Source of the DNA: Meiothermus sp.
GTDB taxonomy: Bacteria; Deinococcota; Deinococci; Deinococcales; Thermaceae
Assembly (NCBI RefSeq): GCF_026004075.1
Contig: NZ_BPIK01000001.1
Coordinates: 2,210,041-2,274,040 of the forward strand
Direction of reading: 5' to 3'
Length of the DNA: 64,000 bases
The notes below the pieces were generated by a model that was given only the letters and a program-made list of their open reading frames with translations, had not been told where the DNA came from and did no database searches. This document shows positions 1 to 64,000 of the stretch, piece after piece (position 1 is the first letter of the stretch; every line of letters begins with the position of its first letter). The translations under genes and the position numbers were made by a program.

Positions 1-1044
1 CTGCGACTGGACGAAAAGGTGCTGCGCGACCTGCGAACGGGCCTGCAGCAGGTCGCCGAGATGCCCGACCCAGTCGGCGAAATTGAAGGCTTGCAGATCC
101 GGCCCAACGGCCTGCAGGTAGGGCGGATGCGCGTCCCCTTGGGGGTGATTGGCTTCATCTACGAGTCGCGCCCCAACGCCACGGTGGAGGCCAGCGCCCT
201 CTGCCTCAAGGCCGGGAACGCCATCCTGCTGCGGGGGGGCAAGGAGGCCTGGCACTCCAACCGCGCCCTGGTCGGCCTGATGCAAGCCGCCCTGCAGGAA
301 GCCGGGCTGCCCAGGGAAGCCATCCAACTGGTGCCCACCACCGACCGCAGCGCCATCCTGGAGATGTGCCACCTGGCCGGCCTGTTGGATCTGATAATCC
401 CCAGGGGCGGCAAGGAACTCATCGAGCTGGTGCAGCGCGAGGCCCGGATGCCGGTGCTGGCCCACGCCGAGGGGGTCAATCACCTGTTCGTGGACGAAAG
501 CGCCGACCCAGGGGGCGCAGTGCAGATAGCCCTGAACGGCAAAACCCAGCGCCCTAGCACCTGCAACAGCCTGGAAAAGGTGCTGGTGCACCAGCGCATC
601 GCCCCGGTGTTTTTGCCCATGCTGGCCCAGGCCATGCAGAAGGCCGGGGTGGAGCTGCGCGGCGACGAGGCCACCTGCGCCCTCATCCCGGCCAGGCCGG
701 CCACCCCGGAGGACTGGCAGACCGAGTATCTGGATCTGATTCTGACCGTGAAGGTGGTGAACTCGCTGGAGGAGGCGCTCGAGCACATCGCCCGCTACGG
801 CTCCCACCACACCGAGGTCATCTGCACCAACCACCACGCCCACGCCATGCGCTTTTTGCGGGAGGCGGACGCCTCGCTGGTGCTGGTCAACGCCTCACCC
901 CGCTTCAACGATGGCTTTCAGTTGGGCCTGGGGGCCGAGATCGGCATCTCCACCAGCAAGCTCCACGCGTATGGCCCCATGGGGGTCAAGGAGCTTACCA
1001 CCACCAAGTTTGTGGCCCTGGGCAGCGGGCAGGTGCGCGACTAA
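1..1044 (+). CDS. proA: gamma-glutamyl phosphate reductase (5' truncated by window edge)
   Basis: Glutamate-5-semialdehyde dehydrogenase reduces gamma-glutamyl phosphate with NADPH in the second step of proline synthesis, in the cytosol. The frame is open from the first base, and 347 codons are visible against a usual length of about 415, so the N-terminus lies upstream of the window. The aldehyde-dehydrogenase fold is recognisable. The catalytic cysteine lies in the PSTCNSLE segment (codon 188 of the visible part, bases 562-564), and the C-terminal [13 protein letters not shown] segment is typical of ProA. The proB partner, usually adjacent, would be upstream and is not visible. The next gene starts 55 bases downstream on the same strand. 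Confidence 0.95.
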
Positions 1045-1099
1045 CTGTCAACATCCAGACCCAGATTTATTATGTATTGAGCAGACGCAATTCCCACCC

Positions 1100-1993
1100 A
1101 TGCCGCACATCATCGGGCAGGTTTACCAGCTATATACGCGCTCGCACATCCCGTTTTTCGCGGCGGCGCTGGCCTACTATGCCCTATTCAGCCTAATGCC
1201 CCTGCTGATTCTGCTGGCCGGGGTCTTTGGCTTTGTGCTCTCCGGCAACGAGGGCCTGCGCAGCGCGGTGCTGGTGCGGCTCATCGAGCTGGTGGTGCTG
1301 CTCTTCCCTACCCAACCCGACCTGGCCCAGACCCTGGTGAACTTTCTGACTCGAGGGGCCTTTCCCCTCACGCTGGCCAGCCTGCTGGTGTTGCTGTGGG
1401 CCAGCAGCAATTTCTTTGCCGCCCTGGCCTACGCCCTGGGCATCATTTTTGGCGGGGTTGGCCCACGGCCCGACCTGGCCGCCACGCAAGCATCTACCTC
1501 CAAAACCAGCCACCCGGAGCGGGCTTTTGGGCGGGCGGCGGCGTTGCTGGCCGTCCTGCGCGGGCGCATTGCGGGCCTGCTGGCCCCCTTGCTGCTGGGG
1601 CTGGCCCTGATCCTGCTGGCGCTGCTGGGCCTGGTTATGGGCTTTTTGCTGCGCTACCTGCCCGCTGAGCTAGGCTTTTTGCGCAACGGGGTGGAGGTAG
1701 TGGTGCCCATTCTGGGCGCACTGCTGCTCTTTTTCCTGACCTATATGCTGCTGCCCGTCCCCACCCCCAGGGTGCTGGCCGCTATGGCCGCGGCTACTCT
1801 GGCGGCTCTGGCCTGGGAGGGCGTGCGCCTGGGGCTACCCCTGCTTCTCCCCCGCACCCAGTACGAGCTGATCTATGGCCCCATTGCGGGCTTTCTGCTG
1901 GCCCTGGCTGGGTTTTACCTGACCATGTGGATTCTGCTGGTGGGGGCCGTTTTAGCCAAAATTCTGACCGACCGCTCGAGCGACACCATCTGA
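1100..1993 (+). CDS. YihY/BrkB family inner-membrane protein
   Basis: This 297-residue polytopic membrane protein is of the YihY/virulence-factor-BrkB family, whose members have about six transmembrane helices and no settled biochemical function. The early segment with FFAAALAYYALFSLMPLL is the family signature. Further hydrophobic helices lie near residues 75-110, 155-190 and 200-225 and at the C-terminus. I placed the start at the ATG at 1100; the frame is open further upstream, but that part overlaps proA in another frame and reads as junk. A run rich in Gly, Pro and Arg near residues 120-150 is probably a cytoplasmic loop. It was once called ribonuclease BN, a name that should not be carried over. 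Confidence 0.85.
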   Translation: MPHIIGQVYQLYTRSHIPFFAAALAYYALFSLMPLLILLAGVFGFVLSGNEGLRSAVLVRLIELVVLLFPTQPDLAQTLVNFLTRGAFPLTLASLLVLLWASSNFFAALAYALGIIFGGVGPRPDLAATQASTSKTSHPERAFGRAAALLAVLRGRIAGLLAPLLLGLALILLALLGLVMGFLLRYLPAELGFLRNGVEVVVPILGALLLFFLTYMLLPVPTPRVLAAMAAATLAALAWEGVRLGLPLLLPRTQYELIYGPIAGFLLALAGFYLTMWILLVGAVLAKILTDRSSDTI

Positions 1994-2204
1994 ACACCAA
2001 AGCCCTGGCAACAGCAGTTCTGATTCCACTTCGGTACCACGCCGCAGGTCTGGGTTGGAAGTCGAAAAGTGATGCAGAGGCTGCTATTTGCCTCATATCC
2101 CAGCAGGGAAAATAATAAAACCACGGTAGGAGACCGGCGAAAACTGCCATAGGCGTACAGACAAGTAGACTCTCGTGCCTTGTTTTCGCAAATATTGATT
2201 GTAC

Positions 2205-2501
2205 TTAGCTCAAATAAGCATCGGCTAACTTGACGTTACTGGCTTTTTGCATTAGGGTTCGGCTAACGAGCTGCAAAAAACGGAAGTAGTGATAGACGGT
2301 TTTCCAGTGGGGCAGGTCATAGGGCATCATGCGCCAGGCGCAACCGGCGCGGGTGATGTAGAAGATGCCGTTCAGGATTTCCCGCCAGGGATGCTCCCGG
2401 GGGCGATGGGGGGCGGCGGAGGGCTGGGGCATCAGGGGTGCCAGTATGGCCCATTCCTGGTCGGTCAGATCGCTGGGGTAGCGGCTTTCTCTGAGTTCCA
2501 T
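2205..2501 (-). pseudogene. IS5-family transposase fragment (N-terminal DUF4096 part)
   Basis: The 98 codons begin like the first reading frame of IS5-family transposases: YPSDLTDQEW near residue 7, then a GCAWRMMPYDLPHW block and TVYHYFRF. After about residue 76 the sequence stops resembling the family, and no DDE catalytic domain follows on this strand. It is therefore a truncated remnant. The short AT-richer stretch just upstream (about 2515-2545) may hold the old inverted terminal repeat, but I could not find its partner. The 211 bases between the YihY gene and this fragment contain no gene that I can recognise. Without a catalytic domain it should be unable to transpose itself. Confidence 0.8.
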
Positions 2502-2624
2502 GCGCGACTATAGCATGAGGGAGGGTATTAAGACAGTCTCTTAGTGTGCTAGTCTCGGTTGAGACGGACTTGCTACCCACCCTTCCCAACTCGGTATAAC
2601 TCCCTAGGAAGATGAGAGCCTTGA

Positions 2625-3761
2625 TCAGCCTTCTCGGTAAAAGCGGCTATTCAGGTAATAGTCGGTGTATAGGATTTTGACAAAAGCCACCAGCGGTACT
2701 ACCAGCAAAGCCCCAGCCACCCCAAACAGCGAGGCCCCAATCAGTACTGCGGCAATGCCTGTGACCGGGTGCAGGCTGGTGGTGCGGCCCATGATGATTG
2801 GCCAGACTATCCCTTGAATCTGGTTGCAGACCCACAGCACCAGGGCCACCACCGCAAAAGCCAGCCAGCCCAGCGGCAGGGCCAGCAGCAGGGCCGGTAT
2901 GGCCGAGATAATCACCCCCAGCACCGGTACGAAGCTGAAAATGAAGGCCAGAAAACCCAGGGACATGGCCTGGGTGAGCACCCCTACCCCAAACCCCTGA
3001 AAAGCCCCAAACGAAAGGTACATGGCCACGCTGATAAGCACCCCGTTAAACAAAGCGCCCAGCAGGGTGCCCCGCACATATCCCCCAAAAGCGGCATCGG
3101 CCTTTTGGGCAAGCTCGTGTACCCTAGGCTGGTAGGGCAGCGGAACCGCACGGAACAGCGCCGCCCCCACACGGGGCAGGTCGTAGAGCAGGTAGATCGA
3201 GAGGGTGATGACCGTTAGGAGTTGGAAAGCACCCCCCAAAAGCCCAGTAAAAAAACCCAGCAGGTTGCCCCCCTGCGCTAGCAGGCTTTGCAGGCCGCGC
3301 AGCAAGGTCTGGGTGAAGGCTTGCAGCAGGGTTTGCAGGTTCAGGGTGGCCTGGTTGAGGGCCTCGAGCAAAACCGGTGGTAGATCAATCCGCCCAATCT
3401 GATCGGGCAGACCCCGCGCCCAACCCACCAACGGTTCCAAAAGGCTGGGCAGGTTGTTGACAAAGCGGGCGAGCTGCGTTGTCATGCCGGCCAGCAGTAC
3501 AGTAGCCAGCCCCAGGAAAAAGAGCATGCCCACAAACACCACCACCACACCCAAAGCCCGCGTCAGACGCCGCTGCTCAAACCAGCGCACCGCCGGGCTT
3601 GCCAGATACGAAAACACAAACGCTGCCGAAACAATCCCGATGGCGGTACGCGCACCATTCAGCACCCAGCCCAGCAGCCAAAAAACCAGCCCCAACAGCA
3701 GCAAATATGCCGCTAGCCGTATCCAAGGGTTCTGCCAGGCCCAGCTCAGCGTTGCGCTCAT
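2625..3761 (-). CDS. AI-2E family transporter, copy 1
   Basis: This is a 378-residue membrane protein of the AI-2E (formerly PerM/UPF0118) family. Members have about eight transmembrane helices; some are reported to export autoinducer-2 or to act as ion antiporters. Two helices open the protein (around residues 15-55), a helix follows near 70-95, then a long periplasmic or amphipathic stretch with LPSLLEPLVGWARGLPDQIG, and four to five helices to the C-terminus. The block GFGVGVLTQAMSLGFLAFIFSFVPVLGVIISAIPALL is characteristic. The next gene upstream is a clear paralogue only 6 bases away, so the two come from a tandem duplication and are probably co-transcribed. The substrate cannot be told from sequence. 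Confidence 0.88.
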   Translation of the reverse strand: MSATLSWAWQNPWIRLAAYLLLLGLVFWLLGWVLNGARTAIGIVSAAFVFSYLASPAVRWFEQRRLTRALGVVVVFVGMLFFLGLATVLLAGMTTQLARFVNNLPSLLEPLVGWARGLPDQIGRIDLPPVLLEALNQATLNLQTLLQAFTQTLLRGLQSLLAQGGNLLGFFTGLLGGAFQLLTVITLSIYLLYDLPRVGAALFRAVPLPYQPRVHELAQKADAAFGGYVRGTLLGALFNGVLISVAMYLSFGAFQGFGVGVLTQAMSLGFLAFIFSFVPVLGVIISAIPALLLALPLGWLAFAVVALVLWVCNQIQGIVWPIIMGRTTSLHPVTGIAAVLIGASLFGVAGALLVVPLVAFVKILYTDYYLNSRFYREG

Positions 3762-3767
3762 ACCTCT

Positions 3768-4877
3768 TTATCCCTCGCGGTAGAACCGGCTGTTCAAGTA
3801 AAGCTCCACATAGAGCACCTTGAAAAAGGCCAGCAGTGGAACCGCCACCAGCGCACCCACCAGCCCGTAGAGGCTCGAGCCCACCAGAATGGCCCCAATC
3901 ACGCTCACCGGGTGCAGGCTGGTGGCCTGCCCCAGGATGCGCGGGCTCAGGATATGGGCCTCCACCTGGTTGGCTACCACCACCACCCCCAGAACCGCCA
4001 CCACCTGCGGCCAGCCCACCGTGAGGGCCAGGAGCACCGCCGGAACCGTCGAAACAATTACCCCGGCAAACGGAATCAGGTTGAATACCGCCGCCAGGAA
4101 CCCCAGCGATCCCGCCAGCGGCACCCCAGATACCCACAGGCCCACCGTCACAATCAGGCCCACCCCAGCCGCCACCATTAGCTGCCCCCGCACATAGCCC
4201 CCCACCGCCCTATCCAATTTGGCTGCGATATCAGCGGCAAAGGGCTGGTACGGCAAGGGAACCGCCTGGAAAAGGGTCTTGGAGATTTGCGGCAGGTCGT
4301 AGAGCAGGTAAATCGAGATGATGAGGGCCGCAAAGAGCTGGAGCACACCCCCCAGCAAAGAAGCAAAGAACCCCACCAAATTGCCCCCCTGGGCCAGCAG
4401 GGCGCGCAACCCCTGCAATAGGGTCTGGGTGAAGCCCTCGAGCAAGGTCTGCAAACCCTGGGCCGCCTGGACAAAGGCCCCTTCCAGGGCCGGGGGAATC
4501 TCAATCTGCCCCACGCGCGAGGGCAGATCCTCGGCCCAGGCCAGGAGGGGGGTTAAAATGCGGGGAAGTTCGTTCGCAAAGCCAGCCAGCACACTCACCA
4601 TGTCGGCAATCAGGAACGAGGCCAGCCCCAAAAAAAATCCCAGCCCTAGATATACCAGGAGCACCCCCACAAACCGCGGTATCCTGCGTTTTTCCAAAGC
4701 CCGCACGATGGGCGAGGTCAGATAGGCAAAAAGAAAAGCCAGAGATAGCGTGACCAGAGCCCCCCTGGCCCCTCCAAAGACCACCCCCAAAAGCTGAAGG
4801 ATTAGGTAGGCCAGAATCGCATAAACTGCAATTCGCACCCACAGCAGCTTCCAGATTTCGGCAAGGTCGCGGCGCAT
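3768..4877 (-). CDS. AI-2E family transporter, copy 2
   Basis: This 369-residue paralogue of the neighbour at 2625-3761 has the same helix layout and many shared blocks, such as LPYQP followed by a gap and VGGYVRG, QATSLHPV and YLNSRFYREG at the very C-terminus. In place of the copy-1 SFVPVLGVIISAIPALL block it reads NLIPFAGVIVSTVPAVLL. It starts with ATG at 4877, 20 bases after the degenerate M23 gene, so all three form one minus-strand operon. Retention of two diverged copies suggests different substrates or a heteromeric arrangement, but that is inference. Confidence 0.88.
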   Translation of the reverse strand: MRRDLAEIWKLLWVRIAVYAILAYLILQLLGVVFGGARGALVTLSLAFLFAYLTSPIVRALEKRRIPRFVGVLLVYLGLGFFLGLASFLIADMVSVLAGFANELPRILTPLLAWAEDLPSRVGQIEIPPALEGAFVQAAQGLQTLLEGFTQTLLQGLRALLAQGGNLVGFFASLLGGVLQLFAALIISIYLLYDLPQISKTLFQAVPLPYQPFAADIAAKLDRAVGGYVRGQLMVAAGVGLIVTVGLWVSGVPLAGSLGFLAAVFNLIPFAGVIVSTVPAVLLALTVGWPQVVAVLGVVVVANQVEAHILSPRILGQATSLHPVSVIGAILVGSSLYGLVGALVAVPLLAFFKVLYVELYLNSRFYREG

Positions 4878-4897
4878 GGGGATTAAGATACCCTACC

Positions 4898-5611
4898 TCA
4901 GGGAAGGCCGAACTCGAGCTTGGCCCTGGCCCGCACTGCCTCGGGCGCCAGACCCTGACCAAAGTATTTGTCCCGGTCGGGCTCACCATCCCACAGCTCA
5001 AACAAGAGCCGCGCGCCTTCAGCACCACCGCGCAGGGCCGCCTCGGTGCCGCTGTTGCCCACCCGTCCAATCCACTGCCCTTTGTGCACCCTGCTGCCCA
5101 CCTTCAGACCCGGCGCGATCTCGGAGAGGTGGGCATATACCGTGGTAAACCCACCCGGGTGGCGAATCCAGACCTCACGCCCCCGCAGTTTGTCCATCTG
5201 CTCGGGGCTGGCGCCCTTGGCCACCGCCCGAATCAGGGCCTCGAACTCGGCGCGGGTCAACTCTTTGTAGCTGGTCTCGGCTTTGACAACCTCGCCGCCG
5301 GCTGCTGCCACCACCCCCATGCCAAAGCGCACCGGCACGCAGGCGTCCCCGTTGGTAAACACAAAGCCGGGGCTGGTGCCCTTGCGGTACTCGCGGGGGG
5401 CGCCGGGCAGGTTGGCATCGCTTTTGGGCAGGCAGGCGCCGGGCAGGGGCAGCGTGAAGCCCTCGGGGCCTTGCTCGAGGCTCTGCTTAAGCTTGGCAAT
5501 TTCCGACTGCAACCCCGCAATCTGCCGGCGGGCACCGGATAGCTGCGCACTCTGCCACAAAGCCAGAAGGGTCACCAGAGCGAGCACAATCCAGCCTGGC
5601 TTGATCGGCAT
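4898..5611 (-). CDS. membrane-anchored degenerate M23 (LytM) peptidase-like protein
   Basis: The 237-residue protein has an N-terminal membrane anchor (residues 7-20), a short coiled coil (about 25-48) and an M23/LytM fold (about 70-220). Recognisable fold segments are CVPVRFGMGVVAA, GREVWIRHPGGFTTVYAHLSEI and VGNSGTE. The metal site looks lost. Where active relatives have HxGxDF there is TSPGFVF (79-85), and where they have HLHFE there is RLLFE (201-205). Only the His of YAHLS (H161) is kept. It therefore probably binds rather than cuts peptidoglycan, or regulates a partner, like other degenerate LytM proteins. It is the first gene of an operon with two AI-2E transporters and lies after the rpmB terminator. 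Confidence 0.75.
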   Translation of the reverse strand: MPIKPGWIVLALVTLLALWQSAQLSGARRQIAGLQSEIAKLKQSLEQGPEGFTLPLPGACLPKSDANLPGAPREYRKGTSPGFVFTNGDACVPVRFGMGVVAAAGGEVVKAETSYKELTRAEFEALIRAVAKGASPEQMDKLRGREVWIRHPGGFTTVYAHLSEIAPGLKVGSRVHKGQWIGRVGNSGTEAALRGGAEGARLLFELWDGEPDRDKYFGQGLAPEAVRARAKLEFGLP

Positions 5612-5635
5612 GGGCTCATTTTATGCCAAAAATAA

Positions 5636-5659
5636 AGAGACACAGCGGGCTGTGTCTCT
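5636..5659 (-). terminator. intrinsic terminator of rpmB
   Basis: A perfect 10-bp stem with a 4-base loop is followed, on the minus strand, by TTTATTTTT. It lies 16 bases after the rpmB stop and before the M23-like gene. Confidence 0.9.
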
Positions 5660-5675
5660 GCTGGTAATGGGTTGC

Positions 5676-5972
5676 TTAGAGCAGGCTCAGCAGGCGGGCT
5701 TTGATCTGCTTGGCGGTGAGGCCCTCGAGCTTCATGCCCTTGGAGCGCTCCACCAGCTCGTACACCTTGTGGGCGTGACTGTTGGCGACCCGGAAGGTGA
5801 TGGCCTGCCCGGCAACCGTTACGGTTACTTTGCGCAGGTTGGGCTCTTGCCAGTGCTTGGTGTAGCCGGTAATCTTCTTACCCACCCCACCTTCCCGTTT
5901 GGCCTTACCACGGGTAATGATGCTATAGGCCACCGTGGGGCGCTTGCCGCTAATCTCGCAAATCTTCGACAT
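5676..5972 (-). CDS. rpmB: 50S ribosomal protein L28
   Basis: This is the 98-residue L28 of the large ribosomal subunit, with the family start MSKICEISGKRP and the basic segment RGKAKREGGVGKK. An in-frame start seven codons earlier exists, but it lacks a better ribosome binding site and would add residues foreign to L28; the chosen ATG is preceded by AGGAGT. L28 is usually paired with L33, which is absent here; the gene is monocistronic, with its own terminator, and is divergent from lspA. The protein has one cysteine (C5) and no four-cysteine zinc site of the kind found in some L28 proteins. Confidence 0.97.
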   Translation of the reverse strand: MSKICEISGKRPTVAYSIITRGKAKREGGVGKKITGYTKHWQEPNLRKVTVTVAGQAITFRVANSHAHKVYELVERSKGMKLEGLTAKQIKARLLSLL

Positions 5973-6075
5973 CGCAGGACTCCTAACTGCCAACGCAAGG
6001 GACTGCCCCTTGCTTCAGGGCAACGGCAACGAGTATAGCATACCCTCACACAACCGTGCTAGACTTCCCAGCGGT

Positions 6076-6564
6076 ATGAACATTGCCACCTGGCTGGTTC
6101 CCGCCCTGCTGGTCGCCGATCAGACCATCAAACTTATGGTGTTGTGGGCGGTAGGCCCCCGAATTTTTGATGATGGCGTGGGCGCGATCTTCCTGACCAA
6201 TTTATTCTGGATTGTAGATGCCACCTTCATCAAAAACACCGGCGCGGCCTTTGGAATTTTCCAGGGCGGCGCTCGCATTCTGGTCTGGGTCAGCCTGGCG
6301 GTAGGCATCGGCATACTCGCCTACCTCAGCCTGAATCAGCGCCGAACCTCGCGCCTCAGCCAGCTTGCGCTATCGCTTATTGCGGCGGGGGCTTTGGGTA
6401 ATGCCATCGACCGCCTGGGTCATGGCTGGGTAGTGGATTATGTGGATATTAACCGTACGGGTATATCTGTTCTGGATAGCTTCCCTATCTGGAACTTGGC
6501 CGATGCGTGCGTGGTAGTGGGGGTCTTGTTGCTTCTACTGCCCCAGCGCAAACGGCGGTATTGA
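6076..6564 (+). CDS. lspA: lipoprotein signal peptidase (signal peptidase II)
   Basis: This 162-residue inner-membrane aspartic protease cleaves the signal peptide of prolipoproteins after lipid modification. Four transmembrane helices are visible. The family motifs are present: FIKNTGAAFG, then GALGNAIDRLGHGWVVDYVDI with the first catalytic Asp, and FPIWNLADA with the second. The start is the ATG at 6076. The frame is open for 47 codons upstream, but that part is antisense to rpmB. A TAGACT element about ten bases before the ATG could be the -10 of a short-leader promoter. The gene stands alone and is divergent from rpmB. Confidence 0.93.
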   Translation: MNIATWLVPALLVADQTIKLMVLWAVGPRIFDDGVGAIFLTNLFWIVDATFIKNTGAAFGIFQGGARILVWVSLAVGIGILAYLSLNQRRTSRLSQLALSLIAAGALGNAIDRLGHGWVVDYVDINRTGISVLDSFPIWNLADACVVVGVLLLLLPQRKRRY

Positions 6565-6650
6565 GGCCGTACCCATACTTTTGGGCAATCCGTCAGCGCA
6601 TGGTGGCGATCCAGCCAACTCCGGTATGAAATACGGCCTGCTAGCTTTTG

Positions 6651-7166
6651 CTACCAAAGGTAGAGCAACGCGACTTTGAAGGGGTAGCGATCGGAGATGC
6701 CCACCTCGAGGGCCACCGGGTCAAGGTAGAGCCGCCCACCCAAGCCATAAGCCAGGTTAAACCCTCCTTCAATACCCAGCCCCACGTAGCCCGAGATGGC
6801 CCCACCGGGAATCTCGAGGCTGGCCACCGGCCCCAGATGGAGGCCAAAAATGCTGCCCACCGTGTTAAAGCTCAGGTCTAGCCCCAGGCCCGCCGATAGC
6901 GAAAGATCGGCCACCGTGAGGGCCGGCAGCAGATTGGCCTTCAAAAGCGCCCACACCTCCAGCGCATCAAAGCTGGTGGGCACAATTACCTCCATATCCA
7001 ACCCGGTGTCGATCCCCAGCGGACTGAAAGGCAGGCCCGTGCTGCCCTGTACCACCAGCCCACGCCCAATCCCAAACCCCACCCCTACGGTGTTCTCGGG
7101 GTAGGCCGGAGCCTGAGCAAAGGCCATTCCAATCGCCAAAATTAGCACAGCAAACAGTCGCTTCAT
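6651..7166 (-). CDS. secreted beta-barrel-like hypothetical protein
   Basis: The 171-residue protein starts with a clear signal peptide (MKRLFAVLILAIGMAFAQA, cleavage after about residue 19). The rest is rich in Gly, Leu and alternating hydrophobic residues and ends in an aromatic residue (LLYLW), as outer-membrane beta-barrel proteins often do. I do not recognise a named family. GGAGGAACC precedes the ATG. An outer-membrane or cell-envelope location is the best guess; Thermaceae have an outer membrane-like envelope. It lies between lspA and the Rieske oxygenase with no obvious functional link. Confidence 0.65.
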   Translation of the reverse strand: MKRLFAVLILAIGMAFAQAPAYPENTVGVGFGIGRGLVVQGSTGLPFSPLGIDTGLDMEVIVPTSFDALEVWALLKANLLPALTVADLSLSAGLGLDLSFNTVGSIFGLHLGPVASLEIPGGAISGYVGLGIEGGFNLAYGLGGRLYLDPVALEVGISDRYPFKVALLYLW

Positions 7167-7208
7167 GGTTCCTCCAAACGCTGCCCCATCATAACAGGGC
7201 AGCCCGAA

Positions 7209-8297
7209 CTACCCTAGGGCCCGCGCCAGCAACCGGTGAAAATGGTGCACCCCCTGCTCCCGCTTGACGCTAAAGCGGCCCCGGTCGTAGAAGCGCGACT
7301 TAACCCCCTTCTGCACCGCCTCCACCACCACCTCGTCTTCGCGCTCCACCCGGTCGAGGGCCGCCCCAGCCCCGGCCTCCAGCTTGCTGGCATCCCACAC
7401 ATAGGGCAAAAACGAGACTTTGGTAAGCTCGGGCCCCAGCGGGCGCACCACATTAACCGAGAGGCCCCAGGGGTAGAAGTTCAGCATCAGGTTGGGGAAA
7501 ACCCAGTAGTAGTAGGCCGCAATGCGCTGGCCGTAGTCGGGTGAGTCTTTGGGCAGGTCGAAGCAGGGCTCGCCGGGGGCCGCCACCCCGAGCTGTAGGT
7601 TGCACCAGTCGTAGACCTCGGTGGTGTAGCTGCCGTAATCAATGACGCTATTGAGCGAGGCGTGGATGTAGGGGATGTGGAAGCCTTCCAGGTAGTTGTC
7701 GCAATACAGCGCCCAGTTGGCCCGCACCAGGTAGTCGCGGGCGCGGGAGGGCTCGAAGTAAAACTCCCGAAAGGGCAGCCAGCCTACCCGCTCCTGCACA
7801 GAGCGCAGCACCTCTTGCAGCGAAACCGGCGGGTTCAGGCTGGCAAACAAAAACTTCCCCTGGCCCCAGGTCTCGAAGGCCACCTTGGGCAGGTCGTCCT
7901 TGGGGCTGGGGAACCCCGCTACCCCCTCGAACTCCGGCATGGCCTGAAAGCAGCCATCCAGCCCAAACCGCCGCCCGTGGTAGCGGCAGCGCAGGTAGCG
8001 GGCGTTGTCGCCGGTCTCGGCCACCAGCATCCCCCGGTGGGTGCAGACGTTGGAGAGCAGGTGCAGTTGGTCCTGGTGGTCGCGGGTTAGCACCAGCGGC
8101 TCGTCCAGACAGCCTTCCAGCAAGGTAAAGGGCTTGACCGTGCCGGGGGCCTTCAGGTCGTCGGTATCGCCCACCCACTGCCAGCTTCGGGCAAACACCT
8201 TTTCTTTTACCGCTTCGTATACCTGGGGGTCTTGGTAGAAGCGGGCCGAAAGGGTGGAAGCCTGGGCGATGTCGGGGTGAACCTCGAGGTTGTTCAT
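7209..8297 (-). CDS. Rieske [2Fe-2S] aromatic-ring-hydroxylating-type oxygenase, alpha subunit
   Basis: This 362-residue oxygenase has an N-terminal Rieske domain. The cluster ligands are in VCTHRGM (C85, H87) and RCRYHGRRF (C104, H107). A C-terminal catalytic domain follows, with the mononuclear iron site in CDNYLEGFHIPYIH (H207 and H212). Such enzymes insert oxygen into aromatic or quaternary-ammonium substrates using electrons from a reductase. No reductase or ferredoxin gene is adjacent, so the partner is encoded elsewhere. The arrangement resembles the single-component-alpha type (choline or carnitine monooxygenase-like) as much as classic aromatic dioxygenases, so the substrate is left open. 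AAGGAG precedes the ATG. A structured palindrome lies in the upstream region. Confidence 0.85.
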   Translation of the reverse strand: MNNLEVHPDIAQASTLSARFYQDPQVYEAVKEKVFARSWQWVGDTDDLKAPGTVKPFTLLEGCLDEPLVLTRDHQDQLHLLSNVCTHRGMLVAETGDNARYLRCRYHGRRFGLDGCFQAMPEFEGVAGFPSPKDDLPKVAFETWGQGKFLFASLNPPVSLQEVLRSVQERVGWLPFREFYFEPSRARDYLVRANWALYCDNYLEGFHIPYIHASLNSVIDYGSYTTEVYDWCNLQLGVAAPGEPCFDLPKDSPDYGQRIAAYYYWVFPNLMLNFYPWGLSVNVVRPLGPELTKVSFLPYVWDASKLEAGAGAALDRVEREDEVVVEAVQKGVKSRFYDRGRFSVKREQGVHHFHRLLARALG

Positions 8298-8352
8298 GCT
8301 TGCTCCTTATAGCGTTTGGAATTGAGGGCCAGGGGTCGGGGGCTCAAAAGAC

Positions 8353-8397
8353 AAAACCCGTACAGCCTCGCGACTGTACGAGGACGAAAGAGGTTTT
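8353..8397. other. nested inverted repeat, possible structured RNA or terminator
   Basis: Two nested perfect stems are visible: AAAACC (8353-8358) with GGTTTT (8392-8397), and inside it CGTACAG (8359-8365) with CTGTACG (8374-8380). The hairpin loop is 8 bases and an 11-base bulge lies on one side. Both strands give a T-run after the outer stem. It lies 56 bases upstream of the Rieske oxygenase start, and could be a leader element of that gene, a second terminator for the DUF4384 gene, or an operator. I recognise no known riboswitch class. Confidence 0.5.
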
Positions 8398-8477
8398 ATT
8401 TACCCGCCGCAATAATCGCCCTGGCAAAGCGCAGTTGTTTGGTTGGAATATCCAGCCAGGGGCGCATAGAGCAATTA

Positions 8478-8510
8478 TAAAAGCAAAGCCCCCGCGCCTC
8501 CAGCGGGGGC
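8478..8510 (-). terminator. intrinsic terminator of the DUF4384 gene
   Basis: An 8-bp GC stem (GCCCCCGC at 8488-8495 with GCGGGGGC at 8503-8510) is followed on the minus strand by TTTGCTTTT. It is 25 bases after the DUF4384 stop. Confidence 0.88.
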
Positions 8511-8535
8511 CAAATGTGGGGACTGTGGACGCGAC

Positions 8536-9399
8536 TTATCTACCCCACTCCAGCTTGACAATCATCTCGGTGCCACGGGGGGCTACTTTGACCTCGAGTT
8601 TATCCCCACCCCGGCGGTACTCCGCCTCGTAGGCCAGGTTCTTCTTGCCCCCTTTGGACTTGAAGCTCACCTTCACCCAGCCTTTGGAGGTCAGGTCGCG
8701 GTGGTAGTAGCTGAAAATTTGCTCCACATCGCCGCCGCGATAGGCCACGCTGTACTCGGTGTCGTCGCGGTCTTCCCAGTTCACCCAGTACCCCGGCATG
8801 GGTGAGATGAAGTAGATGGGCGGCCTGGGCACCACGGGCTGCGGGTTGGCCGCCTGGCGGGGCTGTACGTTGTAGCGCACCGCATCGCTCACCCAGTCGC
8901 GGTCGGGCAGTGGGGTGACCACAATCGAGAGCGCCCTGGCCAGGTTGCCAGCCCCCTGCACCCGCATCTGCCCGCTGCGAATATCGGCAATCTGCGCGAG
9001 CGAGAGCGGCTGGCGGCTTGCTACTGCCAACACCTGATCTATTCCTGCGGGCCCGCTGATGGTGAACTCGTAGCGCGCCCCGGGTTCCGGAAAGCTATAG
9101 GTCTCCCTCGCCCGCAAATAGTTTCCAGGGTTGTAGGCATTGGGCAGAATCAGGTCAATCTGCCCATCGGCGTTGATGTTGAACAGGTAGACATAGGCGT
9201 TCTGGTTGACGCGGGTGTAAATCCTGATTTTGTCGCCAAAGAAGTAGGTCGCATTGCCCAGGCCCGCGGGGTCGCGGTCTACCCAGGTCTGCACCTCGAG
9301 GTCGGTGGGAACCGGGTTGACGATGATCCCTTGGGGGCTCAGTACCGGCGTGGCATAGGCCATCAGGCCCAGCAGGCTTGTTGCAATCAGTCGCTTCAT
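8536..9399 (-). CDS. secreted DUF4384 domain protein
   Basis: The 287-residue protein has a signal peptide (about residues 1-18) and then a domain of the DUF4384 type: a basic and aromatic segment GDKIRIYTRVNQNAYVYLFN followed by DLILPNAYNPGNYL. This domain is found in envelope proteins, including S-layer associated ones, but has no assigned reaction. The C-terminal part (about 200-287) is a separate small domain with many charged residues. GGAGGAGCGAG precedes the ATG. The gene is monocistronic, with a strong terminator. A periplasmic or surface location is likely. Confidence 0.78.
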   Translation of the reverse strand: MKRLIATSLLGLMAYATPVLSPQGIIVNPVPTDLEVQTWVDRDPAGLGNATYFFGDKIRIYTRVNQNAYVYLFNINADGQIDLILPNAYNPGNYLRARETYSFPEPGARYEFTISGPAGIDQVLAVASRQPLSLAQIADIRSGQMRVQGAGNLARALSIVVTPLPDRDWVSDAVRYNVQPRQAANPQPVVPRPPIYFISPMPGYWVNWEDRDDTEYSVAYRGGDVEQIFSYYHRDLTSKGWVKVSFKSKGGKKNLAYEAEYRRGGDKLEVKVAPRGTEMIVKLEWGR

Positions 9400-9526
9400 C
9401 TCGCTCCTCCTGGTTCAAGGGTAGGAAAGGAGCAGCCCCCAGCCATGAAGTTCACATCAGCAAAACTTAACTTTAGCGTTGAGCAATTCTTTAGCCAGTC
9501 AAACAATGGCACCCTGGTTGCACCAA

Positions 9527-9563
9527 AAACCCCCCTTATGCACTCTTTGCATAAAGGGGGTTT
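9527..9563 (-). terminator. terminator downstream of tRNA-Val
   Basis: An imperfect inverted repeat built on AACCCCCC and GGGGGTTT ends, on the minus strand, in a T-run. It lies 14 bases after the tRNA-Val CCA end and closes the Glu-Val tRNA transcript. Confidence 0.8.
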
Positions 9564-9576
9564 CTCGTCCTGGACG

Positions 9577-9652
9577 TGGTGGGCGACGAGGGACTCGAAC
9601 CCCCGACTTCATCCTTGTAAGGGATGCACTCTACCAACTGAGTTAGTCGCCC
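9577..9652 (-). tRNA. tRNA-Val (anticodon UAC)
   Basis: The 76 bases fold into a full cloverleaf. The acceptor pairs are GGGCGAC with GTCGCCC, the anticodon stem is CATCC/GGATG with loop CTTACAA, and the T arm holds GTTCGAGTC. CCA is encoded (9577-9579 on the plus strand as TGG). It lies 3 bases downstream of tRNA-Glu on the same strand. Confidence 0.97.
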
Positions 9653-9655
9653 GTG

Positions 9656-9731
9656 TGGTGACCCCAAGGGGATTCGAACCCCTGTTACCGCCGTGAGAGG
9701 GCGGCGTCCTAGGCCACTAGACGATGGGGCC
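9656..9731 (-). tRNA. tRNA-Glu (anticodon CUC)
   Basis: The 76-base cloverleaf has acceptor GGCCCCA paired with TGGGGTC (one G-U pair), anticodon stem CCGCC/GGCGG with loop CTCTCAC, and an encoded CCA. It heads a two-tRNA unit with tRNA-Val. Confidence 0.97.
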
Positions 9732-9813
9732 GCTGGAGTCTTGGGTCTGTGGGGATAGACCCACCAAAAGACCGTTCATAAGGGTAGCACAGGGTCGCCC
9801 TTTCGTAAAGATA

Positions 9814-9837
9814 AGCCCCCGGTTTTCGCCAGGGGCT
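9814..9837 (-). terminator. hairpin at the old 3' flank of tRNA-Lys
   Basis: A stem AGCCCC/GGGGCT with inner GG/CC pairs is followed on the minus strand by TTATCTTT. It lies just outside the left attachment site. In the chromosome without the element it would follow tRNA-Lys directly, so it was probably that gene's terminator. The rest of 9732-9840 holds nothing else that I can name. Confidence 0.6.
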
Positions 9838-9840
9838 CTG

Positions 9841-9886
9841 TGGTGGACCGCACAGGACTCGAACCTGTGACCAACCGATTAAAAGT
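9841..9886. repeat. attL, orphan 3' part of tRNA-Lys
   Basis: The 46 bases are identical to the tRNA-Lys 3' part at 16698-16743 except at 9860 (C here, T at 16717). It runs from the CCA end through the T arm and variable loop into the anticodon loop. No 5' half follows, so this is the chromosomal 3' end displaced by integration. Confidence 0.92.
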
Positions 9887-9988
9887 TGCCTTCCAGTCCT
9901 ACGGCTACTTCCGCTTGCTTTCGGACAATCCCGTCCTTATCGGAAATATCAAACGAAGGGGTTAGGTTGTATTCGGCTGTTTTTGGTT

Positions 9989-10019
9989 CCATAAACCGTA
10001 AATAAACCGTAAAACCGTA
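9989..10019. repeat. left arm-type repeats, three copies of AAACCGTA
   Basis: AAACCGTA occurs at 9993, 10004 and 10012 inside the left end of the element. The 14-base string covering the first copy (9989-10002) is repeated exactly at 16625-16638 at the right end. Position and repetition fit arm-type binding sites for the integrase. Apart from these repeats and a hairpin, the 267 bases from 9887 to 10153 contain no gene that I can support. Confidence 0.65.
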
Positions 10020-10080
10020 GGGCTATTTTGTGCGTTCTCTGGCCCTTTCTTGCGGTTACATGCGAGATGGTAGGATGAAC

Positions 10081-10104
10081 AAAACCCCTGGCCGGAACCA
10101 GGGG
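10081..10104 (-). terminator. hairpin terminator facing the left end of the element
   Basis: A perfect 7-bp stem CCCCTGG/CCAGGGG (10085-10091, 10098-10104) with a 6-base loop is followed on the minus strand by TTTTGTT. It would stop minus-strand transcription leaving the element towards attL, or attenuate rightward transcripts. Confidence 0.6.
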
Positions 10105-10153
10105 GCCTTTGCGCGGCTCCCCTATTCTACCGGCCACGGACTGGAGGGACAGC

Positions 10154-10711
10154 GTGGCCGAGTTGTTTACCCACCCTGAGCAAGAGGACTACCTGAAGCG
10201 CCGCTACCTGTGGGAACTGTGGACATCCCTGCTCGAGCTTGCCCCAACCTGCATGGCTTACCTGAGGGAACAAGGTGTGGATGCCTGGCTCGAGCACTGC
10301 GGGCTGCCCGAGGAGTTGCGCGATTGGGCTGAGGAATACCGCGCTGACCCCCACGGGTATGTGCCTTTAGGTTGGGACTGGCAGTATCAAACACCGTTCA
10401 CAGTGCGCCTGACCTGGCACTGGGAGCCTTTTCCCGAATACGACCCTACCCGGATGCCCCCGCATCTGTGGAAAGCGAAGGCTATTGCCTGGCTCGAGTC
10501 TTACATGCAAGCTGTAGAAGACGCTTACAAGCAAGCGGGATGGGTGGAAGCGCGGATCAAATACAACCCTGAGCACTTTGCGTGGCTGGCGTTGCGGCTC
10601 GAGGGGTTGAGCTACAAGCAAATAGCCGAGAAGTTGGAGCTCAAAGAGGATTACACCGCTGTGAGGATGGCGGTAAAGCGTTTGGCCAAGCATCTAGGGG
10701 TGAACATTTAG
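10154..10711 (+). CDS. element protein with C-terminal helix-turn-helix-like region
   Basis: I do not recognise a named family for this 185-residue protein. It is rich in Trp and acidic residues in its first two thirds. The end (LSYKQIAEKLELKEDYTAVRMAVKRL, about residues 147-172) has the pattern of a helix-turn-helix of the sigma-region-4 or LuxR type. I chose the GTG at 10154 because GGAGGG sits 5 bases before it; the frame is open for 15 more codons upstream without a ribosome binding site. As the first gene after the left end it may be a regulator, but no function should be assigned. Confidence 0.65.
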   Translation: MAELFTHPEQEDYLKRRYLWELWTSLLELAPTCMAYLREQGVDAWLEHCGLPEELRDWAEEYRADPHGYVPLGWDWQYQTPFTVRLTWHWEPFPEYDPTRMPPHLWKAKAIAWLESYMQAVEDAYKQAGWVEARIKYNPEHFAWLALRLEGLSYKQIAEKLELKEDYTAVRMAVKRLAKHLGVNI

Positions 10712-10756
10712 TCATCAAGCAGTTGTTCTATCCAAGAGAGCCATGACCGCTGCACC

Positions 10757-10785
10757 ATGCGGGATGTATGGAAAACATCCCGCAT
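10757..10785 (+). promoter_or_regulatory. perfect 11-bp inverted repeat enclosing a start codon
   Basis: ATGCGGGATGT (10757-10767) is exactly complementary to ACATCCCGCAT (10775-10785). The 7-base loop begins with the ATG at 10768 that starts the next gene. In mRNA this would hold the start codon in a hairpin loop and bury any ribosome binding site; in DNA it is a good dimeric operator. Both readings suggest autoregulation. Confidence 0.75.
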
Positions 10786-10980
10786 CTTTCGACTCTTTCT
10801 GAGGTTCACAGGCTCATTGGCTATGACCGGGTAGGGCGTGATGTCCTGTATGCCGTTGCGCGTCGGTATGGCGTGAAGTTGGGCAAAAGGTACTTGTTTC
10901 CCCGCCGCGTGGTACTGGCCCTGCTCGAGGGCCGTCTAGACGAGTTGGAAAACCCCGCCGGGGCTGGCGGGGCTGAGTAG
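10768..10980 (+). CDS. small DNA-binding-like protein of the element (excisionase-like)
   Basis: The 70-residue protein has a segment ILYAVARRYGVKLGKRYLFPRRVVLALL-like in pattern (residues 26-53) that matches the helix-turn-helix and wing layout of small excisionase or MerR-type proteins. The family call is tentative. No alternative start exists in frame, since a stop lies upstream at 10744. The ATG sits in the loop of an 11-bp inverted repeat, so expression is probably controlled. In comparable islands a small DNA-binding protein in this place controls excision or the operon. The gene is followed after 11 bases by the 152-residue gene. Confidence 0.6.
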   Translation: MENIPHLSTLSEVHRLIGYDRVGRDVLYAVARRYGVKLGKRYLFPRRVVLALLEGRLDELENPAGAGGAE

Positions 10981-10991
10981 GGGGGCTGACT

Positions 10992-11450
10992 GTGGGAATC
11001 CCTAACGACATTCTACGCGACCGGTTGACCTACCTGGCGTATTTTCCCCCCGAGCAACGGAGCACCGCCGCTAACAGCCTGCTCGAGGCGGTGCGCGCCG
11101 GGTGCTCCGAGCCTCACCAGGCGGTGAGCTACGCCCTCGAGAAGGCCGCCCGTCGCACCTGGAACGAGGCCGCCCACACCTTGAGGTTGCTGGCCGAACT
11201 GGACTTCGAGGCCCTGCTAGCCGGGGCACGCTGGGCTTTGTGGTGGGAGAGTCTGTCCCCCGAGGAGAAGCGCCGTTTTCGGGAGGGGCGGGCTGAGGAA
11301 GCCATAGAGCGCTGGATGGAGCAAAACCCACCCACAGACAGGCAACTCGCCTATTTGAACCGCCTGGGCTACCGTGGCCCGACACCCGCTAATCGGCTCG
11401 AGGCTTCCCGGCTGATTGACGAGCTCGTGGAAGGGGTGCGGCATGTCTAA
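10992..11450 (+). CDS. element protein with C-terminal LGYRGPTPANRLEAS motif
   Basis: This 152-residue protein starts with GTG at 10992, preceded by GGGGGGCTGA. The N-terminal two thirds are helical and charged, with no family I can name. The end (about residues 115-148) has DRQLAYLNRLGYRGPTP followed by NRLEASRLIDEL, a short module I associate with accessory and replication-related proteins of mobile elements; this association is from memory. The stop overlaps the start of the primase by 8 bases, so translation is probably coupled and a replication role is plausible. Confidence 0.6.
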   Translation: MGIPNDILRDRLTYLAYFPPEQRSTAANSLLEAVRAGCSEPHQAVSYALEKAARRTWNEAAHTLRLLAELDFEALLAGARWALWWESLSPEEKRRFREGRAEEAIERWMEQNPPTDRQLAYLNRLGYRGPTPANRLEASRLIDELVEGVRHV

Positions 11451-14220
11451 CCCTCTTCTGCAGGCCGCCCTCGAGTACGCCCGGCTGGGGTATGCGGTGC
11501 TGCCCCTGCTGCCCGGTGAGAAGCGCCCGCACAGCCGGTTGGTGCCCCACGGGCTGCGCGATGCCACCACCAACCCCGAGGTGTTGCGCCGCTGGTGGCA
11601 GGCTGTGCCCACCGCCGGGGTGGGCATCCTGCCCCCGGCTGAGGTGCTGGGGCTCGACTTCGACACGCTCGAGGTGTGGGAGCAGCTGCGGGCTGAATAC
11701 CCCGAGCTAGCCGAGGCCCCCCGGCAGCGAACCCCTCGGGGCGGGGTGCATGTCTTCCTGAAGCTGCCTAAAAGTCTGATAGGAAGCCTCACCAGCAGCA
11801 CCCGGAAGATGCCGGGGCTGGACTTGCGCGGCCTGGGCAAAGCGTACCTTGCGGCTGCCCCTACCGAGCTACCAAACGGGGGCTATAGCTGGGAAGTCCC
11901 CCTGCTGCCCCCGACTGAACTGCCCCTGCCCCCCGAGGGGCTGCTAAAGCGTCTGCTGCCCGAGCCCCCACCCCCACCACCTGAGTACCAGCCCGTGAAC
12001 TTCCGGGGCTTGAGGGACGACAAGCTGACCCGCCGCCTGGAAGGGCTCTTGCGCTGGGCCTGTGAGCGGGTAGCGGCTGCCCCTGAAGGGGTGCGGCATA
12101 ACACCCTGCTCTCCTATGCCCGAATGGCGGGGGGCTACGTGCACCTGGGGCTGGACCCTGAGCAGGCCACCCGCGCCCTGACTGCGGCTGGGGTGCAGGC
12201 CGGGCTACCCCACCCCGAGGCTGAGGCCACCGCACGGGACGGGCTGAGGTACGGGCTGGATGCGCCGTTGAAACTGCCCGCTGATGAGCGGGGTAGGGTG
12301 AGTGCTGGGCAAAACCCCCCACCCGCTGACCCCCGCGAGTCCCACCAGCAGGTGGTGGGACTACTCGAGGGGCTGACCCCCGAGACCTGGCCCGAGCAAA
12401 GAGCCGCTTTCTTCGAGGGCTTGCAAAGTCTCGACCCGGTGAGCGTAGACCTGCTGCTCAAGAAAGCCGCAAGCAGGCTAGGGGTGGGAGCGGGAACTTT
12501 GCAGAAGGCCTTCAAAGAGCACGCCAAGAGGGGTGAGGAGGCCGAGCCCACCGCCGCTAAGGAAATCCTCACCCGGCTGGCCCTTGAGCACAGCGAACTG
12601 TGGAGGGACGGGGAGGGAGACGCTTGGGCCACCTTGCGGGTGGAAGACCACGCGGAAAACTGGCCCGTGCGCTCGAGGGCCTTCAGACTCTGGCTCACCC
12701 GGCTGTACTACGAGGAGCGGGGTGGGGTTCCCAACGCGCAAGCGCTGCTGGATGCTTTAGTCGCTGTGGAGGCCAAAGCGCTGTTTTCCAAAGCTGAGCA
12801 CCCGGTGTACCTGCGGGTAGCCCACCAGGACGGGGCGGTGTGGGTCGACCTAGGACGACCGAACTGGCAGGCCGTGCGCGTCACCGCTGAGGGCTGGGCC
12901 GTTCTGCCCCCCGAGGTGCGCTTCCGGCGTAGCAAAGCCACCGGAGCCCTGCCCATCCCGATACAGGGAGGGGTGGGGGCGTTGAGGGATATTCTGAACC
13001 CCTGGGCCTTAGGTGAAGATTCCTACACCCTGGTAGTGGCCTGGACGCTGGGGACGCTGAGCGGTGGCCCTTACCCGGTGCTGGCCCTTTCGGGAGAGCA
13101 GGGAAGCGGAAAAAGCACCCTGGCCCGCACGCTACAGCGGCTTGTAGACCCTTCGGGAGATGTAAGCAGTATCCCCCGCGAGTCCCGCGACCTGTTTGTC
13201 GCGGCTAAGCACAGTCACGTACTGGCTTTTGACAACGTATCTGGCTTGCCGCCCTGGTTCAGTGATGACCTGTGCAAGCTGGCTACGGGTGGGATGCTGC
13301 GAACAAGGGAACTCTATACCAACGATGATGAGGCGTTTTTGAAGGCCAAACGCCCGGTAATCCTCAACGGGATTACCGATTACCTGACACAGCAAGACCT
13401 GGTAGATCGCTCTATCCTGTTGCACCTGCCCCCCCTCGAACAGCACCAGCCCGAGGCTGAACTGTGGGCTGATTTCCAGGAGGCCCACCCTCGAGCCTTA
13501 GGCGGGTTGCTTGACCTTACCGCCCTGGCCCTGCGTGAACTACCCCGCACCCGCACCCCTAACGTGCGCCTGGCGGATTTCGCCCGCTGGGCCTTGGCGG
13601 CTGAGTCGGGTTATGCCCCGCGCCCCGGAGCGTTTGAGCAGGCCTTTGCGGAGATGCGGGCGGAGTCGGTACGGGTTGGTTTGGACAATGAACCCCTATA
13701 CCCTCTGTTGCTGCGGCTGTTGGAGGAGGGGGCTTTTGAGGGAAGCGCCGGGGAACTGCTCGAGCGGTTGAACGCATTGCGGGGAGAGGACAAAAAAACC
13801 CCACCCGGCTGGCCTCGCACCCCCCACGCTATGGCTTCCTGGCTAAAGCGCACAGCCCCCGCCCTACGCAAGGTGGGGATTCAGGTTGCCCCCCTACCCC
13901 GCCAAGGGGACAAACGCCGCTGGGTCATAGAAAAAGTAGGGGGTACAAACGTCACAAATGTCATTGGTGTCATAAACCCCGTGCAGGACGCAAATCACAC
14001 CGTGACATTTCCCACCCACAATGACATTTCAAACGTCACCGCAAATGTCACCCCCCCGCCGGATGACATTTCAAATGTCATTTCCAACGGGCAAACGTCA
14101 CTTGAAGAATCGCGTGCAGGACGCACTGGTGACATTCATGACGTTTGTGACATTTCCAACCCTACTCTTTCTACGCAAGAGCAAGAGGAAGAGGGGGGTG
14201 ACTGGGAGGTGGTGCTATGA
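11443..14220 (+). CDS. bifunctional primase-polymerase / helicase of the element
   Basis: The 925-residue replication protein has an N-terminal primase-polymerase (archaeo-eukaryotic primase) domain. Its motifs are GLDFD (D72 and D74, metal binding), GGVHVF (H103) and GLDLRG (D127). A middle region of unclear fold follows, then an ATPase with Walker A SGEQGSGKST (K557) and a likely Walker B LAFDN (nucleotides 13219-13236). The C-terminal module at about 764-832 (GSAGELLERL, then WPRTPHAMASWLKR) recurs in the gene at 14521. Residues about 835-905 are encoded by the iteron cluster and read as low-complexity NVTNV/DISNV repeats. The ATG at 11443 has GGAAGGGG upstream; nine more codons upstream are open but lack such a site. 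It probably primes and unwinds the element's own origin. Confidence 0.88.
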   Translation: MSNPLLQAALEYARLGYAVLPLLPGEKRPHSRLVPHGLRDATTNPEVLRRWWQAVPTAGVGILPPAEVLGLDFDTLEVWEQLRAEYPELAEAPRQRTPRGGVHVFLKLPKSLIGSLTSSTRKMPGLDLRGLGKAYLAAAPTELPNGGYSWEVPLLPPTELPLPPEGLLKRLLPEPPPPPPEYQPVNFRGLRDDKLTRRLEGLLRWACERVAAAPEGVRHNTLLSYARMAGGYVHLGLDPEQATRALTAAGVQAGLPHPEAEATARDGLRYGLDAPLKLPADERGRVSAGQNPPPADPRESHQQVVGLLEGLTPETWPEQRAAFFEGLQSLDPVSVDLLLKKAASRLGVGAGTLQKAFKEHAKRGEEAEPTAAKEILTRLALEHSELWRDGEGDAWATLRVEDHAENWPVRSRAFRLWLTRLYYEERGGVPNAQALLDALVAVEAKALFSKAEHPVYLRVAHQDGAVWVDLGRPNWQAVRVTAEGWAVLPPEVRFRRSKATGALPIPIQGGVGALRDILNPWALGEDSYTLVVAWTLGTLSGGPYPVLALSGEQGSGKSTLARTLQRLVDPSGDVSSIPRESRDLFVAAKHSHVLAFDNVSGLPPWFSDDLCKLATGGMLRTRELYTNDDEAFLKAKRPVILNGITDYLTQQDLVDRSILLHLPPLEQHQPEAELWADFQEAHPRALGGLLDLTALALRELPRTRTPNVRLADFARWALAAESGYAPRPGAFEQAFAEMRAESVRVGLDNEPLYPLLLRLLEEGAFEGSAGELLERLNALRGEDKKTPPGWPRTPHAMASWLKRTAPALRKVGIQVAPLPRQGDKRRWVIEKVGGTNVTNVIGVINPVQDANHTVTFPTHNDISNVTANVTPPPDDISNVISNGQTSLEESRAGRTGDIHDVCDISNPTLSTQEQEEEGGDWEVVL
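13947..14155. repeat. iteron cluster AAAYGTCA/TGACRTTT, candidate replication origin
   Basis: Eleven exact copies of an 8-mer lie in 209 bases at the 3' end of the primase gene. AAAYGTCA occurs at 13947, 13956, 14031, 14043, 14073 and 14093; TGACRTTT occurs at 14003, 14022, 14064, 14139 and 14148. Two further copies (13966, 14130) differ by one or two bases. Two pairs form 17-base palindromes (14022-14038 and the perfect 14064-14080). Both orientations are used and the spacing is not a multiple of three, so the pattern serves DNA binding rather than a protein repeat. Confidence 0.8.
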
Positions 14221-14531
14221 CCCCCTGGCCCGCCCTCTTCTCCCGGCTGCCCCAACTGGTGGAAAAGCTCGAGGCGATAGCCCACTCCTTACTGACTGTG
14301 GAGGTAGACCGGGAGGTGGTGGCCCGGCTGGTGCGCCCGAGCCGGGCGGAACTCGAGGCCCACGCTCGCTGGCCCGGTATGCCCACCCACACCCCCGAGG
14401 GGTGGCTGCTCGAGGCCCTGAACAAAGTACGCCGCTACTATCCCGAGCCACGGGAGCGGGTGGCCCTGTATGCGGGAAACCAACCTGTGGCAGTGGTACG
14501 ACGCAGGGAGGGGGTGGGCCATGCCGCATAG
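14217..14531 (+). CDS. element hypothetical protein, 104 residues
   Basis: I do not recognise this protein. It starts at an ATGA overlap with the primase stop, so it is translationally coupled to it, and its own stop overlaps the next start by 11 bases. The protein is mostly helical, with a central EVDREVVARLVRPSRAELEA segment and a basic C-terminus. Its place in a tight string behind the primase suggests a replication accessory role, but nothing in the sequence shows it. Confidence 0.6.
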   Translation: MTPWPALFSRLPQLVEKLEAIAHSLLTVEVDREVVARLVRPSRAELEAHARWPGMPTHTPEGWLLEALNKVRRYYPEPRERVALYAGNQPVAVVRRREGVGHAA

Positions 14532-15057
14532 GTACCCCCACCTACCCGCTGCCCTGTTGGGGATGCTCGAGGTTGGAGCCTGGCAGGGAACCCCTACCGA
14601 GCTCTTCGCCGCCCTCGAGCCCCACCGGGTAGACCCCTGGCCCGCTAACCCGGTAGCCCTGTCCTTGTGGTTGAAGCACCACGCCAAAGCGCACGGCGTG
14701 CAGGTGGAGGCCCTCCACACCGGGGAGCACCGGCTGTTGCGGCTGGTACGGGAGTCTAACGGGTTGGTGGGTGCAACGATTCCGGCACATAGCGGCACGA
14801 TTCCGCCGCATACCGCCGCGTTTTGGAGCTTCCCCACCTGGGGGGCTTTGCTCGAGGCCCTACCCGGAGCGCTCGAGGGGGTGAGCGGGGAAGTCACGCT
14901 GGCTTTTGACATAGGGCGTGGTCGGGTAAGCCAGGCCGTCCCCATCACCTGGCTACCAGGGGCGGTAGGGCGCTGGGCGGCACAGTTTCCCCAAGCCCAT
15001 GAGATACGCATCTATCGCGGGGAAGTGGAGGTAGCCACCGTATGGCCTTTGGAATAA
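14521..15057 (+). CDS. element protein sharing the C-terminal module of the primase
   Basis: The 178-residue protein starts with ATG at 14521, with GGGAGGGGG upstream. Residues about 18-72 (GAWQGTPTELFAAL, then WPANPVALSLWLKHH and GVQVEALHTGEHRLLRL) follow the same pattern as the C-terminal module of the primase at about 764-832: a G-W/F-x-G-T/S start, WP in the middle and a basic end. That module is common behind mobile-element primases. The second half has no family I can name. A short tandem similarity at 14777-14812 (two copies of CACGATTCCG or near) encodes IPAHSGTIPPH. It ends the replication gene string. Confidence 0.65.
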   Translation: MPHRYPHLPAALLGMLEVGAWQGTPTELFAALEPHRVDPWPANPVALSLWLKHHAKAHGVQVEALHTGEHRLLRLVRESNGLVGATIPAHSGTIPPHTAAFWSFPTWGALLEALPGALEGVSGEVTLAFDIGRGRVSQAVPITWLPGAVGRWAAQFPQAHEIRIYRGEVEVATVWPLE

Positions 15058-15127
15058 TGTCGGAATTTGTCGCAATAAAAAAACTGACGTTCAACGGTTG
15101 AACAGGAGTACCAGGATGACCAACTGC

Positions 15128-15163
15128 CGTGAAACACTACGTGAAACAACACGTGAAACAACA
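15128..15163. repeat. three tandem 12-bp repeats, CGTGAAACA core
   Basis: CGTGAAACA starts at 15128, 15140 and 15152, exactly 12 bases apart, in the gap between the replication genes and the integrase unit. It could be an operator array or a second set of iterons. The rest of the gap (15058-15234) holds only the promoter described next. Confidence 0.7.
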
Positions 15164-15198
15164 CCGGCAAAATGTTCGTTTATTGCCATAAGCGCACT

Positions 15199-15226
15199 TT
15201 GACCATTGAGAACACAGTGATAAAAT
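15199..15226 (+). promoter_or_regulatory. promoter of the integrase unit
   Basis: TTGACC (15199-15204), a 16-base spacer and TAAAAT (15221-15226) lie 8 bases before the ATG at 15235. Transcription would start at or just before the ATG, so the message would be leaderless or nearly so. Confidence 0.75.
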
Positions 15227-15234
15227 AGTGATGT

Positions 15235-15447
15235 ATGCCAAGAGGACAGAACTTACACCGGGTTAGACAGCCCAAGGAAGTACGGCTCAAGCAGCTAGGG
15301 CTCAACACGCCCTTGAAGCCGGGGGAGAGAAGTGTGCTGGTGCGCGTCCGCCTGCACGAGCCATGGGCGAAACGCCTGCTGGAGATGACCCCCCAGGAGC
15401 GCGGGGAGGTCTTCATGGCCGGGGTGGAGGCCCTGCAAGGGAGGTAG
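15235..15447 (+). CDS. small basic protein upstream of the integrase
   Basis: I do not recognise this 70-residue protein. It is basic in its first half (MPRGQNLHRVRQPKEVRLKQLGL) and ends in a helical segment WAKRLLEMTPQERGEVFMAGVEAL. It is the first gene of the integrase transcript, and its stop lies 2 bases before the integrase start. It has a leaderless-type promoter. Position and size fit a directionality factor or an auxiliary DNA-binding protein, but this is inference only. Confidence 0.6.
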   Translation: MPRGQNLHRVRQPKEVRLKQLGLNTPLKPGERSVLVRVRLHEPWAKRLLEMTPQERGEVFMAGVEALQGR

Positions 15448-15449
15448 CC

Positions 15450-16622
15450 ATGCCTAGAAAGCGCGGTAAGGGTTCAGGAACAACCTACTACCACAAAGGC
15501 TCTGGCCGCTGGTGCGCCGAACTGAACCTGGGCTTTGATGCTGAAGGTAAGCCCCTCCGGGTGCGCGGCTACCACAAGACCCGGAAAGAGGCTGAGGCAT
15601 GGCTAGCAGAACAGGCCACGCTCTATCACAAGGGGCTGCTTGCCAACCCCTCCAGCGTCACCCTGAAGGACTGGGCCATGCGCTGGCTCGAGCGCAAAGA
15701 GAAAGAGGTCAGGCCCAGGACGGTAGAGCTCTACAGGCAAGAGCTAGGCTATGCCCTCCCCAGCGTCAAGAATCCCCAGGCCCGCGACCCCCTGGGTAGC
15801 CTGCCCTTGCAGAAAGTCACCCCTTCCCACATCCGGTCAGTGCTGGATGACCTGGGCAAACGCTACAGCCTTCGCACCGTAAGGCAGGTCAGGCAAAGAC
15901 TCTGGCAGGTATGCCGGGATGCCCTGGACATGGAGCTCATTCACCGCAACCCGGCGGAGCCGGTGAAGATCAAGGCCCCCCGTGACCAGGCCAAGACCAA
16001 AGCTGGGAGGGCTCTCGAGCTCCATGAGGTGCAAGCTCTGCTCAGCGCCCTGGACGCTCACAGTGACCCCAGAACCGCCCTCTCGTTGCGCCTGATGCTG
16101 GCCTGTGGGTTGCGTTTGGGCGAGGCCCTGGGCTTGCAGTGGCAGGATGTAGACCTCGAGGCCGGGGTGCTCAGGGTGTCCAGGGCCTACAGCGCAAACC
16201 GCATCACCCTACCCAAGACCCACACAAGCGCTCGGACTGTACCAATCCCCAGGGCCACGCTGGAGCGGCTGAGGGCCTACCGGGACTGGTGGAGGGAGAG
16301 GCTGGGAGAGTACCCCCCGACTGGGATGTGGGTCTTCCCTGGGGATGACCCCAGCAAGCCCCTGGACTACCGGGCCCCTGCTCACCTGCTGACCAGGGTT
16401 ACGAAAAAACTAGGAATCCCCCACGTCAGAGTGCATGACCTCCGGCACAGCTACGGTTCCCACCTGCTGGCTAATGGCGCACCCCTCGAGCTGGTATCCG
16501 AGCGGATGGGCCACGCCAACCCGAACATCACCCTGGGGGTGTACCGGCATCTGCTCCAGCATGAGCGACAGGGCTTTGTGATTGACCCAGAAGACCTGCT
16601 CCAACCCAGGGCGCAAGCCTGA
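15450..16622 (+). CDS. tyrosine integrase of the tRNA-Lys element
   Basis: This 390-residue site-specific recombinase has an N-terminal arm-binding domain (about 10-60; GTTYYHKGSGRWCAEL), a core-binding SAM-like domain (about 70-180) and a catalytic domain. The catalytic residues are R222 (CGLRLGEAL), K256, H329 and R332 (HDLRHSYG), H355 (MGHANPNI) and the nucleophile Y365 (GVYRHL). The ATG at 15450 follows GGGAGGTAG; the open frame upstream overlaps the 70-residue gene in another phase. The gene points towards attR and the intact tRNA-Lys, the usual place for an integrase of a tRNA-targeting island. All catalytic residues are present, so it is probably active. Confidence 0.93.
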   Translation: MPRKRGKGSGTTYYHKGSGRWCAELNLGFDAEGKPLRVRGYHKTRKEAEAWLAEQATLYHKGLLANPSSVTLKDWAMRWLERKEKEVRPRTVELYRQELGYALPSVKNPQARDPLGSLPLQKVTPSHIRSVLDDLGKRYSLRTVRQVRQRLWQVCRDALDMELIHRNPAEPVKIKAPRDQAKTKAGRALELHEVQALLSALDAHSDPRTALSLRLMLACGLRLGEALGLQWQDVDLEAGVLRVSRAYSANRITLPKTHTSARTVPIPRATLERLRAYRDWWRERLGEYPPTGMWVFPGDDPSKPLDYRAPAHLLTRVTKKLGIPHVRVHDLRHSYGSHLLANGAPLELVSERMGHANPNITLGVYRHLLQHERQGFVIDPEDLLQPRAQA

Positions 16623-16624
16623 AC

Positions 16625-16647
16625 CCATAAACCGTAAAATCACCGTA
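16625..16647. repeat. right arm-type repeats
   Basis: AAACCGTA at 16629-16636 and a near copy CACCGTA at 16641-16647 lie just after the integrase stop. The 14 bases 16625-16638 are identical to 9989-10002 at the left end. Confidence 0.65.
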
Positions 16648-16652
16648 AAAGC

Positions 16653-16686
16653 GAAGAACCGGGGTTTGTGTGACCCCGGTTTTCTT
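16653..16686. terminator. bidirectional terminator between integrase and tRNA-Lys
   Basis: The stem AACCGGGG/CCCCGGTT (16657-16664, 16674-16681) is flanked by GAAG and CTTC. On the plus strand it ends in TTTTCTTC after the integrase; on the minus strand it can end the tRNA-Lys transcript. Confidence 0.82.
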
Positions 16687-16697
16687 CGTCCTGGACT

Positions 16698-16743
16698 TGG
16701 TGGACCGCACAGGACTTGAACCTGTGACCAACCGATTAAAAGT
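16698..16743. repeat. attR within tRNA-Lys
   Basis: This is the element-borne copy of the 46-bp repeat. It supplies the 3' part of tRNA-Lys from the CCA end to the anticodon loop, so the tRNA stays complete after integration. It differs from attL by one base in the T loop. Confidence 0.92.
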
Positions 16744-16773
16744 CGGTTGCTCTACCAACTGAGCTAGCGGTCC
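16698..16773 (-). tRNA. tRNA-Lys (anticodon UUU)
   Basis: The 76-base cloverleaf has acceptor GGACCGC paired with GCGGTCC, anticodon stem ACCGA/TCGGT with loop CTTTTAA, T loop GTTCAAGTC and an encoded CCA. The 3' part comes from the integrated element. The orphan chromosomal copy at 9841 has GTTCGAGTC instead. Confidence 0.97.
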
Positions 16774-16861
16774 GGTTTTTTGGCTTGCGGAGCAAGCAAC
16801 TCCCAGCAGCCTTAGAGATTATAGGCAAATGGCCCAAAGTTGTCTATAGCGTGGGCACACC

Positions 16862-16897
16862 AAAAAAGCCGAGGGCCGGAGGTATTCCGGCCCTCGG
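16862..16897 (-). terminator. terminator of the caa3 oxidase operon
   Basis: A perfect 11-bp stem CCGAGGGCCGG/CCGGCCCTCGG with a 7-base loop is followed on the minus strand by CTTTTTT. It lies 12 bases after the ctaDE stop. Confidence 0.93.
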
Positions 16898-16908
16898 TTC
16901 GTGGGAAA

Positions 16909-19374
<2,466 letters not shown>

Positions 19375-19386
19375 TCAGTCCTCCCG

Positions 19387-20454
19387 TTAGAACTTCTCCA
19401 GCTTGCTAAAGTCGAGGCCTTCTACTTTATGGCTCATCAGATAAGCCGCAATGGCCTTTACATCCTCGTCGGATAGGTTGGTGAAAGCCGGCATTTTGAC
19501 GCCAGGCTTCATGCCGGGGGAGTTTTTAATCCAGGGCTCGAGGTACTCCGGCACGTTGGGCCACATTCCAGCCCCCACCGTGGTGCGGTTGCCAAAGAAG
19601 GTCAGGTCGGGGTTGTTGGGCGCCCCCTGGGAAACCCCCTTAATGGCGTGGCAGGCCGCGCACTGCTGCTTGTAGAGTTCCTGTCCCCGTACCAAGGTCG
19701 GATCGGTGGGCGTAGCAGCCTGGAAGGCCCTGGCCCCTTCAATCCAGCGGTCGAACTCCTCCTGCGACACCACCTTGACCCTGAAGCGCATGTTGGCGTG
19801 GGAGGCCCCGCACAGCTCCACGCACTGGCCGTAGTAGGTGCCAATTTTCTCCGGGGTTACCTCGATGTGCGTGACCACGCCCGGAATGGCGTCCCGGGCT
19901 CCCACCATGCTGGTGATGCGGAAGGAATGAATCACGTCGTAGTTGGTGCCATCCCCCACGGTAATCTCGAAGCGCACCGGCTTGCCGACCGGCAGAATCA
20001 GCTCGTTGGAGTTGCGAACCCCGTAATCCTTGTAGTGGAAGTCCCACCAGAACTGCCAGCCCCGCACCTCCACCACCATGGCCCCCGGTGTCGGGCGATC
20101 CAGCTTGAACATGCTCTGGGCGGTAAGGCCAAAGATGATGAGCACGATCACCGTGGGGATTACCGTCCAGGCCACCTCGAGGCGATCGTTGCCGTGCGTC
20201 TGCTCGGGTTCACTGGTCTCTTTGCCGGTACGACGGAACTTGACAGTTACGTAAATCAGCGCCCCGGTTACCACCACAAACACCAGGGCCGCAAAACCCA
20301 TAACCCAGGCCAACAACCCCCGAACCTCGCGGTTAAACGCCGAGGCATCCCGATCCAGGATGTTCAGGGTGTGGCCCCCGGCCTGGCCTGGCTCGGCGGC
20401 CAGCGTCAAACCCAGCAGCAGCAGAACTATCAGACCTAGACTTCGTTGCAGCAT
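19387..20454 (-). CDS. ctaC: caa3 oxidase subunit II with fused cytochrome c domain
   Basis: The 355-residue subunit II has a signal peptide (about 1-20), two transmembrane helices (about 47-70 and 95-115) and a periplasmic cupredoxin domain. The CuA ligands are H176, C211, E213, C215, H219 and M222 in CVELCGASHANM. A C-terminal cytochrome c domain carries CAACH (265-269), with an axial Met in GVKMPAF. Electrons pass from the carrier cytochrome to heme c, CuA and then subunit I. GGGAGGATGTAGG precedes the ATG. Repeats of GGGTATT lie in the upstream region. It heads the ctaC-ctaDE transcript, separated from ctaB by a palindromic terminator. Confidence 0.96.
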   Translation of the reverse strand: MLQRSLGLIVLLLLGLTLAAEPGQAGGHTLNILDRDASAFNREVRGLLAWVMGFAALVFVVVTGALIYVTVKFRRTGKETSEPEQTHGNDRLEVAWTVIPTVIVLIIFGLTAQSMFKLDRPTPGAMVVEVRGWQFWWDFHYKDYGVRNSNELILPVGKPVRFEITVGDGTNYDVIHSFRITSMVGARDAIPGVVTHIEVTPEKIGTYYGQCVELCGASHANMRFRVKVVSQEEFDRWIEGARAFQAATPTDPTLVRGQELYKQQCAACHAIKGVSQGAPNNPDLTFFGNRTTVGAGMWPNVPEYLEPWIKNSPGMKPGVKMPAFTNLSDEDVKAIAAYLMSHKVEGLDFSKLEKF

Positions 20455-20532
20455 TCCTACATCCTCCCTCGATCTTGGGGTATTCTAACCTACGTTGTTT
20501 GGAATCATTTTAGGGTATTCGATTCTATTCAC

Positions 20533-20560
20533 AAAATACCCTATCCCGATAGGGTATTTT
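20533..20560. terminator. perfect palindromic terminator between ctaB and ctaC
   Basis: A perfect 12-bp stem AAAATACCCTAT/ATAGGGTATTTT with a CCCG loop starts 2 bases after the ctaB stop. It has A and T runs on both sides and can act in both directions. The GGGTATT core is also present at 20476 and 20513, between the stem and the ctaC start, so the palindrome may double as an operator. Confidence 0.75.
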
Positions 20561-20562
20561 AC

Positions 20563-21453
20563 CTACATCCACATAGCTCGATCTACGGCCATCGCAACAA
20601 ATAGTAATGCCAGGTATAACATCGAGTATTTATACAGCGAAAGCGTCCAGCTTCGCTCCAGGGTCTGGTATAAGCGCAGGCTACGCACCAAGAGCAAGCC
20701 ATTGAGCACCAGCGCTGCTATCAGATAAAACCAGCGCAATTCACCCATCAGCACCGGAATGAGGGTAATTAAGGCTGTCAGGATAGCATAAAGCCAGATC
20801 TGGTAGGCCGTTTCCCGCTCCCCGCGCACCACCGGCAGCATGGGAACACCCACCGCCGCATAGTCGTCCTTAATCATGAGCGAGAGGGCCCAAAAATGCA
20901 CGGGCGTCCAGAAAAAGATGATCAGGAACAGATACCAGGCGAAGAGGCTCACATCCCCCGTTACAGCGGCCCAGCCGACCAACGGCGGGAAAGCCCCGGC
21001 GGCCCCACCGATTACGATGTTGCTCCAGAAGCGGCGCTTCATGTAGAGGGTATAGATCAGCACATACCAGCCCAGCCCGGCCATTGCCAAGAGGGCGGTG
21101 GTTAGGTTGGCGCCCCACCACAGCAACAAAAAGGAAAGCAGCATCAAAGCCGTCGCAAAAATCGTGGCATCGCGGCTACTAATTCTATCGGTGACGGTGG
21201 GGCGCTGGGCCGTGCGCTTCATGCGGCTATCAATGTCACGGTCAATAACCATGTTGAAGGCATTGGCCGCACCGGCAGCCATGTAACCGCCCACAAACAC
21301 CACCACAAACAGACCCAGCCCCGGCCATCCGCCTGCGGCGATGAACATGGCCATCAGGGTGGTGAAGAGCAGCAGGCTGATCACTCGAGGTTTGGTTAGC
21401 CAGAAATAGTCGCGCCAGGTTGCGCGTTCGGGATGGGCAACAGGAACCACCAT
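20563..21453 (-). CDS. ctaB: protoheme IX farnesyltransferase (heme O synthase)
   Basis: This 296-residue UbiA-type prenyltransferase adds a farnesyl group to heme B to give heme O, the first step towards heme A. It sits in the inner membrane with about nine helices. The aspartate-rich metal and diphosphate motif [15 protein letters not shown] is present (about 67-81), followed by the second polar motif [17 protein letters not shown] and [13 protein letters not shown]. The gene follows ctaA after 6 bases, so the two heme A genes are co-transcribed, then a terminator separates them from the oxidase subunits. Confidence 0.95.
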
Positions 21454-21459
21454 AGCAGT

Positions 21460-22413
21460 TTACCTCGCCTGGGCAACTTCCGACGTGGGCGGCCTTGCAG
21501 GATAAGCCAGGCTCAAGGCCGTGACCGAGAGCAGCAACCAGGTAACCCAGACCAGGTCGGAGAGCAAGAGGTGGGGAAGCTGGGTATACAACGGCGCTGC
21601 TTGCAGCACGTTAAGATAACCCGCCCCTAGCTGCAAAATAAACAAAGCCCCGACCACACAGGCAAATGGCTTGGTATAGCGGCTGGGGCGGAGCAGCGCA
21701 ATCAGGTTGGCTACCAGCACCATGTACACACTCACCAAAACGGCAATAAAAGGGTGGTAGATGCGAAGCTGTACCAGGAAATGCTCACCGGGCGTGAGCG
21801 CTCTTCCCACCGCTTCGGCGGTGTTGCGAACCGGGAATAGGGCGTCGCCCAGCGAGGTCAGGGCACCCGAGGCAGCCACCGCCAGTATCCCCACGAAGCC
21901 CAAACCCAGGGCCCAGCCCACCAGCCCCTGGCCTCTCCAGACCGGGCGGTGTTCGGGGTGGCCCGACCACCAGGCGGTGAGCGTCAACGAACCAATCAGG
22001 AAAAGAGTATTGATGAGGTGAATGGGAGCCACAATAGCCCGCGCCACGCTGGCGTCCTCCCCTACCAGCCGAAACAGCACCAGTCCGGCCCCCACCAGGC
22101 TCTCGGTGATCATGAAGAGCATGGAGAGACCGGCCCCCAGCCGGGCCAGATGGCCCTTGGGAAAAGCCCGGCGCGACCAGACCAGAAGCCCAATGGTCAG
22201 AAGCAGCGAGAGGCCACTGGTAATCCGGTGGAAAAACTCGATAAAGGTCTCGAGGCCTCTAAACATGGGCAACACTTCACCATTACAGGTAGGCCAGTGA
22301 GCGCCACAGCCATCGCCGGAGCCGGTGGCCTGCACCACATCTCCCCATAAGATGACCACCAGGGTAAAAACCACCACCCCCCAAGCGTAAAAGGTAAACC
22401 GACGGTTTGGCAT
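21460..22413 (-). CDS. ctaA: heme A synthase (COX15/CtaA)
   Basis: This 317-residue membrane protein oxidises the C8 methyl of heme O to a formyl group, giving heme A for the caa3 oxidase. Eight helices are visible. The region GDGCGAHWPTCNGEVLP (about 33-49) carries the cysteine pair typical of many CtaA proteins, and IEFFHRITSGLS holds a heme-ligand His. I set the start at the ATG encoding MPNRRFTFYA at 22413, preceded by GGAGGGG; the frame is open 21 codons further, but those residues are not CtaA-like. ctaB follows at once. Confidence 0.93.
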   Translation of the reverse strand: MPNRRFTFYAWGVVVFTLVVILWGDVVQATGSGDGCGAHWPTCNGEVLPMFRGLETFIEFFHRITSGLSLLLTIGLLVWSRRAFPKGHLARLGAGLSMLFMITESLVGAGLVLFRLVGEDASVARAIVAPIHLINTLFLIGSLTLTAWWSGHPEHRPVWRGQGLVGWALGLGFVGILAVAASGALTSLGDALFPVRNTAEAVGRALTPGEHFLVQLRIYHPFIAVLVSVYMVLVANLIALLRPSRYTKPFACVVGALFILQLGAGYLNVLQAAPLYTQLPHLLLSDLVWVTWLLLSVTALSLAYPARPPTSEVAQAR

Positions 22414-22523
22414 AAGGAAAAGACCCCTCCTGGGGGCAGTGCCACTATTCTGCCAGAAGGCACCAGGATACACCATTAGGACAATTGTCCCGCCACACAG
22501 CCGCCTATCAGGCAGCTAGATCA

Positions 22524-23120
22524 CTAGTGGTTATGCATGGGCTTGGCGGTGGGCTCAAAGGGAAGTACCGTTCCCCCGCGCTCAAACAACCAGCGTTTCA
22601 TCGTCTGAATTTCACCTGCCTGGCTCTGACCCATGGCCTCGATAAGCCGGCGCGGGAGGCCTGGGGACTGCACCTCGGCCAGCCCTTGCTCAATCATGGG
22701 TAGCGCCCCCTGGTGGTGGCGGATCATGAGCTGCAAAAATCGGATCTCGGCCTCGCGGCCCTGCAGGGCCAGCAGCTCGGCGATTTCCTGCTCCGAGGCC
22801 ATGCCCATGGCCGCAGCGGCCTGGGGGCTGGGACGCTCAAAACCAATGGTCAGTTGCCGCCACCACGGCAACCAGCGCCGCATCTGGGCAATCTGGGCGG
22901 CCTGGGTCTGGGCTACATCCTGGGCAAAGTAGCGCAGGTTTTGGTCGGTGGCTCGAGGCTCCAGAATCCTAGCCAGTTCAACTGCCTGGGCGTGGTGGGG
23001 GATCATGGCCAGAGCAAAGCGGCCCTCGGGGGTGAGGGGCTGGGCCAGCAATAAGCCTACTATCAGCAGCAAACCAGCTCCCGATAGCCAACGCCACAGG
23101 GGGATACGGTGCCTCTGCAT
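22524..23120 (-). CDS. DUF305 (ferritin-like) exported protein
   Basis: The 198-residue protein has an N-terminal membrane anchor or signal (about 8-26) and two repeats of the DUF305 pattern, FALAMIPHHAQAVELARI and FLQLMIRHHQGALPMIE. The paired His residues and the Met-rich helices suggest metal binding, and some members bind copper. It ends PMHNH. It lies directly upstream of ctaA-ctaB and the oxidase genes on the same strand, so a part in copper supply to CuA or CuB is attractive, but this is inference. Confidence 0.85.
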   Translation of the reverse strand: MQRHRIPLWRWLSGAGLLLIVGLLLAQPLTPEGRFALAMIPHHAQAVELARILEPRATDQNLRYFAQDVAQTQAAQIAQMRRWLPWWRQLTIGFERPSPQAAAAMGMASEQEIAELLALQGREAEIRFLQLMIRHHQGALPMIEQGLAEVQSPGLPRRLIEAMGQSQAGEIQTMKRWLFERGGTVLPFEPTAKPMHNH

Positions 23121-23199
23121 GCATTCAGATTAACCAACATCCCGGCCTTGCAAAGGTAGCCAGCATACCGGCCTCGAGCTGTGCAGGGTGGGGCTTTAT

Positions 23200-23228
23200 T
23201 TGACACCTTGTTTAAAAGTTGTTATTTT
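23200..23228 (+). promoter_or_regulatory. promoter of the xyl operon
   Basis: TTGACA (23200-23205), a 17-base spacer and TATTTT (23223-23228). TTATTT (23222-23227) and AAATAA (23237-23242) form an inverted repeat around the expected transcription start. This is a possible XylR operator, but I cannot confirm it by eye. Confidence 0.75.
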
Positions 23229-23270
23229 TAGTCGAGAAATAAATAGTGGAGCCCTGTCGGAGCACACCAG

Positions 23271-24392
23271 ATGGCCAAGTCCCCCGAGCACACCCCTTTG
23301 GGCGGTACCCGCCAGCTACGGCGCTGGCACCGCGCGCGCATCCTGCAGGCCATCCGGGCCGAGGCCGGCATCTCCCGGCTCAGGCTGGCCCGTAAGCTGG
23401 GCCTCTCGCCCTCGGCGGTGACCGAGGTGGTGGCCGAGCTGTTGAGCGAGGGGCTCCTGACCGAGCGCCCCCTGCCCCCCACCGGCCAGGGCCGCCCTTC
23501 GGTGGCCCTCGAGGTCGAAGAGGAGCGCCATCTGGTGCTGGCCTGGGAAATTGACGTAGACCGGATGGCCGTGGCCCTTCTGAACCTGAAGGGTGAGGTG
23601 CGGGCCCGGGTGGTGCTGCCCCCAGCCCCCCCGCAACTGGATGAAGCCCTGGCCCTTTTGCAGCAACACACCGCCCCGCTGCTGCCGGGGGTGCGGGTGC
23701 TTTCGGCGGGCCTTGCGCTGCCAGGGCTGCTCGAGCCCGCCCAGGGCCACCTGACCCTGGCCCCCAACCTGGGCTGGGCCGACCTGCCCCTGCTCGAGCG
23801 TTTCCAGGAGGCCCTTGGGTCGCTGGGCCTGGCAGGGACTCCCGCGGTAGTGGAAAACGAGGCCAACGCCGCCGCCTACGGGCTCTATGCCCTGGGGGGG
23901 CTGGCCCTCGAGCACTGCGTCTACCTGAGCCTGGGGGTGGGCGTGGGGGGCGGGGTGGTGGTGGAGCGCAAGGTATACCACGGGGCCCGCTTTCACGCCG
24001 GCGAGGTGGGGCACATCCCCCTCGACCCGGAAGGCCCCCCCTGCCGCTGCGGCAAGCGGGGCTGCGCCGAGGCTTTCCTGAGCTACCGCCGCTGGCAGGA
24101 AGACCCCAGCCCAGCCCGCCTGAACGAGATGGCCGAGCGGCTGGCCCAGCTCTCGGCCATGGTGCTGGCCGCCCTCGACCCCGAACGCATCGTGCTGGGC
24201 GGGCCCCTGGTCGAGGCCACCGGCGAGGCTTTGCTGCGGGCAGCACAGGCCCGGCTCCCCCGCTACGCCCTGGCAGTGCACGACCCCGCCCAGATCACCA
24301 TCTCACCCCTGGGGCGCGAGGCCGCCCTGCTGGGGGTGGGCGCGCTGGCCGCCGACGTGTTTATGGAGCAGATGAGCTACGAGGAGGCATAA
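23271..24392 (+). CDS. xylR: ROK-family xylose repressor
   Basis: This 373-residue ROK protein has an N-terminal winged helix-turn-helix (about 20-70; [23 protein letters not shown]) and a sugar-kinase-like effector domain. The zinc-type motif [15 protein letters not shown] is near residue 260 and [11 protein letters not shown] near 195. It lies directly in front of xylA, whose start overlaps its stop (TAATG), so it is very likely the xylose-responsive repressor of its own operon. The ATP-binding region is degenerate compared with kinases, as in other ROK repressors. Without that context it could be any ROK regulator. Confidence 0.87.
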
Positions 24393-25552
24393 TGTACGAA
24401 CCCAGACCCGAACACAAGTTCACCTTTGGCCTTTGGACGGTAGGCAACATCGGGCGCGACCCCTTTGGCGAGGCCGTGCGGGAACGGCTCGAGCCCGACT
24501 ACGTGGTGTACAGGCTGGCCGAGCTGGGGGCCTACGGGGTCAACCTGCACGACGAGGATCTGATCCCCCGCGGCACGCCCCCGGCCGAGCGCGAGGCCAT
24601 CCTGCGCCGCTTCAAGAAGGCCCTGCAGGACACCGGCCTCAAGGTGCCCATGGTGACCGCCAACCTCTTCTCCGACCCGGCCTTCAAGGATGGGGCCCTG
24701 ACCAGCCCCGACCCCTGGGTGCGGGCCTACGCCCTGAAGAAGAGCCTCGAGACCCTCGACCTGGGCGCCGAACTGGGGGCCCAGATTTACGTGGTCTGGC
24801 CGGGGCGGGAGGGGGCCGAGGTAGATGCCACCGGCAAGGCCCCGCGGGTATGGGCCTGGTTCCGCGAGGCCCTCGACTTTATGGCCGAGTATGCCGAGGA
24901 GCAGGGCTACAACTACCGCTTTGCCCTGGAACCCAAACCCAACGAGCCTCGAGGCGACATCTACCTGCCCACCGTGGGCAGCATGCTGGCCCTGATCGGC
25001 ACCCTGAAGCACCCGCACCGCTTCGGCCTCAACCCCGAGTTCGCCCACGAGACCATGGCCGGGCTCAACTTCGTGCACGCGGTGGCCCAGGCCCTGGAGA
25101 TGGGCAAGCTCTTCCACATCGACCTGAACGACCAGCGCATGAGCCGCTTCGACCAGGATCTGCGCTTTGGCTCGGAGAATCTCAAGGCCGCGTTCTTCCT
25201 GGTGGATCTGCTCGAGGCCAGCGGTTACGACGGCCCCCGCCACTTCGACGCCCACGCCCTGCGCACCGAGGACGAGGCCGGGGTCTGGGCCTTTGCCAGG
25301 GGCTGCATGCGCACCTACCTGATTCTGAAGGAGAAAGCCCAGGCCTTCCGGGCCGACCCCGAGGTGAAGGCCCTGCTCGAGGCCTACTACCAGGCCGACC
25401 CCGAGCCCCAGGCCCTGCTGGGAGCCTACAGCCGGGAAAAAGCCCAGCGGCTCAAGCAGCTCGAGCTGCCCGAGGCCCGCCGCAGCCGCGGTTATGCCCT
25501 GGAACAGCTCGACCAGCTCGCCGTAGAGCACCTGCTGGGGGTACGGGGATGA
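24392..25552 (+). CDS. xylA: xylose isomerase
   Basis: This 386-residue TIM-barrel enzyme converts D-xylose to D-xylulose (and glucose to fructose) with two divalent metals. Catalytic H53 and D56 (NLHDED) and metal-site residues E180 and K182 ([12 protein letters not shown]) fall at the numbers known for the Thermus enzyme. [14 protein letters not shown] and LFHIDLNDQ carry the other metal ligands. The length and sequence are those of the shorter class I isomerases of Thermus and actinobacteria. The start overlaps the xylR stop and the end overlaps the xylB start by 4 bases, so the three genes form one coupled operon. No xylose transporter gene is adjacent. Confidence 0.98.
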
Positions 25553-27021
25553 GCCTGGTGCTGGGCCTCGACCTGGGCACCAGCGGCCTCAAGGCGGTGG
25601 CGCTTTCCGCCAGGGGCCAGAAGGTGGCCGAGGCCCGGGCGGGCTACCCCCTCCACACCCCCCGCCCCGGCTGGACCGAGCAAGACCCCCTGGACTGGGC
25701 CCGCGCCGCCCAGGAAGCCTTGCGCGCCCTCTGTGAGCAACTGGGCGGGGCCGAGGTGGTGGGCATCGGGCTCTCGGGCCAGATGCACGGGGCGGTCTTC
25801 CTGGACAAAGCCGGGAACCCCCTATGCCCGGCCCCGCTCTGGAACGACCAGCGCACCGCCCTCGAGGTCGAGCAGATCGAACAGGCCATCCCGCGCAGCG
25901 AGCTCATCCGGCGCACCGGCAACGGGGCGGTGACCGGCTTCCAGCTCCCCAAGCTGCTCTGGCTCCGAAACCAGCACCCCGCGCTATTCCAGCGGCTCCA
26001 CAAGGTGCTGTTGCCCAAGGACTACCTGGCCTTCCTGCTGACCGGTGCACGCTCCACCGAGTATTCCGATGCCTCGGGCGTGGGGGCCCTGAACCTGGCA
26101 AAACGACGCTGGGACAGCGAGGTGCTGCAAGCCCTCGCGCTCTCCCCCGACCTCTTCCCCGAGGTGGGCGAAAGCCAGCGGGTGGTGGGCTACCTGAGCC
26201 CGGCCTGGGCCCAGGCCACCGGGCTCAAGGCAGGCATCCCGGTGGTGGCCGGGGCCGGCGACAACGCCGCCGCCGCCCTGGGCCTGGGGGTCTCGCGCTA
26301 CCGCGCAGGGGTGGGCAGCCTCTCCCTGGGCACCAGCGGGGTGATTTTCATCCCCACCGAACAGCCCATCCCCGAGCCCGAGGGCCGGGTGCACCTGTTT
26401 GCCCACGCCGACGGGGGCTACCACCTGCTGGGGGTGACGCTCAGCGCGGCGGGCAGCCTGGAGTGGCTGCGGGGCCTCTTCCCCGAGGTGGGCCTGGAAA
26501 CCCTGCTCGAGGAGGCCCTGCAGGCCCCCCTGGGCTGCGAGGGCCTGTACTTCTTGCCCTTTCTGGCCGGGGAGCGCAGCCCCTACCTGGCCCCCCACCT
26601 GCGCGGGGCCTTCCTGGGCCTCTCCCTGGCCCACCGCCGGGGCCACCTGGTGCGCGCCGTGCTGGAGGGGGTAGCGCTCAGCCTGGGCGAGGTTTATCGG
26701 GTGATGCGCCCCCTGGCCGGGGCCCGGCGGCTGCTGGCCACCGGGGGCGGCTCGGCCTCCGATTTATGGCTGGCGCTGGCAGGAGGGGCCCTGGGGGTTC
26801 CCATCCACCGGGTGGTGGGGGATGAAGGCGCGGCGCGGGGGGCGGGGATTCTGGCCCTGGTGGGGGCCGGGGTGTATCCCGGCCTCCGCGAGGCCCTGGA
26901 GGCCACAGCCCCGGCAGAGCAGCCCGCCACACCCCCGCTGGAGGGCCTCGAGCCCCTCCGCAAAGCCTATGCCCAGACGGTGGAGAAGGTGCTCGAGCTG
27001 TACGAAGATAACCGCGTCTAG
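25549..27021 (+). CDS. xylB: xylulokinase
   Basis: This 490-residue FGGY-family sugar kinase phosphorylates D-xylulose to xylulose 5-phosphate for the pentose phosphate pathway. The N-terminal phosphate-binding motif [10 protein letters not shown], the substrate segment [11 protein letters not shown] with PLWNDQRT, and the catalytic aspartate in [14 protein letters not shown] are visible. [21 protein letters not shown] is the C-terminal ATP-site signature. The start is the ATG at 25549, overlapping the xylA stop by 4 bases; the much longer open frame upstream in the same phase is only a by-product of GC-rich codons antiphase to xylA. Confidence 0.95.
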
Positions 27022-27070
27022 GCTACTCTTCCTTACAACCTCCAGAGAGCAAAGAAGCCCCTAGCAGAGC

Positions 27071-27111
27071 GTAATAAAAACAAACCGGTAGGGTCGGGGC
27101 GACCCCACCGG
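27071..27111 (-). terminator. hairpin between xylB and a small membrane-protein gene
   Basis: A two-part stem (CCGGT/ACCGG and GGGTC/GACCC) lies at 27085-27111. On the minus strand it is followed by TTTGTTTTTATTA, so it ends the small membrane-protein gene; it may also slow transcripts from xylB. Confidence 0.75.
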
Positions 27112-27131
27112 CGGGCGTTCTAGCCCATCGT

Positions 27132-27368
27132 CTAGGCAGTTTTAGGTTTTTGAACAAAGCGCAGCACAAAATAGACCACCGCGACCACAATCAGCACCGG
27201 AACCAGCACCCGCAGCAGCGCCCACACAATACCGGCCAGCCCTTTCAGGAGAGCGCCCAGGAATGTAAAGAGCCAGCCCCCCACCCACAGCACAACCAGT
27301 ACCGCTACGGCAATCAAGAGGCCCAGCACCACCCACTCGAGGATGTCCTGCAGCGAACGCTCGTTCAT
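27132..27368 (-). CDS. small two-helix membrane protein
   Basis: The 78-residue protein is almost wholly hydrophobic, with two or three transmembrane segments (about 10-35 and 45-70), a short acidic N-terminus (MNERSLQDILEWV) and a basic C-terminus (QKPKTA). I recognise no family. The start at 27368 is preferred over an open frame 24 codons longer, because the added residues are not membrane-like. It is divergent from recO and has its own terminator. Confidence 0.6.
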   Translation of the reverse strand: MNERSLQDILEWVVLGLLIAVAVLVVLWVGGWLFTFLGALLKGLAGIVWALLRVLVPVLIVVAVVYFVLRFVQKPKTA

Positions 27369-27476
27369 GAAATTTAGGATAGCACAACACCCGGTGGATT
27401 CATCCTCCTTTCGGATGAAGACGCTCCGAAGCCATCCCATCCGGCCTTATCCCAATCGGCGCTCTGCTCACGTACC

Positions 27477-28175
27477 ATGGGGGTAGTGGAACGCTACCGG
27501 CTCAGCGAAGGACTGGTGGTAGGGCGCAAGCCGCTCCCGGCCGGCGATGTGATTCTCTCGTTTGTGGGGCCGGAAGGCGCAGCCCAGGCCATCGCCCGTA
27601 AAGCCCTGCGGCCCACCGGGCGCAGCGGGCGGCTCTCGCTGTTTCACCACCTCCGGTACCAGGTCTATCAGAAGCCCGGCAACGACCTCCCCACCCTCAC
27701 CCAGGTGGAGCTGGTGGGGCGGCTCGAGGGGCTCGAGGCCCCCACACGCTTCCCCTATGCCAGCTACCTGGCCGAGCTGGCTTTTCGCATCGCTTCCCCT
27801 GAGGTGGGCAGCAAAATCTGGCCTTTGCTCACCTCGGGGCTGAAGGGCGTTGCCAAGCACCCCCACCCCCGCATCGCTCTCCTGTGGGCTGGCTGGCGAA
27901 TCCTTAAAGCCGCGGGGCTGGCCCCCAACCTGGGAGGCACGGGCCTGTATCTGCTGGATGGCGAGCGGGTGGAGCAGGGCGGGGTGTATCTGGGGCTCGA
28001 GGGCATGCAGGCCCTGGCCGCCATCCTGCGTCTGCCCGGCAGCGAGGCCATTGCAGTGCTGGAAGAAGGCGCGCCGCTGGATCGCTTGCTACAAGCTTTG
28101 CTGGCCCATGTCCGCTATGCCGTGGGAGAGCTCGGCGCGGCCCAGCTCCTCTCGAGTTCTCATGCAAAAGGGTGA
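27477..28175 (+). CDS. recO: DNA repair protein RecO
   Basis: This 232-residue recombination mediator of the RecFOR pathway binds single-stranded DNA and SSB and helps RecA load at gaps. The N-terminal OB fold is recognisable (about 8-80; EGLVVGRKPLPAGDVILSFVGPEG), followed by the helical C-terminal domain with YLAELAFRI and LLLL-rich helices. There are no cysteines at all, so the zinc site found in some RecO proteins is absent. The stop overlaps the start of the SpoIID-like gene by 4 bases. Confidence 0.85.
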   Translation: MGVVERYRLSEGLVVGRKPLPAGDVILSFVGPEGAAQAIARKALRPTGRSGRLSLFHHLRYQVYQKPGNDLPTLTQVELVGRLEGLEAPTRFPYASYLAELAFRIASPEVGSKIWPLLTSGLKGVAKHPHPRIALLWAGWRILKAAGLAPNLGGTGLYLLDGERVEQGGVYLGLEGMQALAAILRLPGSEAIAVLEEGAPLDRLLQALLAHVRYAVGELGAAQLLSSSHAKG

Positions 28176-29668
28176 GAATGACCCGGATGCAACTGGCCTT
28201 TTTGCTGGGAACTGCCCTGGGCGCGGCGCTGTTGTTCGCTGCACTCAACCAGAACCCCCCGCTACCCGCGCCCGGCGGCCAGGACATCCGCGTGCTGCTT
28301 TCTTATCAACCGGGGGCGGCGTCCTTCGAGGCGAAGTACCTCTTCCCTACCCTGAGCCTACTTCCGCTGGGAGGCAGCGTGCAGGTCTCGAGCGGCCCCG
28401 ACCACGCAAACCTGCGGCCCGTGGTAACGGTTTTTGCCGACAAACCCCTCACCTTCACCCCACAGAATAATCGTCTGGTGGCTACTTTCGAAGGGCTTAC
28501 CTTTGCCCTGGAGGGCGTGGTTCAGCTCAAACCCGCCGACCCCGCCCAGCCCGTGCTGTACCGCCTGCTCACCCGCATGTCCGAGTACCCCGGCGAACTC
28601 TGGCTCGAGCTGCGTAGCAACGGTTTGCTGGTGGTCAATCGGGTGGATTATCAGGACTACCTCAAAGGGGTGCTGCCCAGCGAGATGCCCCCACACTTTC
28701 ACCCTGAGGCCCTCAAGGCCCAGGCGGTGGTGGCCCGCACCTATGCCCTCGTCCGGCAGCAGGCCGATACCTACTGGAAACAGTTCGGGGCCGACGTGGA
28801 CGACTCGACGAGCGAGCAGGCCTACAACCACACCCGCCCCCACCCGGCCACCAACGCCGCTGTGGACGCCACCCACAACCAAATTCTAACCTTTGAAGGA
28901 AGGCCCATTCAAAGCTTCTTCTTCTCCACCAGCCCCGGTGCTACCGCCAGCATCGAGGAGGTCTGGATGGATCGGCCCCCCGCACCCTACCTGAAGGGCC
29001 TTTCCCAGACCAACCCCATCCGGGTTTCGATCGAGAACGAGACCGAAGCGCTGGCCTTTTTTCAGAACTGGAACCCCGAGGGCTTTTACGATGCCATCTC
29101 ACCTTTCTGGCGCTGGAAGCTGCGCCTGAGCCGGGAGGAGCTCGAGGCCCTCCTGCGCCGCACCCTGCCCGAAAGGGCCCGGCGGGCCCCCCAGTTCGTG
29201 CAAACCCCCGAAGGCCCGCTTTCGCCGGACGCACCGGGGTTCGAGCTGGGAACCCTGCAGAAAATCGCCGTGCTGAAGCGAACCACCGGCGGCTATGTGA
29301 CCGCGCTGGAAATCCAGACCTCCAGCGGGCGCTATGTGGTGCAGCGGGAGTCGCATATCCGCAGCCTGCTGCGGCCCGACAAGGCTTTTACCGGAGGGGC
29401 CGACGTGCTGCTGGAGCTGTGGCAGGGCGGGCCGCGCCTCAACTTCCCCAGCCTGCCCAGTGCGGCCTTTGCCCTGCAGGAGGAACGCGACGCGCGTGGA
29501 AATCTTCTGGGCCTTACCTTCTGGGGTGGGGGCTTTGGGCATGGGGTGGGGATGAGCCAGTACGGCGCGCTGGGGCTGGCCCGGCGGGGGTACGGCTACC
29601 AACAGATCCTCGAGCACTTCTACCCCGGTACCACCCTCACCACGCTCAACACCGGGGATAAACGCTGA
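28172..29668 (+). CDS. SpoIID/LytB domain protein
   Basis: The 498-residue protein has an N-terminal signal or anchor helix (about 9-25) and a SpoIID domain. Members of this family are lytic transglycosylases that act on peptidoglycan strands lacking stem peptides, or related envelope proteins. Family blocks are YQDYLKGVLPSEMPPHFHPEALKAQAVVARTYAL in pattern (about 158-190, with the acid in PSEM) and GFGHGVGMSQYGALGLA with YQQILEHFYPGT at the end. This organism does not look like a spore former, so a general envelope role is likely. Starts at GTG 28172, ATG 28178 and ATG 28187 are all possible. Confidence 0.88.
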   Translation: MRMTRMQLAFLLGTALGAALLFAALNQNPPLPAPGGQDIRVLLSYQPGAASFEAKYLFPTLSLLPLGGSVQVSSGPDHANLRPVVTVFADKPLTFTPQNNRLVATFEGLTFALEGVVQLKPADPAQPVLYRLLTRMSEYPGELWLELRSNGLLVVNRVDYQDYLKGVLPSEMPPHFHPEALKAQAVVARTYALVRQQADTYWKQFGADVDDSTSEQAYNHTRPHPATNAAVDATHNQILTFEGRPIQSFFFSTSPGATASIEEVWMDRPPAPYLKGLSQTNPIRVSIENETEALAFFQNWNPEGFYDAISPFWRWKLRLSREELEALLRRTLPERARRAPQFVQTPEGPLSPDAPGFELGTLQKIAVLKRTTGGYVTALEIQTSSGRYVVQRESHIRSLLRPDKAFTGGADVLLELWQGGPRLNFPSLPSAAFALQEERDARGNLLGLTFWGGGFGHGVGMSQYGALGLARRGYGYQQILEHFYPGTTLTTLNTGDKR

Positions 29669-29669
29669 A

Positions 29670-29694
29670 AACCCCGCGCAGCCGGCACGGGGTT
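29670..29694 (+). terminator. hairpin after the SpoIID-like gene
   Basis: A 7-bp stem AACCCCG/CGGGGTT with an 11-base loop starts 2 bases after the stop. The T-run is weak. It lies between two convergent genes. Confidence 0.6.
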
Positions 29695-29711
29695 CAGCAC
29701 CAGCCCAGGGC

Positions 29712-30275
29712 CTACGAGGCCGGCTCTGTGTTCCTCCGGAACATCACCCCCAGGCGGGGCAGCACATAGTAGTCGAGGCCGATATAGCCAGCCGTGCGCC
29801 AGGCCAGCACCAGCCAGGTAGCCACGATAAACATCCAGGGGTTCGAGCTCACCGTGCCCGCCAGCAGGAAGGCCGCATTCATGAAGCCGGCGAAGAAGGC
29901 CGCTAGACCGGTAAAGAGGCCCAGGATGAGCGCCAGTCCCACCAGAATCTCGCCGAAGGTCACCAGGTAGCTGAAGAGCACCTTGTTGGGCAGGGCCACG
30001 TTCTGGATGAACCAGGCATACCAGCCGGTTACGTCGGGGTGGTCGCCGGTGGTCTTGGTCAGGGCCCGCTCGAGGAAGCCACCCACCGCCACGCCGGCCT
30101 TGTCACCCACCCACGCCGGGTTGTTGAGCTTGCCCCAGCCCGCCTCGAGCCACTGCCAGCCCAGGTACACCCTGAGCACCAGCCAGATAGGCGCAAGCCG
30201 CACATCCGCAAAGAGGAACCTCGCGATCTTGGGCTCGGGAACCTGCAGGTTGGTGTTGATTCTTGCCGTTGCCAT
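29712..30275 (-). CDS. DoxX family membrane protein
   Basis: This 187-residue protein with four transmembrane helices is of the DoxX/thiosulfate-quinone-oxidoreductase small-subunit type. Blocks APIWLVLRVYLGWQWLEAGWGKL near the start and FGEILVGLALILGLFTGLAA in the middle are typical. Some members transfer electrons to quinone; many have no known role. I chose the ATG at 30275, which has GGAGGAGG 5 bases upstream, over a GTG two codons earlier. The gene is divergent from the mutase gene and has no thiosulfate-oxidation neighbours here. Confidence 0.83.
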   Translation of the reverse strand: MATARINTNLQVPEPKIARFLFADVRLAPIWLVLRVYLGWQWLEAGWGKLNNPAWVGDKAGVAVGGFLERALTKTTGDHPDVTGWYAWFIQNVALPNKVLFSYLVTFGEILVGLALILGLFTGLAAFFAGFMNAAFLLAGTVSSNPWMFIVATWLVLAWRTAGYIGLDYYVLPRLGVMFRRNTEPAS

Positions 30276-30492
30276 ACCCACCTCCTCCTATTTCGAAATT
30301 CAAAGTACAACCAAAAGCAAAGCAGCCATAGGTGAATCTGTACCCAAGCAAATGTCCCTATAGGGCTGCGCTCGAGGGCGTTATGATGACTCTTTTCGCT
30401 TTGAAGGCCCGATAACGGGACGGACAGCCTCAGCCGGCCCGCTCGCAACCAATTGTCTGACGGATTATCCTCCTGCTGTCTCAAATCCGTTA

Positions 30493-30498
30493 TATAAT
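30493..30498 (+). promoter_or_regulatory. leaderless-type promoter of the mutase gene
   Basis: TATAAT is followed by a 6-base gap and the ATG at 30505. There is no Shine-Dalgarno sequence. The 17 bases from TATAAT to the ATG are the same as before the gene at 32236 except for one base. Confidence 0.8.
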
Positions 30499-30504
30499 CG
30501 GGGC

Positions 30505-32160
30505 ATGGCACAGCCCAGACCCAAGCACGCCTGGATGCGGGAAACCTACCAGAAATCCCTGGCCAAGATGCCCGAGCGCAAAGTGGCCCACAAAACCCTC
30601 TCGGACATCGCCCCCGAGCCGCTTTATACCCCCGAAGACCTGAAGGACTTCGACTACACCGAAAAGTTGGGCTACCCCGGCGAGTACCCCTACACCCGGG
30701 GGGTTTACGGCTCGATGTACAGGAGCCGCCTCTGGACCATGCGGATGTTTGCTGGGTTTGGCACCGCCGAGCAGACCAACGAGCGCTTCAAGAAGCTGCT
30801 GGCCGCCGGGCAGAACGGGCTTTCCACCGCCTTCGACCTGCCCACCCTGATGGGCTACGACTCCGACCATCCGCTTTCCAAGGGTGAGGTGGGCAAGTGC
30901 GGGGTGGCGGTGAGCAGCCTGGCCGACATGGAGATTCTCTTCGAGGGGATCAACCTCGAGGAGGTCACCACCTCCATGACCATCAACTCGCCGGCCAACG
31001 CCATCTGGGCCATGTACCTGGCTGCCGCCAAGAAAAAAGGCTACGACTGGAACAAGCTGGGCGGCACCATCCAGAACGACATCCTGAAGGAATTTATCGC
31101 CCAGAAAGAGTTTATCTTCCCGCCCGAACCTTCCACCAAGCTGGTCATTGATACCTTCGAGTGGGGGCCCCGCAACGTGCCCAAGTGGAACTTCATCTCG
31201 GTCTCGGGCTACCACATCCGCGAGGCCGGCTCCACCGCCGTGCAGGAGCTGGCCTACACCCTGGCCGACGGCTTCGAGTACGTGGAGTGGGCCCTCAAAC
31301 GCGGGCTGGACGTTGACGAGTTTGCCCCCCGCATCTCGTTTTTCTTCAACGCCCACAACGACTTCTTCGAGGAAATTTGCAAGTTCCGGGCTGCCCGGCG
31401 CATCTGGGCTAAAGAAATGCGGCATCGCTATGGGGCCAAAAACCCCCAGAGCTGGATGCTGCGCACCCACGCCCAGACCGCTGGGGTCTCGCTTACCGCC
31501 CAGCAGCCCCTCATCAACATCGCACGGGTAGCCATTCAGGCCCTGGCCGCCGTGCTGGGCGGCACCAACAGCCTGCACACCGACGCCTACGACGAGGCCC
31601 TGGCCCTCCCCACCGAGGAATCGGCCAAGATCGCCCTGCGCACCCAGCAGATTATCGCCTACGAGTCGGGCGTGACCCATACCGCCGACCCGCTGGGGGG
31701 CAGCTACTATGTGGAGTGGCTCACCGACCAGATGGAGACCCAGGCCATGCAGATCATCGAGGAGATCCGGCGCATGGGCGGGGTGGTGCGGGCCATTGAG
31801 GAGGGCTACTTCCTGCGCGAGATCGCCGACGCCAGCTACCGCTTCCAGCAGGAAGTGGAGCGGGGCGAGCGGGTGATTGTGGGGGTGAATGCCTTCCAGG
31901 ACGAGGGCCTCCAGGTACCCATCCAGCTCATTGACCCCGAGGTGGAGCGCGTGCAGGCCGAGCGGCTGGCCCGGGTACGGCGCGAGCGCGACCCCCAGGC
32001 CGTACAGCAGGCCCTGGCGGCGCTGCGGCAGGCCGCCAAAGAAGGGCGCAACACCATGCCCTACTTCGTGGACTGCGCCCTGGCCTACTGCACCCTGGGC
32101 GAGATGATGGACGAACTCCGAGCGGTATACGGGGTCTACGAGGAGCCGGTGCTGGTATAG
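30505..32160 (+). CDS. methylmalonyl-CoA mutase, large (catalytic) subunit
   Basis: This 551-residue TIM-barrel subunit belongs to the adenosylcobalamin-dependent acyl-CoA mutases that interconvert methylmalonyl-CoA and succinyl-CoA. Family blocks are [23 protein letters not shown] near residue 63, [15 protein letters not shown] near 112 and [24 protein letters not shown] near 322. It lacks the C-terminal cobalamin-binding domain of full-length enzymes, so it belongs to the split type whose B12 subunit is a separate gene. That gene is not in this window. Related split enzymes include isobutyryl- and ethylmalonyl-type mutases, so the substrate is not fully certain. It is expressed from a leaderless promoter. 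Confidence 0.9.
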
Positions 32161-32223
32161 CGGCACAACAATACGTTCACCCGGGCAGCCCTGTCTAGCA
32201 ACAGATGTACCGAACCCCTGCGT

Positions 32224-32229
32224 TATAGT
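32224..32229 (+). promoter_or_regulatory. leaderless-type promoter of the hydrolase gene
   Basis: TATAGT, then 6 bases, then the ATG at 32236, with no Shine-Dalgarno sequence. Confidence 0.8.
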
Positions 32230-32235
32230 CGGGGC

Positions 32236-32892
32236 ATGGCCCTTTTTACCTACCACAAACCCAAATCGCAGCTCCCCTACGCCCTTTATCTACCCGAAGG
32301 AAAGCCCCCCAAAGGTGGCTGGCCCCTGATTTTGTTCCTGCACGGCTCCGGTGAGCGGGGTAGCGACGGCCGGAAGCAGAGCACGGTGGGCATTGGCCCG
32401 GCCATTCAAGAGAACCTCCAGCGCTGGCCCGCCGTGGTGCTGATGCCTCAGTGCCCCAAGGGGCAGCAGTGGGCCGGGGAGCCCCTGGCGCAGGCCTACG
32501 AATTGCTGAACCAAGTGGAGCAACAGCACAAAACCAACCCCCGGCGGGTCTACCTGACCGGCCTCTCGATGGGGGGCTGCGGCAGTTGGAATCTGGGCTG
32601 CCTGTACCCCCGGCGCTTTGCCGCCATCGCGCCCATCTGCGGGGCCGCCGACCCCTTTATGGTCTGGCAACGGCTGGGCAAGGTGCCCATCTGGAACTTT
32701 CACGGCGCCGCGGACGAAGTGGTGCCGGTGAGCTTCTCGAGGGCGCTGGCCGATGCTCTAGCCAAGGCCGGCAACGTCCGGGCCCGTTTCACCGAGTACC
32801 CCACCGAAAAGCACGATGTCTGGAACCGGGTGTATCGGGAGCTCGAGTTCATCCAGTGGCTGTTTGCCCAGCAGAAGCGCGGCGGTAGTTGA
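32236..32892 (+). CDS. alpha/beta hydrolase, phospholipase/carboxylesterase-like
   Basis: The 218-residue cytosolic serine hydrolase has oxyanion segment FLHGSGERG (about 35-43), nucleophile elbow GLSMGG (S about 111), acid in HGAADEVVPV and His in EKHDVW. The order and spacing resemble the phospholipase/carboxylesterase and PHB-depolymerase-like groups of esterases. There is no signal peptide. The natural ester is unknown. Two Cys (GGCGSW and LGC) near the nucleophile are uncommon but not part of the triad. The gene stands alone, with a leaderless promoter. Confidence 0.85.
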   Translation: MALFTYHKPKSQLPYALYLPEGKPPKGGWPLILFLHGSGERGSDGRKQSTVGIGPAIQENLQRWPAVVLMPQCPKGQQWAGEPLAQAYELLNQVEQQHKTNPRRVYLTGLSMGGCGSWNLGCLYPRRFAAIAPICGAADPFMVWQRLGKVPIWNFHGAADEVVPVSFSRALADALAKAGNVRARFTEYPTEKHDVWNRVYRELEFIQWLFAQQKRGGS

Positions 32893-32959
32893 AGAACGGC
32901 TACTCCACCAACAGCAAGCCCCAGACCCGCAACCGCCGGCCTGGGGCAGGTGGCTTGCA

Positions 32960-33496
32960 CTAAGCCGTTTGCAGGATGGGAATCTCCGAGAGGAAGGTGA
33001 TGGGCAGCTTGCTGTTGCCCTGGTGGAAAGCGGCCAGACGGGCTACCACGTTGGCCCCGGCCTTTTTGGCTACCTTCTCGAGCGCGTTCATGGTGCCCCC
33101 CGAGGAGACCACGTCGAAGACCAGGGCCACATTCTGGCCCATCAGCTTTTCGGCCATGCGGCTGTCCAGCCAGAGGGTCTCGGTTACGCCCAGGGTCAGC
33201 GACTCCACCTCCTGAATGATGGGGTCTTGCATATAGGGGCGGCGCTTGCGGCGCACCACCACATAGGGCTTGCCGCAGATGGCGCTCATGGTATGGGCCA
33301 GGACGATGGGGGAGGTCTCGAGGGTCAGCAGGGCATCGGTCTCGGGCGGCAGGTGCTTGACCAGCCCTTCGGCGGCGGCCTGCACCAGCTCCACATCGCC
33401 CATAATTTCAACCAGGGGGATGTGAACGCCCGGCAGGGTTTCGACCACCGGTACATGGCGGGTGATTTTGCCTATTGTGATGGGGTAGGTTTCCAT
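32960..33496 (-). CDS. phosphoribosyltransferase-like protein with altered PRPP motif
   Basis: The 178-residue protein has the type I phosphoribosyltransferase fold as in adenine or xanthine phosphoribosyltransferases, with a hood segment KPYVVVRRKRRPYMQDP. The PRPP loop is VALVFDVVSSGGTM, where the family has two acidic residues followed by xxTGGT; here the first acid is Phe and the Thr is Ser. Activity may be weak or changed, or the protein may be regulatory. GGGAG precedes the ATG at 33496. The gene upstream (33642-34184) is a paralogue with an intact loop. Confidence 0.75.
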   Translation of the reverse strand: METYPITIGKITRHVPVVETLPGVHIPLVEIMGDVELVQAAAEGLVKHLPPETDALLTLETSPIVLAHTMSAICGKPYVVVRRKRRPYMQDPIIQEVESLTLGVTETLWLDSRMAEKLMGQNVALVFDVVSSGGTMNALEKVAKKAGANVVARLAAFHQGNSKLPITFLSEIPILQTA

Positions 33497-33641
33497 AGTT
33501 ACACTCCCTCGTTGCACCAAGGACTTAGCCTATTCGAACACCATGAGGATACGTGTGAATAGCCGTATACAAAGGTCATCTGGTTCCAGGAATCACGGGG
33601 TTAGGACAGCGATTCTCTTGCCCCACTGTTCGGCCATCCGT

Positions 33642-34184
33642 TCAATCCGGTTTGAAGAGCGGCAGATGCCCCAGGGCGATCACGTCTTCGCGGGGGGAAC
33701 CCTCGGTAAACACGGCCAGCACAGCGGCTACCTGTCCGCCCACATCGGTGATGAGGTCGGAAAGGCCCTTGAGCGTGCTACCTGTCGAGACCACATCGTC
33801 TACGATAGCCACCTTTTTGCCCTTGATGAGTGGCACGTCGGTTCCGTCCAGTACCAGAAGCTGAGGCTTGCCGGTGGTGATGGAAATCACCGTGCGCGAT
33901 ACCGGGCTAATCATGTAGGGCTTCTCGGTTTTGCGGGCCACCACGTAGGGCTTCCCGGTCAGGCGTGAGAGGGCGTGGGCCAGGGGCACGGCCTTAACCT
34001 CCGGCGTCACCAGGGTTTCGATATCAGCAGGCATCCGTTGGGCCAGCGCGGCTGCGGCCTGCTCGACCACCTCGGTATCGCCCAGCATGTTGAACAGGGC
34101 CACCGCCACATCGGGGCCCACCTGCACCACCGGTAGCTCACGACGAACCCCGGCTACTTCCACCGCATAGGTTTTCACGGTCAT
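33642..34184 (-). CDS. adenine phosphoribosyltransferase-like enzyme
   Basis: The 180-residue type I phosphoribosyltransferase has an intact PRPP-binding loop [14 protein letters not shown] (about residues 124-137) and the conserved [15 protein letters not shown] segment. Such enzymes join a purine base to PRPP in salvage. Sequence resemblance is closest to the Apt/Xpt group, but the base specificity cannot be read off. It is followed, after 145 bases without a gene, by the paralogue with the altered loop. It is divergent from the bifunctional nuclease gene. Confidence 0.83.
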
Positions 34185-34252
34185 AGTTTATAGGGTTATT
34201 TGAGATTCGCAAGCACATGACTTATGGCACACATGCCCCTTGAAAGGCCGCG

Positions 34253-34258
34253 TATACT
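34253..34258 (+). promoter_or_regulatory. leaderless-type promoter of the BFN gene
   Basis: TATACT, then 6 bases, then the ATG at 34265, with no Shine-Dalgarno sequence. Confidence 0.8.
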
Positions 34259-34264
34259 CAAAGC

Positions 34265-34696
34265 ATGGTACCCGCACGCATCGAAGGAATGGGAGTAGAT
34301 CCGGGGAACGGCAACCTGATCGTGATGCTCAGGGCCGAGAACGAGCTGCTCCTGCCGGTGGTGATTGGGGCCCTGGAAACCCAGAACATCATGGTGCACC
34401 TTTCGGGCGAGAAACCGCCTCGCCCGCTGGGCCCCGATCTGTTCTACAACACCCTCGAGTTGCTCGGGGTAAAGGTGCTGCGTCTTGAGATCGTCGAACT
34501 GAAAGAAGGTACTTTCTACGGTCGACTGATACTGGAACAGCGCGGCATGGAGTACGAGATTGACTGCCGCCCTTCCGACGGCATTGCTCTGGCCATCCGC
34601 GCCGGGGCCCCCATCCTGATTGCCGAGCAGGTGCTCGAGCAGGCCGGCATCAAAGAATCGCAGCTCACCCGCCAGGGAGAGCCGCCCAAGGCATGA
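34265..34696 (+). CDS. bifunctional nuclease domain (DUF151) protein
   Basis: This 143-residue protein consists of a single BFN/DUF151 domain. The family blocks LPVVIGALETQNI (about 30-42), RPLGPDLFYNTLELLGVKV and DCRPSDGIALAIRAGAPI are all present. Plant members were reported to have DNase and RNase activity; the bacterial role is not settled. Its last 4 bases overlap the start of the phosphoesterase gene (ATGA), so the two are co-translated. It has a leaderless promoter. Confidence 0.9.
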   Translation: MVPARIEGMGVDPGNGNLIVMLRAENELLLPVVIGALETQNIMVHLSGEKPPRPLGPDLFYNTLELLGVKVLRLEIVELKEGTFYGRLILEQRGMEYEIDCRPSDGIALAIRAGAPILIAEQVLEQAGIKESQLTRQGEPPKA

Positions 34697-35460
34697 GGCG
34701 CCTGCTGGCTCTTTTCCTTGGGCTGGCCCTGGGCCTGCCGGGGCTGGCCCAGCGGCTGGCCGTGCTGGGCGACTGGGGGGCCGAGACCCCACACCGCCCC
34801 CTGGTTGCAGGAGCCATATACGAGCAACATCGGCAAAAGCCTTTCGAGGCCCTGCTGACAGTGGGGGACAACTTCTACCCTCGAGGCGAGCCCGTGCGCC
34901 GCTATCTGGACGAGCTGCCCCCAGTACGCATTTATCCCGCATTTGGCAACCACGATGTACCCGCCCTGGCCAATCAGCTCGAGCTGTTCAGGGTCGAAGG
35001 GCCCTACTACACTTTCCGGCTGGAAAACCTCGAGGTCTTCGTGGTCTACTCGGAGCATTTTAGCCAGGCCCAGCGCCGCTGGCTGGAAGCCGCCCTCAAA
35101 GCCTCTAAGGCCCCCTGGAAAATTGTGGCCCTGCACCGCCCCCTCTACTCCTCGGGCCTGCATGGAGGCGCCCGCAGCCTGCGGCAGTCCATTGAGCCCC
35201 TCCTCATCCAGTACCGCGTGCCGCTGGTGCTGGCCGGGCACGAGCACAGCTACGAGCGGCTCGAGGCCAGGGGCATCGTTCACATCGTTTCCGGCGGCGG
35301 TGGGGCCTGGCTGCGGGGTTTCTTGAGCGTACGCCCTCAAAGCAAAGTGCGGCGCCAAAGCCCCAATTACCTGACCCTGGAAGCCAGCGCCGAGCGGCTG
35401 CTGATTACGGCCCACAACGAGAAGAACGAGATAATTGACCGCGTGGAGCTAAAAAAATAG
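34693..35460 (+). CDS. exported calcineurin-like metallophosphoesterase
   Basis: The 255-residue enzyme has a signal peptide (about 1-19) and a two-metal phosphoesterase domain of the purple-acid-phosphatase type. The motifs are VLGDWG, VGDNFYP, AFGNHD, ALHRPLYS and GHEHSYER in order. Export suggests phosphate scavenging in the periplasm or outside. It lacks the C-terminal extension of larger phosphatases. Coupled to the BFN gene by a 4-base overlap and convergent with the HIT gene, with a 14-base gap. Confidence 0.87.
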   Translation: MRRLLALFLGLALGLPGLAQRLAVLGDWGAETPHRPLVAGAIYEQHRQKPFEALLTVGDNFYPRGEPVRRYLDELPPVRIYPAFGNHDVPALANQLELFRVEGPYYTFRLENLEVFVVYSEHFSQAQRRWLEAALKASKAPWKIVALHRPLYSSGLHGGARSLRQSIEPLLIQYRVPLVLAGHEHSYERLEARGIVHIVSGGGGAWLRGFLSVRPQSKVRRQSPNYLTLEASAERLLITAHNEKNEIIDRVELKK

Positions 35461-35474
35461 CAAGGCCGCCTGCG

Positions 35475-35801
35475 CTAGGCGTCCGAGCGCAGGTGCACGT
35501 GGACGTGAAATACCTCCTGCCCGCCTTTCTCGCCCACATGGATGCGGATGAAGTAGCCCTCGAGGCCCATCTGCTTGGCGATGCGGTTGGCCGTCAGCAT
35601 CAGCTTGCCCAGCTTGAGCGCGCCCTCTGGGGTGTCGGGGTAGTCGGCCAGGGTGGGGATGTATTCTTTGGGGCAGACTAAAATATGCACCTTCGAGCGC
35701 GGGCGAATGTCCTTGAAGGCGATAAATTCGCCATCTTCGTACACGATGTCCGCCGGCAGCTCACGGCGGATGATTTTACCAAAAACCGTGGGGTTCTCCA
35801 T
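35475..35801 (-). CDS. HIT family nucleotide-binding protein
   Basis: This 108-residue histidine-triad protein binds or hydrolyses purine nucleotides such as adenosine 5'-monophosphoramidates. It has ENPTVFGKIIRRELPADIVYED at the start and the triad QEVFHVHVHL at the end. I chose the ATG at 35801, because TAGTCT lies 7 bases upstream in the leaderless arrangement and the added N-terminal residues of a longer frame are not conserved. Confidence 0.92.
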   Translation of the reverse strand: MENPTVFGKIIRRELPADIVYEDGEFIAFKDIRPRSKVHILVCPKEYIPTLADYPDTPEGALKLGKLMLTANRIAKQMGLEGYFIRIHVGEKGGQEVFHVHVHLRSDA

Positions 35802-35808
35802 ATCGCCT

Positions 35809-35816
35809 AGACTATA
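35809..35816 (-). promoter_or_regulatory. leaderless-type promoter of the HIT gene
   Basis: On the minus strand TATAGTCT gives two overlapping -10 hexamers, TATAGT with a 9-base and TAGTCT with a 7-base gap to the ATG at 35801. Confidence 0.65.
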
Positions 35817-35861
35817 ACGCTTCCGAATCGGGGGCTGGCACAATAGTAGGGAGGTAAGTCT

Positions 35862-36227
35862 ATGGGATCACTACCAGCAAGGGCCCTCTGGACGGGTGTT
35901 TTTCTAATACTGGTCTCTACCCTGGCGGTCATGGGCTCCAAGCTCACCCCCACCGCGCTGATTCCGGGAATTCTCGGCCTCTTGATTGCCCTGATGGGCA
36001 TCTGGGCCAACAGAACCCCCAGCCAAACAACCCTCGCCATGAACATCGCCCTGGGGCTCTCGCTGCTGGGCCTGCTGGGTTCGCTGCGCGGCATCCCCGA
36101 CTTCATCACCATCCTGGGGGGCGGCACGGTGGAGCGCCCGGTGGCGACCATGGCCCAGTTTGCCACGGTATTCATCTGCCTGGGCTTCAGCATCCGCTGG
36201 CTGGTGGAGCGGCGGCGCAAGGCCTAG
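35862..36227 (+). CDS. four-helix membrane protein, unknown
   Basis: The 121-residue protein has four hydrophobic helices (about 8-25, 30-50, 58-78 and 92-112) and a basic C-terminus VERRRKA. I do not recognise the family. GGGAGGT is placed well before the ATG. It is divergent from the HIT gene and convergent with mtaB, with a 3-base gap. Confidence 0.7.
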   Translation: MGSLPARALWTGVFLILVSTLAVMGSKLTPTALIPGILGLLIALMGIWANRTPSQTTLAMNIALGLSLLGLLGSLRGIPDFITILGGGTVERPVATMAQFATVFICLGFSIRWLVERRRKA

Positions 36228-36230
36228 GCC

Positions 36231-37553
36231 CTATACCACGGGCAGCAGGTAGCGGGCCGGTTCTTCCTTGATGGCCTCGAGCCGACCCTGCAGGGTGTAG
36301 CCCTCGATGGCCTCCACGCGCACCCAGGCGGTCTGGCCGATGCGGGCCTGTCCGGTGAACTCGACCTCGTAGTAGTCGGGGGTATGCCCGTAGGCCTTGC
36401 CCCCGCGAAAACTTTCGACCAGCACCTCCACCGCACCGCCCAGCTTGGGCCGAACCCGCGCCTCGGCCAGCCGGGCCGCCAGGGCCTGGAGTTCTTTGTT
36501 GCGGCGCTTGCGGACTTCGATGGGCACCTGCGGCAGCGAGGCCGCGCGGGTCTTGGGGCGTGGGGTGTAGGTGAAGACGTGCACGCGGCTGGGCCGCACC
36601 TCCTCCAGGAAATCCAGGGTTTCCCGGTGCTCGGCTTCGGTCTCGGTGGGGAGGCCCGCAATCACATCGGTGGTGAGGGCGAAGCCGGGTATCCAGTTGT
36701 AGGCTTTCTGCACCAGCGCGCGGTAGTAGTTTTTATCGTAGCGACGGCCCATCAGGGCCAGCAGCCGGGCAGAACCGGTTTGCAGGCTCAGGTGCAGGTG
36801 GGGGCGCACCTGGGGCGCAAAGCGCTGCATTACCTTCAGAAGCTCGTCCCCGGTGTCCTCGGGTTCGATGGAGGACAGGCGCACCTTGGCCCCCATCAGA
36901 GCAAGTTCCTCTACCAGGCCGGCAATCCCGCGGGGGTGGCCTTTGTAGGAACCCAGCCGCACCCCGGTCAGTACGATTTCCTGCACACCCGCTTCCAGCA
37001 GGGCCCCGGCTTCCGAAAGCGCATCGCGGTGCCCACGGTGGCGTTCGCGCCCGCGCAGGCGGGGGATGACGCAGTAGGCGCACCCCGCATTGCAGCCGTC
37101 CTGCACCTTGAGGAAGGCCCGCACATAGTTGTTCAGCAGGCCCCGCTCGCCGGCCCCCCAGAACTCGTTGGGCGGGGTGGTGATGGGGTCGGCTGGCAGC
37201 CCAAAGCGCTGCAAGATTACACCGGGCAGCTCGGCTTTGCGGCTGTTGGGCAGCACCACGTCGGCCCCCAGCTCGGCCAGTTGATCGGGGGCCAGCTCGG
37301 CGTAACAGCCCGTCACCACAATGAACGCTACAGGGTTGGCTCGGCGGGCCCGGCGCACCTCTTTGCGGGCATCGGCCTCGGCGGAAGTCGTAACGGCGCA
37401 GGTGTTGATGATCACCAGATCGGCCCCTGCCTCGAGGGGCACCACCACCGGCTGCAAAGGCTTTAAGAGACCCACCAGGGCGTCCGATTCGACCTGGTTA
37501 ACCTTGCACCCCAGGGTTTTGACCGCCAGCCGCACCCCTTCCATCAGGGGCAT
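36231..37553 (-). CDS. mtaB: tRNA t6A37 methylthiotransferase
   Basis: This 440-residue radical-SAM enzyme adds a methylthio group to N6-threonylcarbamoyladenosine at position 37 of tRNAs reading ANN codons. An N-terminal UPF0004 domain binds one iron-sulfur cluster (cysteines in KTLGCKVNQ, INTCAVTT and VTGCYAE). The radical-SAM cluster motif is DGCNAGCAYCVIP, and a C-terminal TRAM RNA-binding domain lies at about 375-440. GLPTETEAEHRETLDFL is a typical family block. The start is uncertain: ATG 37553, ATG 37544 or a TTG at 37580 that overlaps the previous stop. It follows an unknown gene on the same strand. Confidence 0.92.
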   Translation of the reverse strand: MPLMEGVRLAVKTLGCKVNQVESDALVGLLKPLQPVVVPLEAGADLVIINTCAVTTSAEADARKEVRRARRANPVAFIVVTGCYAELAPDQLAELGADVVLPNSRKAELPGVILQRFGLPADPITTPPNEFWGAGERGLLNNYVRAFLKVQDGCNAGCAYCVIPRLRGRERHRGHRDALSEAGALLEAGVQEIVLTGVRLGSYKGHPRGIAGLVEELALMGAKVRLSSIEPEDTGDELLKVMQRFAPQVRPHLHLSLQTGSARLLALMGRRYDKNYYRALVQKAYNWIPGFALTTDVIAGLPTETEAEHRETLDFLEEVRPSRVHVFTYTPRPKTRAASLPQVPIEVRKRRNKELQALAARLAEARVRPKLGGAVEVLVESFRGGKAYGHTPDYYEVEFTGQARIGQTAWVRVEAIEGYTLQGRLEAIKEEPARYLLPVV

Positions 37554-37576
37554 TGTGGGCCACGGCCCGTCTCCGG

Positions 37577-38053
37577 TCAAGGGTCGGTAAGGACAAGGCC
37601 AGCAAAGTCCTCGTCAGATTCGTGCTCTTCCAGTACACACACCGGCTTGAGCCGGACGATCTGGGCAGGCGGGTCGTCGGGGCCAAACTCACCTGTTTCG
37701 GTGCTTTGGGCCACGCGAAACATCTGCTCCTCGAGCAGTTCCAAAAGCTCAGGGGTGGCCTCACGCACCATGACGGGTAGGTTTTTGAGCACATGAGGGG
37801 CTATCGAATAGCAGTCCTCGAGGCAGTGCAAAGCCTCGAGCACCTCCACACAGGAGACCATATCCCGCCCCACGGCATTGCGTAACTTTTCTGGGAGGGG
37901 TTCGCCGGCCTCTACAATACTCACCGCATACAAGTCGAAACCTGTGTGGTGTCGGTGTATCCACAATTTGAGCAGCTCCCGCGCAGTGGGGGTTTGGCCA
38001 ACTAGCATCTGGCCGGGCTCGAGTTCGTAAATTGCCTCGGCGAGCATCCGCAT
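37577..38053 (-). CDS. hypothetical protein, 158 residues
   Basis: I do not recognise this protein. It is acidic and mainly helical, with CVEVLEALHCLEDCYSIAPHVLKNLPVMVREATPE in the middle (three Cys and a His within about 20 residues, which might bind metal) and an acidic tail with HESDEDFAG. It lies immediately upstream of mtaB, possibly with overlapping start and stop, so it is likely in the same transcript. TATTCT lies 11 bases upstream of the ATG. Confidence 0.65.
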   Translation of the reverse strand: MRMLAEAIYELEPGQMLVGQTPTARELLKLWIHRHHTGFDLYAVSIVEAGEPLPEKLRNAVGRDMVSCVEVLEALHCLEDCYSIAPHVLKNLPVMVREATPELLELLEEQMFRVAQSTETGEFGPDDPPAQIVRLKPVCVLEEHESDEDFAGLVLTDP

Positions 38054-38135
38054 GCAACCACTGTAGAATAAAAGGCTTTTGTGTAAGGTGCTTTGTGAGC
38101 GTTACTCAAACATTGGGCGTTACACATCCTCCTGT

Positions 38136-38141
38136 TAGCAT
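38136..38141 (+). promoter_or_regulatory. leaderless-type promoter of the dehydratase gene
   Basis: TAGCAT, then 6 bases, then the GTG at 38148. The spacing supports GTG as the true start. Confidence 0.7.
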
Positions 38142-38147
38142 GGGGGC

Positions 38148-39062
38148 GTGCTATCCCTGCAAGATATCCAAGACGCCGCCCGGCGCATCGCGCCCTACAT
38201 CCACCGCACCCCGGTATTCACCAGCCAGGGGCTGGATAAGCTTCTGGGCCGCCAGTTTTTTTTCAAAGCCGAGCACCTGCAAAAAACCGGCAGCTTCAAG
38301 GCCAGGGGTGCCCTGAACGCAGCCCTCCAGTTACAAAACCCCAGGGGCCTGATTGCGGTCTCGTCGGGCAACCACGCCCAGGGGGTGGCCTATGCAGCCC
38401 AGGTGATTGGGGTTCCGTCCCTGGTGGTGATGCCCGAGGACGCCTCCCCCACCAAAAAAGCGGCCACCCGGGCCTACGGCGCCGAGGTCTACGACCAGGG
38501 GGTGACGGTAGAGAACCGTGAGCAGGTGGTGCGCGCACTGGCCGAGGAGATGGGTTATGCGCTCATCCATCCTTTTGACGACTTTCGGGTGATGGCGGGC
38601 CAGGGCACCCAGGCCCTGGAACTTTTGCAGCAGGTGCCCGATCTGGACGCCGTCCTGGTCACGGTGGGCGGGGGCGGGCTGATCTCGGGCATTGCAACGG
38701 TCATCAAGAGCCTGCGGCCCGAGTGTGAAGTGATTGGGGTGGAGCCCGAAACCGCCAACGATGCCCAGCAGAGCCTCCGGGTGGGGGTGCGCGTGAAGCT
38801 GATGCAGGCCCCCAAAACCGTGGCCGATGGGGTGCGCACCATGGTGATTGGCGAGAAGACCTTTCCGGTCATGCAGCACCACGTAGACCGCATCCTAACC
38901 GTGCCGGACGAGGTTACTTTGGAAGCCCAGCGCCTGATGATGCAAAGGCTCAAACAGGTGGTGGAGCCCACCGCCGGGCTGGCTTTGGGGCCGGCCCTGA
39001 TGAACTACGACCTGCCCCGGCGGGTGGCGGTCATTGTGTGCGGTGGGAACTGGATGCCATAA
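38148..39062 (+). CDS. serine/threonine dehydratase (PLP fold type II)
   Basis: The 304-residue PLP enzyme is of the threonine deaminase and serine racemase group. The PLP lysine lies in QKTGSFKARGA (about 46-56), the cofactor-phosphate loop in GGGGLISG and the substrate loop in SSGNHAQG. The length stops before the regulatory ACT domain of biosynthetic IlvA, so it is of the short catabolic or racemase type. The start is a GTG placed 6 bases after a -10 element. Product options are 2-oxobutanoate from threonine, pyruvate from serine, or D-serine. Confidence 0.88.
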   Translation: MLSLQDIQDAARRIAPYIHRTPVFTSQGLDKLLGRQFFFKAEHLQKTGSFKARGALNAALQLQNPRGLIAVSSGNHAQGVAYAAQVIGVPSLVVMPEDASPTKKAATRAYGAEVYDQGVTVENREQVVRALAEEMGYALIHPFDDFRVMAGQGTQALELLQQVPDLDAVLVTVGGGGLISGIATVIKSLRPECEVIGVEPETANDAQQSLRVGVRVKLMQAPKTVADGVRTMVIGEKTFPVMQHHVDRILTVPDEVTLEAQRLMMQRLKQVVEPTAGLALGPALMNYDLPRRVAVIVCGGNWMP

Positions 39063-39105
39063 AAAAGCCGGGGGCCCGAGGACGTTTATCACAGAGGTTT
39101 GGGCG

Positions 39106-39111
39106 TAGGGT
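39106..39111 (+). promoter_or_regulatory. leaderless-type promoter of fhs
   Basis: TAGGGT, then GGAAGT, then the ATG at 39118. GGAAG might act as a ribosome site, so the leaderless reading is less certain here. Confidence 0.5.
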
Positions 39112-39117
39112 GGAAGT

Positions 39118-40785
39118 ATGGACACCACCCCGTTGTGCATACCCAGTGACCTCGAGCTCGCCCGACAATCCCAACCCAAACCCATCGCGGAAGTGTCTGC
39201 CAGCCTGAACATTCCACCCCAGGCGCTTTTTCATTATGGCCCCTACATGGCCAAGGTAACACAAACCCCACCCCCACCCAGGGGCCAGCTGATTCTGGTT
39301 ACGGCCATGACCCCCACGCCCGCCGGTGAGGGCAAAACCACCGTGGCGATTGGCCTGACCCAGGCCCTCGGCAAGCTGGGCAAAAAGGTGGCCGTGGCCC
39401 TGCGCGAGCCCTCGCTGGGGCCGGTATTTGGCATCAAAGGCGGGGCCACCGGCGGGGGCTATGCACAGGTGCTGCCGATGGAGGAGATCAACCTGCATTT
39501 CACCGGCGACTTTCACGCCATTACCAGCGCAGTCAACCTGCTCTCGGCCCTGGTTGACAATCATCTGCACCATGGCAATGCGCTGGGGCTGGACGTGCGC
39601 CGCATCGAGATTAAGCGGGCACTGGACATGAACGACCGGGCCTTGCGGCAGGTGGTTGTGGGGCTGGGAGGCCCCGGCCAGGGCGTGCCCCGCGAGGCCG
39701 GTTTCGAGATTACCGTTGCCAGCGAGGTAATGGCCATCATGAGCCTGGCCTCCGACCTGGGCGACCTGCAAGAACGCCTGGGGCGTATCCGCATCGGCTA
39801 CAACCAGGCCGGCCAGCCGGTATTCGCCCGTGACCTGGGGGCCCACGGGGCCATGACGGTGCTGCTCAAACAGGCTTTTTATCCCAACCTGGTACAGACC
39901 ATGGAGCACCAGCCGGCCTTCATGCACATGGGGCCTTTTGGCAACATCGCCCACGGCACCAACTCGGTGGTAGCAACCCGCATGGCCCTGGGCTATGCCG
40001 ACTATGTGGTGACCGAGGCCGGGTTTGGCTCCGACCTGGGCGCGGAAAAATACTTCAACCTGGTCTGCCGCCAGGCCGGTTTTGCCCCTCAGGCCGTGGT
40101 GCTGGTAGCGACCATGCGGGCCCTGCGCTTCCACGGCGGGCAGGACGACTACACCCGGCCCAACCTCGAGGCCGTGCGGCGGGGACTGTCCAATCTGGCC
40201 AAGCACATCGAGAATATCCGGCTTTTTGGTTACGAGCCGGTGCTGGCTTTCAACCGCTTCCCCACCGATTCCCTCGAGGAGCTCGGTCTGCTGCGGGCCT
40301 TTGCCGCCGAGCAGGGCCTGCGGGTTTCCTTTACCGAGGTGCACGATAAAGGGGGCGCGGGAGGGGTGGAGCTGGCTCAGATGGTGTTGGAGGCTCTGCA
40401 AAACCCCGGCCAGTTACGGTTTCTTTATGCGCTCGAGCAGCCGCTGGAAAGCAAGATTGAAACCATTGCCCAGCAGGTTTACGGGGCCGCTAAAGTCGAA
40501 TACACCCAGGAGGCCCGCAAAGCCCTCAAGCGGCTGGAAAAAGAGGGCTGGGGCAGTCTGCCGGTCGTCATCGCCAAAACTGCCAACTCCCTCTCCGACA
40601 ACGCCAGGCTGCGGGGCCGCCCCCACAACTTCACCGTGACCGTAACCGACCTCCGGCCCAAGTGCGGGGCCGGCTTTGTGGTGGCCTACATGGGCGAGAT
40701 CATGACCATGCCGGGGTTGCCCAAAGCGCCGGCGGCCCTCCAGATTGGGCTGGACGAAGAAGGTCGGGTCACCGGACTGTTCTAA
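39118..40785 (+). CDS. fhs: formate-tetrahydrofolate ligase
   Basis: This 555-residue ATP-dependent enzyme joins formate to tetrahydrofolate to give 10-formyl-THF for purine and formyl-methionine synthesis. The Walker-type loop TPTPAGEGKTTVAIGL is near residue 65. Other family blocks are LREPSLGPVFGIKGGATGGGYAQV and TEAGFGSDLGAEKYFN. The length is that of the bacterial monofunctional enzyme. It follows the dehydratase after 55 bases; formate and one-carbon supply from serine would be consistent, but no direct link is shown. Confidence 0.97.
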   Translation: MDTTPLCIPSDLELARQSQPKPIAEVSASLNIPPQALFHYGPYMAKVTQTPPPPRGQLILVTAMTPTPAGEGKTTVAIGLTQALGKLGKKVAVALREPSLGPVFGIKGGATGGGYAQVLPMEEINLHFTGDFHAITSAVNLLSALVDNHLHHGNALGLDVRRIEIKRALDMNDRALRQVVVGLGGPGQGVPREAGFEITVASEVMAIMSLASDLGDLQERLGRIRIGYNQAGQPVFARDLGAHGAMTVLLKQAFYPNLVQTMEHQPAFMHMGPFGNIAHGTNSVVATRMALGYADYVVTEAGFGSDLGAEKYFNLVCRQAGFAPQAVVLVATMRALRFHGGQDDYTRPNLEAVRRGLSNLAKHIENIRLFGYEPVLAFNRFPTDSLEELGLLRAFAAEQGLRVSFTEVHDKGGAGGVELAQMVLEALQNPGQLRFLYALEQPLESKIETIAQQVYGAAKVEYTQEARKALKRLEKEGWGSLPVVIAKTANSLSDNARLRGRPHNFTVTVTDLRPKCGAGFVVAYMGEIMTMPGLPKAPAALQIGLDEEGRVTGLF

Positions 40786-40835
40786 AGAAGTAGGAAAGCG
40801 CTCGAGGTTCTTATCGAATATCCCTCGGCTTCCAC

Positions 40836-42011
40836 CTAGCGCAGCAGCCTTTCCAGAATCCCCCGCACCACCTGGCCGGTCTGGGCCATCAGCACGGGGT
40901 CGGCGAGGGTGTCGGTGGGGCGGTGGTAGTTGGGGTCGAGACCCCGGAAGAAGAAAAGCACCGGCACCCCAGCCTGGGCAAAGGGTACGTGGTCGCTGCC
41001 CCCACCCGGCGCACTGCCGCAGGCCACCTGGAGGGCGTTGCAGTCGGCCAGCGCCCGCAATTCACCGCTCCCACCGATGCCCAGGGAACCATTCACGTTG
41101 ACGCCCACCATGTCCAGGTTGAGCATGCCCTTCAGGCCCCGCACAATTTCGGAGTTCTGTTCGACAAACCGGCGCGAGCCCCACAGCCCGTCCTCTTCCC
41201 CATCGAAAAACATGAACCAGATTTGCGCTGCGAGGGGGCTATCGGCCAGTTGGCGGGCCAGCTCGAGCACCGTCACGGTGCCCGAGGCGTTGTCGTTGGC
41301 CCCGGGGCTGCCCGGAACCGAGTCGTAGTGGGCCCCCACAATGGCCAGCGGATTCTGGCCGCCGCGCTTGGCGATCACGTTGCGCCCCTGTACCTCCTCG
41401 GTCAGGATGAGCACGTCCAGCACGGCGCGGGTTCCTACCTGGCTGAAGAGCCCAGCACCATCGCTCTGCGAGAGGGTCACCCCTGGAATGGGGCTGTTGC
41501 CGCCAAAGGTAAAGCGGGTGCCGCTAGGCTCCTCGGTCAGCAAGATAATGCCCACAGCCCCCCGCTCGGCCGCCAACTGGGCTTTCTCGAGGCCCGGAAT
41601 CCCACCCCGGCGCACCACCGCAATGGCGCCCTGCAGGTTCAGGTTGGCGAAGTCGGCGGCCAGCCCCGCCCCCGGCACCACCGCTAGCGGCCCCTCTACC
41701 CGTCGGCCCGGGCTACCCACGATGCTGCTAACCGGAAAAGTGGCCGCACCCACCTGGAGGCTCGAGCCCTGGTCGCGGGTGCGGCTGTAGGTGAAGGGCT
41801 GGAATTCCACGGTGTAGCCCGCCTTGCGCAGCTCGGCAGCCAGGTATTCCCCGGCGGCTGTGGTCGCGGGCAGGCCTGCGACCCGCGGCCCCTGCGACAG
41901 CAGGGCCTGCAGGTCGGCCTGCATGCGCTCGGTGGAGAAAGCCTGAGCCAGCGCCAGCAGTCCGGCAGCCACCAGCCCCAAAGCCAACCGCAAAAACAGG
42001 TGTCGGCCCAT
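40836..42011 (-). CDS. exported M28 family aminopeptidase
   Basis: The 391-residue enzyme has a signal peptide (about 1-24), a PA (protease-associated) insertion at about 115-215, and the M28 zinc domain. The metal residues are in GAHYDSVPGSPGANDNASG, FFDGEEDGLWGS and LNLDMVGV, with the last His in PNYHRPTDT. Enzymes of this type release amino acids from peptides outside the cytosol. Two Cys (CNALQVAC) near 320 may form a disulfide. It is monocistronic, convergent with fhs. Confidence 0.9.
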   Translation of the reverse strand: MGRHLFLRLALGLVAAGLLALAQAFSTERMQADLQALLSQGPRVAGLPATTAAGEYLAAELRKAGYTVEFQPFTYSRTRDQGSSLQVGAATFPVSSIVGSPGRRVEGPLAVVPGAGLAADFANLNLQGAIAVVRRGGIPGLEKAQLAAERGAVGIILLTEEPSGTRFTFGGNSPIPGVTLSQSDGAGLFSQVGTRAVLDVLILTEEVQGRNVIAKRGGQNPLAIVGAHYDSVPGSPGANDNASGTVTVLELARQLADSPLAAQIWFMFFDGEEDGLWGSRRFVEQNSEIVRGLKGMLNLDMVGVNVNGSLGIGGSGELRALADCNALQVACGSAPGGGSDHVPFAQAGVPVLFFFRGLDPNYHRPTDTLADPVLMAQTGQVVRGILERLLR

Positions 42012-42056
42012 GCCCCAATTGTGCCATCCAGCCCATGAGTTAGATGGGCACAGTCA

Positions 42057-42287
42057 TCAGTCGTTAAACAGATTATCGAAAGCCGCTTGACCACCGCTTT
42101 TGCGCTTAAGACGAAAGAGATCGTTTTTGAGCTCGAGCCGGTCTTCTTGTAGCAGCAGCTCGAGGGTGCGCCGCAGTTCGTCCCTGGACAGGGTCTCACC
42201 CTCCTCGTCCAGCCAGCGAATAATGTCCTTTTCGCTGGCGAAGCGCAGCTTCTCAATGGCTTTGAGAACCCAACCGCGGGTGTCCAT
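42057..42287 (-). CDS. small winged-helix-like protein
   Basis: The 76-residue protein reads MDTRGWVLKAIEKL followed by EKDIIRWLDEEG and DELRRTLELLLQEDRLELKNDLFRLKR, the pattern of a small winged helix with a beta wing. The family is not certain. It could be a DNA-binding regulator or a protein-interaction domain. The ATG at 42287 has TATATT 5 bases upstream, so the message is probably leaderless; the longer frame has no support. Confidence 0.6.
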   Translation of the reverse strand: MDTRGWVLKAIEKLRFASEKDIIRWLDEEGETLSRDELRRTLELLLQEDRLELKNDLFRLKRKSGGQAAFDNLFND

Positions 42288-42292
42288 GCTTG

Positions 42293-42298
42293 AATATA
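42293..42298 (-). promoter_or_regulatory. leaderless-type promoter of the winged-helix-like gene
   Basis: TATATT on the minus strand, 5 bases before the ATG at 42287. Confidence 0.55.
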
Positions 42299-42390
42299 CC
42301 GCGACCCCCACAGGCCTCGTCATGAGAAGCCAGCAGGCTCATGGCAAGGGCTCTCTTTATTCGTCGAACAAAAGCATATCTTTTTGAGCT

Positions 42391-43023
42391 TTATGCAGAC
42401 TCGGGATAGACGATCACCACCCCGTAGCCACCCTCGAGATCGATCTCCACAGGGCCCAATGCCAGATTGGAAAGGGTCTGCGTACTCCCCAAGGATACGC
42501 TGGCTTTTTGGAGTGGCCAACGCACGCCCCGAATACTCAAGCCCGAAAACCCCCCCAGGGGCAACAGGCTGAGCTTGCTCTGCGGCGGCAGATATAAGCG
42601 CAATTGTCCCGGCAACAGGGGATGGGCCTCTTCGTTACCCGAGGTCAGCAAGGTGGCAATACCCTGCCGGGCCAGCCGGATACCCAGCAGCAGGTGGGCT
42701 AGGGTCTGGTCGGTCTGGCCTCCCATGGCCCCTACCAGAACAAGCTGCTCGGCCCCCCGGGCCAGGGCTGCCGCGACCGCCAGCTCGCCGTCGGTAAAGT
42801 CCTTAGCCACCGGGTGTTCCTCTCGAGGCACCTGGACATAGGCTTGCTCCAGTTCTGGGGAGGCCGAGTCGAAGTCGCCAACCCACAGCTCGGGCATAAG
42901 CCCCAGGGTTTGCGCATGGCGCATACCCCCGTCAGCTGCAATAATCCGGCTTCCGGCCACCTGGGCTCTTAGCCGCTCGGTGGGCACAACCAGGCCTCCC
43001 AGCAGAATGGTAAAGCGGTGCAT
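42391..43023 (-). CDS. thiamine pyrophosphokinase
   Basis: This 210-residue enzyme transfers a diphosphate from ATP to thiamine, giving thiamine diphosphate. It shows the family order: IIAADGGMRHA, WVGDFDSAS (metal-binding acids), KDFTDGELAVAAAL, and GAMGGQTDQTLAHLLL in place of the usual GGRxDH. The C-terminal thiamine-binding beta domain includes SGLSIRGVRWPL and SNLALG. I chose the ATG at 43023; the longer frame enters the ABC gene. The gene lies 20 bases after an ABC ATPase, which hints at thiamine uptake. Confidence 0.87.
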   Translation of the reverse strand: MHRFTILLGGLVVPTERLRAQVAGSRIIAADGGMRHAQTLGLMPELWVGDFDSASPELEQAYVQVPREEHPVAKDFTDGELAVAAALARGAEQLVLVGAMGGQTDQTLAHLLLGIRLARQGIATLLTSGNEEAHPLLPGQLRLYLPPQSKLSLLPLGGFSGLSIRGVRWPLQKASVSLGSTQTLSNLALGPVEIDLEGGYGVVIVYPESA

Positions 43024-43043
43024 AAACAAGACCAACCTACGGC

Positions 43044-44039
43044 TTAGGCCAGGGGATTTATGGTGTCGCGACGACCTGTTTGCTCCTCTTCCAGCGCGAC
43101 CACCCTCGACCAATCTACCCGTATCTGGGTGGTATCGCCGGGGTAAAGCCCCTGCTCCGGGCCTTCCAGGTACAGCCCCAGGCCCCGCCAGACCAGCTCG
43201 AGGGCCACCACAAAACCCTTAAATACCCGCTCCCGTACAACCGCTTCTTCACCCACCCCCAGGGTTATGGCCTCCTGGGGCAACAAGTGTGGTCGGGCCG
43301 GAAGGCCCATCTGGCGGCTCTGCTCGGCAGAGAGCAGGTTGCGGTGGCCCAAAAAACTGGCCACCCAAGGGTTCTTGGGCTGGCGAAAAAGCTGCTCGGG
43401 TGAGCCGAGTTGCACAACGATGCCCTCCTTTAGCAAAGCCACCTGCTGGGCAATTGCAAATGCTTCGGACTGGTCGTGGGTAACCACAATGGTCGGTACG
43501 CCAATCTGGCGCAAGATGGCTCGCAGTTCCAGGAGCAGTTCCTGCCGTAGCTTCAAATCCAGTGCGCCCAATGGTTCATCCAGGAGCAACAAGCGGGGGT
43601 TGTTGGCCAGGGCTCGAGCCAGCGCTACCCGTTGCCGTTCCCCGCCCGAAAGCTGGTCGGGGCGCTTGTGGGCATGAGGCCCCAGATGGGTCAACTCCAG
43701 TAAAAAGGCTACCCGCTCCCGCATTCTATAGGCCTCCCAGCGCGCTTCGCGCAGGCCAAAAGCGATATTTTCCCATACCGACATGTGCGGGAACAACGCA
43801 TAGTCCTGAAACACAAGCCCAACACGGCGCGCTTCGGGCGCCAGCAGTGTGAGTTCGGCTTCATCCAGCCAAACCTGACCTGCTTCGGGTATTTCCAGAC
43901 CCGCAACCAGCCGCAAAAGCGTACTCTTGCCACTCCCCGAAGGCCCCAGCAAGGCCAGGGTTTGCCCTGGGCCAACCTCCAGCGATACCGATAACTTGAA
44001 TCCCGGATAACTCTTGCCCAGCCCTACTATGCGCAGCAT
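43044..44039 (-). CDS. ABC transporter ATPase of the Fe/thiamine/sulfate importer type
   Basis: This 331-residue ATPase has Walker A GPSGSGKST (about 32-40), Q loop VFQDYALFPHM, signature LSGGERQRVALARAL, Walker B LLLLDEPLGALD and the switch VTHDQSEA. A C-terminal TOBE-like regulatory domain (about 240-320) is of the kind found in ferric-iron, polyamine, sulfate and thiamine importers. No permease or binding-protein gene is adjacent. Being in one unit with thiamine pyrophosphokinase, it may energise thiamine or precursor uptake; this is inference. It follows the histidine kinase after 15 bases. Confidence 0.85.
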   Translation of the reverse strand: MLRIVGLGKSYPGFKLSVSLEVGPGQTLALLGPSGSGKSTLLRLVAGLEIPEAGQVWLDEAELTLLAPEARRVGLVFQDYALFPHMSVWENIAFGLREARWEAYRMRERVAFLLELTHLGPHAHKRPDQLSGGERQRVALARALANNPRLLLLDEPLGALDLKLRQELLLELRAILRQIGVPTIVVTHDQSEAFAIAQQVALLKEGIVVQLGSPEQLFRQPKNPWVASFLGHRNLLSAEQSRQMGLPARPHLLPQEAITLGVGEEAVVRERVFKGFVVALELVWRGLGLYLEGPEQGLYPGDTTQIRVDWSRVVALEEEQTGRRDTINPLA

Positions 44040-44054
44040 ATCCTTAGCCTAACG

Positions 44055-45080
44055 CTAAAGCGGTAGCCACACACTAAACTTGGCCCCCCGATCTTCCTGC
44101 GAATCTACCCATATGCGCCCCTGGTGGGCTTCGACAATGGCCTTGGAAATGTAAAGCCCCAGCCCCGTACCCACAATGCCTCTGGCAATGGCACTTTTGG
44201 TGCGGCTATAGCGCTGAAAGAGCTGGCCCTGCTCTTCCAGTGGGATGCCCGGGCCAGTATCCTCTACCTCGATCAAAATCCCACCATGGGCTCTGGCCCG
44301 TAACCAAACGGTGCCCTGGCGGGGACAGAACTTAAATGCGTTGGAAAGCAAATTGCCCACCACCTGTCCAATGCGCTCCGGATCGGCCTCGATAATGGGC
44401 AGCCGCTCGAGCTCCAAAATGAACTGAATCTGGCTAAGTTTGGCCACCCCGGCAAAGCTGCGGGCAGTCTGGGCTAAGGTGGCCCGTAGGTCTACAGGCT
44501 GCCGATTGATGCTAAATCGGCCAGCCTCCAGGCGTGATGTGTCCAGCAAGTTGTTGACCATATCTTTGAGCCGCAGGCTGCTGTGCTGTATGTTTTCTAA
44601 AAAACCCTTAAGCTCCGAAGGGCTGTATTTATCGTCCAGCAGCAGTTCACTAAAACCCAGTATCGAGGCCAGCGGCGTTTTGAGTTCGTGCGAGACAGCC
44701 GCCATAAACTCCGACTTTAGACGATCGGCCTGGCGCTCGAGCGTGACGTCCCGGAAAAGCATCAGAGTCAGCTCTTTTTCCATGGGGACAATCCGGGCCT
44801 CGAAGTCCCGCGATTCCAGGCTAAACTCGAGTACCTGGGCCGGTTCACCAGCCAGCACCTTACAAGCGGCTCGTTGAAGCGCTTGTGCTACATCTGGAGC
44901 AAATAGCTCACTCAGGGTTGTACCCAGGAAGCGATCCATGGGCAGGTGAGTAGCACTCCTGCCAGCCTTGTACTCACGGATATTACCCTCGAGATCTACC
45001 AGCAGCATGTCGTCGGGAATGGCCTCCAATATGGCGCGAATACGCTGGTCACGCTGATATTCCAGGGTGCCGTCTTGCAT
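44055..45080 (-). CDS. PAS-domain sensor histidine kinase (soluble)
   Basis: The 341-residue kinase has a PAS domain (about 15-115), a dimerisation and phosphoacceptor domain with SHELKTPLASILGFSELLL (the His near residue 134), and an ATPase domain with N box NLLSNAFKFCP, G1 EDTGPGIP and G2 GTGLGLYIS. There is no transmembrane segment, so it senses a cytosolic signal. No response regulator is adjacent. The start is the ATG at 45080, 6 bases after TAATAT. It is divergent from ccdA. Confidence 0.9.
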   Translation of the reverse strand: MQDGTLEYQRDQRIRAILEAIPDDMLLVDLEGNIREYKAGRSATHLPMDRFLGTTLSELFAPDVAQALQRAACKVLAGEPAQVLEFSLESRDFEARIVPMEKELTLMLFRDVTLERQADRLKSEFMAAVSHELKTPLASILGFSELLLDDKYSPSELKGFLENIQHSSLRLKDMVNNLLDTSRLEAGRFSINRQPVDLRATLAQTARSFAGVAKLSQIQFILELERLPIIEADPERIGQVVGNLLSNAFKFCPRQGTVWLRARAHGGILIEVEDTGPGIPLEEQGQLFQRYSRTKSAIARGIVGTGLGLYISKAIVEAHQGRIWVDSQEDRGAKFSVWLPL

Positions 45081-45086
45081 CTTCAA

Positions 45087-45092
45087 ATATTA
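45087..45092 (-). promoter_or_regulatory. leaderless-type promoter of the histidine kinase gene
   Basis: TAATAT on the minus strand, then 6 bases, then the ATG at 45080. Confidence 0.72.
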
Positions 45093-45138
45093 CCCGGCAA
45101 CCCTTGAAAGAATTACGAATTCCCTAACCCTTCTGGGC

Positions 45139-45144
45139 TATCCT
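45139..45144 (+). promoter_or_regulatory. leaderless-type promoter of ccdA
   Basis: TATCCT, then 7 bases, then the ATG at 45152. Confidence 0.65.
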
Positions 45145-45151
45145 GGCTAAT

Positions 45152-45832
45152 ATGAGTCTTATTGCCGCCTTTCTAGCCGGGATTCTCTCTTTTCTTTCGC
45201 CATGCGTGCTGCCGCTGGTACCTACCTACCTTCTGTACCTGGGCGGGGAGCGCGGACGGCCTCTTTTCAATGCGTTCTTCTTCGTAGGTGGGTTCTCGCT
45301 GGTGTTCTTGCTGCTAGGGCTACCCTTCACCATTCTGGGGGGGCTGTTAGCGGAAAACCGCCAGTTACTGGGTCAGGCGGGCGGGGTCATCCTGGTCTTG
45401 TTTGGCCTGTACATGCTGGGCTTAAAGCCAAAGTGGGGGGTTAATTTGCGCTATCAGGGGGATACCAGTCGCCCCTGGGGGGCCTTTGTGCTGGGTGCCA
45501 TCTTGGGTCTGGGTTGGACACCCTGCATTGGGCCAATCCTGGGGGGCATTTTGACCCTCACGGCCACTGGAGGTGGGGTCAGCTTTCTGCTGGCCTACAT
45601 TTTGGGGCTGGCTATACCGTTCCTGCTGGTGGCTCTTTTTGCCGATCGCATCCGTCCTGTGCTGCGCAAGGCAGCCCATTTCTCTCGCTGGGCCGAGGTA
45701 ACGGCTGGGATTGTTCTGGTTGTGGTAGGCGTGCTGATGTTTACCGGTACCTTTACCCAACTCAACAGCTTCTTTTTGAAAATCACGCCCGAGTGGCTTC
45801 TGAACCTCGAGAAGGGCCTAATTGGGCAGTAA
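45152..45832 (+). CDS. ccdA: cytochrome c biogenesis protein CcdA
   Basis: This 226-residue membrane protein with six helices carries reducing power from cytosolic thioredoxin to the periplasm for heme attachment to apocytochrome c. The two redox cysteines are C18 (LSPCVLPLVP) and C125 (GWTPCIGP), each in a family Pro-Cys motif. It lies 21 bases before a CcmA-like ATPase, which supports a role in cytochrome c assembly; the window also contains a cytochrome c-fused oxidase that would need it. Confidence 0.93.
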   Translation: MSLIAAFLAGILSFLSPCVLPLVPTYLLYLGGERGRPLFNAFFFVGGFSLVFLLLGLPFTILGGLLAENRQLLGQAGGVILVLFGLYMLGLKPKWGVNLRYQGDTSRPWGAFVLGAILGLGWTPCIGPILGGILTLTATGGGVSFLLAYILGLAIPFLLVALFADRIRPVLRKAAHFSRWAEVTAGIVLVVVGVLMFTGTFTQLNSFFLKITPEWLLNLEKGLIGQ

Positions 45833-45853
45833 CCTATGCGTATGATAAGTCCT

Positions 45854-46459
45854 ATGCTGATTGAGGCCGTATTGGTTTCCAAGCGCTACGGGCGGGACTG
45901 GGTACTGCGTGACCTAGACTTTCAGCTCGCCCAGCACGAGGCCGTAGCCCTAGTAGGGCCCAATGGCGTGGGGAAAACCACATTATTGAGGGTGCTAGCT
46001 GGTTTGATACAGCCAACCCAGGGTTCGGTCAAGCTGGGCGGAAGAGTGGGTTTTTTGGCCAATCCACCGGCCTTTCATCGGCATTTTTCTGGAGCGGAAA
46101 ATCTGCATTATGCCCTTCGGCTCGATGGGCGAGTCAGTGACAGCAAAGAGATTGCTACCACCTTGGCAGAGGTCGGGCTCCCGCACGACAAGCCCGTACT
46201 GAGCTATAGCAGCGGCATGAAAAAGCGCCTGGCCATGGCCAAGTTGCGCCTGCAAAACCCCGATATCTGGCTACTAGACGAACCCGAGGCAGCCCTGGAT
46301 GCAGAAGGGCGGGGGTTGCTAGAAAACCTGGTGCGCTACGCCCGATCGCGAGGCGGCGTAATTATTGCCACTCACGACAAAAGCTGGCTTTCGCTGGTAG
46401 ATCGGGTGGTTGAACTGATACCAGGTTCGGTTCACTCGTCATTGAATGCGACCAGCTAG
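45854..46459 (+). CDS. ABC ATPase, CcmA-like heme exporter subunit
   Basis: The roughly 201-residue ATPase has Walker A GPNGVGKTT, signature YSSGMKKRLAMAKLRL, Walker B IWLLDEPEAALD and switch ATHDKSW. The short length and the neighbour ccdA resemble CcmA, the ATPase of the CcmAB complex that acts in cytochrome c maturation. No ccmB follows directly, as the next gene is on the other strand. The true start is probably the ATG at 45854, which follows TATGAT by 7 bases; ATGs at 45836 and 45842 are also in frame. Confidence 0.78.
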   Translation: MLIEAVLVSKRYGRDWVLRDLDFQLAQHEAVALVGPNGVGKTTLLRVLAGLIQPTQGSVKLGGRVGFLANPPAFHRHFSGAENLHYALRLDGRVSDSKEIATTLAEVGLPHDKPVLSYSSGMKKRLAMAKLRLQNPDIWLLDEPEAALDAEGRGLLENLVRYARSRGGVIIATHDKSWLSLVDRVVELIPGSVHSSLNATS

Positions 46460-46517
46460 CCCAATCCGTATAACAGAGAACGATACCGTCGAAATGCTTT
46501 TCTACTCCCTTCGGTCA

Positions 46518-46565
46518 GCTTGAATCCTTCACCTCTGGCTGCGCATGGCGGTGAAGGATTCAAGC
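46518..46565. repeat. 16-bp perfect inverted repeat in a gene-free gap
   Basis: Positions 46518-46533 are exactly complementary to 46550-46565, with a 16-base loop. Neither side has a T-run, so it is not a standard terminator. The gap 46460-46694 contains no gene that I can support. It may be a small mobile repeat or a processed RNA element. Confidence 0.7.
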
Positions 46566-46694
46566 GGAAACAGTATGAAAGGGTATCTTTTGCTTCGACC
46601 CCTTCGACCGGCTCTGGGATCAGCTCTGCAGCCAAAGGATTACAGAGGGCAACCCCTTGCATGTAGTTGAACGACCCTTCTTGTGAGTCCGGTA

Positions 46695-47480
46695 TTACAG
46701 CAACCCTCGAATGACCCCGCCCTCCACCATAATGGCTTGACCGGTTAAGTAGCTAGCCCTGGCCGAGAGCAAAAAAACGGCCACGTTAGCAATTTCTTGG
46801 GGGGAAGCCATCCGGCCTGCTGGTATCTGTGCGGCCTGCTGAGCATATGCTGCTTCTAAGCTGATGCCTTGGCTCTGGGCACGAAAGGCAAATACCTCCT
46901 CAACCCGTTCCGTGCGGGTATAGCCCGGCCCCAAGGTATTGACCGTAATGCCAAAGGGAGCCACTTCTTTAGCCAGGGTTTTGGCATAACCTGTCAGTCC
47001 TGCTCGTAGAGCGTTGGAAAGGGCTAAATTCTCGATGGGCTCCTTAACAGCCAGCGAGGTGATAAACAGAATTCTGCCGAACTGCCTCGCCTGCATATCA
47101 GGAAGCAAGGCATTAGCTAAAGTCACCATCGGGTACCAAAGCTGCTCTGCGGCCATGCGAATATCTTGAATCTTCAAGTCTCGAGCCGCCCCAGGCTTGG
47201 GCCCCGCTGTATTACCCAGGAAGAGTTCCACAGCTCCCAGTTTTTGGGTTTCTACAATTAGGCGCTCGAGCTCCTCTTCTCGAGCTAGATCCACCGCTAC
47301 CGCATGGGCTTCTCCCCCACTCGTCCTGATTTCACGTACCAGCTCTTGGAGTTTCTCGCGATTGCGTGCTGCCATCACCACCCTAGCCCCCTCCTCCGCC
47401 AAAGTGGTTGCGATAGCCCGTCCAATTCCTTGCGACGCCCCTGTTACCAGGGCCAGCTTACCTGCAATGCCCAGATCCAC
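46695..47480 (-). CDS. SDR-family protein without the YxxxK catalytic pair
   Basis: This 261-residue short-chain dehydrogenase has the cofactor loop TGASQGIG (about 14-21) and the FabG-like ending SYLTGQAIMVEGG. At the active site, where members have YxxxK, it reads SNALRAGL, so Tyr is replaced by Ser and Lys by Arg. FLGNTAG replaces the usual NNAG. A group of FabG-like proteins with this change is known to me, with no settled reaction. It may still bind a nucleotide, but normal SDR chemistry is unlikely. It is followed closely upstream by the acetyltransferase gene, with a 15-base gap. Confidence 0.85.
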   Translation of the reverse strand: MDLGIAGKLALVTGASQGIGRAIATTLAEEGARVVMAARNREKLQELVREIRTSGGEAHAVAVDLAREEELERLIVETQKLGAVELFLGNTAGPKPGAARDLKIQDIRMAAEQLWYPMVTLANALLPDMQARQFGRILFITSLAVKEPIENLALSNALRAGLTGYAKTLAKEVAPFGITVNTLGPGYTRTERVEEVFAFRAQSQGISLEAAYAQQAAQIPAGRMASPQEIANVAVFLLSARASYLTGQAIMVEGGVIRGLL

Positions 47481-47495
47481 AAGATACTCCCGAAA

Positions 47496-47969
47496 CTACT
47501 TTAGAGATTTCATATACCAGCTCAGGGTCGGGCCACTGTCGCGCAGATGCTCAAAGCCTACTCGCTCCCAGAAGCGTTTGGCCTGCTCGTTATTGCCGTA
47601 CACCACTGCATACAACTGTTCCATTCGGCCACTCAACTGGGCCTCGAGCTGCTCTACCGCGGCCTTTCCCAGACCCTGGCCCTGCAGCTTTTCCTCGATT
47701 AAGAGCAGGCTGATGGTGGCCGAGTGCAGATCAGGGTAAGCCACTTTGTAGTCCAGAAAACCCACGGGCCGGTTCTCCTGCATCAAGAGCAGCGCCTGGC
47801 GCCTGGTGTCGTGGCGAAGGGTATCAAGCTCGCGCCGAATGTCGTTTAGGGTGGGCATGTCCCCCCCAATGAGTGAAATATAGGTGGGGCAATTTAAGTA
47901 AAGCTCATGCACAATTGCAGCCGAATCGCTTGTAACGGGCGAGAAGTCGAGGCGCACAGAAACTTTCAT
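47496..47969 (-). CDS. GNAT family N-acetyltransferase
   Basis: This 157-residue acetyltransferase transfers acetyl from acetyl-CoA to an amine. Motif A is LLLIEEKLQGQGLGKAAVEQL, with the QGQGLG pyrophosphate loop, and motif B is YGNNEQAKRFWERVGFEHL. The substrate is not predictable. It is in one unit with the SDR-like gene, which follows after 15 bases. Confidence 0.85.
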   Translation of the reverse strand: MKVSVRLDFSPVTSDSAAIVHELYLNCPTYISLIGGDMPTLNDIRRELDTLRHDTRRQALLLMQENRPVGFLDYKVAYPDLHSATISLLLIEEKLQGQGLGKAAVEQLEAQLSGRMEQLYAVVYGNNEQAKRFWERVGFEHLRDSGPTLSWYMKSLK

Positions 47970-48073
47970 AAGCTTGCTCAGATTGTACCCAGCACAGGCC
48001 GGCTAAGGTGTAATTTTCAACCCACAGGACACCTGTGTATCAATCCCACATCCAGGCGGGCGCAGCCTCGCTA

Positions 48074-49351
48074 TTACCGGCCTGCCTTGATACCCAGTGC
48101 CTCGAGGGCCTTCTCAAAAGGCAGGTCACGCCCGGTGTTGGCGAGCTGCTCGAGGGAGTTCTCAACCACGAAGTCTGGAGTAGCCCGTGGCGGATAAGGC
48201 GTTCCATCGGCAAAAAAGGCCCGGTTGTAGGAGATGCTCAAGGCCCCTCCGTTAATCAAATTGAAGGGGCGGGTGGTGGTGTTGCCAATGCCCAGCGTGG
48301 GTACGCCCACCAGGGCCCCTACCCTGGCCTTCTGGATGGCCGACGCCAGATACTCTCCACCCGAAGCAGTGTTGTTGTCTACCAGCACCACCAAGGGGCC
48401 GCGCCAGCGTGTCAGGAATGGTAGGTTAGCGGTCTCGCTCTGACCATTGCGGGTAATGGTGAACCGCCCATCACGGATACGAAACTCGGTGCGCTCGGTC
48501 TGATAGCGGTCTTCCAGGGCCACATAAGCCTCGTCCAGAAAAGCAGCTGCGGCAAGAATCATCTCGTTGAGCAAGCCGCCGCTGTTGCCCCGCAATTCCA
48601 AAACCATGGCCCGCGCGTTTTTCTGCTGGGCCTCACGCACAAGCTCGTGTACCCGGCGGCCCACCTGGCCCTGGGCATCAAAGTCGGGGATTTTGAGCAC
48701 CGCCACGCCATCGGGCCTTATTTTGAGCGAGGGGAAGCGGGCCAGATTAATTTCACGGCCTGTGAGGGTTATCTCGAGGCGCTGGCGCTCGGGGCCCCGC
48801 AGAATGGTTAAAACCACCGGACGCCCCGATTGCACCGACTGCGTTAGGAGCTGGACGACCTGATTGTCATCAGGCAGCTCGCCCAAGGAGCGTCCGTTGA
48901 TAGCAATGATGCGGTCGCCATAAGCCAGCCCAGCCTCGTCGGCTGGCCCTCCCTCCACCACATCCACAATGAGGCGGTCGCGGGAACCAGGTATGGGCAG
49001 GTGGCTGACACCAATGCGCAACGTGCGGGAAGGCGCATTACCCTGGCGGCTTTCTCGAGTGCCGCGCAAAGCCTCGGGGCTCAGGTAATAGGTGTGATTG
49101 TCGTTGAGTTCGTCCACCATCTGCTCGATGATGGGCACGGCTTGCTCGTAGGGGCAGGTATCTTTTTGCGAAGCACAGGCACGATCCAGCTCCACCTGGT
49201 AGCGGGCTGTGAGCTCTTTGAGGTTCAAAGTAGCAGGGCCGTTGTAATAAAACTCCACATAGAAGCTGGCCTGGTCGAAGAGGTCTTGAGCCGGCGAGGC
49301 CAGCGAAAGCGAGCCGAGCACCAGAACCAGAGTGGCAAACAGTTTGCGCAT
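48074..49351 (-). CDS. exported S41-type (C-terminal protease fold) protein, copy 1
   Basis: This 425-residue protein has a signal peptide (about 1-20), a PDZ domain (about 110-210) and an S41 catalytic-fold domain (about 215-400). ELRGNSGG is the family block and a serine lies in NNTASGGEYLASA. The Lys partner expected in a TxGKG loop is missing: the loop reads TLGIGN. It may be inactive, or use another base as in tricorn-type members. The ATG at 49351 has AGGTGA upstream; a GTG at 49360 is also possible. It is the second of two paralogues, 9 bases after the first. Confidence 0.8.
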   Translation of the reverse strand: MRKLFATLVLVLGSLSLASPAQDLFDQASFYVEFYYNGPATLNLKELTARYQVELDRACASQKDTCPYEQAVPIIEQMVDELNDNHTYYLSPEALRGTRESRQGNAPSRTLRIGVSHLPIPGSRDRLIVDVVEGGPADEAGLAYGDRIIAINGRSLGELPDDNQVVQLLTQSVQSGRPVVLTILRGPERQRLEITLTGREINLARFPSLKIRPDGVAVLKIPDFDAQGQVGRRVHELVREAQQKNARAMVLELRGNSGGLLNEMILAAAAFLDEAYVALEDRYQTERTEFRIRDGRFTITRNGQSETANLPFLTRWRGPLVVLVDNNTASGGEYLASAIQKARVGALVGVPTLGIGNTTTRPFNLINGGALSISYNRAFFADGTPYPPRATPDFVVENSLEQLANTGRDLPFEKALEALGIKAGR

Positions 49352-49360
49352 AGCTTTCAC

Positions 49361-50608
49361 CTACCGCAGCATTTCCAAGGCGTGCTCCAGTACTCGGTCA
49401 CGCCCGGCAATAAGGGCCTCGAGGTCGTCCTCCACCACCACATCGGGGCTGACTTTGAGGGGGAAGGGCGAGCCGTCCAGGTTGCGCATTCTAAGCGAAG
49501 AAACCGCGATAAAATCGCCGTTGATAAGGGGGCCCTCGGCGCTGCCCGACATCCCCAGGGCACCGGCGGTGGGCTCTCCCACCACCCTGGCCCGACCCGC
49601 TGCCTGCAGGAAGTAGGCCAGCATTTCGGCAGAGTTGAAGGTATTGCGGTTAACCAGCACCACAACCGGGATACGGGCCAGGTAAGGCCGCCCGAGGGCG
49701 TTTTGCTCTTCCTTTTCGGCTCCTTCAGGCTGCACGTAAAGCTTGCCATTTTCTACGGTGTGGGTTTCATCCTGCCCCTGAAAACGACGATCGTAAATGA
49801 ACCCCCCCTTGCCGGTAAAAGCCGCCGCCGCCAGCAGGGCTTCCGAGTCGTAACCGGTTAGGGCATCGCGCAGGTCGATCACCATCCCGCGGGCCCCGGC
49901 CTGTTCCGCCCGACGTGCAGCATCGTGGATAAGCTGGGCAGTGGAGTAGTTTTCGGAACTGTAGAGATGGTAGATACGCAAGTAGGCGATATTGTTATTG
50001 ACCTCGAGCCTGGGCTGCATGGTGGCCTCGGCCACCCGTGGGGTGAGCGTCACGCTGCGGGCCGTGCCTTGCCGGCTATAACGCAAGCCAAAGGGGCTGC
50101 GGGCTGCCTCAGCCGCGTTCAGCCGGGCCAGGGTCGCAGGCTGGTCTGCAATCTGGGTAATCAGGTCGCCCCGGCGCAGCCCGGCCTCGTACGCCGGCTC
50201 GCCGGGAAAGGCCTCGCTCACCACCAACCCCCTGGGAGTTTCGCGTACCCAGACCCCTATCCTGGGGGCCGCGGGCCCCAGGCCAGCCCCATAACGCTCG
50301 TCATCGATGAGCTGGTCTCGAGTGACCAAGACCGTAAATGGATCGGCAATATCCCGCACAATGCGCTCGATAACCTGTTTTGCTTTATCGAAGCCGCAGC
50401 GGTTACCTTCAGAAGCACAAAGCCGATCAAGTTCAGGCTGGTACTGCCGCCGTAGCTCCCTGAAGGGCGGAACCTTGGCCGGGCCGTTGTAGTAGAAGCC
50501 GATCAGAAAAGTAGCTTGATCAAACAGATCCTGGGCGGGAGAAGCCAGGGCCGAACCAGCCAGACCAAGCACCACCATGCCGCTCACCAACGCATGTCGT
50601 AGGGCCAT
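49361..50608 (-). CDS. exported S41-type (C-terminal protease fold) protein, copy 2
   Basis: The 415-residue paralogue of the next gene downstream shares the start SPAQDLFDQA(S/T)F and the same domain order: signal peptide (about 1-22), N-terminal helical part, PDZ (about 110-200) and S41 fold. The serine block is NRNTFNSAEMLAYFLQ, nearer to the normal NSAE than copy 1. The lysine loop reads TAGALG, so the Ser-Lys dyad is again incomplete. In the first S41 block it has DLRDALTGYDSE instead of LRxNxGG. GAGGGA precedes the ATG. It may bind C-terminal peptides without cutting. Confidence 0.78.
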   Translation of the reverse strand: MALRHALVSGMVVLGLAGSALASPAQDLFDQATFLIGFYYNGPAKVPPFRELRRQYQPELDRLCASEGNRCGFDKAKQVIERIVRDIADPFTVLVTRDQLIDDERYGAGLGPAAPRIGVWVRETPRGLVVSEAFPGEPAYEAGLRRGDLITQIADQPATLARLNAAEAARSPFGLRYSRQGTARSVTLTPRVAEATMQPRLEVNNNIAYLRIYHLYSSENYSTAQLIHDAARRAEQAGARGMVIDLRDALTGYDSEALLAAAAFTGKGGFIYDRRFQGQDETHTVENGKLYVQPEGAEKEEQNALGRPYLARIPVVVLVNRNTFNSAEMLAYFLQAAGRARVVGEPTAGALGMSGSAEGPLINGDFIAVSSLRMRNLDGSPFPLKVSPDVVVEDDLEALIAGRDRVLEHALEMLR

Positions 50609-50742
50609 ATTCCCTCAATGATACGCAAAAAAATGTTAAGCGAATGGTAGGTTGGCCTGGGTTATAAAAATGGTCACCCAAGCCGTAAAGATCCGCAGAG
50701 CTGCTCGCCCCTCCAACCACGGCCAGAGCGAATTTTGATTGG

Positions 50743-51972
50743 CTAAACCCGCTTAAAGAGCAGGGTGGCGTTCATCCCTCCAAAGGCAAACGAGTTGGAG
50801 AGGGCGTAGTCCACCTGTTTTTCTTTAGGGGTGTTGGGCACGTAGTCGAGGTCGAGTTCGGGATCGGGATCCTCGAGGTTGATGGTGGGCGGCAGAATTC
50901 CGCTGGCCAGGGCCTGCACGGTAGCCACAGCCTCGATGGCCCCCGCCGCGCCCAACAGGTGCCCAATCATGCTCTTGGTGGACGAGACCGAGAGCCTGTA
51001 GGCGTGCTCGCCGAAGACCTTTTTGATGGCCAGGGTCTCGGCCTTGTCCCCGACCGGCGTAGAAGTGCCGTGGGCGTTGATGTAGCCGACCTGCTCAGGG
51101 CTGACCTTGGCATCCTTGAGGGCCGCTCGCATGGCCAGGGCCGCGCCCGCGCCCTCGGGGTGAGGCTCGGTAATGTGATGGGCATCGGCGCTGCGGCCAA
51201 AACCCACCAGCTCGGCGTAGATTTTGGCACCACGGGCTTTGGCCCGTTCGTACTCCTCCAGCACCAGCACCGCAGCCCCTTCCGAGAGCACAAAGCCATC
51301 GCGGCTTTTGGTGAAAGGGCGGCTGGCCTTCTCGGGTTCGTGGTTGCGGGTCGAGAGGGCCCGCATCACCCCAAAGCTGCCAATGGCCATCTCGGTGACC
51401 ACCGCCTCGGTGCCGCCGGTGAGCATCACATCGGCCTCACCCAGTTGGATTACCCGCAAGGCGTTGCCTATGGCATCTGAGCCGGTTGCACAGGCGGTTA
51501 CTACCGTGGAGGATGGCCCCATGAAGCCATATTTCATGGCCAGCTGGGCCGAGGCCATGTTGGCAATCATCATGGGGATGAAGAAAGGCGATAGGCGGGT
51601 ACCACCCTTCTCGAAGAGCACCTTGCTCTGCTCCTGCCAGGTAATCATACCCCCGATGCCGGTTCCAATCAGGGTACCGATGCGGGTGGGGTCTTCTTTC
51701 TCGAGCTCCAGCCCCGAATCCTGCAAGGCCAGGTGCCCGCCAATCAGGGCCAGTTGGGTGAAACGATCCAGGCGGCGCAACTCGCGCTTGTCTATGTATT
51801 CCTCGGGGTTGACATCCACTTCGCCCGCAATCTGCACGGGGTAGCTCGAAGCATCGAACTGGGTGATGCGGCGGATGCCCGACCGGCCCTCGAGCTGGGC
51901 TTTGTGGAAGGCTTCGGCTCCGATGCCGTTGGGGGCCACCGGGCCAATTCCGGTAACGACGACGCGACGCAT
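50743..51972 (-). CDS. fabF: 3-oxoacyl-ACP synthase II
   Basis: This 409-residue condensing enzyme elongates fatty acyl-ACP with malonyl-ACP. The catalytic Cys is C161 in VTACATGSDAIG, and the His residues are in NAHGTSTPVGD and KSMIGHLLGAAGA. I chose the ATG at 51972 because TATAAT ends 7 bases before it; the ATG at 51981 lies inside this hexamer. It is separate from the fabH-fabD-fabG-acpP cluster 8 kb away, so the elongation enzyme has its own promoter. It is divergent from the YebC gene. Confidence 0.96.
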   Translation of the reverse strand: MRRVVVTGIGPVAPNGIGAEAFHKAQLEGRSGIRRITQFDASSYPVQIAGEVDVNPEEYIDKRELRRLDRFTQLALIGGHLALQDSGLELEKEDPTRIGTLIGTGIGGMITWQEQSKVLFEKGGTRLSPFFIPMMIANMASAQLAMKYGFMGPSSTVVTACATGSDAIGNALRVIQLGEADVMLTGGTEAVVTEMAIGSFGVMRALSTRNHEPEKASRPFTKSRDGFVLSEGAAVLVLEEYERAKARGAKIYAELVGFGRSADAHHITEPHPEGAGAALAMRAALKDAKVSPEQVGYINAHGTSTPVGDKAETLAIKKVFGEHAYRLSVSSTKSMIGHLLGAAGAIEAVATVQALASGILPPTINLEDPDPELDLDYVPNTPKEKQVDYALSNSFAFGGMNATLLFKRV

Positions 51973-51979
51973 AAGGGCC

Positions 51980-51985
51980 ATTATA
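51980..51985 (-). promoter_or_regulatory. leaderless-type promoter of fabF
   Basis: TATAAT on the minus strand, then 7 bases, then the ATG at 51972. TTAGAA lies 17 bases upstream as a possible -35. Confidence 0.8.
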
Positions 51986-52113
51986 GACCACCGCCGCAAT
52001 TGTTCTAAGTCTAGCTATAAAGGCCTATCGTAATCAAAACTCCGAGTAGCTACTCGGGAAACACCAGCTGCTTTTCCCGGTGGTGACTGCCGTATACTGA
52101 AGGACGGTGATGT

Positions 52114-52851
52114 ATGGCTGGTCATAGCAAATGGGCACAAATTAAGCGCAAGAAAGCCGCTAACGACCTCAAAAAAGGTAAGATCGTCAGCAAATACCTG
52201 CGTCTGATTGCAGCCGCGGCCAGGGCGGGGGGTAGCGCCGACCCGGCGGCCAACGTCAACCTGCGCAACCTAATCGAAGCTGCCCGGGACGCCGATGTAC
52301 CCAACGACAACATCGAGCGCCTTTTGAAGCGACTTGCCGGCGGCGACGACGAGGGCAGCAACTACGAAGAGATCGTCTACGAGGGTTACGCACCGGGCGG
52401 GGTGGCCATCATCGTGCAGGCCCTCTCCGACAACCGCAACCGCACGGCTTCGGAGGTGCGTCACATCTTCAACAAGCACGGGGGCAGCCTGGGGGCTACC
52501 GGGTCGGTCTCGTGGCAGTTCGACCGGCGGGGCTATATCTGGGTTGAACCCAACACCGAGGCCGCACAGGAAGCCGCCATCGAGGCCGGGGCGATTGATC
52601 TTCAGGAGAGTGAAGAAGGTCTGGAAGTCTATACCGACCCCCAGGAAGTCTATGCCGTAGCCAACGCCCTCAAGGCCAAAGGCTTCAAGCCCGAGGACAC
52701 CGAGATCACCATGGTGCCGCAAAACACCATGAGCCTGAGCCAGGAAGAGGCCGAGAAGGTGCTGCGCATGGTGGAAGCCCTGGAAGAGCTCGACGATGTG
52801 CAGAACGTGTACACCAACCTGAACCTCGATAACGTCTCGATTGGGGCCTAG
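52114..52851 (+). CDS. YebC/PmpR family protein
   Basis: This 245-residue protein opens with the family signature MAGHSKWAQIKRKKAANDLKKGK. Members were called transcription regulators, and recent work on relatives links some to translation through stalling peptides; either role is possible. LNNR-type and KHGGSLGATGSVSWQFDRRG segments are conserved. TATACT about 15 bases before the ATG and an AAGGA site give a short-leader promoter. The next gene starts 2 bases after the stop. Confidence 0.94.
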   Translation: MAGHSKWAQIKRKKAANDLKKGKIVSKYLRLIAAAARAGGSADPAANVNLRNLIEAARDADVPNDNIERLLKRLAGGDDEGSNYEEIVYEGYAPGGVAIIVQALSDNRNRTASEVRHIFNKHGGSLGATGSVSWQFDRRGYIWVEPNTEAAQEAAIEAGAIDLQESEEGLEVYTDPQEVYAVANALKAKGFKPEDTEITMVPQNTMSLSQEEAEKVLRMVEALEELDDVQNVYTNLNLDNVSIGA

Positions 52852-52853
52852 GC

Positions 52854-53405
52854 ATGTCCCAGCCCATTGTGGTGGTGGACTACGATCCTACCTGGCCCGA
52901 AGTTTTTGAACGGCTCCGGGCGCCGGTCTGGCGAGCAGTACAGGATTTTGCCCTGGCCATCGAGCACGTGGGCAGTACCTCGGTGCCGGGACTGGCCGCC
53001 AAGCCTATCATTGATATGGATGTGGTCATCGCCTCTGCCGCCCTAATTCCTCTGGCCATCGAACGCCTGGGAACGCTGGGCTATGTGCACCGGGGCAACC
53101 TGGGTATCGAGGGGCGGGAAGCCTTCCAGCAACCGGCCCACCTGCCACCGCATCATCTGTATGTTTGTCTGCAAGACAGCGTGAGCCTGCGCAACCACCT
53201 GGCCTTGCGGGACTATCTCCGGGCTCATCCCGCGGCGGTACAGGCGTATGGCGCCCTGAAGAAGCGTCTTGCCCAGGAGCATGCCCACAACATCGAGGCT
53301 TACATCGAGGCCAAAAGCGACCTGATTCTATCCATGCTGGCTCAAACCGGTTTCGAGACCGAGCAGATAGCTGCCATTCGAGAACAGAACCGGGCCAAAC
53401 CCTGA
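52854..53405 (+). CDS. GrpB/UPF0157 family protein
   Basis: This 183-residue protein of the nucleotidyltransferase fold has VVDYDPTWPEVFERL at the start and the family block IEHVGSTSVPGLAAKPIIDMDVVI (about 37-60), with the GS and two acids of a nucleotidyltransferase site. LPPHHLYVCLQDS and LRDYLRAHP are further family blocks. Its substrate is unknown. It starts 2 bases after the YebC stop and is probably co-transcribed. Confidence 0.88.
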   Translation: MSQPIVVVDYDPTWPEVFERLRAPVWRAVQDFALAIEHVGSTSVPGLAAKPIIDMDVVIASAALIPLAIERLGTLGYVHRGNLGIEGREAFQQPAHLPPHHLYVCLQDSVSLRNHLALRDYLRAHPAAVQAYGALKKRLAQEHAHNIEAYIEAKSDLILSMLAQTGFETEQIAAIREQNRAKP

Positions 53406-53520
53406 CCGGCTGTACTGCATACTCAAGGATCCAATAGAATGCAAGCTCACAGCCAGGCTGAAGGAAGACTGGCTAAGCTTAATCAGCAGGCAGGGTTGGT
53501 TCTGCCTCGAGTGTCCCAGA

Positions 53521-54069
53521 ATGGTATCCATAGTGGAACGGTTTAGAGAGGATGTGCAGGCCGTGCTGGACCGAGACCCGGCGGCCAGGGGTGCCCTCGA
53601 GGCCATCCTGTTCAGTCCGGGGATGCACGCCTTGTGGATGCACCGGCTCAACCACTGGCTCTGGCGGGCCAATTTCAAGTTACTGGCCCGCATTCTGGCC
53701 CACTTTACCCGTATGCTCACCGGGGTCGAGATTCACCCCGGCGCCCGCATTGGCCGCCGGGTGGTGCTAGACCACGGCATGGGCATTGTAATTGGCGAGA
53801 CCGCCGAAGTGGGCGACGATGTGCTGATGTACCACGGGGTGACCCTGGGCGGCACCGGCTTCACCCGCGAGAAGCGCCACCCCACCATTGGCAAGGGGGT
53901 GCTGCTGGGGGCCCATGCGGTGGTGCTGGGGCCTATCGTGGTGGGCGATGGGGCCAAGATTGGGGCCGGGGCGGTGGTCACCAAACCCGTGCCCCCCGGT
54001 GCAACCGCCATCGGGAACCCGGCGCAGATTATCGTTCGGGAAGAGGCGCTCGAGGCGGTCGAAACCTAG
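53521..54069 (+). CDS. cysE: serine O-acetyltransferase
   Basis: This 182-residue hexapeptide-repeat acetyltransferase makes O-acetylserine, the cysteine precursor. The helical N-terminus (about 1-55) and left-handed beta helix include EIHPGARIGRRVVLDHGMGIVIGETAEVGDDVLMYHGVTLGGTG, with the catalytic His in VLDHGMG. The length matches the short EpsC/CysE type. No cysteine synthase gene is adjacent. The 115 bases before it hold no gene and I see no riboswitch in them. Confidence 0.93.
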   Translation: MVSIVERFREDVQAVLDRDPAARGALEAILFSPGMHALWMHRLNHWLWRANFKLLARILAHFTRMLTGVEIHPGARIGRRVVLDHGMGIVIGETAEVGDDVLMYHGVTLGGTGFTREKRHPTIGKGVLLGAHAVVLGPIVVGDGAKIGAGAVVTKPVPPGATAIGNPAQIIVREEALEAVET

Positions 54070-54072
54070 TTT

Positions 54073-55089
54073 TCACAGAATCAGCATGGCATCGCCCAGG
54101 CTATAAAACCGGTAGCGTTCGGCCACCGCGGTCTGGTAGGCCTGTTTCATCAGCTCGTGCCCCATAAAGGCCGAGACCAGCATCAGCAGGGTGGATTTGG
54201 GCAGGTGAAAGTTGGTAATCAGGGCGTCTATCACGTTGAACCTGAACCCTGGGCGAATGAATAGCTGGGTCTCGCCGCTGCCCGCCCGCACACCGCTTAG
54301 CTCAGCGCTGTAGGCGGTCTCGAGGGTGCGTACCACTGTTGTGCCTGCCGCAATCACCCGCCGCCCCTCGGCCCTGGCGCGGTTGACTGCCTCGGCGGTT
54401 TGCGGCGAAACCTCGTAGGGCTCCAAATGCATCACATGCCGGTCGGGGTCGTCTTGGACAGGCTTGAAGGTGCCGGGGCCCACGTGCAGGGTGACGTATT
54501 GAATATCCACCCCCAGCCCCCGTACCCTGTCCAGCAGTTCGGGGGTAAAGTGCAGCCCCGCTGTGGGCGCGGCCACCGAGCCGGGGGTTCTGGCGTACAC
54601 GGTCTGGTAGCGGGCCGGGTCTACCGAGGCCTGGATGTAGGGGGGCAGCGGCATCTTTCCGATGTTTTCCAGGTGTTCCCAGACATTGCCGGAAAACCTG
54701 AGCAGCCGGGTTCCGTCTGCTTCGATGGCCTCCACGGTAGCGAAGAGCCCATCGGGAAAGGTCAGCCTCGAGCCTACCTTAGCCCGTCTGGCGGGTTTGA
54801 GCAGGGCCTCCCACAGCCCCTCACTGGAGGGAATTTCCCGCACCAGCAGCACCTCGAGCACCGTTCCATGTGGGTTGGTGGCAAAAGTACGGGCCGGAAT
54901 CACCTTGCTCTGGTTGAGCACCAGCACATCCCCTGCCCGAAGGTACTGGGGCAGGTCGCGGAAGATGCGGTGGGCAATCTGGCCGCTGTAGCGGTCAATT
55001 ACCATCAACCGCGAGGTATCGCGGGGCTCGGCTCCACTCTGGGCGATGAGTTCGGGGGGTAGGTGGTAGTCGAAGTCCTCGAGGTTCAT
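54073..55089 (-). CDS. queA: tRNA ribosyltransferase-isomerase (queuosine synthesis)
   Basis: This 338-residue enzyme transfers and isomerises the ribosyl part of SAM to preQ1 in tRNA, giving epoxyqueuosine. Family blocks are FDYHLPPELIAQ at the start, VAAPTAGLHFTPELL (about 185-200), VTLHVGPGTFKPV and FNVIDALITNFHLPKSTLLMLVSAFMG. The length is usual. It ends 3 bases from the cysE stop (convergent) and starts 28 bases after the NYN gene, with which it may share a transcript. Confidence 0.96.
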   Translation of the reverse strand: MNLEDFDYHLPPELIAQSGAEPRDTSRLMVIDRYSGQIAHRIFRDLPQYLRAGDVLVLNQSKVIPARTFATNPHGTVLEVLLVREIPSSEGLWEALLKPARRAKVGSRLTFPDGLFATVEAIEADGTRLLRFSGNVWEHLENIGKMPLPPYIQASVDPARYQTVYARTPGSVAAPTAGLHFTPELLDRVRGLGVDIQYVTLHVGPGTFKPVQDDPDRHVMHLEPYEVSPQTAEAVNRARAEGRRVIAAGTTVVRTLETAYSAELSGVRAGSGETQLFIRPGFRFNVIDALITNFHLPKSTLLMLVSAFMGHELMKQAYQTAVAERYRFYSLGDAMLIL

Positions 55090-55117
55090 GGAATGGGTTT
55101 ATGGCCGGGTTCGCGGG

Positions 55118-55696
55118 CTAGGGCTCGATTCGTGGTACTGCTGTACGCTCCCGGTCCTTACTGGGCACGAAGGCATTCTCGATCTCAGGCAGGTGGATAA
55201 AGCGGTCTACGGCATCAATCAGTTTTTGCGAGGTGGTCTCCTTGAAGGCGATCACCTCGACCCGGATGCCGCGTTCCATCAGCACCTCCACGATGTCCAC
55301 AAAGTCGCCGTCGCCGCTGCCCAGCACCACCACGTCCAGGGTATGCATCAGCCGCACCATATCGGCGGCGATGCCCATATCCCAGTTGCCTTCGTAGATG
55401 GGCTTGCCCTCGTCGGTGGTCTCCTTGAGGGTCAGATTCATGCGGCGCACCCGGAAGCCAATGGTGGAGAGCTTATAGATAAAGGGCCAGGCCGAGGTGT
55501 CGTGCTCGCGCTCGACTACGTAGGCGGTGGCCCGCACCAGTTGGCGGTTGGCCACCGCATAGCGCATCAGGCTTTCGAAGTTGACGTTCTGCCCGTAGTA
55601 GTCGCGGGCCGAGTGGTAGAGATTCTGGGTATCTACGAACAGGCCCACGCGCTGATGGGGGCTCCAACCGGGGATACGGCCAAAAGGGTCGTTCAT
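55118..55696 (-). CDS. NYN (LabA/DUF88) domain protein, probable RNase
   Basis: This 192-residue protein of the PIN-like NYN family has acidic metal-site residues in GLFVDTQNLYH (D near 20), EGNWDMGIAADMVRLM and VVLGSGDGDFVDIV. This fold occurs in RNA nucleases. AAGGAG precedes the ATG at 55696. It lies directly upstream of queA and could act on tRNA or other RNA; the target is not known. A possible TTGATA -35 lies in the 163-base gap upstream. Confidence 0.83.
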   Translation of the reverse strand: MNDPFGRIPGWSPHQRVGLFVDTQNLYHSARDYYGQNVNFESLMRYAVANRQLVRATAYVVEREHDTSAWPFIYKLSTIGFRVRRMNLTLKETTDEGKPIYEGNWDMGIAADMVRLMHTLDVVVLGSGDGDFVDIVEVLMERGIRVEVIAFKETTSQKLIDAVDRFIHLPEIENAFVPSKDRERTAVPRIEP

Positions 55697-55773
55697 CAAA
55701 GCTCCTTTAAAAATCGAGACCTACAAAAGGGGGTTAGCCCGCCTGAAATTGTATCAAATCGTACCCAATAAAA

Positions 55774-55812
55774 CGCGCGGGGCCCGGCCTCGCAAGGTTG
55801 TATAGGCCCCGC
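55774..55812 (-). terminator. hairpin after the TPR protein gene
   Basis: GGGGCC/GGCCCC with flanking G-C pairs forms a stem, followed on the minus strand by GCGCGTTTTATT. It lies 48 bases after the stop of the gene at 55860. Confidence 0.7.
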
Positions 55813-55859
55813 CTGCTTCTTTGAACAATAAGGGGTGTGGGGCTGCCCTCGACCAGGCC

Positions 55860-56549
55860 CTACCGCAAAGCCGCCAACTCACGCCGGGCGCGCTCGAGGT
55901 CGAAGCGGTCGGCGGCGGTTTTGGGAGCAATCGCCAAAGCGGCCTCGTACTGCTTGCGGGCCTCTTCTTTCTTACCCTGGGCAGCCAGCACCCCGGCCAG
56001 CTCCACCTTGTGGATGATGGTCTGGGGCTCGAGCTGGATGGCCTCGTTGAACAGCGGCATAATCTGGTTGCCATTGGCCCCGTACAACCAGCCCACGTTC
56101 TTGGAGATGAGCGAATGGTGCCACAGGGCCAGCGCGACCCTGGCCCCGGCATGGCGGGGGTTCAGACGCAGGGTTTTGTCCAGGTTCTCTTTGATGCTGC
56201 TAGCCAGGCCCAGGCTTTCCAAAATACCCCGGTACTGCGAAAGGCGGCCCTGGGCTCGAGCCAGCTCAAAATAGGCCTCGGCATTATCGGCGTCGGCCTG
56301 GATGGCCCGACGGGCAGCGGCTTCGGCCCGGCCATACCAGTCGGCTTTTTCGTTATCTTTGGCCTGGTAGCCTGCAAAATAGCTGGCGGCTTTGGCAGCC
56401 AGAATCAGGCCTTCGGCGTTCCCCAATCGCAAGCCTGCCTCGTAGGCCTCTTGAAACTTGCCTTCATCAATCAGTTTCTCGACTGTTGCAGGGTTTTGGG
56501 CCAAGCCCATGGACAGCAGCACCATCAGCCCAAGTAGCAGATTCCTCAC
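55860..56549 (-). CDS. exported TPR-repeat protein
   Basis: The 229-residue protein has a signal peptide (about 1-17; MRNLLLGLMVLLSMGLA) and tetratricopeptide-like helical pairs through the rest. Examples are GRAEAAARRAIQADADNAEAYFELARAQ and ARKQYEAALAIAPKTAADRFDLERAR. Such proteins hold partners together in the periplasm. The repeat pattern is the only functional clue. It is divergent from another TPR protein gene, and the pair may be related in role. Confidence 0.8.
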   Translation of the reverse strand: MRNLLLGLMVLLSMGLAQNPATVEKLIDEGKFQEAYEAGLRLGNAEGLILAAKAASYFAGYQAKDNEKADWYGRAEAAARRAIQADADNAEAYFELARAQGRLSQYRGILESLGLASSIKENLDKTLRLNPRHAGARVALALWHHSLISKNVGWLYGANGNQIMPLFNEAIQLEPQTIIHKVELAGVLAAQGKKEEARKQYEAALAIAPKTAADRFDLERARRELAALR

Positions 56550-56642
56550 AGGTTCCTCCTCTTTGCGGCTCGCAGCCGACTACGATACCGCATGGATTTT
56601 ACCGGATGTGCATCTGCAGGCAACTAGCCTGGGTGTGCATGT

Positions 56643-56648
56643 TACACT
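56643..56648 (+). promoter_or_regulatory. leaderless-type promoter of the TPR-membrane gene
   Basis: TACACT, then 6 bases, then the ATG at 56655. Confidence 0.68.
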
Positions 56649-56654
56649 ACCCCC

Positions 56655-58151
56655 ATGGTAGCGTTACGAGCGATTCCTTTCGCCGTGGGAATCGCCCTAT
56701 TTGCGTTTACGGCCCTGGCCCAGCTTGGCGCTGAAGGCTACTACACCCAGTGCAAGGCCCTGTACGACCAGGGGGTGCGGGATAGCGCCAAAGCAACCTG
56801 TCAGCTCGCGCTGGTGGACAACCCCAATCACCTGCCCAGCATCAAACTGCTGGGACGCATCTACCTCGAGGAAAACAACCTGGCTGCGGCCCAGCCCTTC
56901 CTCCAACAAATGAAGCAAATGGGCCCCCAAGACCCCGAGGTAGCCCTGCTGGAGGCGCGCTTTTTACTGTTGGAGGGGCGGCCATCCGAGGCACTCGAGC
57001 GCCTACCCAGAGGCCTGAGCACCGAGGCGGTGCTGCTACGGGCGCAGATTTACGAGGCTTTAGGCCGCTACGAAGAAGCTTACGCCACCTACCGACGGAT
57101 AGCAGCCTCGGAAGAAGCCCGACTGGGCGCGGCTCGACTGGCAGAGCGGCTGGGGCGGCCTCAAGAAGCCCTGGGTCTACTGGGCAGCAGTCCCAAGGAG
57201 CAGCTTGTAAAAGCCCGCTTGATGTGGCTGTCGGGTGACACCCGCGCAGCAGCGGAGGCCCTAGAGGAAGTCTTGCCTCGCCTGGGGCCCCTAGAGGGGG
57301 ACTACACCCAAACTTTAGGGCTGCTAGCCATGGTCTACTACGGCCTGGGTGAATTTGAAAAAGGCTCGCTGGTGTTGCGTCAGCTATCCTCGAGGGTAAG
57401 CCTTCCCAGCAGCCTGTTGGGCAAAATCTGGCCCTGGCTGCTGGTGTTCCTTATCTACTTGGGGCTGGTGCTGTATGGGGAAAGCCGTATCGAGCCCATG
57501 CGTACCGTGGAAATGGGCAGCGATCGGCGCTTTGGGCCTGGCTCCATTCATCTATGGCTCATACTGGCCTTTATTTTGGCGGGGCTGGCCAGTGTAGGCA
57601 TTGGGCAACTGCTCTACCAAAACCTGTTGGCTTTGTTTACCCCATTCCAGGGCCAGGTTGTACGCCCAGTGTTCTATTTTCTGATGGGCGCTTTGGCCCT
57701 TCTCATTACCTATCAGATGGTGAAGCAAGAGGGCCTGGTTCAGGCGTTGGGCTCGAGATCAAGCTGGGTCGAAGGCACTTGGGCCGGCCTGGTTTTACTG
57801 GCCCTACTGGGTTTGTATTCCTACATCGCCAAGCCCCTGGGTCTGAGTGGACTCGGCACCATGTACCCCATTTTTTTGGGGCTGGGTTTGCTGGAGGTGG
57901 TTATTCGCGGCGTGGGATATCCGATTTATAAGGAGCGCTATAAGGAGCTAAGTAACTTCATGATTCCAGTGCTGTTTGCCCTAGCCATTCCCGGCCCTAC
58001 AATCTTCTTCCTGATGGCAAGCCTATTTTTGGGTTGGCTATATATGCGCACCAAAGGGGCTTTGGCCGGGGCCACCGCCTGGGTATTGGCCGGATTGATT
58101 CTGGCCCTGGTTGCCAACATGCCCTTGGTACGTACCCTGCTGGTCGGTTAG
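56655..58151 (+). CDS. TPR protein with C-terminal multi-helix membrane domain
   Basis: The 498-residue protein begins with a signal or anchor helix (about 1-22). Residues 30-240 are TPR-like helical repeats (LLGRIYLEENNLAAAQPFLQQM in pattern). From about 255 there are about seven transmembrane helices to the end. I do not recognise the membrane domain as a named family. The combination suggests a periplasmic scaffold tethered to a membrane module, perhaps for envelope assembly. It is monocistronic and divergent from the smaller TPR gene. Confidence 0.75.
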   Translation: MVALRAIPFAVGIALFAFTALAQLGAEGYYTQCKALYDQGVRDSAKATCQLALVDNPNHLPSIKLLGRIYLEENNLAAAQPFLQQMKQMGPQDPEVALLEARFLLLEGRPSEALERLPRGLSTEAVLLRAQIYEALGRYEEAYATYRRIAASEEARLGAARLAERLGRPQEALGLLGSSPKEQLVKARLMWLSGDTRAAAEALEEVLPRLGPLEGDYTQTLGLLAMVYYGLGEFEKGSLVLRQLSSRVSLPSSLLGKIWPWLLVFLIYLGLVLYGESRIEPMRTVEMGSDRRFGPGSIHLWLILAFILAGLASVGIGQLLYQNLLALFTPFQGQVVRPVFYFLMGALALLITYQMVKQEGLVQALGSRSSWVEGTWAGLVLLALLGLYSYIAKPLGLSGLGTMYPIFLGLGLLEVVIRGVGYPIYKERYKELSNFMIPVLFALAIPGPTIFFLMASLFLGWLYMRTKGALAGATAWVLAGLILALVANMPLVRTLLVG

Positions 58152-58225
58152 CACCTGTCTCCTTCGTCCCTGCTGACAAAAAGTGCGGGCTTTTAGAGGG
58201 TGAGCTGTGCACCGGGCGCTTTTTG

Positions 58226-58233
58226 TATAGACT
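58226..58233 (+). promoter_or_regulatory. leaderless-type promoter of the SAM hydrolase gene
   Basis: TATAGACT holds two overlapping -10 hexamers, TATAGA with a 10-base and TAGACT with an 8-base gap to the ATG at 58242. Confidence 0.6.
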
Positions 58234-58241
58234 GCGTTTAG

Positions 58242-59000
58242 ATGCGGGAAATCTTCTTTCTCTCCGATTTTGGCCTAGCCGATCCCTACGCTGCGGTGGT
58301 CAAGGCGGTGATGCGGCAAACTGCTCCTGGTGTGGTTATTCACGATCTAGCCCACAACCTGCCTCCGGGCGATCTGAATCGGGCCACCTACATCCTGTAT
58401 GAGTCGGTACCCTATCTACCCCGGCAATCGGTGGTGCTGGCGGTGGTCGATCCGGGGGTGGGCTCCTCCCGCCGGGCGGTTTTGGTAGTGGGGGAGCGGC
58501 TTTGCTACGTGGCTCCGGACAACGGCCTGCTCACCCTGGCCTACCTGCAAGACCCTCCACGTAAGGCGTACCTGCTCGAGAACCCTGCCTACCACCTGCC
58601 CCGCAAATCGGCCACCTTCCACGGGCGCGACGTGTTTGGACCGGTTGCAGCCCACCTGGCCACGGGGGTTGAGCCAGCCCGCTTTGGCCCGGAGTTGCCG
58701 GTTGCGGAGCTGGTGCGCCTGCCCATCCATCTGAACTTTGGCAACCAGGGCGAGATTCTGACCTTTGACCGCTTTGGTAATGCCATCACCACCCTATTAG
58801 CCACCCCGGCCCAGATCCGTGGCAAAACGGTGCGCATTCGCTATCATCGCATCCCGGTGGCTTCGCACTACGCCGAAGTGCCAGTCGGGACGGCCCTGGC
58901 CTATGTGGGCAGCGCTGGGCTTTTAGAGGTCGCCATCCATCTGGGCAATGCCCAGGAGCAGCTGGGCCTTAAACAGGGCGACCGGGTGGAGCTAGGTTGA
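58242..59000 (+). CDS. SAM hydroxide adenosyltransferase (DUF62 family)
   Basis: This 252-residue enzyme is related to chlorinase and fluorinase. It uses water or hydroxide to split SAM into adenosine and methionine. The blocks are FLSDFGLADPYAAVVKAVM at the start, VVDPGVGSSRRAV with the Asp and Arg, and TFHGRDVFGPVAAHLA with the His of the Asp-Arg-His triad. LTFDRFGNAITTL is in the C-terminal beta domain. I see no sign that it is a halogenase. The gene stands alone before rpmF. Confidence 0.9.
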   Translation: MREIFFLSDFGLADPYAAVVKAVMRQTAPGVVIHDLAHNLPPGDLNRATYILYESVPYLPRQSVVLAVVDPGVGSSRRAVLVVGERLCYVAPDNGLLTLAYLQDPPRKAYLLENPAYHLPRKSATFHGRDVFGPVAAHLATGVEPARFGPELPVAELVRLPIHLNFGNQGEILTFDRFGNAITTLLATPAQIRGKTVRIRYHRIPVASHYAEVPVGTALAYVGSAGLLEVAIHLGNAQEQLGLKQGDRVELG

Positions 59001-59089
59001 CCTTTTGGGCTTCAGCCTGTAGATTGGAGAACGGTTTGTCGAGCACAACCCCACCCAGGGGTTGATACTCCCAAAGGAAGTGACCCAAG

Positions 59090-59281
59090 ATGGCCAAGCA
59101 CCCAGTACCCAAGAAGAAAGTCTCCAAGTCCCGCCGGGACATCCGCCGGGCTGCGGTCTCCACCCTAACAGCCCCCACTCTCACCAAGTGCGCCAACTGC
59201 GGGGCCATGATACCGCCCCATGCCGTCTGTGATAGCTGTGGCTATTACGCCGGGAAAAAAGTACTGGAAGTCAAAGCTTAA
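59090..59281 (+). CDS. rpmF: 50S ribosomal protein L32
   Basis: This 63-residue L32 has the start MAKHPVPKKKVSKSRRD and the zinc-ribbon cysteines in KCANCGAMIPPHAVCDSCGYY, so it is the zinc-binding form. An AAAGGAAG site precedes the ATG. In many bacteria it leads the plsX-fab cluster; here plsX is absent and a strong terminator separates L32 from fabH. Confidence 0.96.
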   Translation: MAKHPVPKKKVSKSRRDIRRAAVSTLTAPTLTKCANCGAMIPPHAVCDSCGYYAGKKVLEVKA

Positions 59282-59295
59282 AACCGGCTTCAAAA

Positions 59296-59336
59296 GCCCC
59301 CGACCGACGAGCGGTGTCGGTCGGGGGCGTTCTTTT
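59296..59336 (+). terminator. intrinsic terminator of rpmF
   Basis: A perfect 13-bp stem (59296-59308 with 59316-59328) and a 7-base loop are followed by GTTCTTTT. It lies 15 bases after the L32 stop. Confidence 0.95.
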
Positions 59337-59432
59337 GTAGGCTGCCATTGTCGCGCCCAGCCGAGCCTGCCGTCTAGACTTAGTCCAAAACGCATTCCGG
59401 CACAAGGGGGGGGCGGAGTGTTATCTTTGTTG

Positions 59433-59459
59433 AAGTGCCCTATGTGTTTAGGGCAGCTT
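59433..59459 (+). promoter_or_regulatory. hairpin next to the fabH ribosome binding site
   Basis: TGCCCTA (59436-59442) pairs with TAGGGCA (59449-59455), and AAG with CTT outside across a one-base bulge. The AGGAGG site at 59461 starts right after. It could be an operator or a translational control hairpin of the fab operon. Confidence 0.5.
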
Positions 59460-59469
59460 TAGGAGGCGA

Positions 59470-60447
59470 ATGAATACCGGTATCCTTGCCCTTGGCACCT
59501 ACGCCCCCGAGCGGGTAATGACCAACCACGACTTTGAAAAGATACTGGACACATCCGACGAATGGATTGTTAGTCGCACAGGTATCCGCGAGCGACGCCT
59601 GGCTGCCGAGGGGGAGTTCACTTCCCACCTGGCCTTCAAGGCAGTCGAAGACCTGATTCGCCGCCATGGAGAAAGTGCGCTGGAAGGGGTGGATCTGGTC
59701 ATTGTGGCCACCAACACCCCCGATGCCCTTTTCCCCGCCACGGCTGCCCTGGTGCAGAACCGCTTTGGTTTGAATGCCGGCGCTTACGACCTGCTGGCCG
59801 GCTGCCCTGGCTGGGGGTACGCCATTGCCCAGGCCCATGCCATGGTGCATAGCGGGCTGGCCCGCAAGGTGCTCACCATCGGCTCCGAAACCCTCTCCAA
59901 AATCCTCGACTACACCGACCGCTCCACGGCGGTGCTGTTTGGTGATGGGGCCGGGGCAGCCGTCATTGGCCCGGTGCCGGACGGGTACGGCTTCAAGTCG
60001 TTTGTGCTGGGGGCCGACGGTTCGGGGGGCAAGGAGCTGATGCTGCGCTGTATCGCCGACAAGCTGCCCGACGGCAGCCCCATGGGGCAGTACGCCTACA
60101 TGAACGGGCGCGAGGTTTTCAAGTTTGCGGTGCGGGTGATGAACACCGCGACCCTCGAGGCCATCGAAAAAGCCGGCCTGAAACCCGAGGACATCAAGTA
60201 CCTGATTCCCCACCAGGCCAATGCCCGCATCATCGAAGCAGCCCGCGAGCGCCTGGGGTTGCCCCCCGAGCAGGTCTGGGTCAACGTAGACCGCTACGGC
60301 AACACCTCCACGGCCTCCATGCCCATCGCGCTGCAGGAGGCCCTGGACGCAGGTAAGATCCACAACGGCGACCACATCCTCTTTGTGACCTTTGGCGCTG
60401 GCCTCACCTGGGCCGCCAGCGTGATGACCTGGTGGCAGCCGGACTAG
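59470..60447 (+). CDS. fabH: 3-oxoacyl-ACP synthase III
   Basis: This 325-residue enzyme starts fatty acid synthesis by condensing an acyl-CoA primer with malonyl-ACP. Catalytic residues are C112 (LLAGCPGWGYA), the His in IPHQANARIIEAA and the Asn in DRYGNTSTAS. The Cys sits in AGCPGW instead of the common ACAGF block, which may reflect branched-chain primers in thermophiles (inference). AGGAGG lies 3 bases before the ATG. It leads the fabH-fabD-fabG cluster. Confidence 0.96.
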   Translation: MNTGILALGTYAPERVMTNHDFEKILDTSDEWIVSRTGIRERRLAAEGEFTSHLAFKAVEDLIRRHGESALEGVDLVIVATNTPDALFPATAALVQNRFGLNAGAYDLLAGCPGWGYAIAQAHAMVHSGLARKVLTIGSETLSKILDYTDRSTAVLFGDGAGAAVIGPVPDGYGFKSFVLGADGSGGKELMLRCIADKLPDGSPMGQYAYMNGREVFKFAVRVMNTATLEAIEKAGLKPEDIKYLIPHQANARIIEAARERLGLPPEQVWVNVDRYGNTSTASMPIALQEALDAGKIHNGDHILFVTFGAGLTWAASVMTWWQPD

Positions 60448-60472
60448 GGCCGTGGCCTTGATGAGGTGAACC

Positions 60473-61393
60473 ATGATTGCAGCTTTGTTCCCCGGACAGG
60501 GGTCGCAGGAAATTGGCATGGGCAAGGCGCTTTATGAGGGCTCGAGGGCGGCCCGCGAGGCCCTGGATCGGGCCGAGGCTGCTTTGCCCGGTCTGCTCAA
60601 GCTGATGTGGGAAGGCCCGGAGGAGGAACTCAAACTAACCGCCAACCAGCAGCCGGCCCTTTTGGCGGTGGGCTATGCGGCCTTCCAGGCCTATCTGGAA
60701 ATGGGCGGTGCGCTACCCAGCTTTGCAGCGGGGCACAGCCTGGGCGAGTGGACGGCCCATGTGGCCGCCGGCACCCTCAGTCTGGAAGACGCCCTGCGCT
60801 TAGTGCGCAAACGCGGGGAGTACATGCAAGAAGCCGTACCGGTGGGGGCGGGGGCCATGGCGGCTGTTTTGAAGGTTCCGGCCCAGACCATTCAGGAGCT
60901 GACCGCCGGCATTGCCGGGGTGGAGATCGCCAACTACAACTCGCCCGAGCAAACCGTCATCTCCGGCACGGCCAAGGGAGTTGCAGAGGCTGCTGAAGTG
61001 TTGAAAAGCCACCGGGCTCGAGTCATACCCCTGCCGGTCTCGGCTCCGTTTCACTCCTCGCTGATGCGGCCGGCTCGGGAGCGCCTGGCCGCCGACCTGG
61101 CCCAGGTGGAGTTCTCCACCCCCCGCTTCCCGGTGTACTCCAACGTGCTGGCCCAGCCCGAGACCCGCCCTTCGGTAATTCGGGAGCTGTTGCTGGAACA
61201 GATCACCCATGCCGTGCGCTGGGTAGAGATTCTGCAGCACCTGAAGGCGCAAGGGGTGAAGGTGTACCTCGAGTTCGGTTCCGGTAAAGTACTCACCGGC
61301 CTGGTGGGGCGCACCCTGGAAGGGGTGGAGGCCCGTTCGCTAACCAGCCCGCAAGAAATCGCCGAGTGCCTGGCCATGCTAGGGCAAGGCTAA
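60473..61393 (+). CDS. fabD: malonyl-CoA:ACP transacylase
   Basis: This 306-residue enzyme moves malonyl from CoA to ACP. Blocks are ALFPGQGSQEIGMGKALYE at the start, AGHSLGEWTAHVAAG with the nucleophile Ser (about residue 89), and SAPFHSSLMRPA with the His. The length is usual. It starts 25 bases after fabH and ends 14 bases before fabG. Confidence 0.96.
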   Translation: MIAALFPGQGSQEIGMGKALYEGSRAAREALDRAEAALPGLLKLMWEGPEEELKLTANQQPALLAVGYAAFQAYLEMGGALPSFAAGHSLGEWTAHVAAGTLSLEDALRLVRKRGEYMQEAVPVGAGAMAAVLKVPAQTIQELTAGIAGVEIANYNSPEQTVISGTAKGVAEAAEVLKSHRARVIPLPVSAPFHSSLMRPARERLAADLAQVEFSTPRFPVYSNVLAQPETRPSVIRELLLEQITHAVRWVEILQHLKAQGVKVYLEFGSGKVLTGLVGRTLEGVEARSLTSPQEIAECLAMLGQG

Positions 61394-61407
61394 CATCTGG
61401 AGGAAGT

Positions 61408-62145
61408 ATGCGAAAAGCGCTGGTAACAGGTTCGTCGCGTGGAATCGGAAAAGCCATTGCCCTGGAGCTGGCCCGGCGGGGCTATGCCCTGGCGGTGCAC
61501 TATGCCGGCAATCAGGCCGCCGCCGAGGCCACCGCCGCCGAGGCCCGGGCCCTGGGGGCCAGCCAGGTGGTGGTGCTGGGGGCCGACCTGAGCAGTGCGC
61601 AAGCGGCTCAAAAACTCGTAGCCGAGGCCAGCGCCGCCCTGGGGGGGCTCGAGGTGCTGGTCAACAACGCCGGCATCACCCGCGACACCCTTTTGATTCG
61701 TATGAAGGACGAGGACTGGGATACGGTCATCGCCACCAACCTGAGCGCCATCTTCCACACCACCCGCGAGGCCATCAAGCTGATGATGCGCGCCAGATGG
61801 GGCCGGGTCATCAATATCAGCAGCGTGGTGGGCATCCTGGGCAACCCCGGCCAGGCCAACTACGTGGCGGCAAAAGCGGGCCTGATTGGCTTCACCAAGT
61901 CGGTAGCCAAGGAGTACGCCACCCGTGGCATCACCGTCAATGCCGTGGCGCCGGGGTTTATTGAGTCGGACATGACCGCCAAACTGCCCGAGCAGGTTGT
62001 GGCCGAGTACCTCAAGCAAATCCCCGCCGGTCGCCTGGGCAAGCCCGAGGAGGTGGCCAAGGCCGTGGCCTTTCTGGCATCGGATGATGCAGCCTACATC
62101 AACGGACAAACCCTGTGTGTGGATGGCGGCATGACCCCGCACTAG
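61408..62145 (+). CDS. fabG: 3-oxoacyl-ACP reductase
   Basis: This 245-residue NADPH-dependent SDR reduces 3-oxoacyl-ACP. The cofactor loop is TGSSRGIGKA (about 7-16), NNAGITRD is intact, the Ser lies in NISSVVGILGNPGQANYVAAKAGLIG, and the YxxxK pair is present. The end SDDAAYINGQTLCVDGGM is typical. CTGGAGGAAG precedes the ATG at 61408; the frame is open 14 codons upstream, overlapping fabD. Contrast it with the SDR at 46695, which lost this active site. Confidence 0.95.
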   Translation: MRKALVTGSSRGIGKAIALELARRGYALAVHYAGNQAAAEATAAEARALGASQVVVLGADLSSAQAAQKLVAEASAALGGLEVLVNNAGITRDTLLIRMKDEDWDTVIATNLSAIFHTTREAIKLMMRARWGRVINISSVVGILGNPGQANYVAAKAGLIGFTKSVAKEYATRGITVNAVAPGFIESDMTAKLPEQVVAEYLKQIPAGRLGKPEEVAKAVAFLASDDAAYINGQTLCVDGGMTPH

Positions 62146-62182
62146 AATGCTCGAGCCCTGTAACTCAGAGCCGAGGCTGGTT

Positions 62183-62212
62183 TTGATGTGGTAGAATCCC
62201 GCACGGTAGAAT
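62183..62212 (+). promoter_or_regulatory. promoter of acpP
   Basis: TTGATG (62183-62188), an 18-base spacer and TAGAAT (62207-62212). A second TAGAAT copy lies at 62192. A leader of about 20 bases with TGGAGG precedes the ATG at 62239, so acpP can be expressed apart from fabG. Confidence 0.68.
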
Positions 62213-62238
62213 AAACCCTAATCTATGGAGGTTAAAAC

Positions 62239-62472
62239 ATGGCAATCCTAGACGATGTAAGAGAAGTGATCGTGGACAAACTCGGCGTGGATGCCGACAA
62301 GGTAGTGCCCGAAGCCCGCTTTATCGAAGACCTTGGCGCCGACAGCCTCGATACCGTAGAGCTGATCATGGGCCTGGAGGACAAGTTCGGGCTGGAAATC
62401 TCCGACGAAGACGCGGAAAAGATTCGCACCGTACAGGATGCGATCAACTTCATCCAGAGCAAGCAAGCCTAG
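62239..62472 (+). CDS. acpP: acyl carrier protein
   Basis: The 77-residue acidic four-helix carrier holds acyl chains on a 4'-phosphopantetheine arm attached to S36 in [31 protein letters not shown]-like spacing is usual. It is separately promoted and ends in a strong terminator, in line with the high ACP level a cell needs. It closes the fab cluster. Confidence 0.97.
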
Positions 62473-62488
62473 GTCGGTTTCGGTTGGC

Positions 62489-62528
62489 ACCCAGTACAAC
62501 AAGTGGTGTTGTGCTGGGTCTTTTTTTC
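62489..62528 (+). terminator. intrinsic terminator of acpP
   Basis: A 13-bp stem (62489-62501 with 62507-62519, one G-U pair) and a 5-base loop are followed by seven T after C. It lies 16 bases after the stop. Confidence 0.95.
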
Positions 62529-62599
62529 CACATGGCGCGCCGCGCGGTTGCAAACCACCTGCACCAATCAATCAGAACCAGCCCTGCCCATAAGAAGCA

Positions 62600-62625
62600 A
62601 GGAAGGGGCTTTGGTTGCCCCTCCC
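62600..62625 (-). terminator. hairpin after the cold-shock gene
   Basis: AGGGGC/GCCCCT with a 7-base loop lies 16 bases after the cold-shock stop on the minus strand. The following T content is modest. Confidence 0.6.
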
Positions 62626-62641
62626 TTTAGGACGGTTACTC

Positions 62642-62869
62642 TCAAAAACGCTTGGCCGGCTCGACCACACTCACGTTGGCGGCCTGAGGGCCTTTACCGT
62701 TCTTTCCGGGCTCAATGTCGAAGGTTACTACGTCGCCTTCGTTCAGGGTACGAAAGCCACGAGACTGAATGGCGCTATAGTGCACAAATACGTCCGGCTC
62801 CCCCTCTTCGCGCTGGATAAAGCCATAGCCCTTCTCTGCATTGAACCACTTGACCTTACCTTTTTGCAT
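62642..62869 (-). CDS. cold-shock domain protein
   Basis: The 75-residue single OB-fold protein binds single-stranded nucleic acid. RNP1 is KGYGFIQ and RNP2 is VFVHY, with the opening [20 protein letters not shown] precedes the ATG at 62869; the longer frame has 16 non-conserved codons. The 5' region to the next gene (62870-63118) is a 249-base gap with only a terminator of the next gene that I can name. Confidence 0.96.
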
Positions 62870-63066
62870 ACTGCTCCTTATCACGGGCAACTGGAACGTA
62901 ACCCGGCCCGGGACCAAGGCGCTGAACTACCCAAACATCATCCGACCACCGCTAGCCATGGGCAACCCCCTTAGCCAGGCTGTGGACAAAACAACATGGG
63001 CCACCTCAGAAAACTCCCAGACGCCTCAAGATAGCACTACACAGCAAACCATGTCTACCCATCAAG

Positions 63067-63098
63067 CAAAACGCCCGCCGTCACCAGCGAGCGTTTTT
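63067..63098 (-). terminator. terminator of the solute-binding protein gene
   Basis: AAAACGC and GCGTTTTT flank an inner stem; on the minus strand the T side is TTTTGC. It lies 21 bases after the stop. Confidence 0.75.
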
Positions 63099-63118
63099 CA
63101 ATTGGTCTGTCTCGGCCA

Positions 63119-63958
63119 TCAGGGGCGCCAGATCGGCACCGTGGTGGGATCGATACCCCATTCCTTGGCCAGGTAGGTCTGCGAAAGCTTCTTAAGGGTA
63201 CCGTCTTTTTCCAGAGCTTCCAGAATTTTGTCGACCTGGGCCCGGTTGGGGTTGCCTTTGGTAAACAGCGCTCCGTAGTTCTCGCCGGTCTTGAACTGGC
63301 CCACCACCGCCAGGGCTCCCCCCGACTTGGCCGCCTCCGAGAGCACGATGGAGGTGTCGATGATGAAGGCATCAATCTGACCGGCCCGCAGCGCCGTGAA
63401 GCCCGCAGCCACATCCGGGAAGACCCGGGTCAGGTTCTGGGGGTGCTTGAGGGTCTCGCTCAGAAACTTGGCCGCCGTGGTGGCCTGCTGCACCCCCAGG
63501 CGGGCGGTCTTGAGGCTGGCCGGTGCGTTGAACTTGGCTTTGTCGGCTGCCCGCACCAGCACGCCGATATCCGAGGAGAAGTAGGGCCTCGAGAAGTCCA
63601 CCACCCGCTTACGGGCCTCGGTGATGGTGATCTGCGAGAGGGCAAAGTCGAAGTTGCGGGTCTGGCCGGCAATCAGGGCATCCCAGGCCACGTTCTGCAC
63701 CACCACCTTGTCCAGCCCCGCGCGGTGGGCAATGTTGGCGGCCAGGCAGTACTCGAAGCCGTCCTTGATGGTGGCGGGGCTGTCGCCGTTCCAGAAGCCC
63801 GGCCCCGGCAGGTTGGTCTGCACCGTTAGCTGGCCGGCCACCGCCGGGCGGATGGGAAACTGGCCTTTGGGGCCGGTCACTTCGCAGTTGCCAATTTTGG
63901 TCTGGGCCATCCCCAGCGAAGCCAAAACCGCCAGTCCTAGAATCCCGATTTTTTTCAT
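63119..63958 (-). CDS. ABC transporter solute-binding protein, amino-acid type
   Basis: This 279-residue periplasmic binding protein of the polar amino acid family has a signal peptide (about 1-19; MKKIGILGLAVLASLGMA) and the family 3 blocks DGFEYCLAANIAHRAGL, FDFALSQITITEARKRVVDFSRPYFSSDIGVLV and GTLKKLSQTYLAKEWG. The paired Cys (GNCEV and EYCLA) may form a disulfide. AAGGAGG precedes the ATG. No permease or ATPase is downstream; if present they are upstream of the window. The ligand is unknown. Confidence 0.9.
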   Translation of the reverse strand: MKKIGILGLAVLASLGMAQTKIGNCEVTGPKGQFPIRPAVAGQLTVQTNLPGPGFWNGDSPATIKDGFEYCLAANIAHRAGLDKVVVQNVAWDALIAGQTRNFDFALSQITITEARKRVVDFSRPYFSSDIGVLVRAADKAKFNAPASLKTARLGVQQATTAAKFLSETLKHPQNLTRVFPDVAAGFTALRAGQIDAFIIDTSIVLSEAAKSGGALAVVGQFKTGENYGALFTKGNPNRAQVDKILEALEKDGTLKKLSQTYLAKEWGIDPTTVPIWRP

Positions 63959-64000
63959 GGAAACCTCCTTAGGCACCCATCTATGCGCTCTGCTCAACTT

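Follow-up and report, generated by a model that had tools for sequence, protein, structure and literature searches.

A candidate start-codon hairpin at an excisionase-like gene of a tRNA-Lys-integrated element in Meiothermus

The window, that is, the whole 64-kb stretch of Meiothermus DNA analysed here, contains a 6.9 kb mobile element integrated at a tRNA-Lys gene (Table 1). The element is bounded by a 46-bp direct repeat of the tRNA-Lys 3′ end (45/46 identical), and its genes follow the order g1, g2, g3, g4, g5, g6, g7, integrase. It encodes a PrimPol-helicase, with a Prim-Pol match (PF09250) at E 8e-28, and a tyrosine integrase, and so combines the three features of ICETh2-type elements, a direct repeat of the tRNA 3′ end, a tyrosine integrase and a PrimPol. 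Similar elements occur at tRNA-Lys in related genomes, and apparently also at other tRNA genes. The window genome has pieces of related elements at three further loci, with g3 at 1534923 and 2501202 and g2 at 1654990. Positions 15199–15235 hold TTGACC-16-TAAAAT, followed 8 nt on by the g7 ATG, an arrangement that would give g7 and the integrase a near-leaderless, −10-adjacent start.

Table 1. Coordinates of the element features in the window
Feature	Position	Strand	Description
att repeat, copy 1	9841..9886		46 bp, 45 identical to the tRNA-Lys 3′ end
g1	10154..10711	+	C-terminal sigma70-r4-like HTH; putative GTG start, GGAGGG SD
P1	10702..10728	+	Upstream palindrome GAACATTT...GTTGTTC; left arm overlaps the g1 end
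30-nt block	10753..10782	+	CACCATGCGGGATGTATGGAAAACATCCCG; invariant in the window, L003, L004 and L026
P2	10757..10785	+	Inverted repeat with 11 perfect pairs; start codon in the 7-nt loop ATGGAAA
Short ORF	10757..10834	+	25 codons, from the 5′-arm ATG; overlaps g2 out of frame
g2	10768..10980	+	70-aa HTH_17/excisionase-like protein
P3	10953..10972	+	CCCCGCC-GGGGCT-GGCGGGG, at the g2 3′ end
g3	10992..11450	+	Conserved 152-aa protein without assigned function
g4	11443..14220	+	PrimPol-helicase fusion
Integrase	15447..16622	+	Tyrosine integrase, putative start; preceded by g7 (15235–15447)
att repeat, copy 2	16698..16743		Inside tRNA-Lys (16698–16773)

The g2 protein was described beforehand as helix-turn-helix (HTH)-like, and this view is sustained by its family and its predicted fold. 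Among 18 members of the family, 9 match Pfam HTH_17, with E values down to 2.8e-5; for the window protein itself there is no Pfam match. The AlphaFold2 model (mean pLDDT 81.6, pTM 0.67) has the order helix, helix, two-strand wing, helix, as in HTH_17/excisionase-like proteins, and its best meaningful PDB matches are BldC and Xis, although these are weak (Foldseek E 0.16 and above). A search of 111 genomes of the phylum found g2 relatives in 25, of which 24 belong to the same family as the window; phage and plasmid records gave none.

The start of g2 lies within P2, of layout ATGCGGGATGT-ATGGAAA-ACATCCCGCAT. The arms (10757–10767 and 10775–10785) are fully complementary, as the preliminary description had stated, and the start codon (10768–10770) forms the first three bases of the loop (10768–10774). 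It is also right that no other in-frame start exists: after the TGA at 10744–10746, the sole ATG, GTG or TTG before the conserved protein is that at 10768. A non-canonical in-frame CTG at 10750 is not conserved in the close relative L003.

Taken alone, the repeat is weak evidence, since such repeats are not rare in the window: the whole 64 kb has five perfect repeats with arms of 11 bp or more and loops of 3–20, against 0.53 ± 0.76 expected under a first-order Markov null. The position and conservation of P2, unlike the bare repeat, are not weak evidence. Starts inside an enclosing perfect stem of at least 9 bp make up only 0.5% of the 203 window ORFs, a background that contains spurious ORFs. 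As RNA, positions 10750–10795 (46 nt) are predicted to fold at −18.0 kcal/mol (z = −4.45; 0 of 200 shuffles as low), and at 60 °C P2 would still reach about −10.7 kcal/mol. These local values predict a stable hairpin over the initiation codon; longer stretches around P2 give fold z-scores of just −1.1 to −1.9, and when 36-nt start segments are compared, 1.7% of 173 other gene starts, taken from a non-overlapping gene set, fold equally well. An Rfam search returned tRNAs only and no known RNA family at P2. An intrinsic terminator at P2 was considered and rejected, since a T tract is absent after the stem and no terminator was called.

Conservation was followed in four copies: that of the window, those of two further genomes belonging to its genus (L003, whose matching contig is that of M. 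luteus, L061, and L004) and that of the viral contig L026. The invariant block of Table 1, half of which (15 nt) is non-coding, stands out from the rest of the locus, where the next-longest invariant run is 11 nt. Just upstream of it 3 of 18 nt are invariant, and in the coding part after it 26 of 45. Codons 1–5 of g2 are identical between the window and L026, and later codons for the same residue are identical in 23 of 40 cases. The three other g2 proteins are 71–97% identical to that of the window; since L003 shares the whole gene at 97%, it counts with the window as nearly one observation, and L004 and L026 stand at 71–73% (protein). All 11 pairs of P2 are kept in L003, nine in L004, and eight plus one G·U in L026. 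The invariance of 30 nt amid drifted flanking DNA is the strongest sign of a function for the block, and selection on P2 in its close lineage is supported. It is very improbable that P2 is without function, a chance palindrome kept through recent descent or recombination. About 0.5 such repeats are expected per 64 kb and few sequences carry P2, two of them being nearly one, but the divergence of L004 and L026 and the strong drift of the DNA around the block speak against such an origin.

The limits of the block are asymmetric. On the 5′ side it reaches 4 nt past the stem, and the 5′ arm and the preceding CACC, non-coding as they are, are invariant in all four copies; on the coding side it ends sharply where the stem ends. 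The block also persists in the viral contigs L026 and L027, where g1 is absent and g3 looks truncated. The 5′ overhang and this persistence are in keeping with another job for the block, as a processing site, an antisense RNA target or a protein-bound RNA, with the start codon there by an accident of evolution. We consider this explanation decidedly unlikely in view of the abrupt coding-side limit and of the recurrence of the start-enclosing position in sister lineages.

In three sister copies (L005, L002 and L006), the same start codon is enclosed by hairpins of different sequence, with arms GGGGGTA/TACCCCC, TGGGGG/CCCCCA and CTGGGGGC-ATGAAC-GCTCCTGG, the last with three G·U pairs. When 5′ and 3′ arms were swapped among the window, L002 and L006, own pairs gave −15.1 kcal/mol versus −9.0 for swapped ones. 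A permutation of arms gave p 0.004 over 14 lineages, few of them independent, and p = 0.17 with three. The recurrence of such hairpins and the swap result both speak for an RNA structure. Against it, 27% of gene starts are at least as structured as those of L002 and L007. P2 itself is absent from most g2 homologues, among them L002, the second copy in the window genome. Retention of the gene without the repeat, which the preliminary description would take as counting against its proposal, is the case in most homologues, and the proposal is partly contradicted by it. More distant relatives have an ordinary Shine-Dalgarno (SD) sequence, as in L012, L021 and L022, or no hairpin, which also counts against the RNA structure. 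As most homologues lack P2 and several have an ordinary SD, P2 belongs to a lineage and not to the core function of g2; among the sequences compared, it is restricted to a single branch of this family of elements.

Two further palindromes lie upstream of g2 and at its 3′ end. P1 is intact in L003, L004 and L026, degenerate in the window, and more widespread than P2 among g2 homologues. P1-type palindromes of differing sequence are found in most copies, beginning some 40–85 nt before the g2 start (combined p about 4e-12, a value inflated by relatedness); they keep a similar place in L003, L004, L006, L007, L017, L022, L023, L025 and L026. A terminator-like T run follows P1 in L007, L017 and L022 and not elsewhere. 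As some P1 copies thus resemble terminators right before the start codon, where a promoter has no room, attenuation is suggested there. In the viral contigs L026 and L027 (1–440), which lack g1 and retain P1, P2 and g2, a hairpin-rich sequence resembling IS200/IS605 ends abuts P1. P3, at the other end of g2, is common to barely related HTH genes occupying the same slot. Upstream of g3 (L079–L092) this slot often holds other small HTH_17-like genes that share only their 3′ end, an NPAGxGG tail coded by the CCCCGCC/GGCGGGG hairpin. This pattern resembles an exchange of cassettes whose 3′ boundary is conserved.

The preliminary description saw in the DNA palindrome a strong operator. In that case the double-stranded repeat would be bound by a dimer of an HTH protein, either that of g1, that of g2 or a host factor, and transcription into g2 and on through the replication genes would be blocked; we hold this reading to be rather unlikely. 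The perfect two-fold symmetry, arm centres 18 bp apart, the invariance of the sequence including the flanking CACC, and the HTH proteins encoded on either side of P2 are all consistent with it, as are the P1 palindromes of relatives, in which the differences between L023 and L025 are mirrored in the two arms and the span is near-constant (26–28 bp) in several copies. Several observations do not fit. The full repeat occurs once in each genome examined, and arms with up to two mismatches are not in excess in the window (19 versus 15.7 expected), so that an operator of multiple sites was rejected. No sigma70-like −10 or TANNNT motif was found within 60 nt before the g2 start of window-type copies, and hence no promoter that the palindrome would overlap. 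L026 and L004 keep the outer bases of the 5′ arm and lose their 3′ partners, and sister lineages retain a hairpin but neither its sequence nor its spacing. Finally, the fold relatives BldC and Xis bind direct repeats, not a lone palindrome. Collectively, the operator of the preliminary description is not borne out. The lack of TANNNT also makes it unlikely that in window-type copies the palindrome is the promoter for a leaderless start at 10768.

The most likely reading, with about an even chance of being right, is that P2 is an RNA hairpin throttling initiation of g2 translation, a built-in brake on an excisionase-like protein. P2 would be a cis-acting hairpin within a polycistronic mRNA of the element, consistent with the window having no terminator-like sequence in the g1–g2 interval. 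It would keep the initiation codon in its 7-nt loop, with no usable SD outside the stem; window-type copies have no SD beyond GGA. Since the start codon lies in the loop and a usable SD is absent outside the stem, g2 translation would be very low by default, and would rise only once the stem opens. The stem may be opened by a ribosome, either arriving from upstream or engaged at the 5′-arm ATG, by a protein that binds it, or transiently during transcription. The sequence and position of P2, its conservation in one lineage, its predicted stability and the absence of an SD and of a nearby −10 underlie this proposal; an RNA spanning both arms, repression by it and the identity of the opener are what we infer. 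In genes without an SD the start region is usually unstructured, and folding it lowers expression (PMC3121790). The preliminary description had supposed that RNA structure would hide any ribosome site, and the start region would indeed be hidden. Its further idea of a tight switch for excision or replication finds a connection only in the gene neighbourhood.

Pairing at P2 was also followed in an alignment of six copies, where 91% of cells pair, against 42–58% in slid controls. RNAalifold returns P1 and P2 from these copies, with several G·U variants. Several pair changes at P2 are to G·U and two pairs are compensated, covariation that was equalled in 352 of 500 shuffles. As P2 is nearly invariant within the window-type lineage, it can yield almost no covariation, and as covariation does not exceed that of shuffles, the choice between RNA and DNA rests on several weak arguments. 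We favour the RNA hairpin over the DNA operator, although the comparison itself does not decide between them.

One detail counts against the brake: L026 and L004 keep the 5′-arm ATG with the CACC before it despite lost 3′ partners, a conservation that pairing alone does not explain. In L004 (G016 C1, about 1127490), a one-base insertion directly after the invariant block places the protein in the frame of the 5′-arm ATG instead of that of the loop ATG. Either this copy is broken or the 5′-arm ATG can serve as a start codon. A very unlikely reading is that the two starts are nested out of frame: ribosomes initiating at the 5′-arm ATG would translate the short ORF, melt the hairpin and license the loop ATG. 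After a one-base insertion, as in L004, the 5′-arm ATG could also become the g2 start. If true, nested starts would account for a conservation of CACC-ATG that extends beyond the pairing partners.

The brake proposed for P2 is a known type of control. Hairpins over start codons act as translational operators in the MS2 replicase operator, in phage T4 RegA/gp43 and in ribosomal-protein operators. As in these, the P2 stem-loop covers the initiation region in a polycistronic message and would lower initiation; unlike in these, P2 has no known trans-acting repressor, its arms contain no strong SD and the start codon lies entirely in the loop. If true, P2 would give a mobile element a compact, naturally occurring translational brake on a DNA-binding gene, one that works at the temperature where a moderate thermophile grows, and the sister hairpins, ordinary SD starts and replaced HTH genes would form a comparative series for the dosage of an excisionase-like protein. 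The helix and wing order of the g2 model resembles that of the small winged HTH proteins of the HTH_17/BldC/Xis group (Tn916, Pukovnik); it differs in its weak Foldseek scores and its lack of a Pfam match. The element as a whole is like ICETh2 of Thermus thermophilus and its kin in the Thermales in being tRNA-integrated, with an integrase beside the tRNA and a PrimPol module, and is set apart from ICETh2 by its 6.9 kb at tRNA-Lys (PMC7693054). In the parts of that report consulted, g2 and its hairpin are not described, and Exc2 of ICETh2 is placed with the integrase, whereas g2 lies in the PrimPol module (PMC7693054). In Meiothermus versions of such elements noted in the same parts, PrimPol is fused to a helicase domain in proteins of 970–1000 aa, and g4 matches this fused form (PMC7693054).
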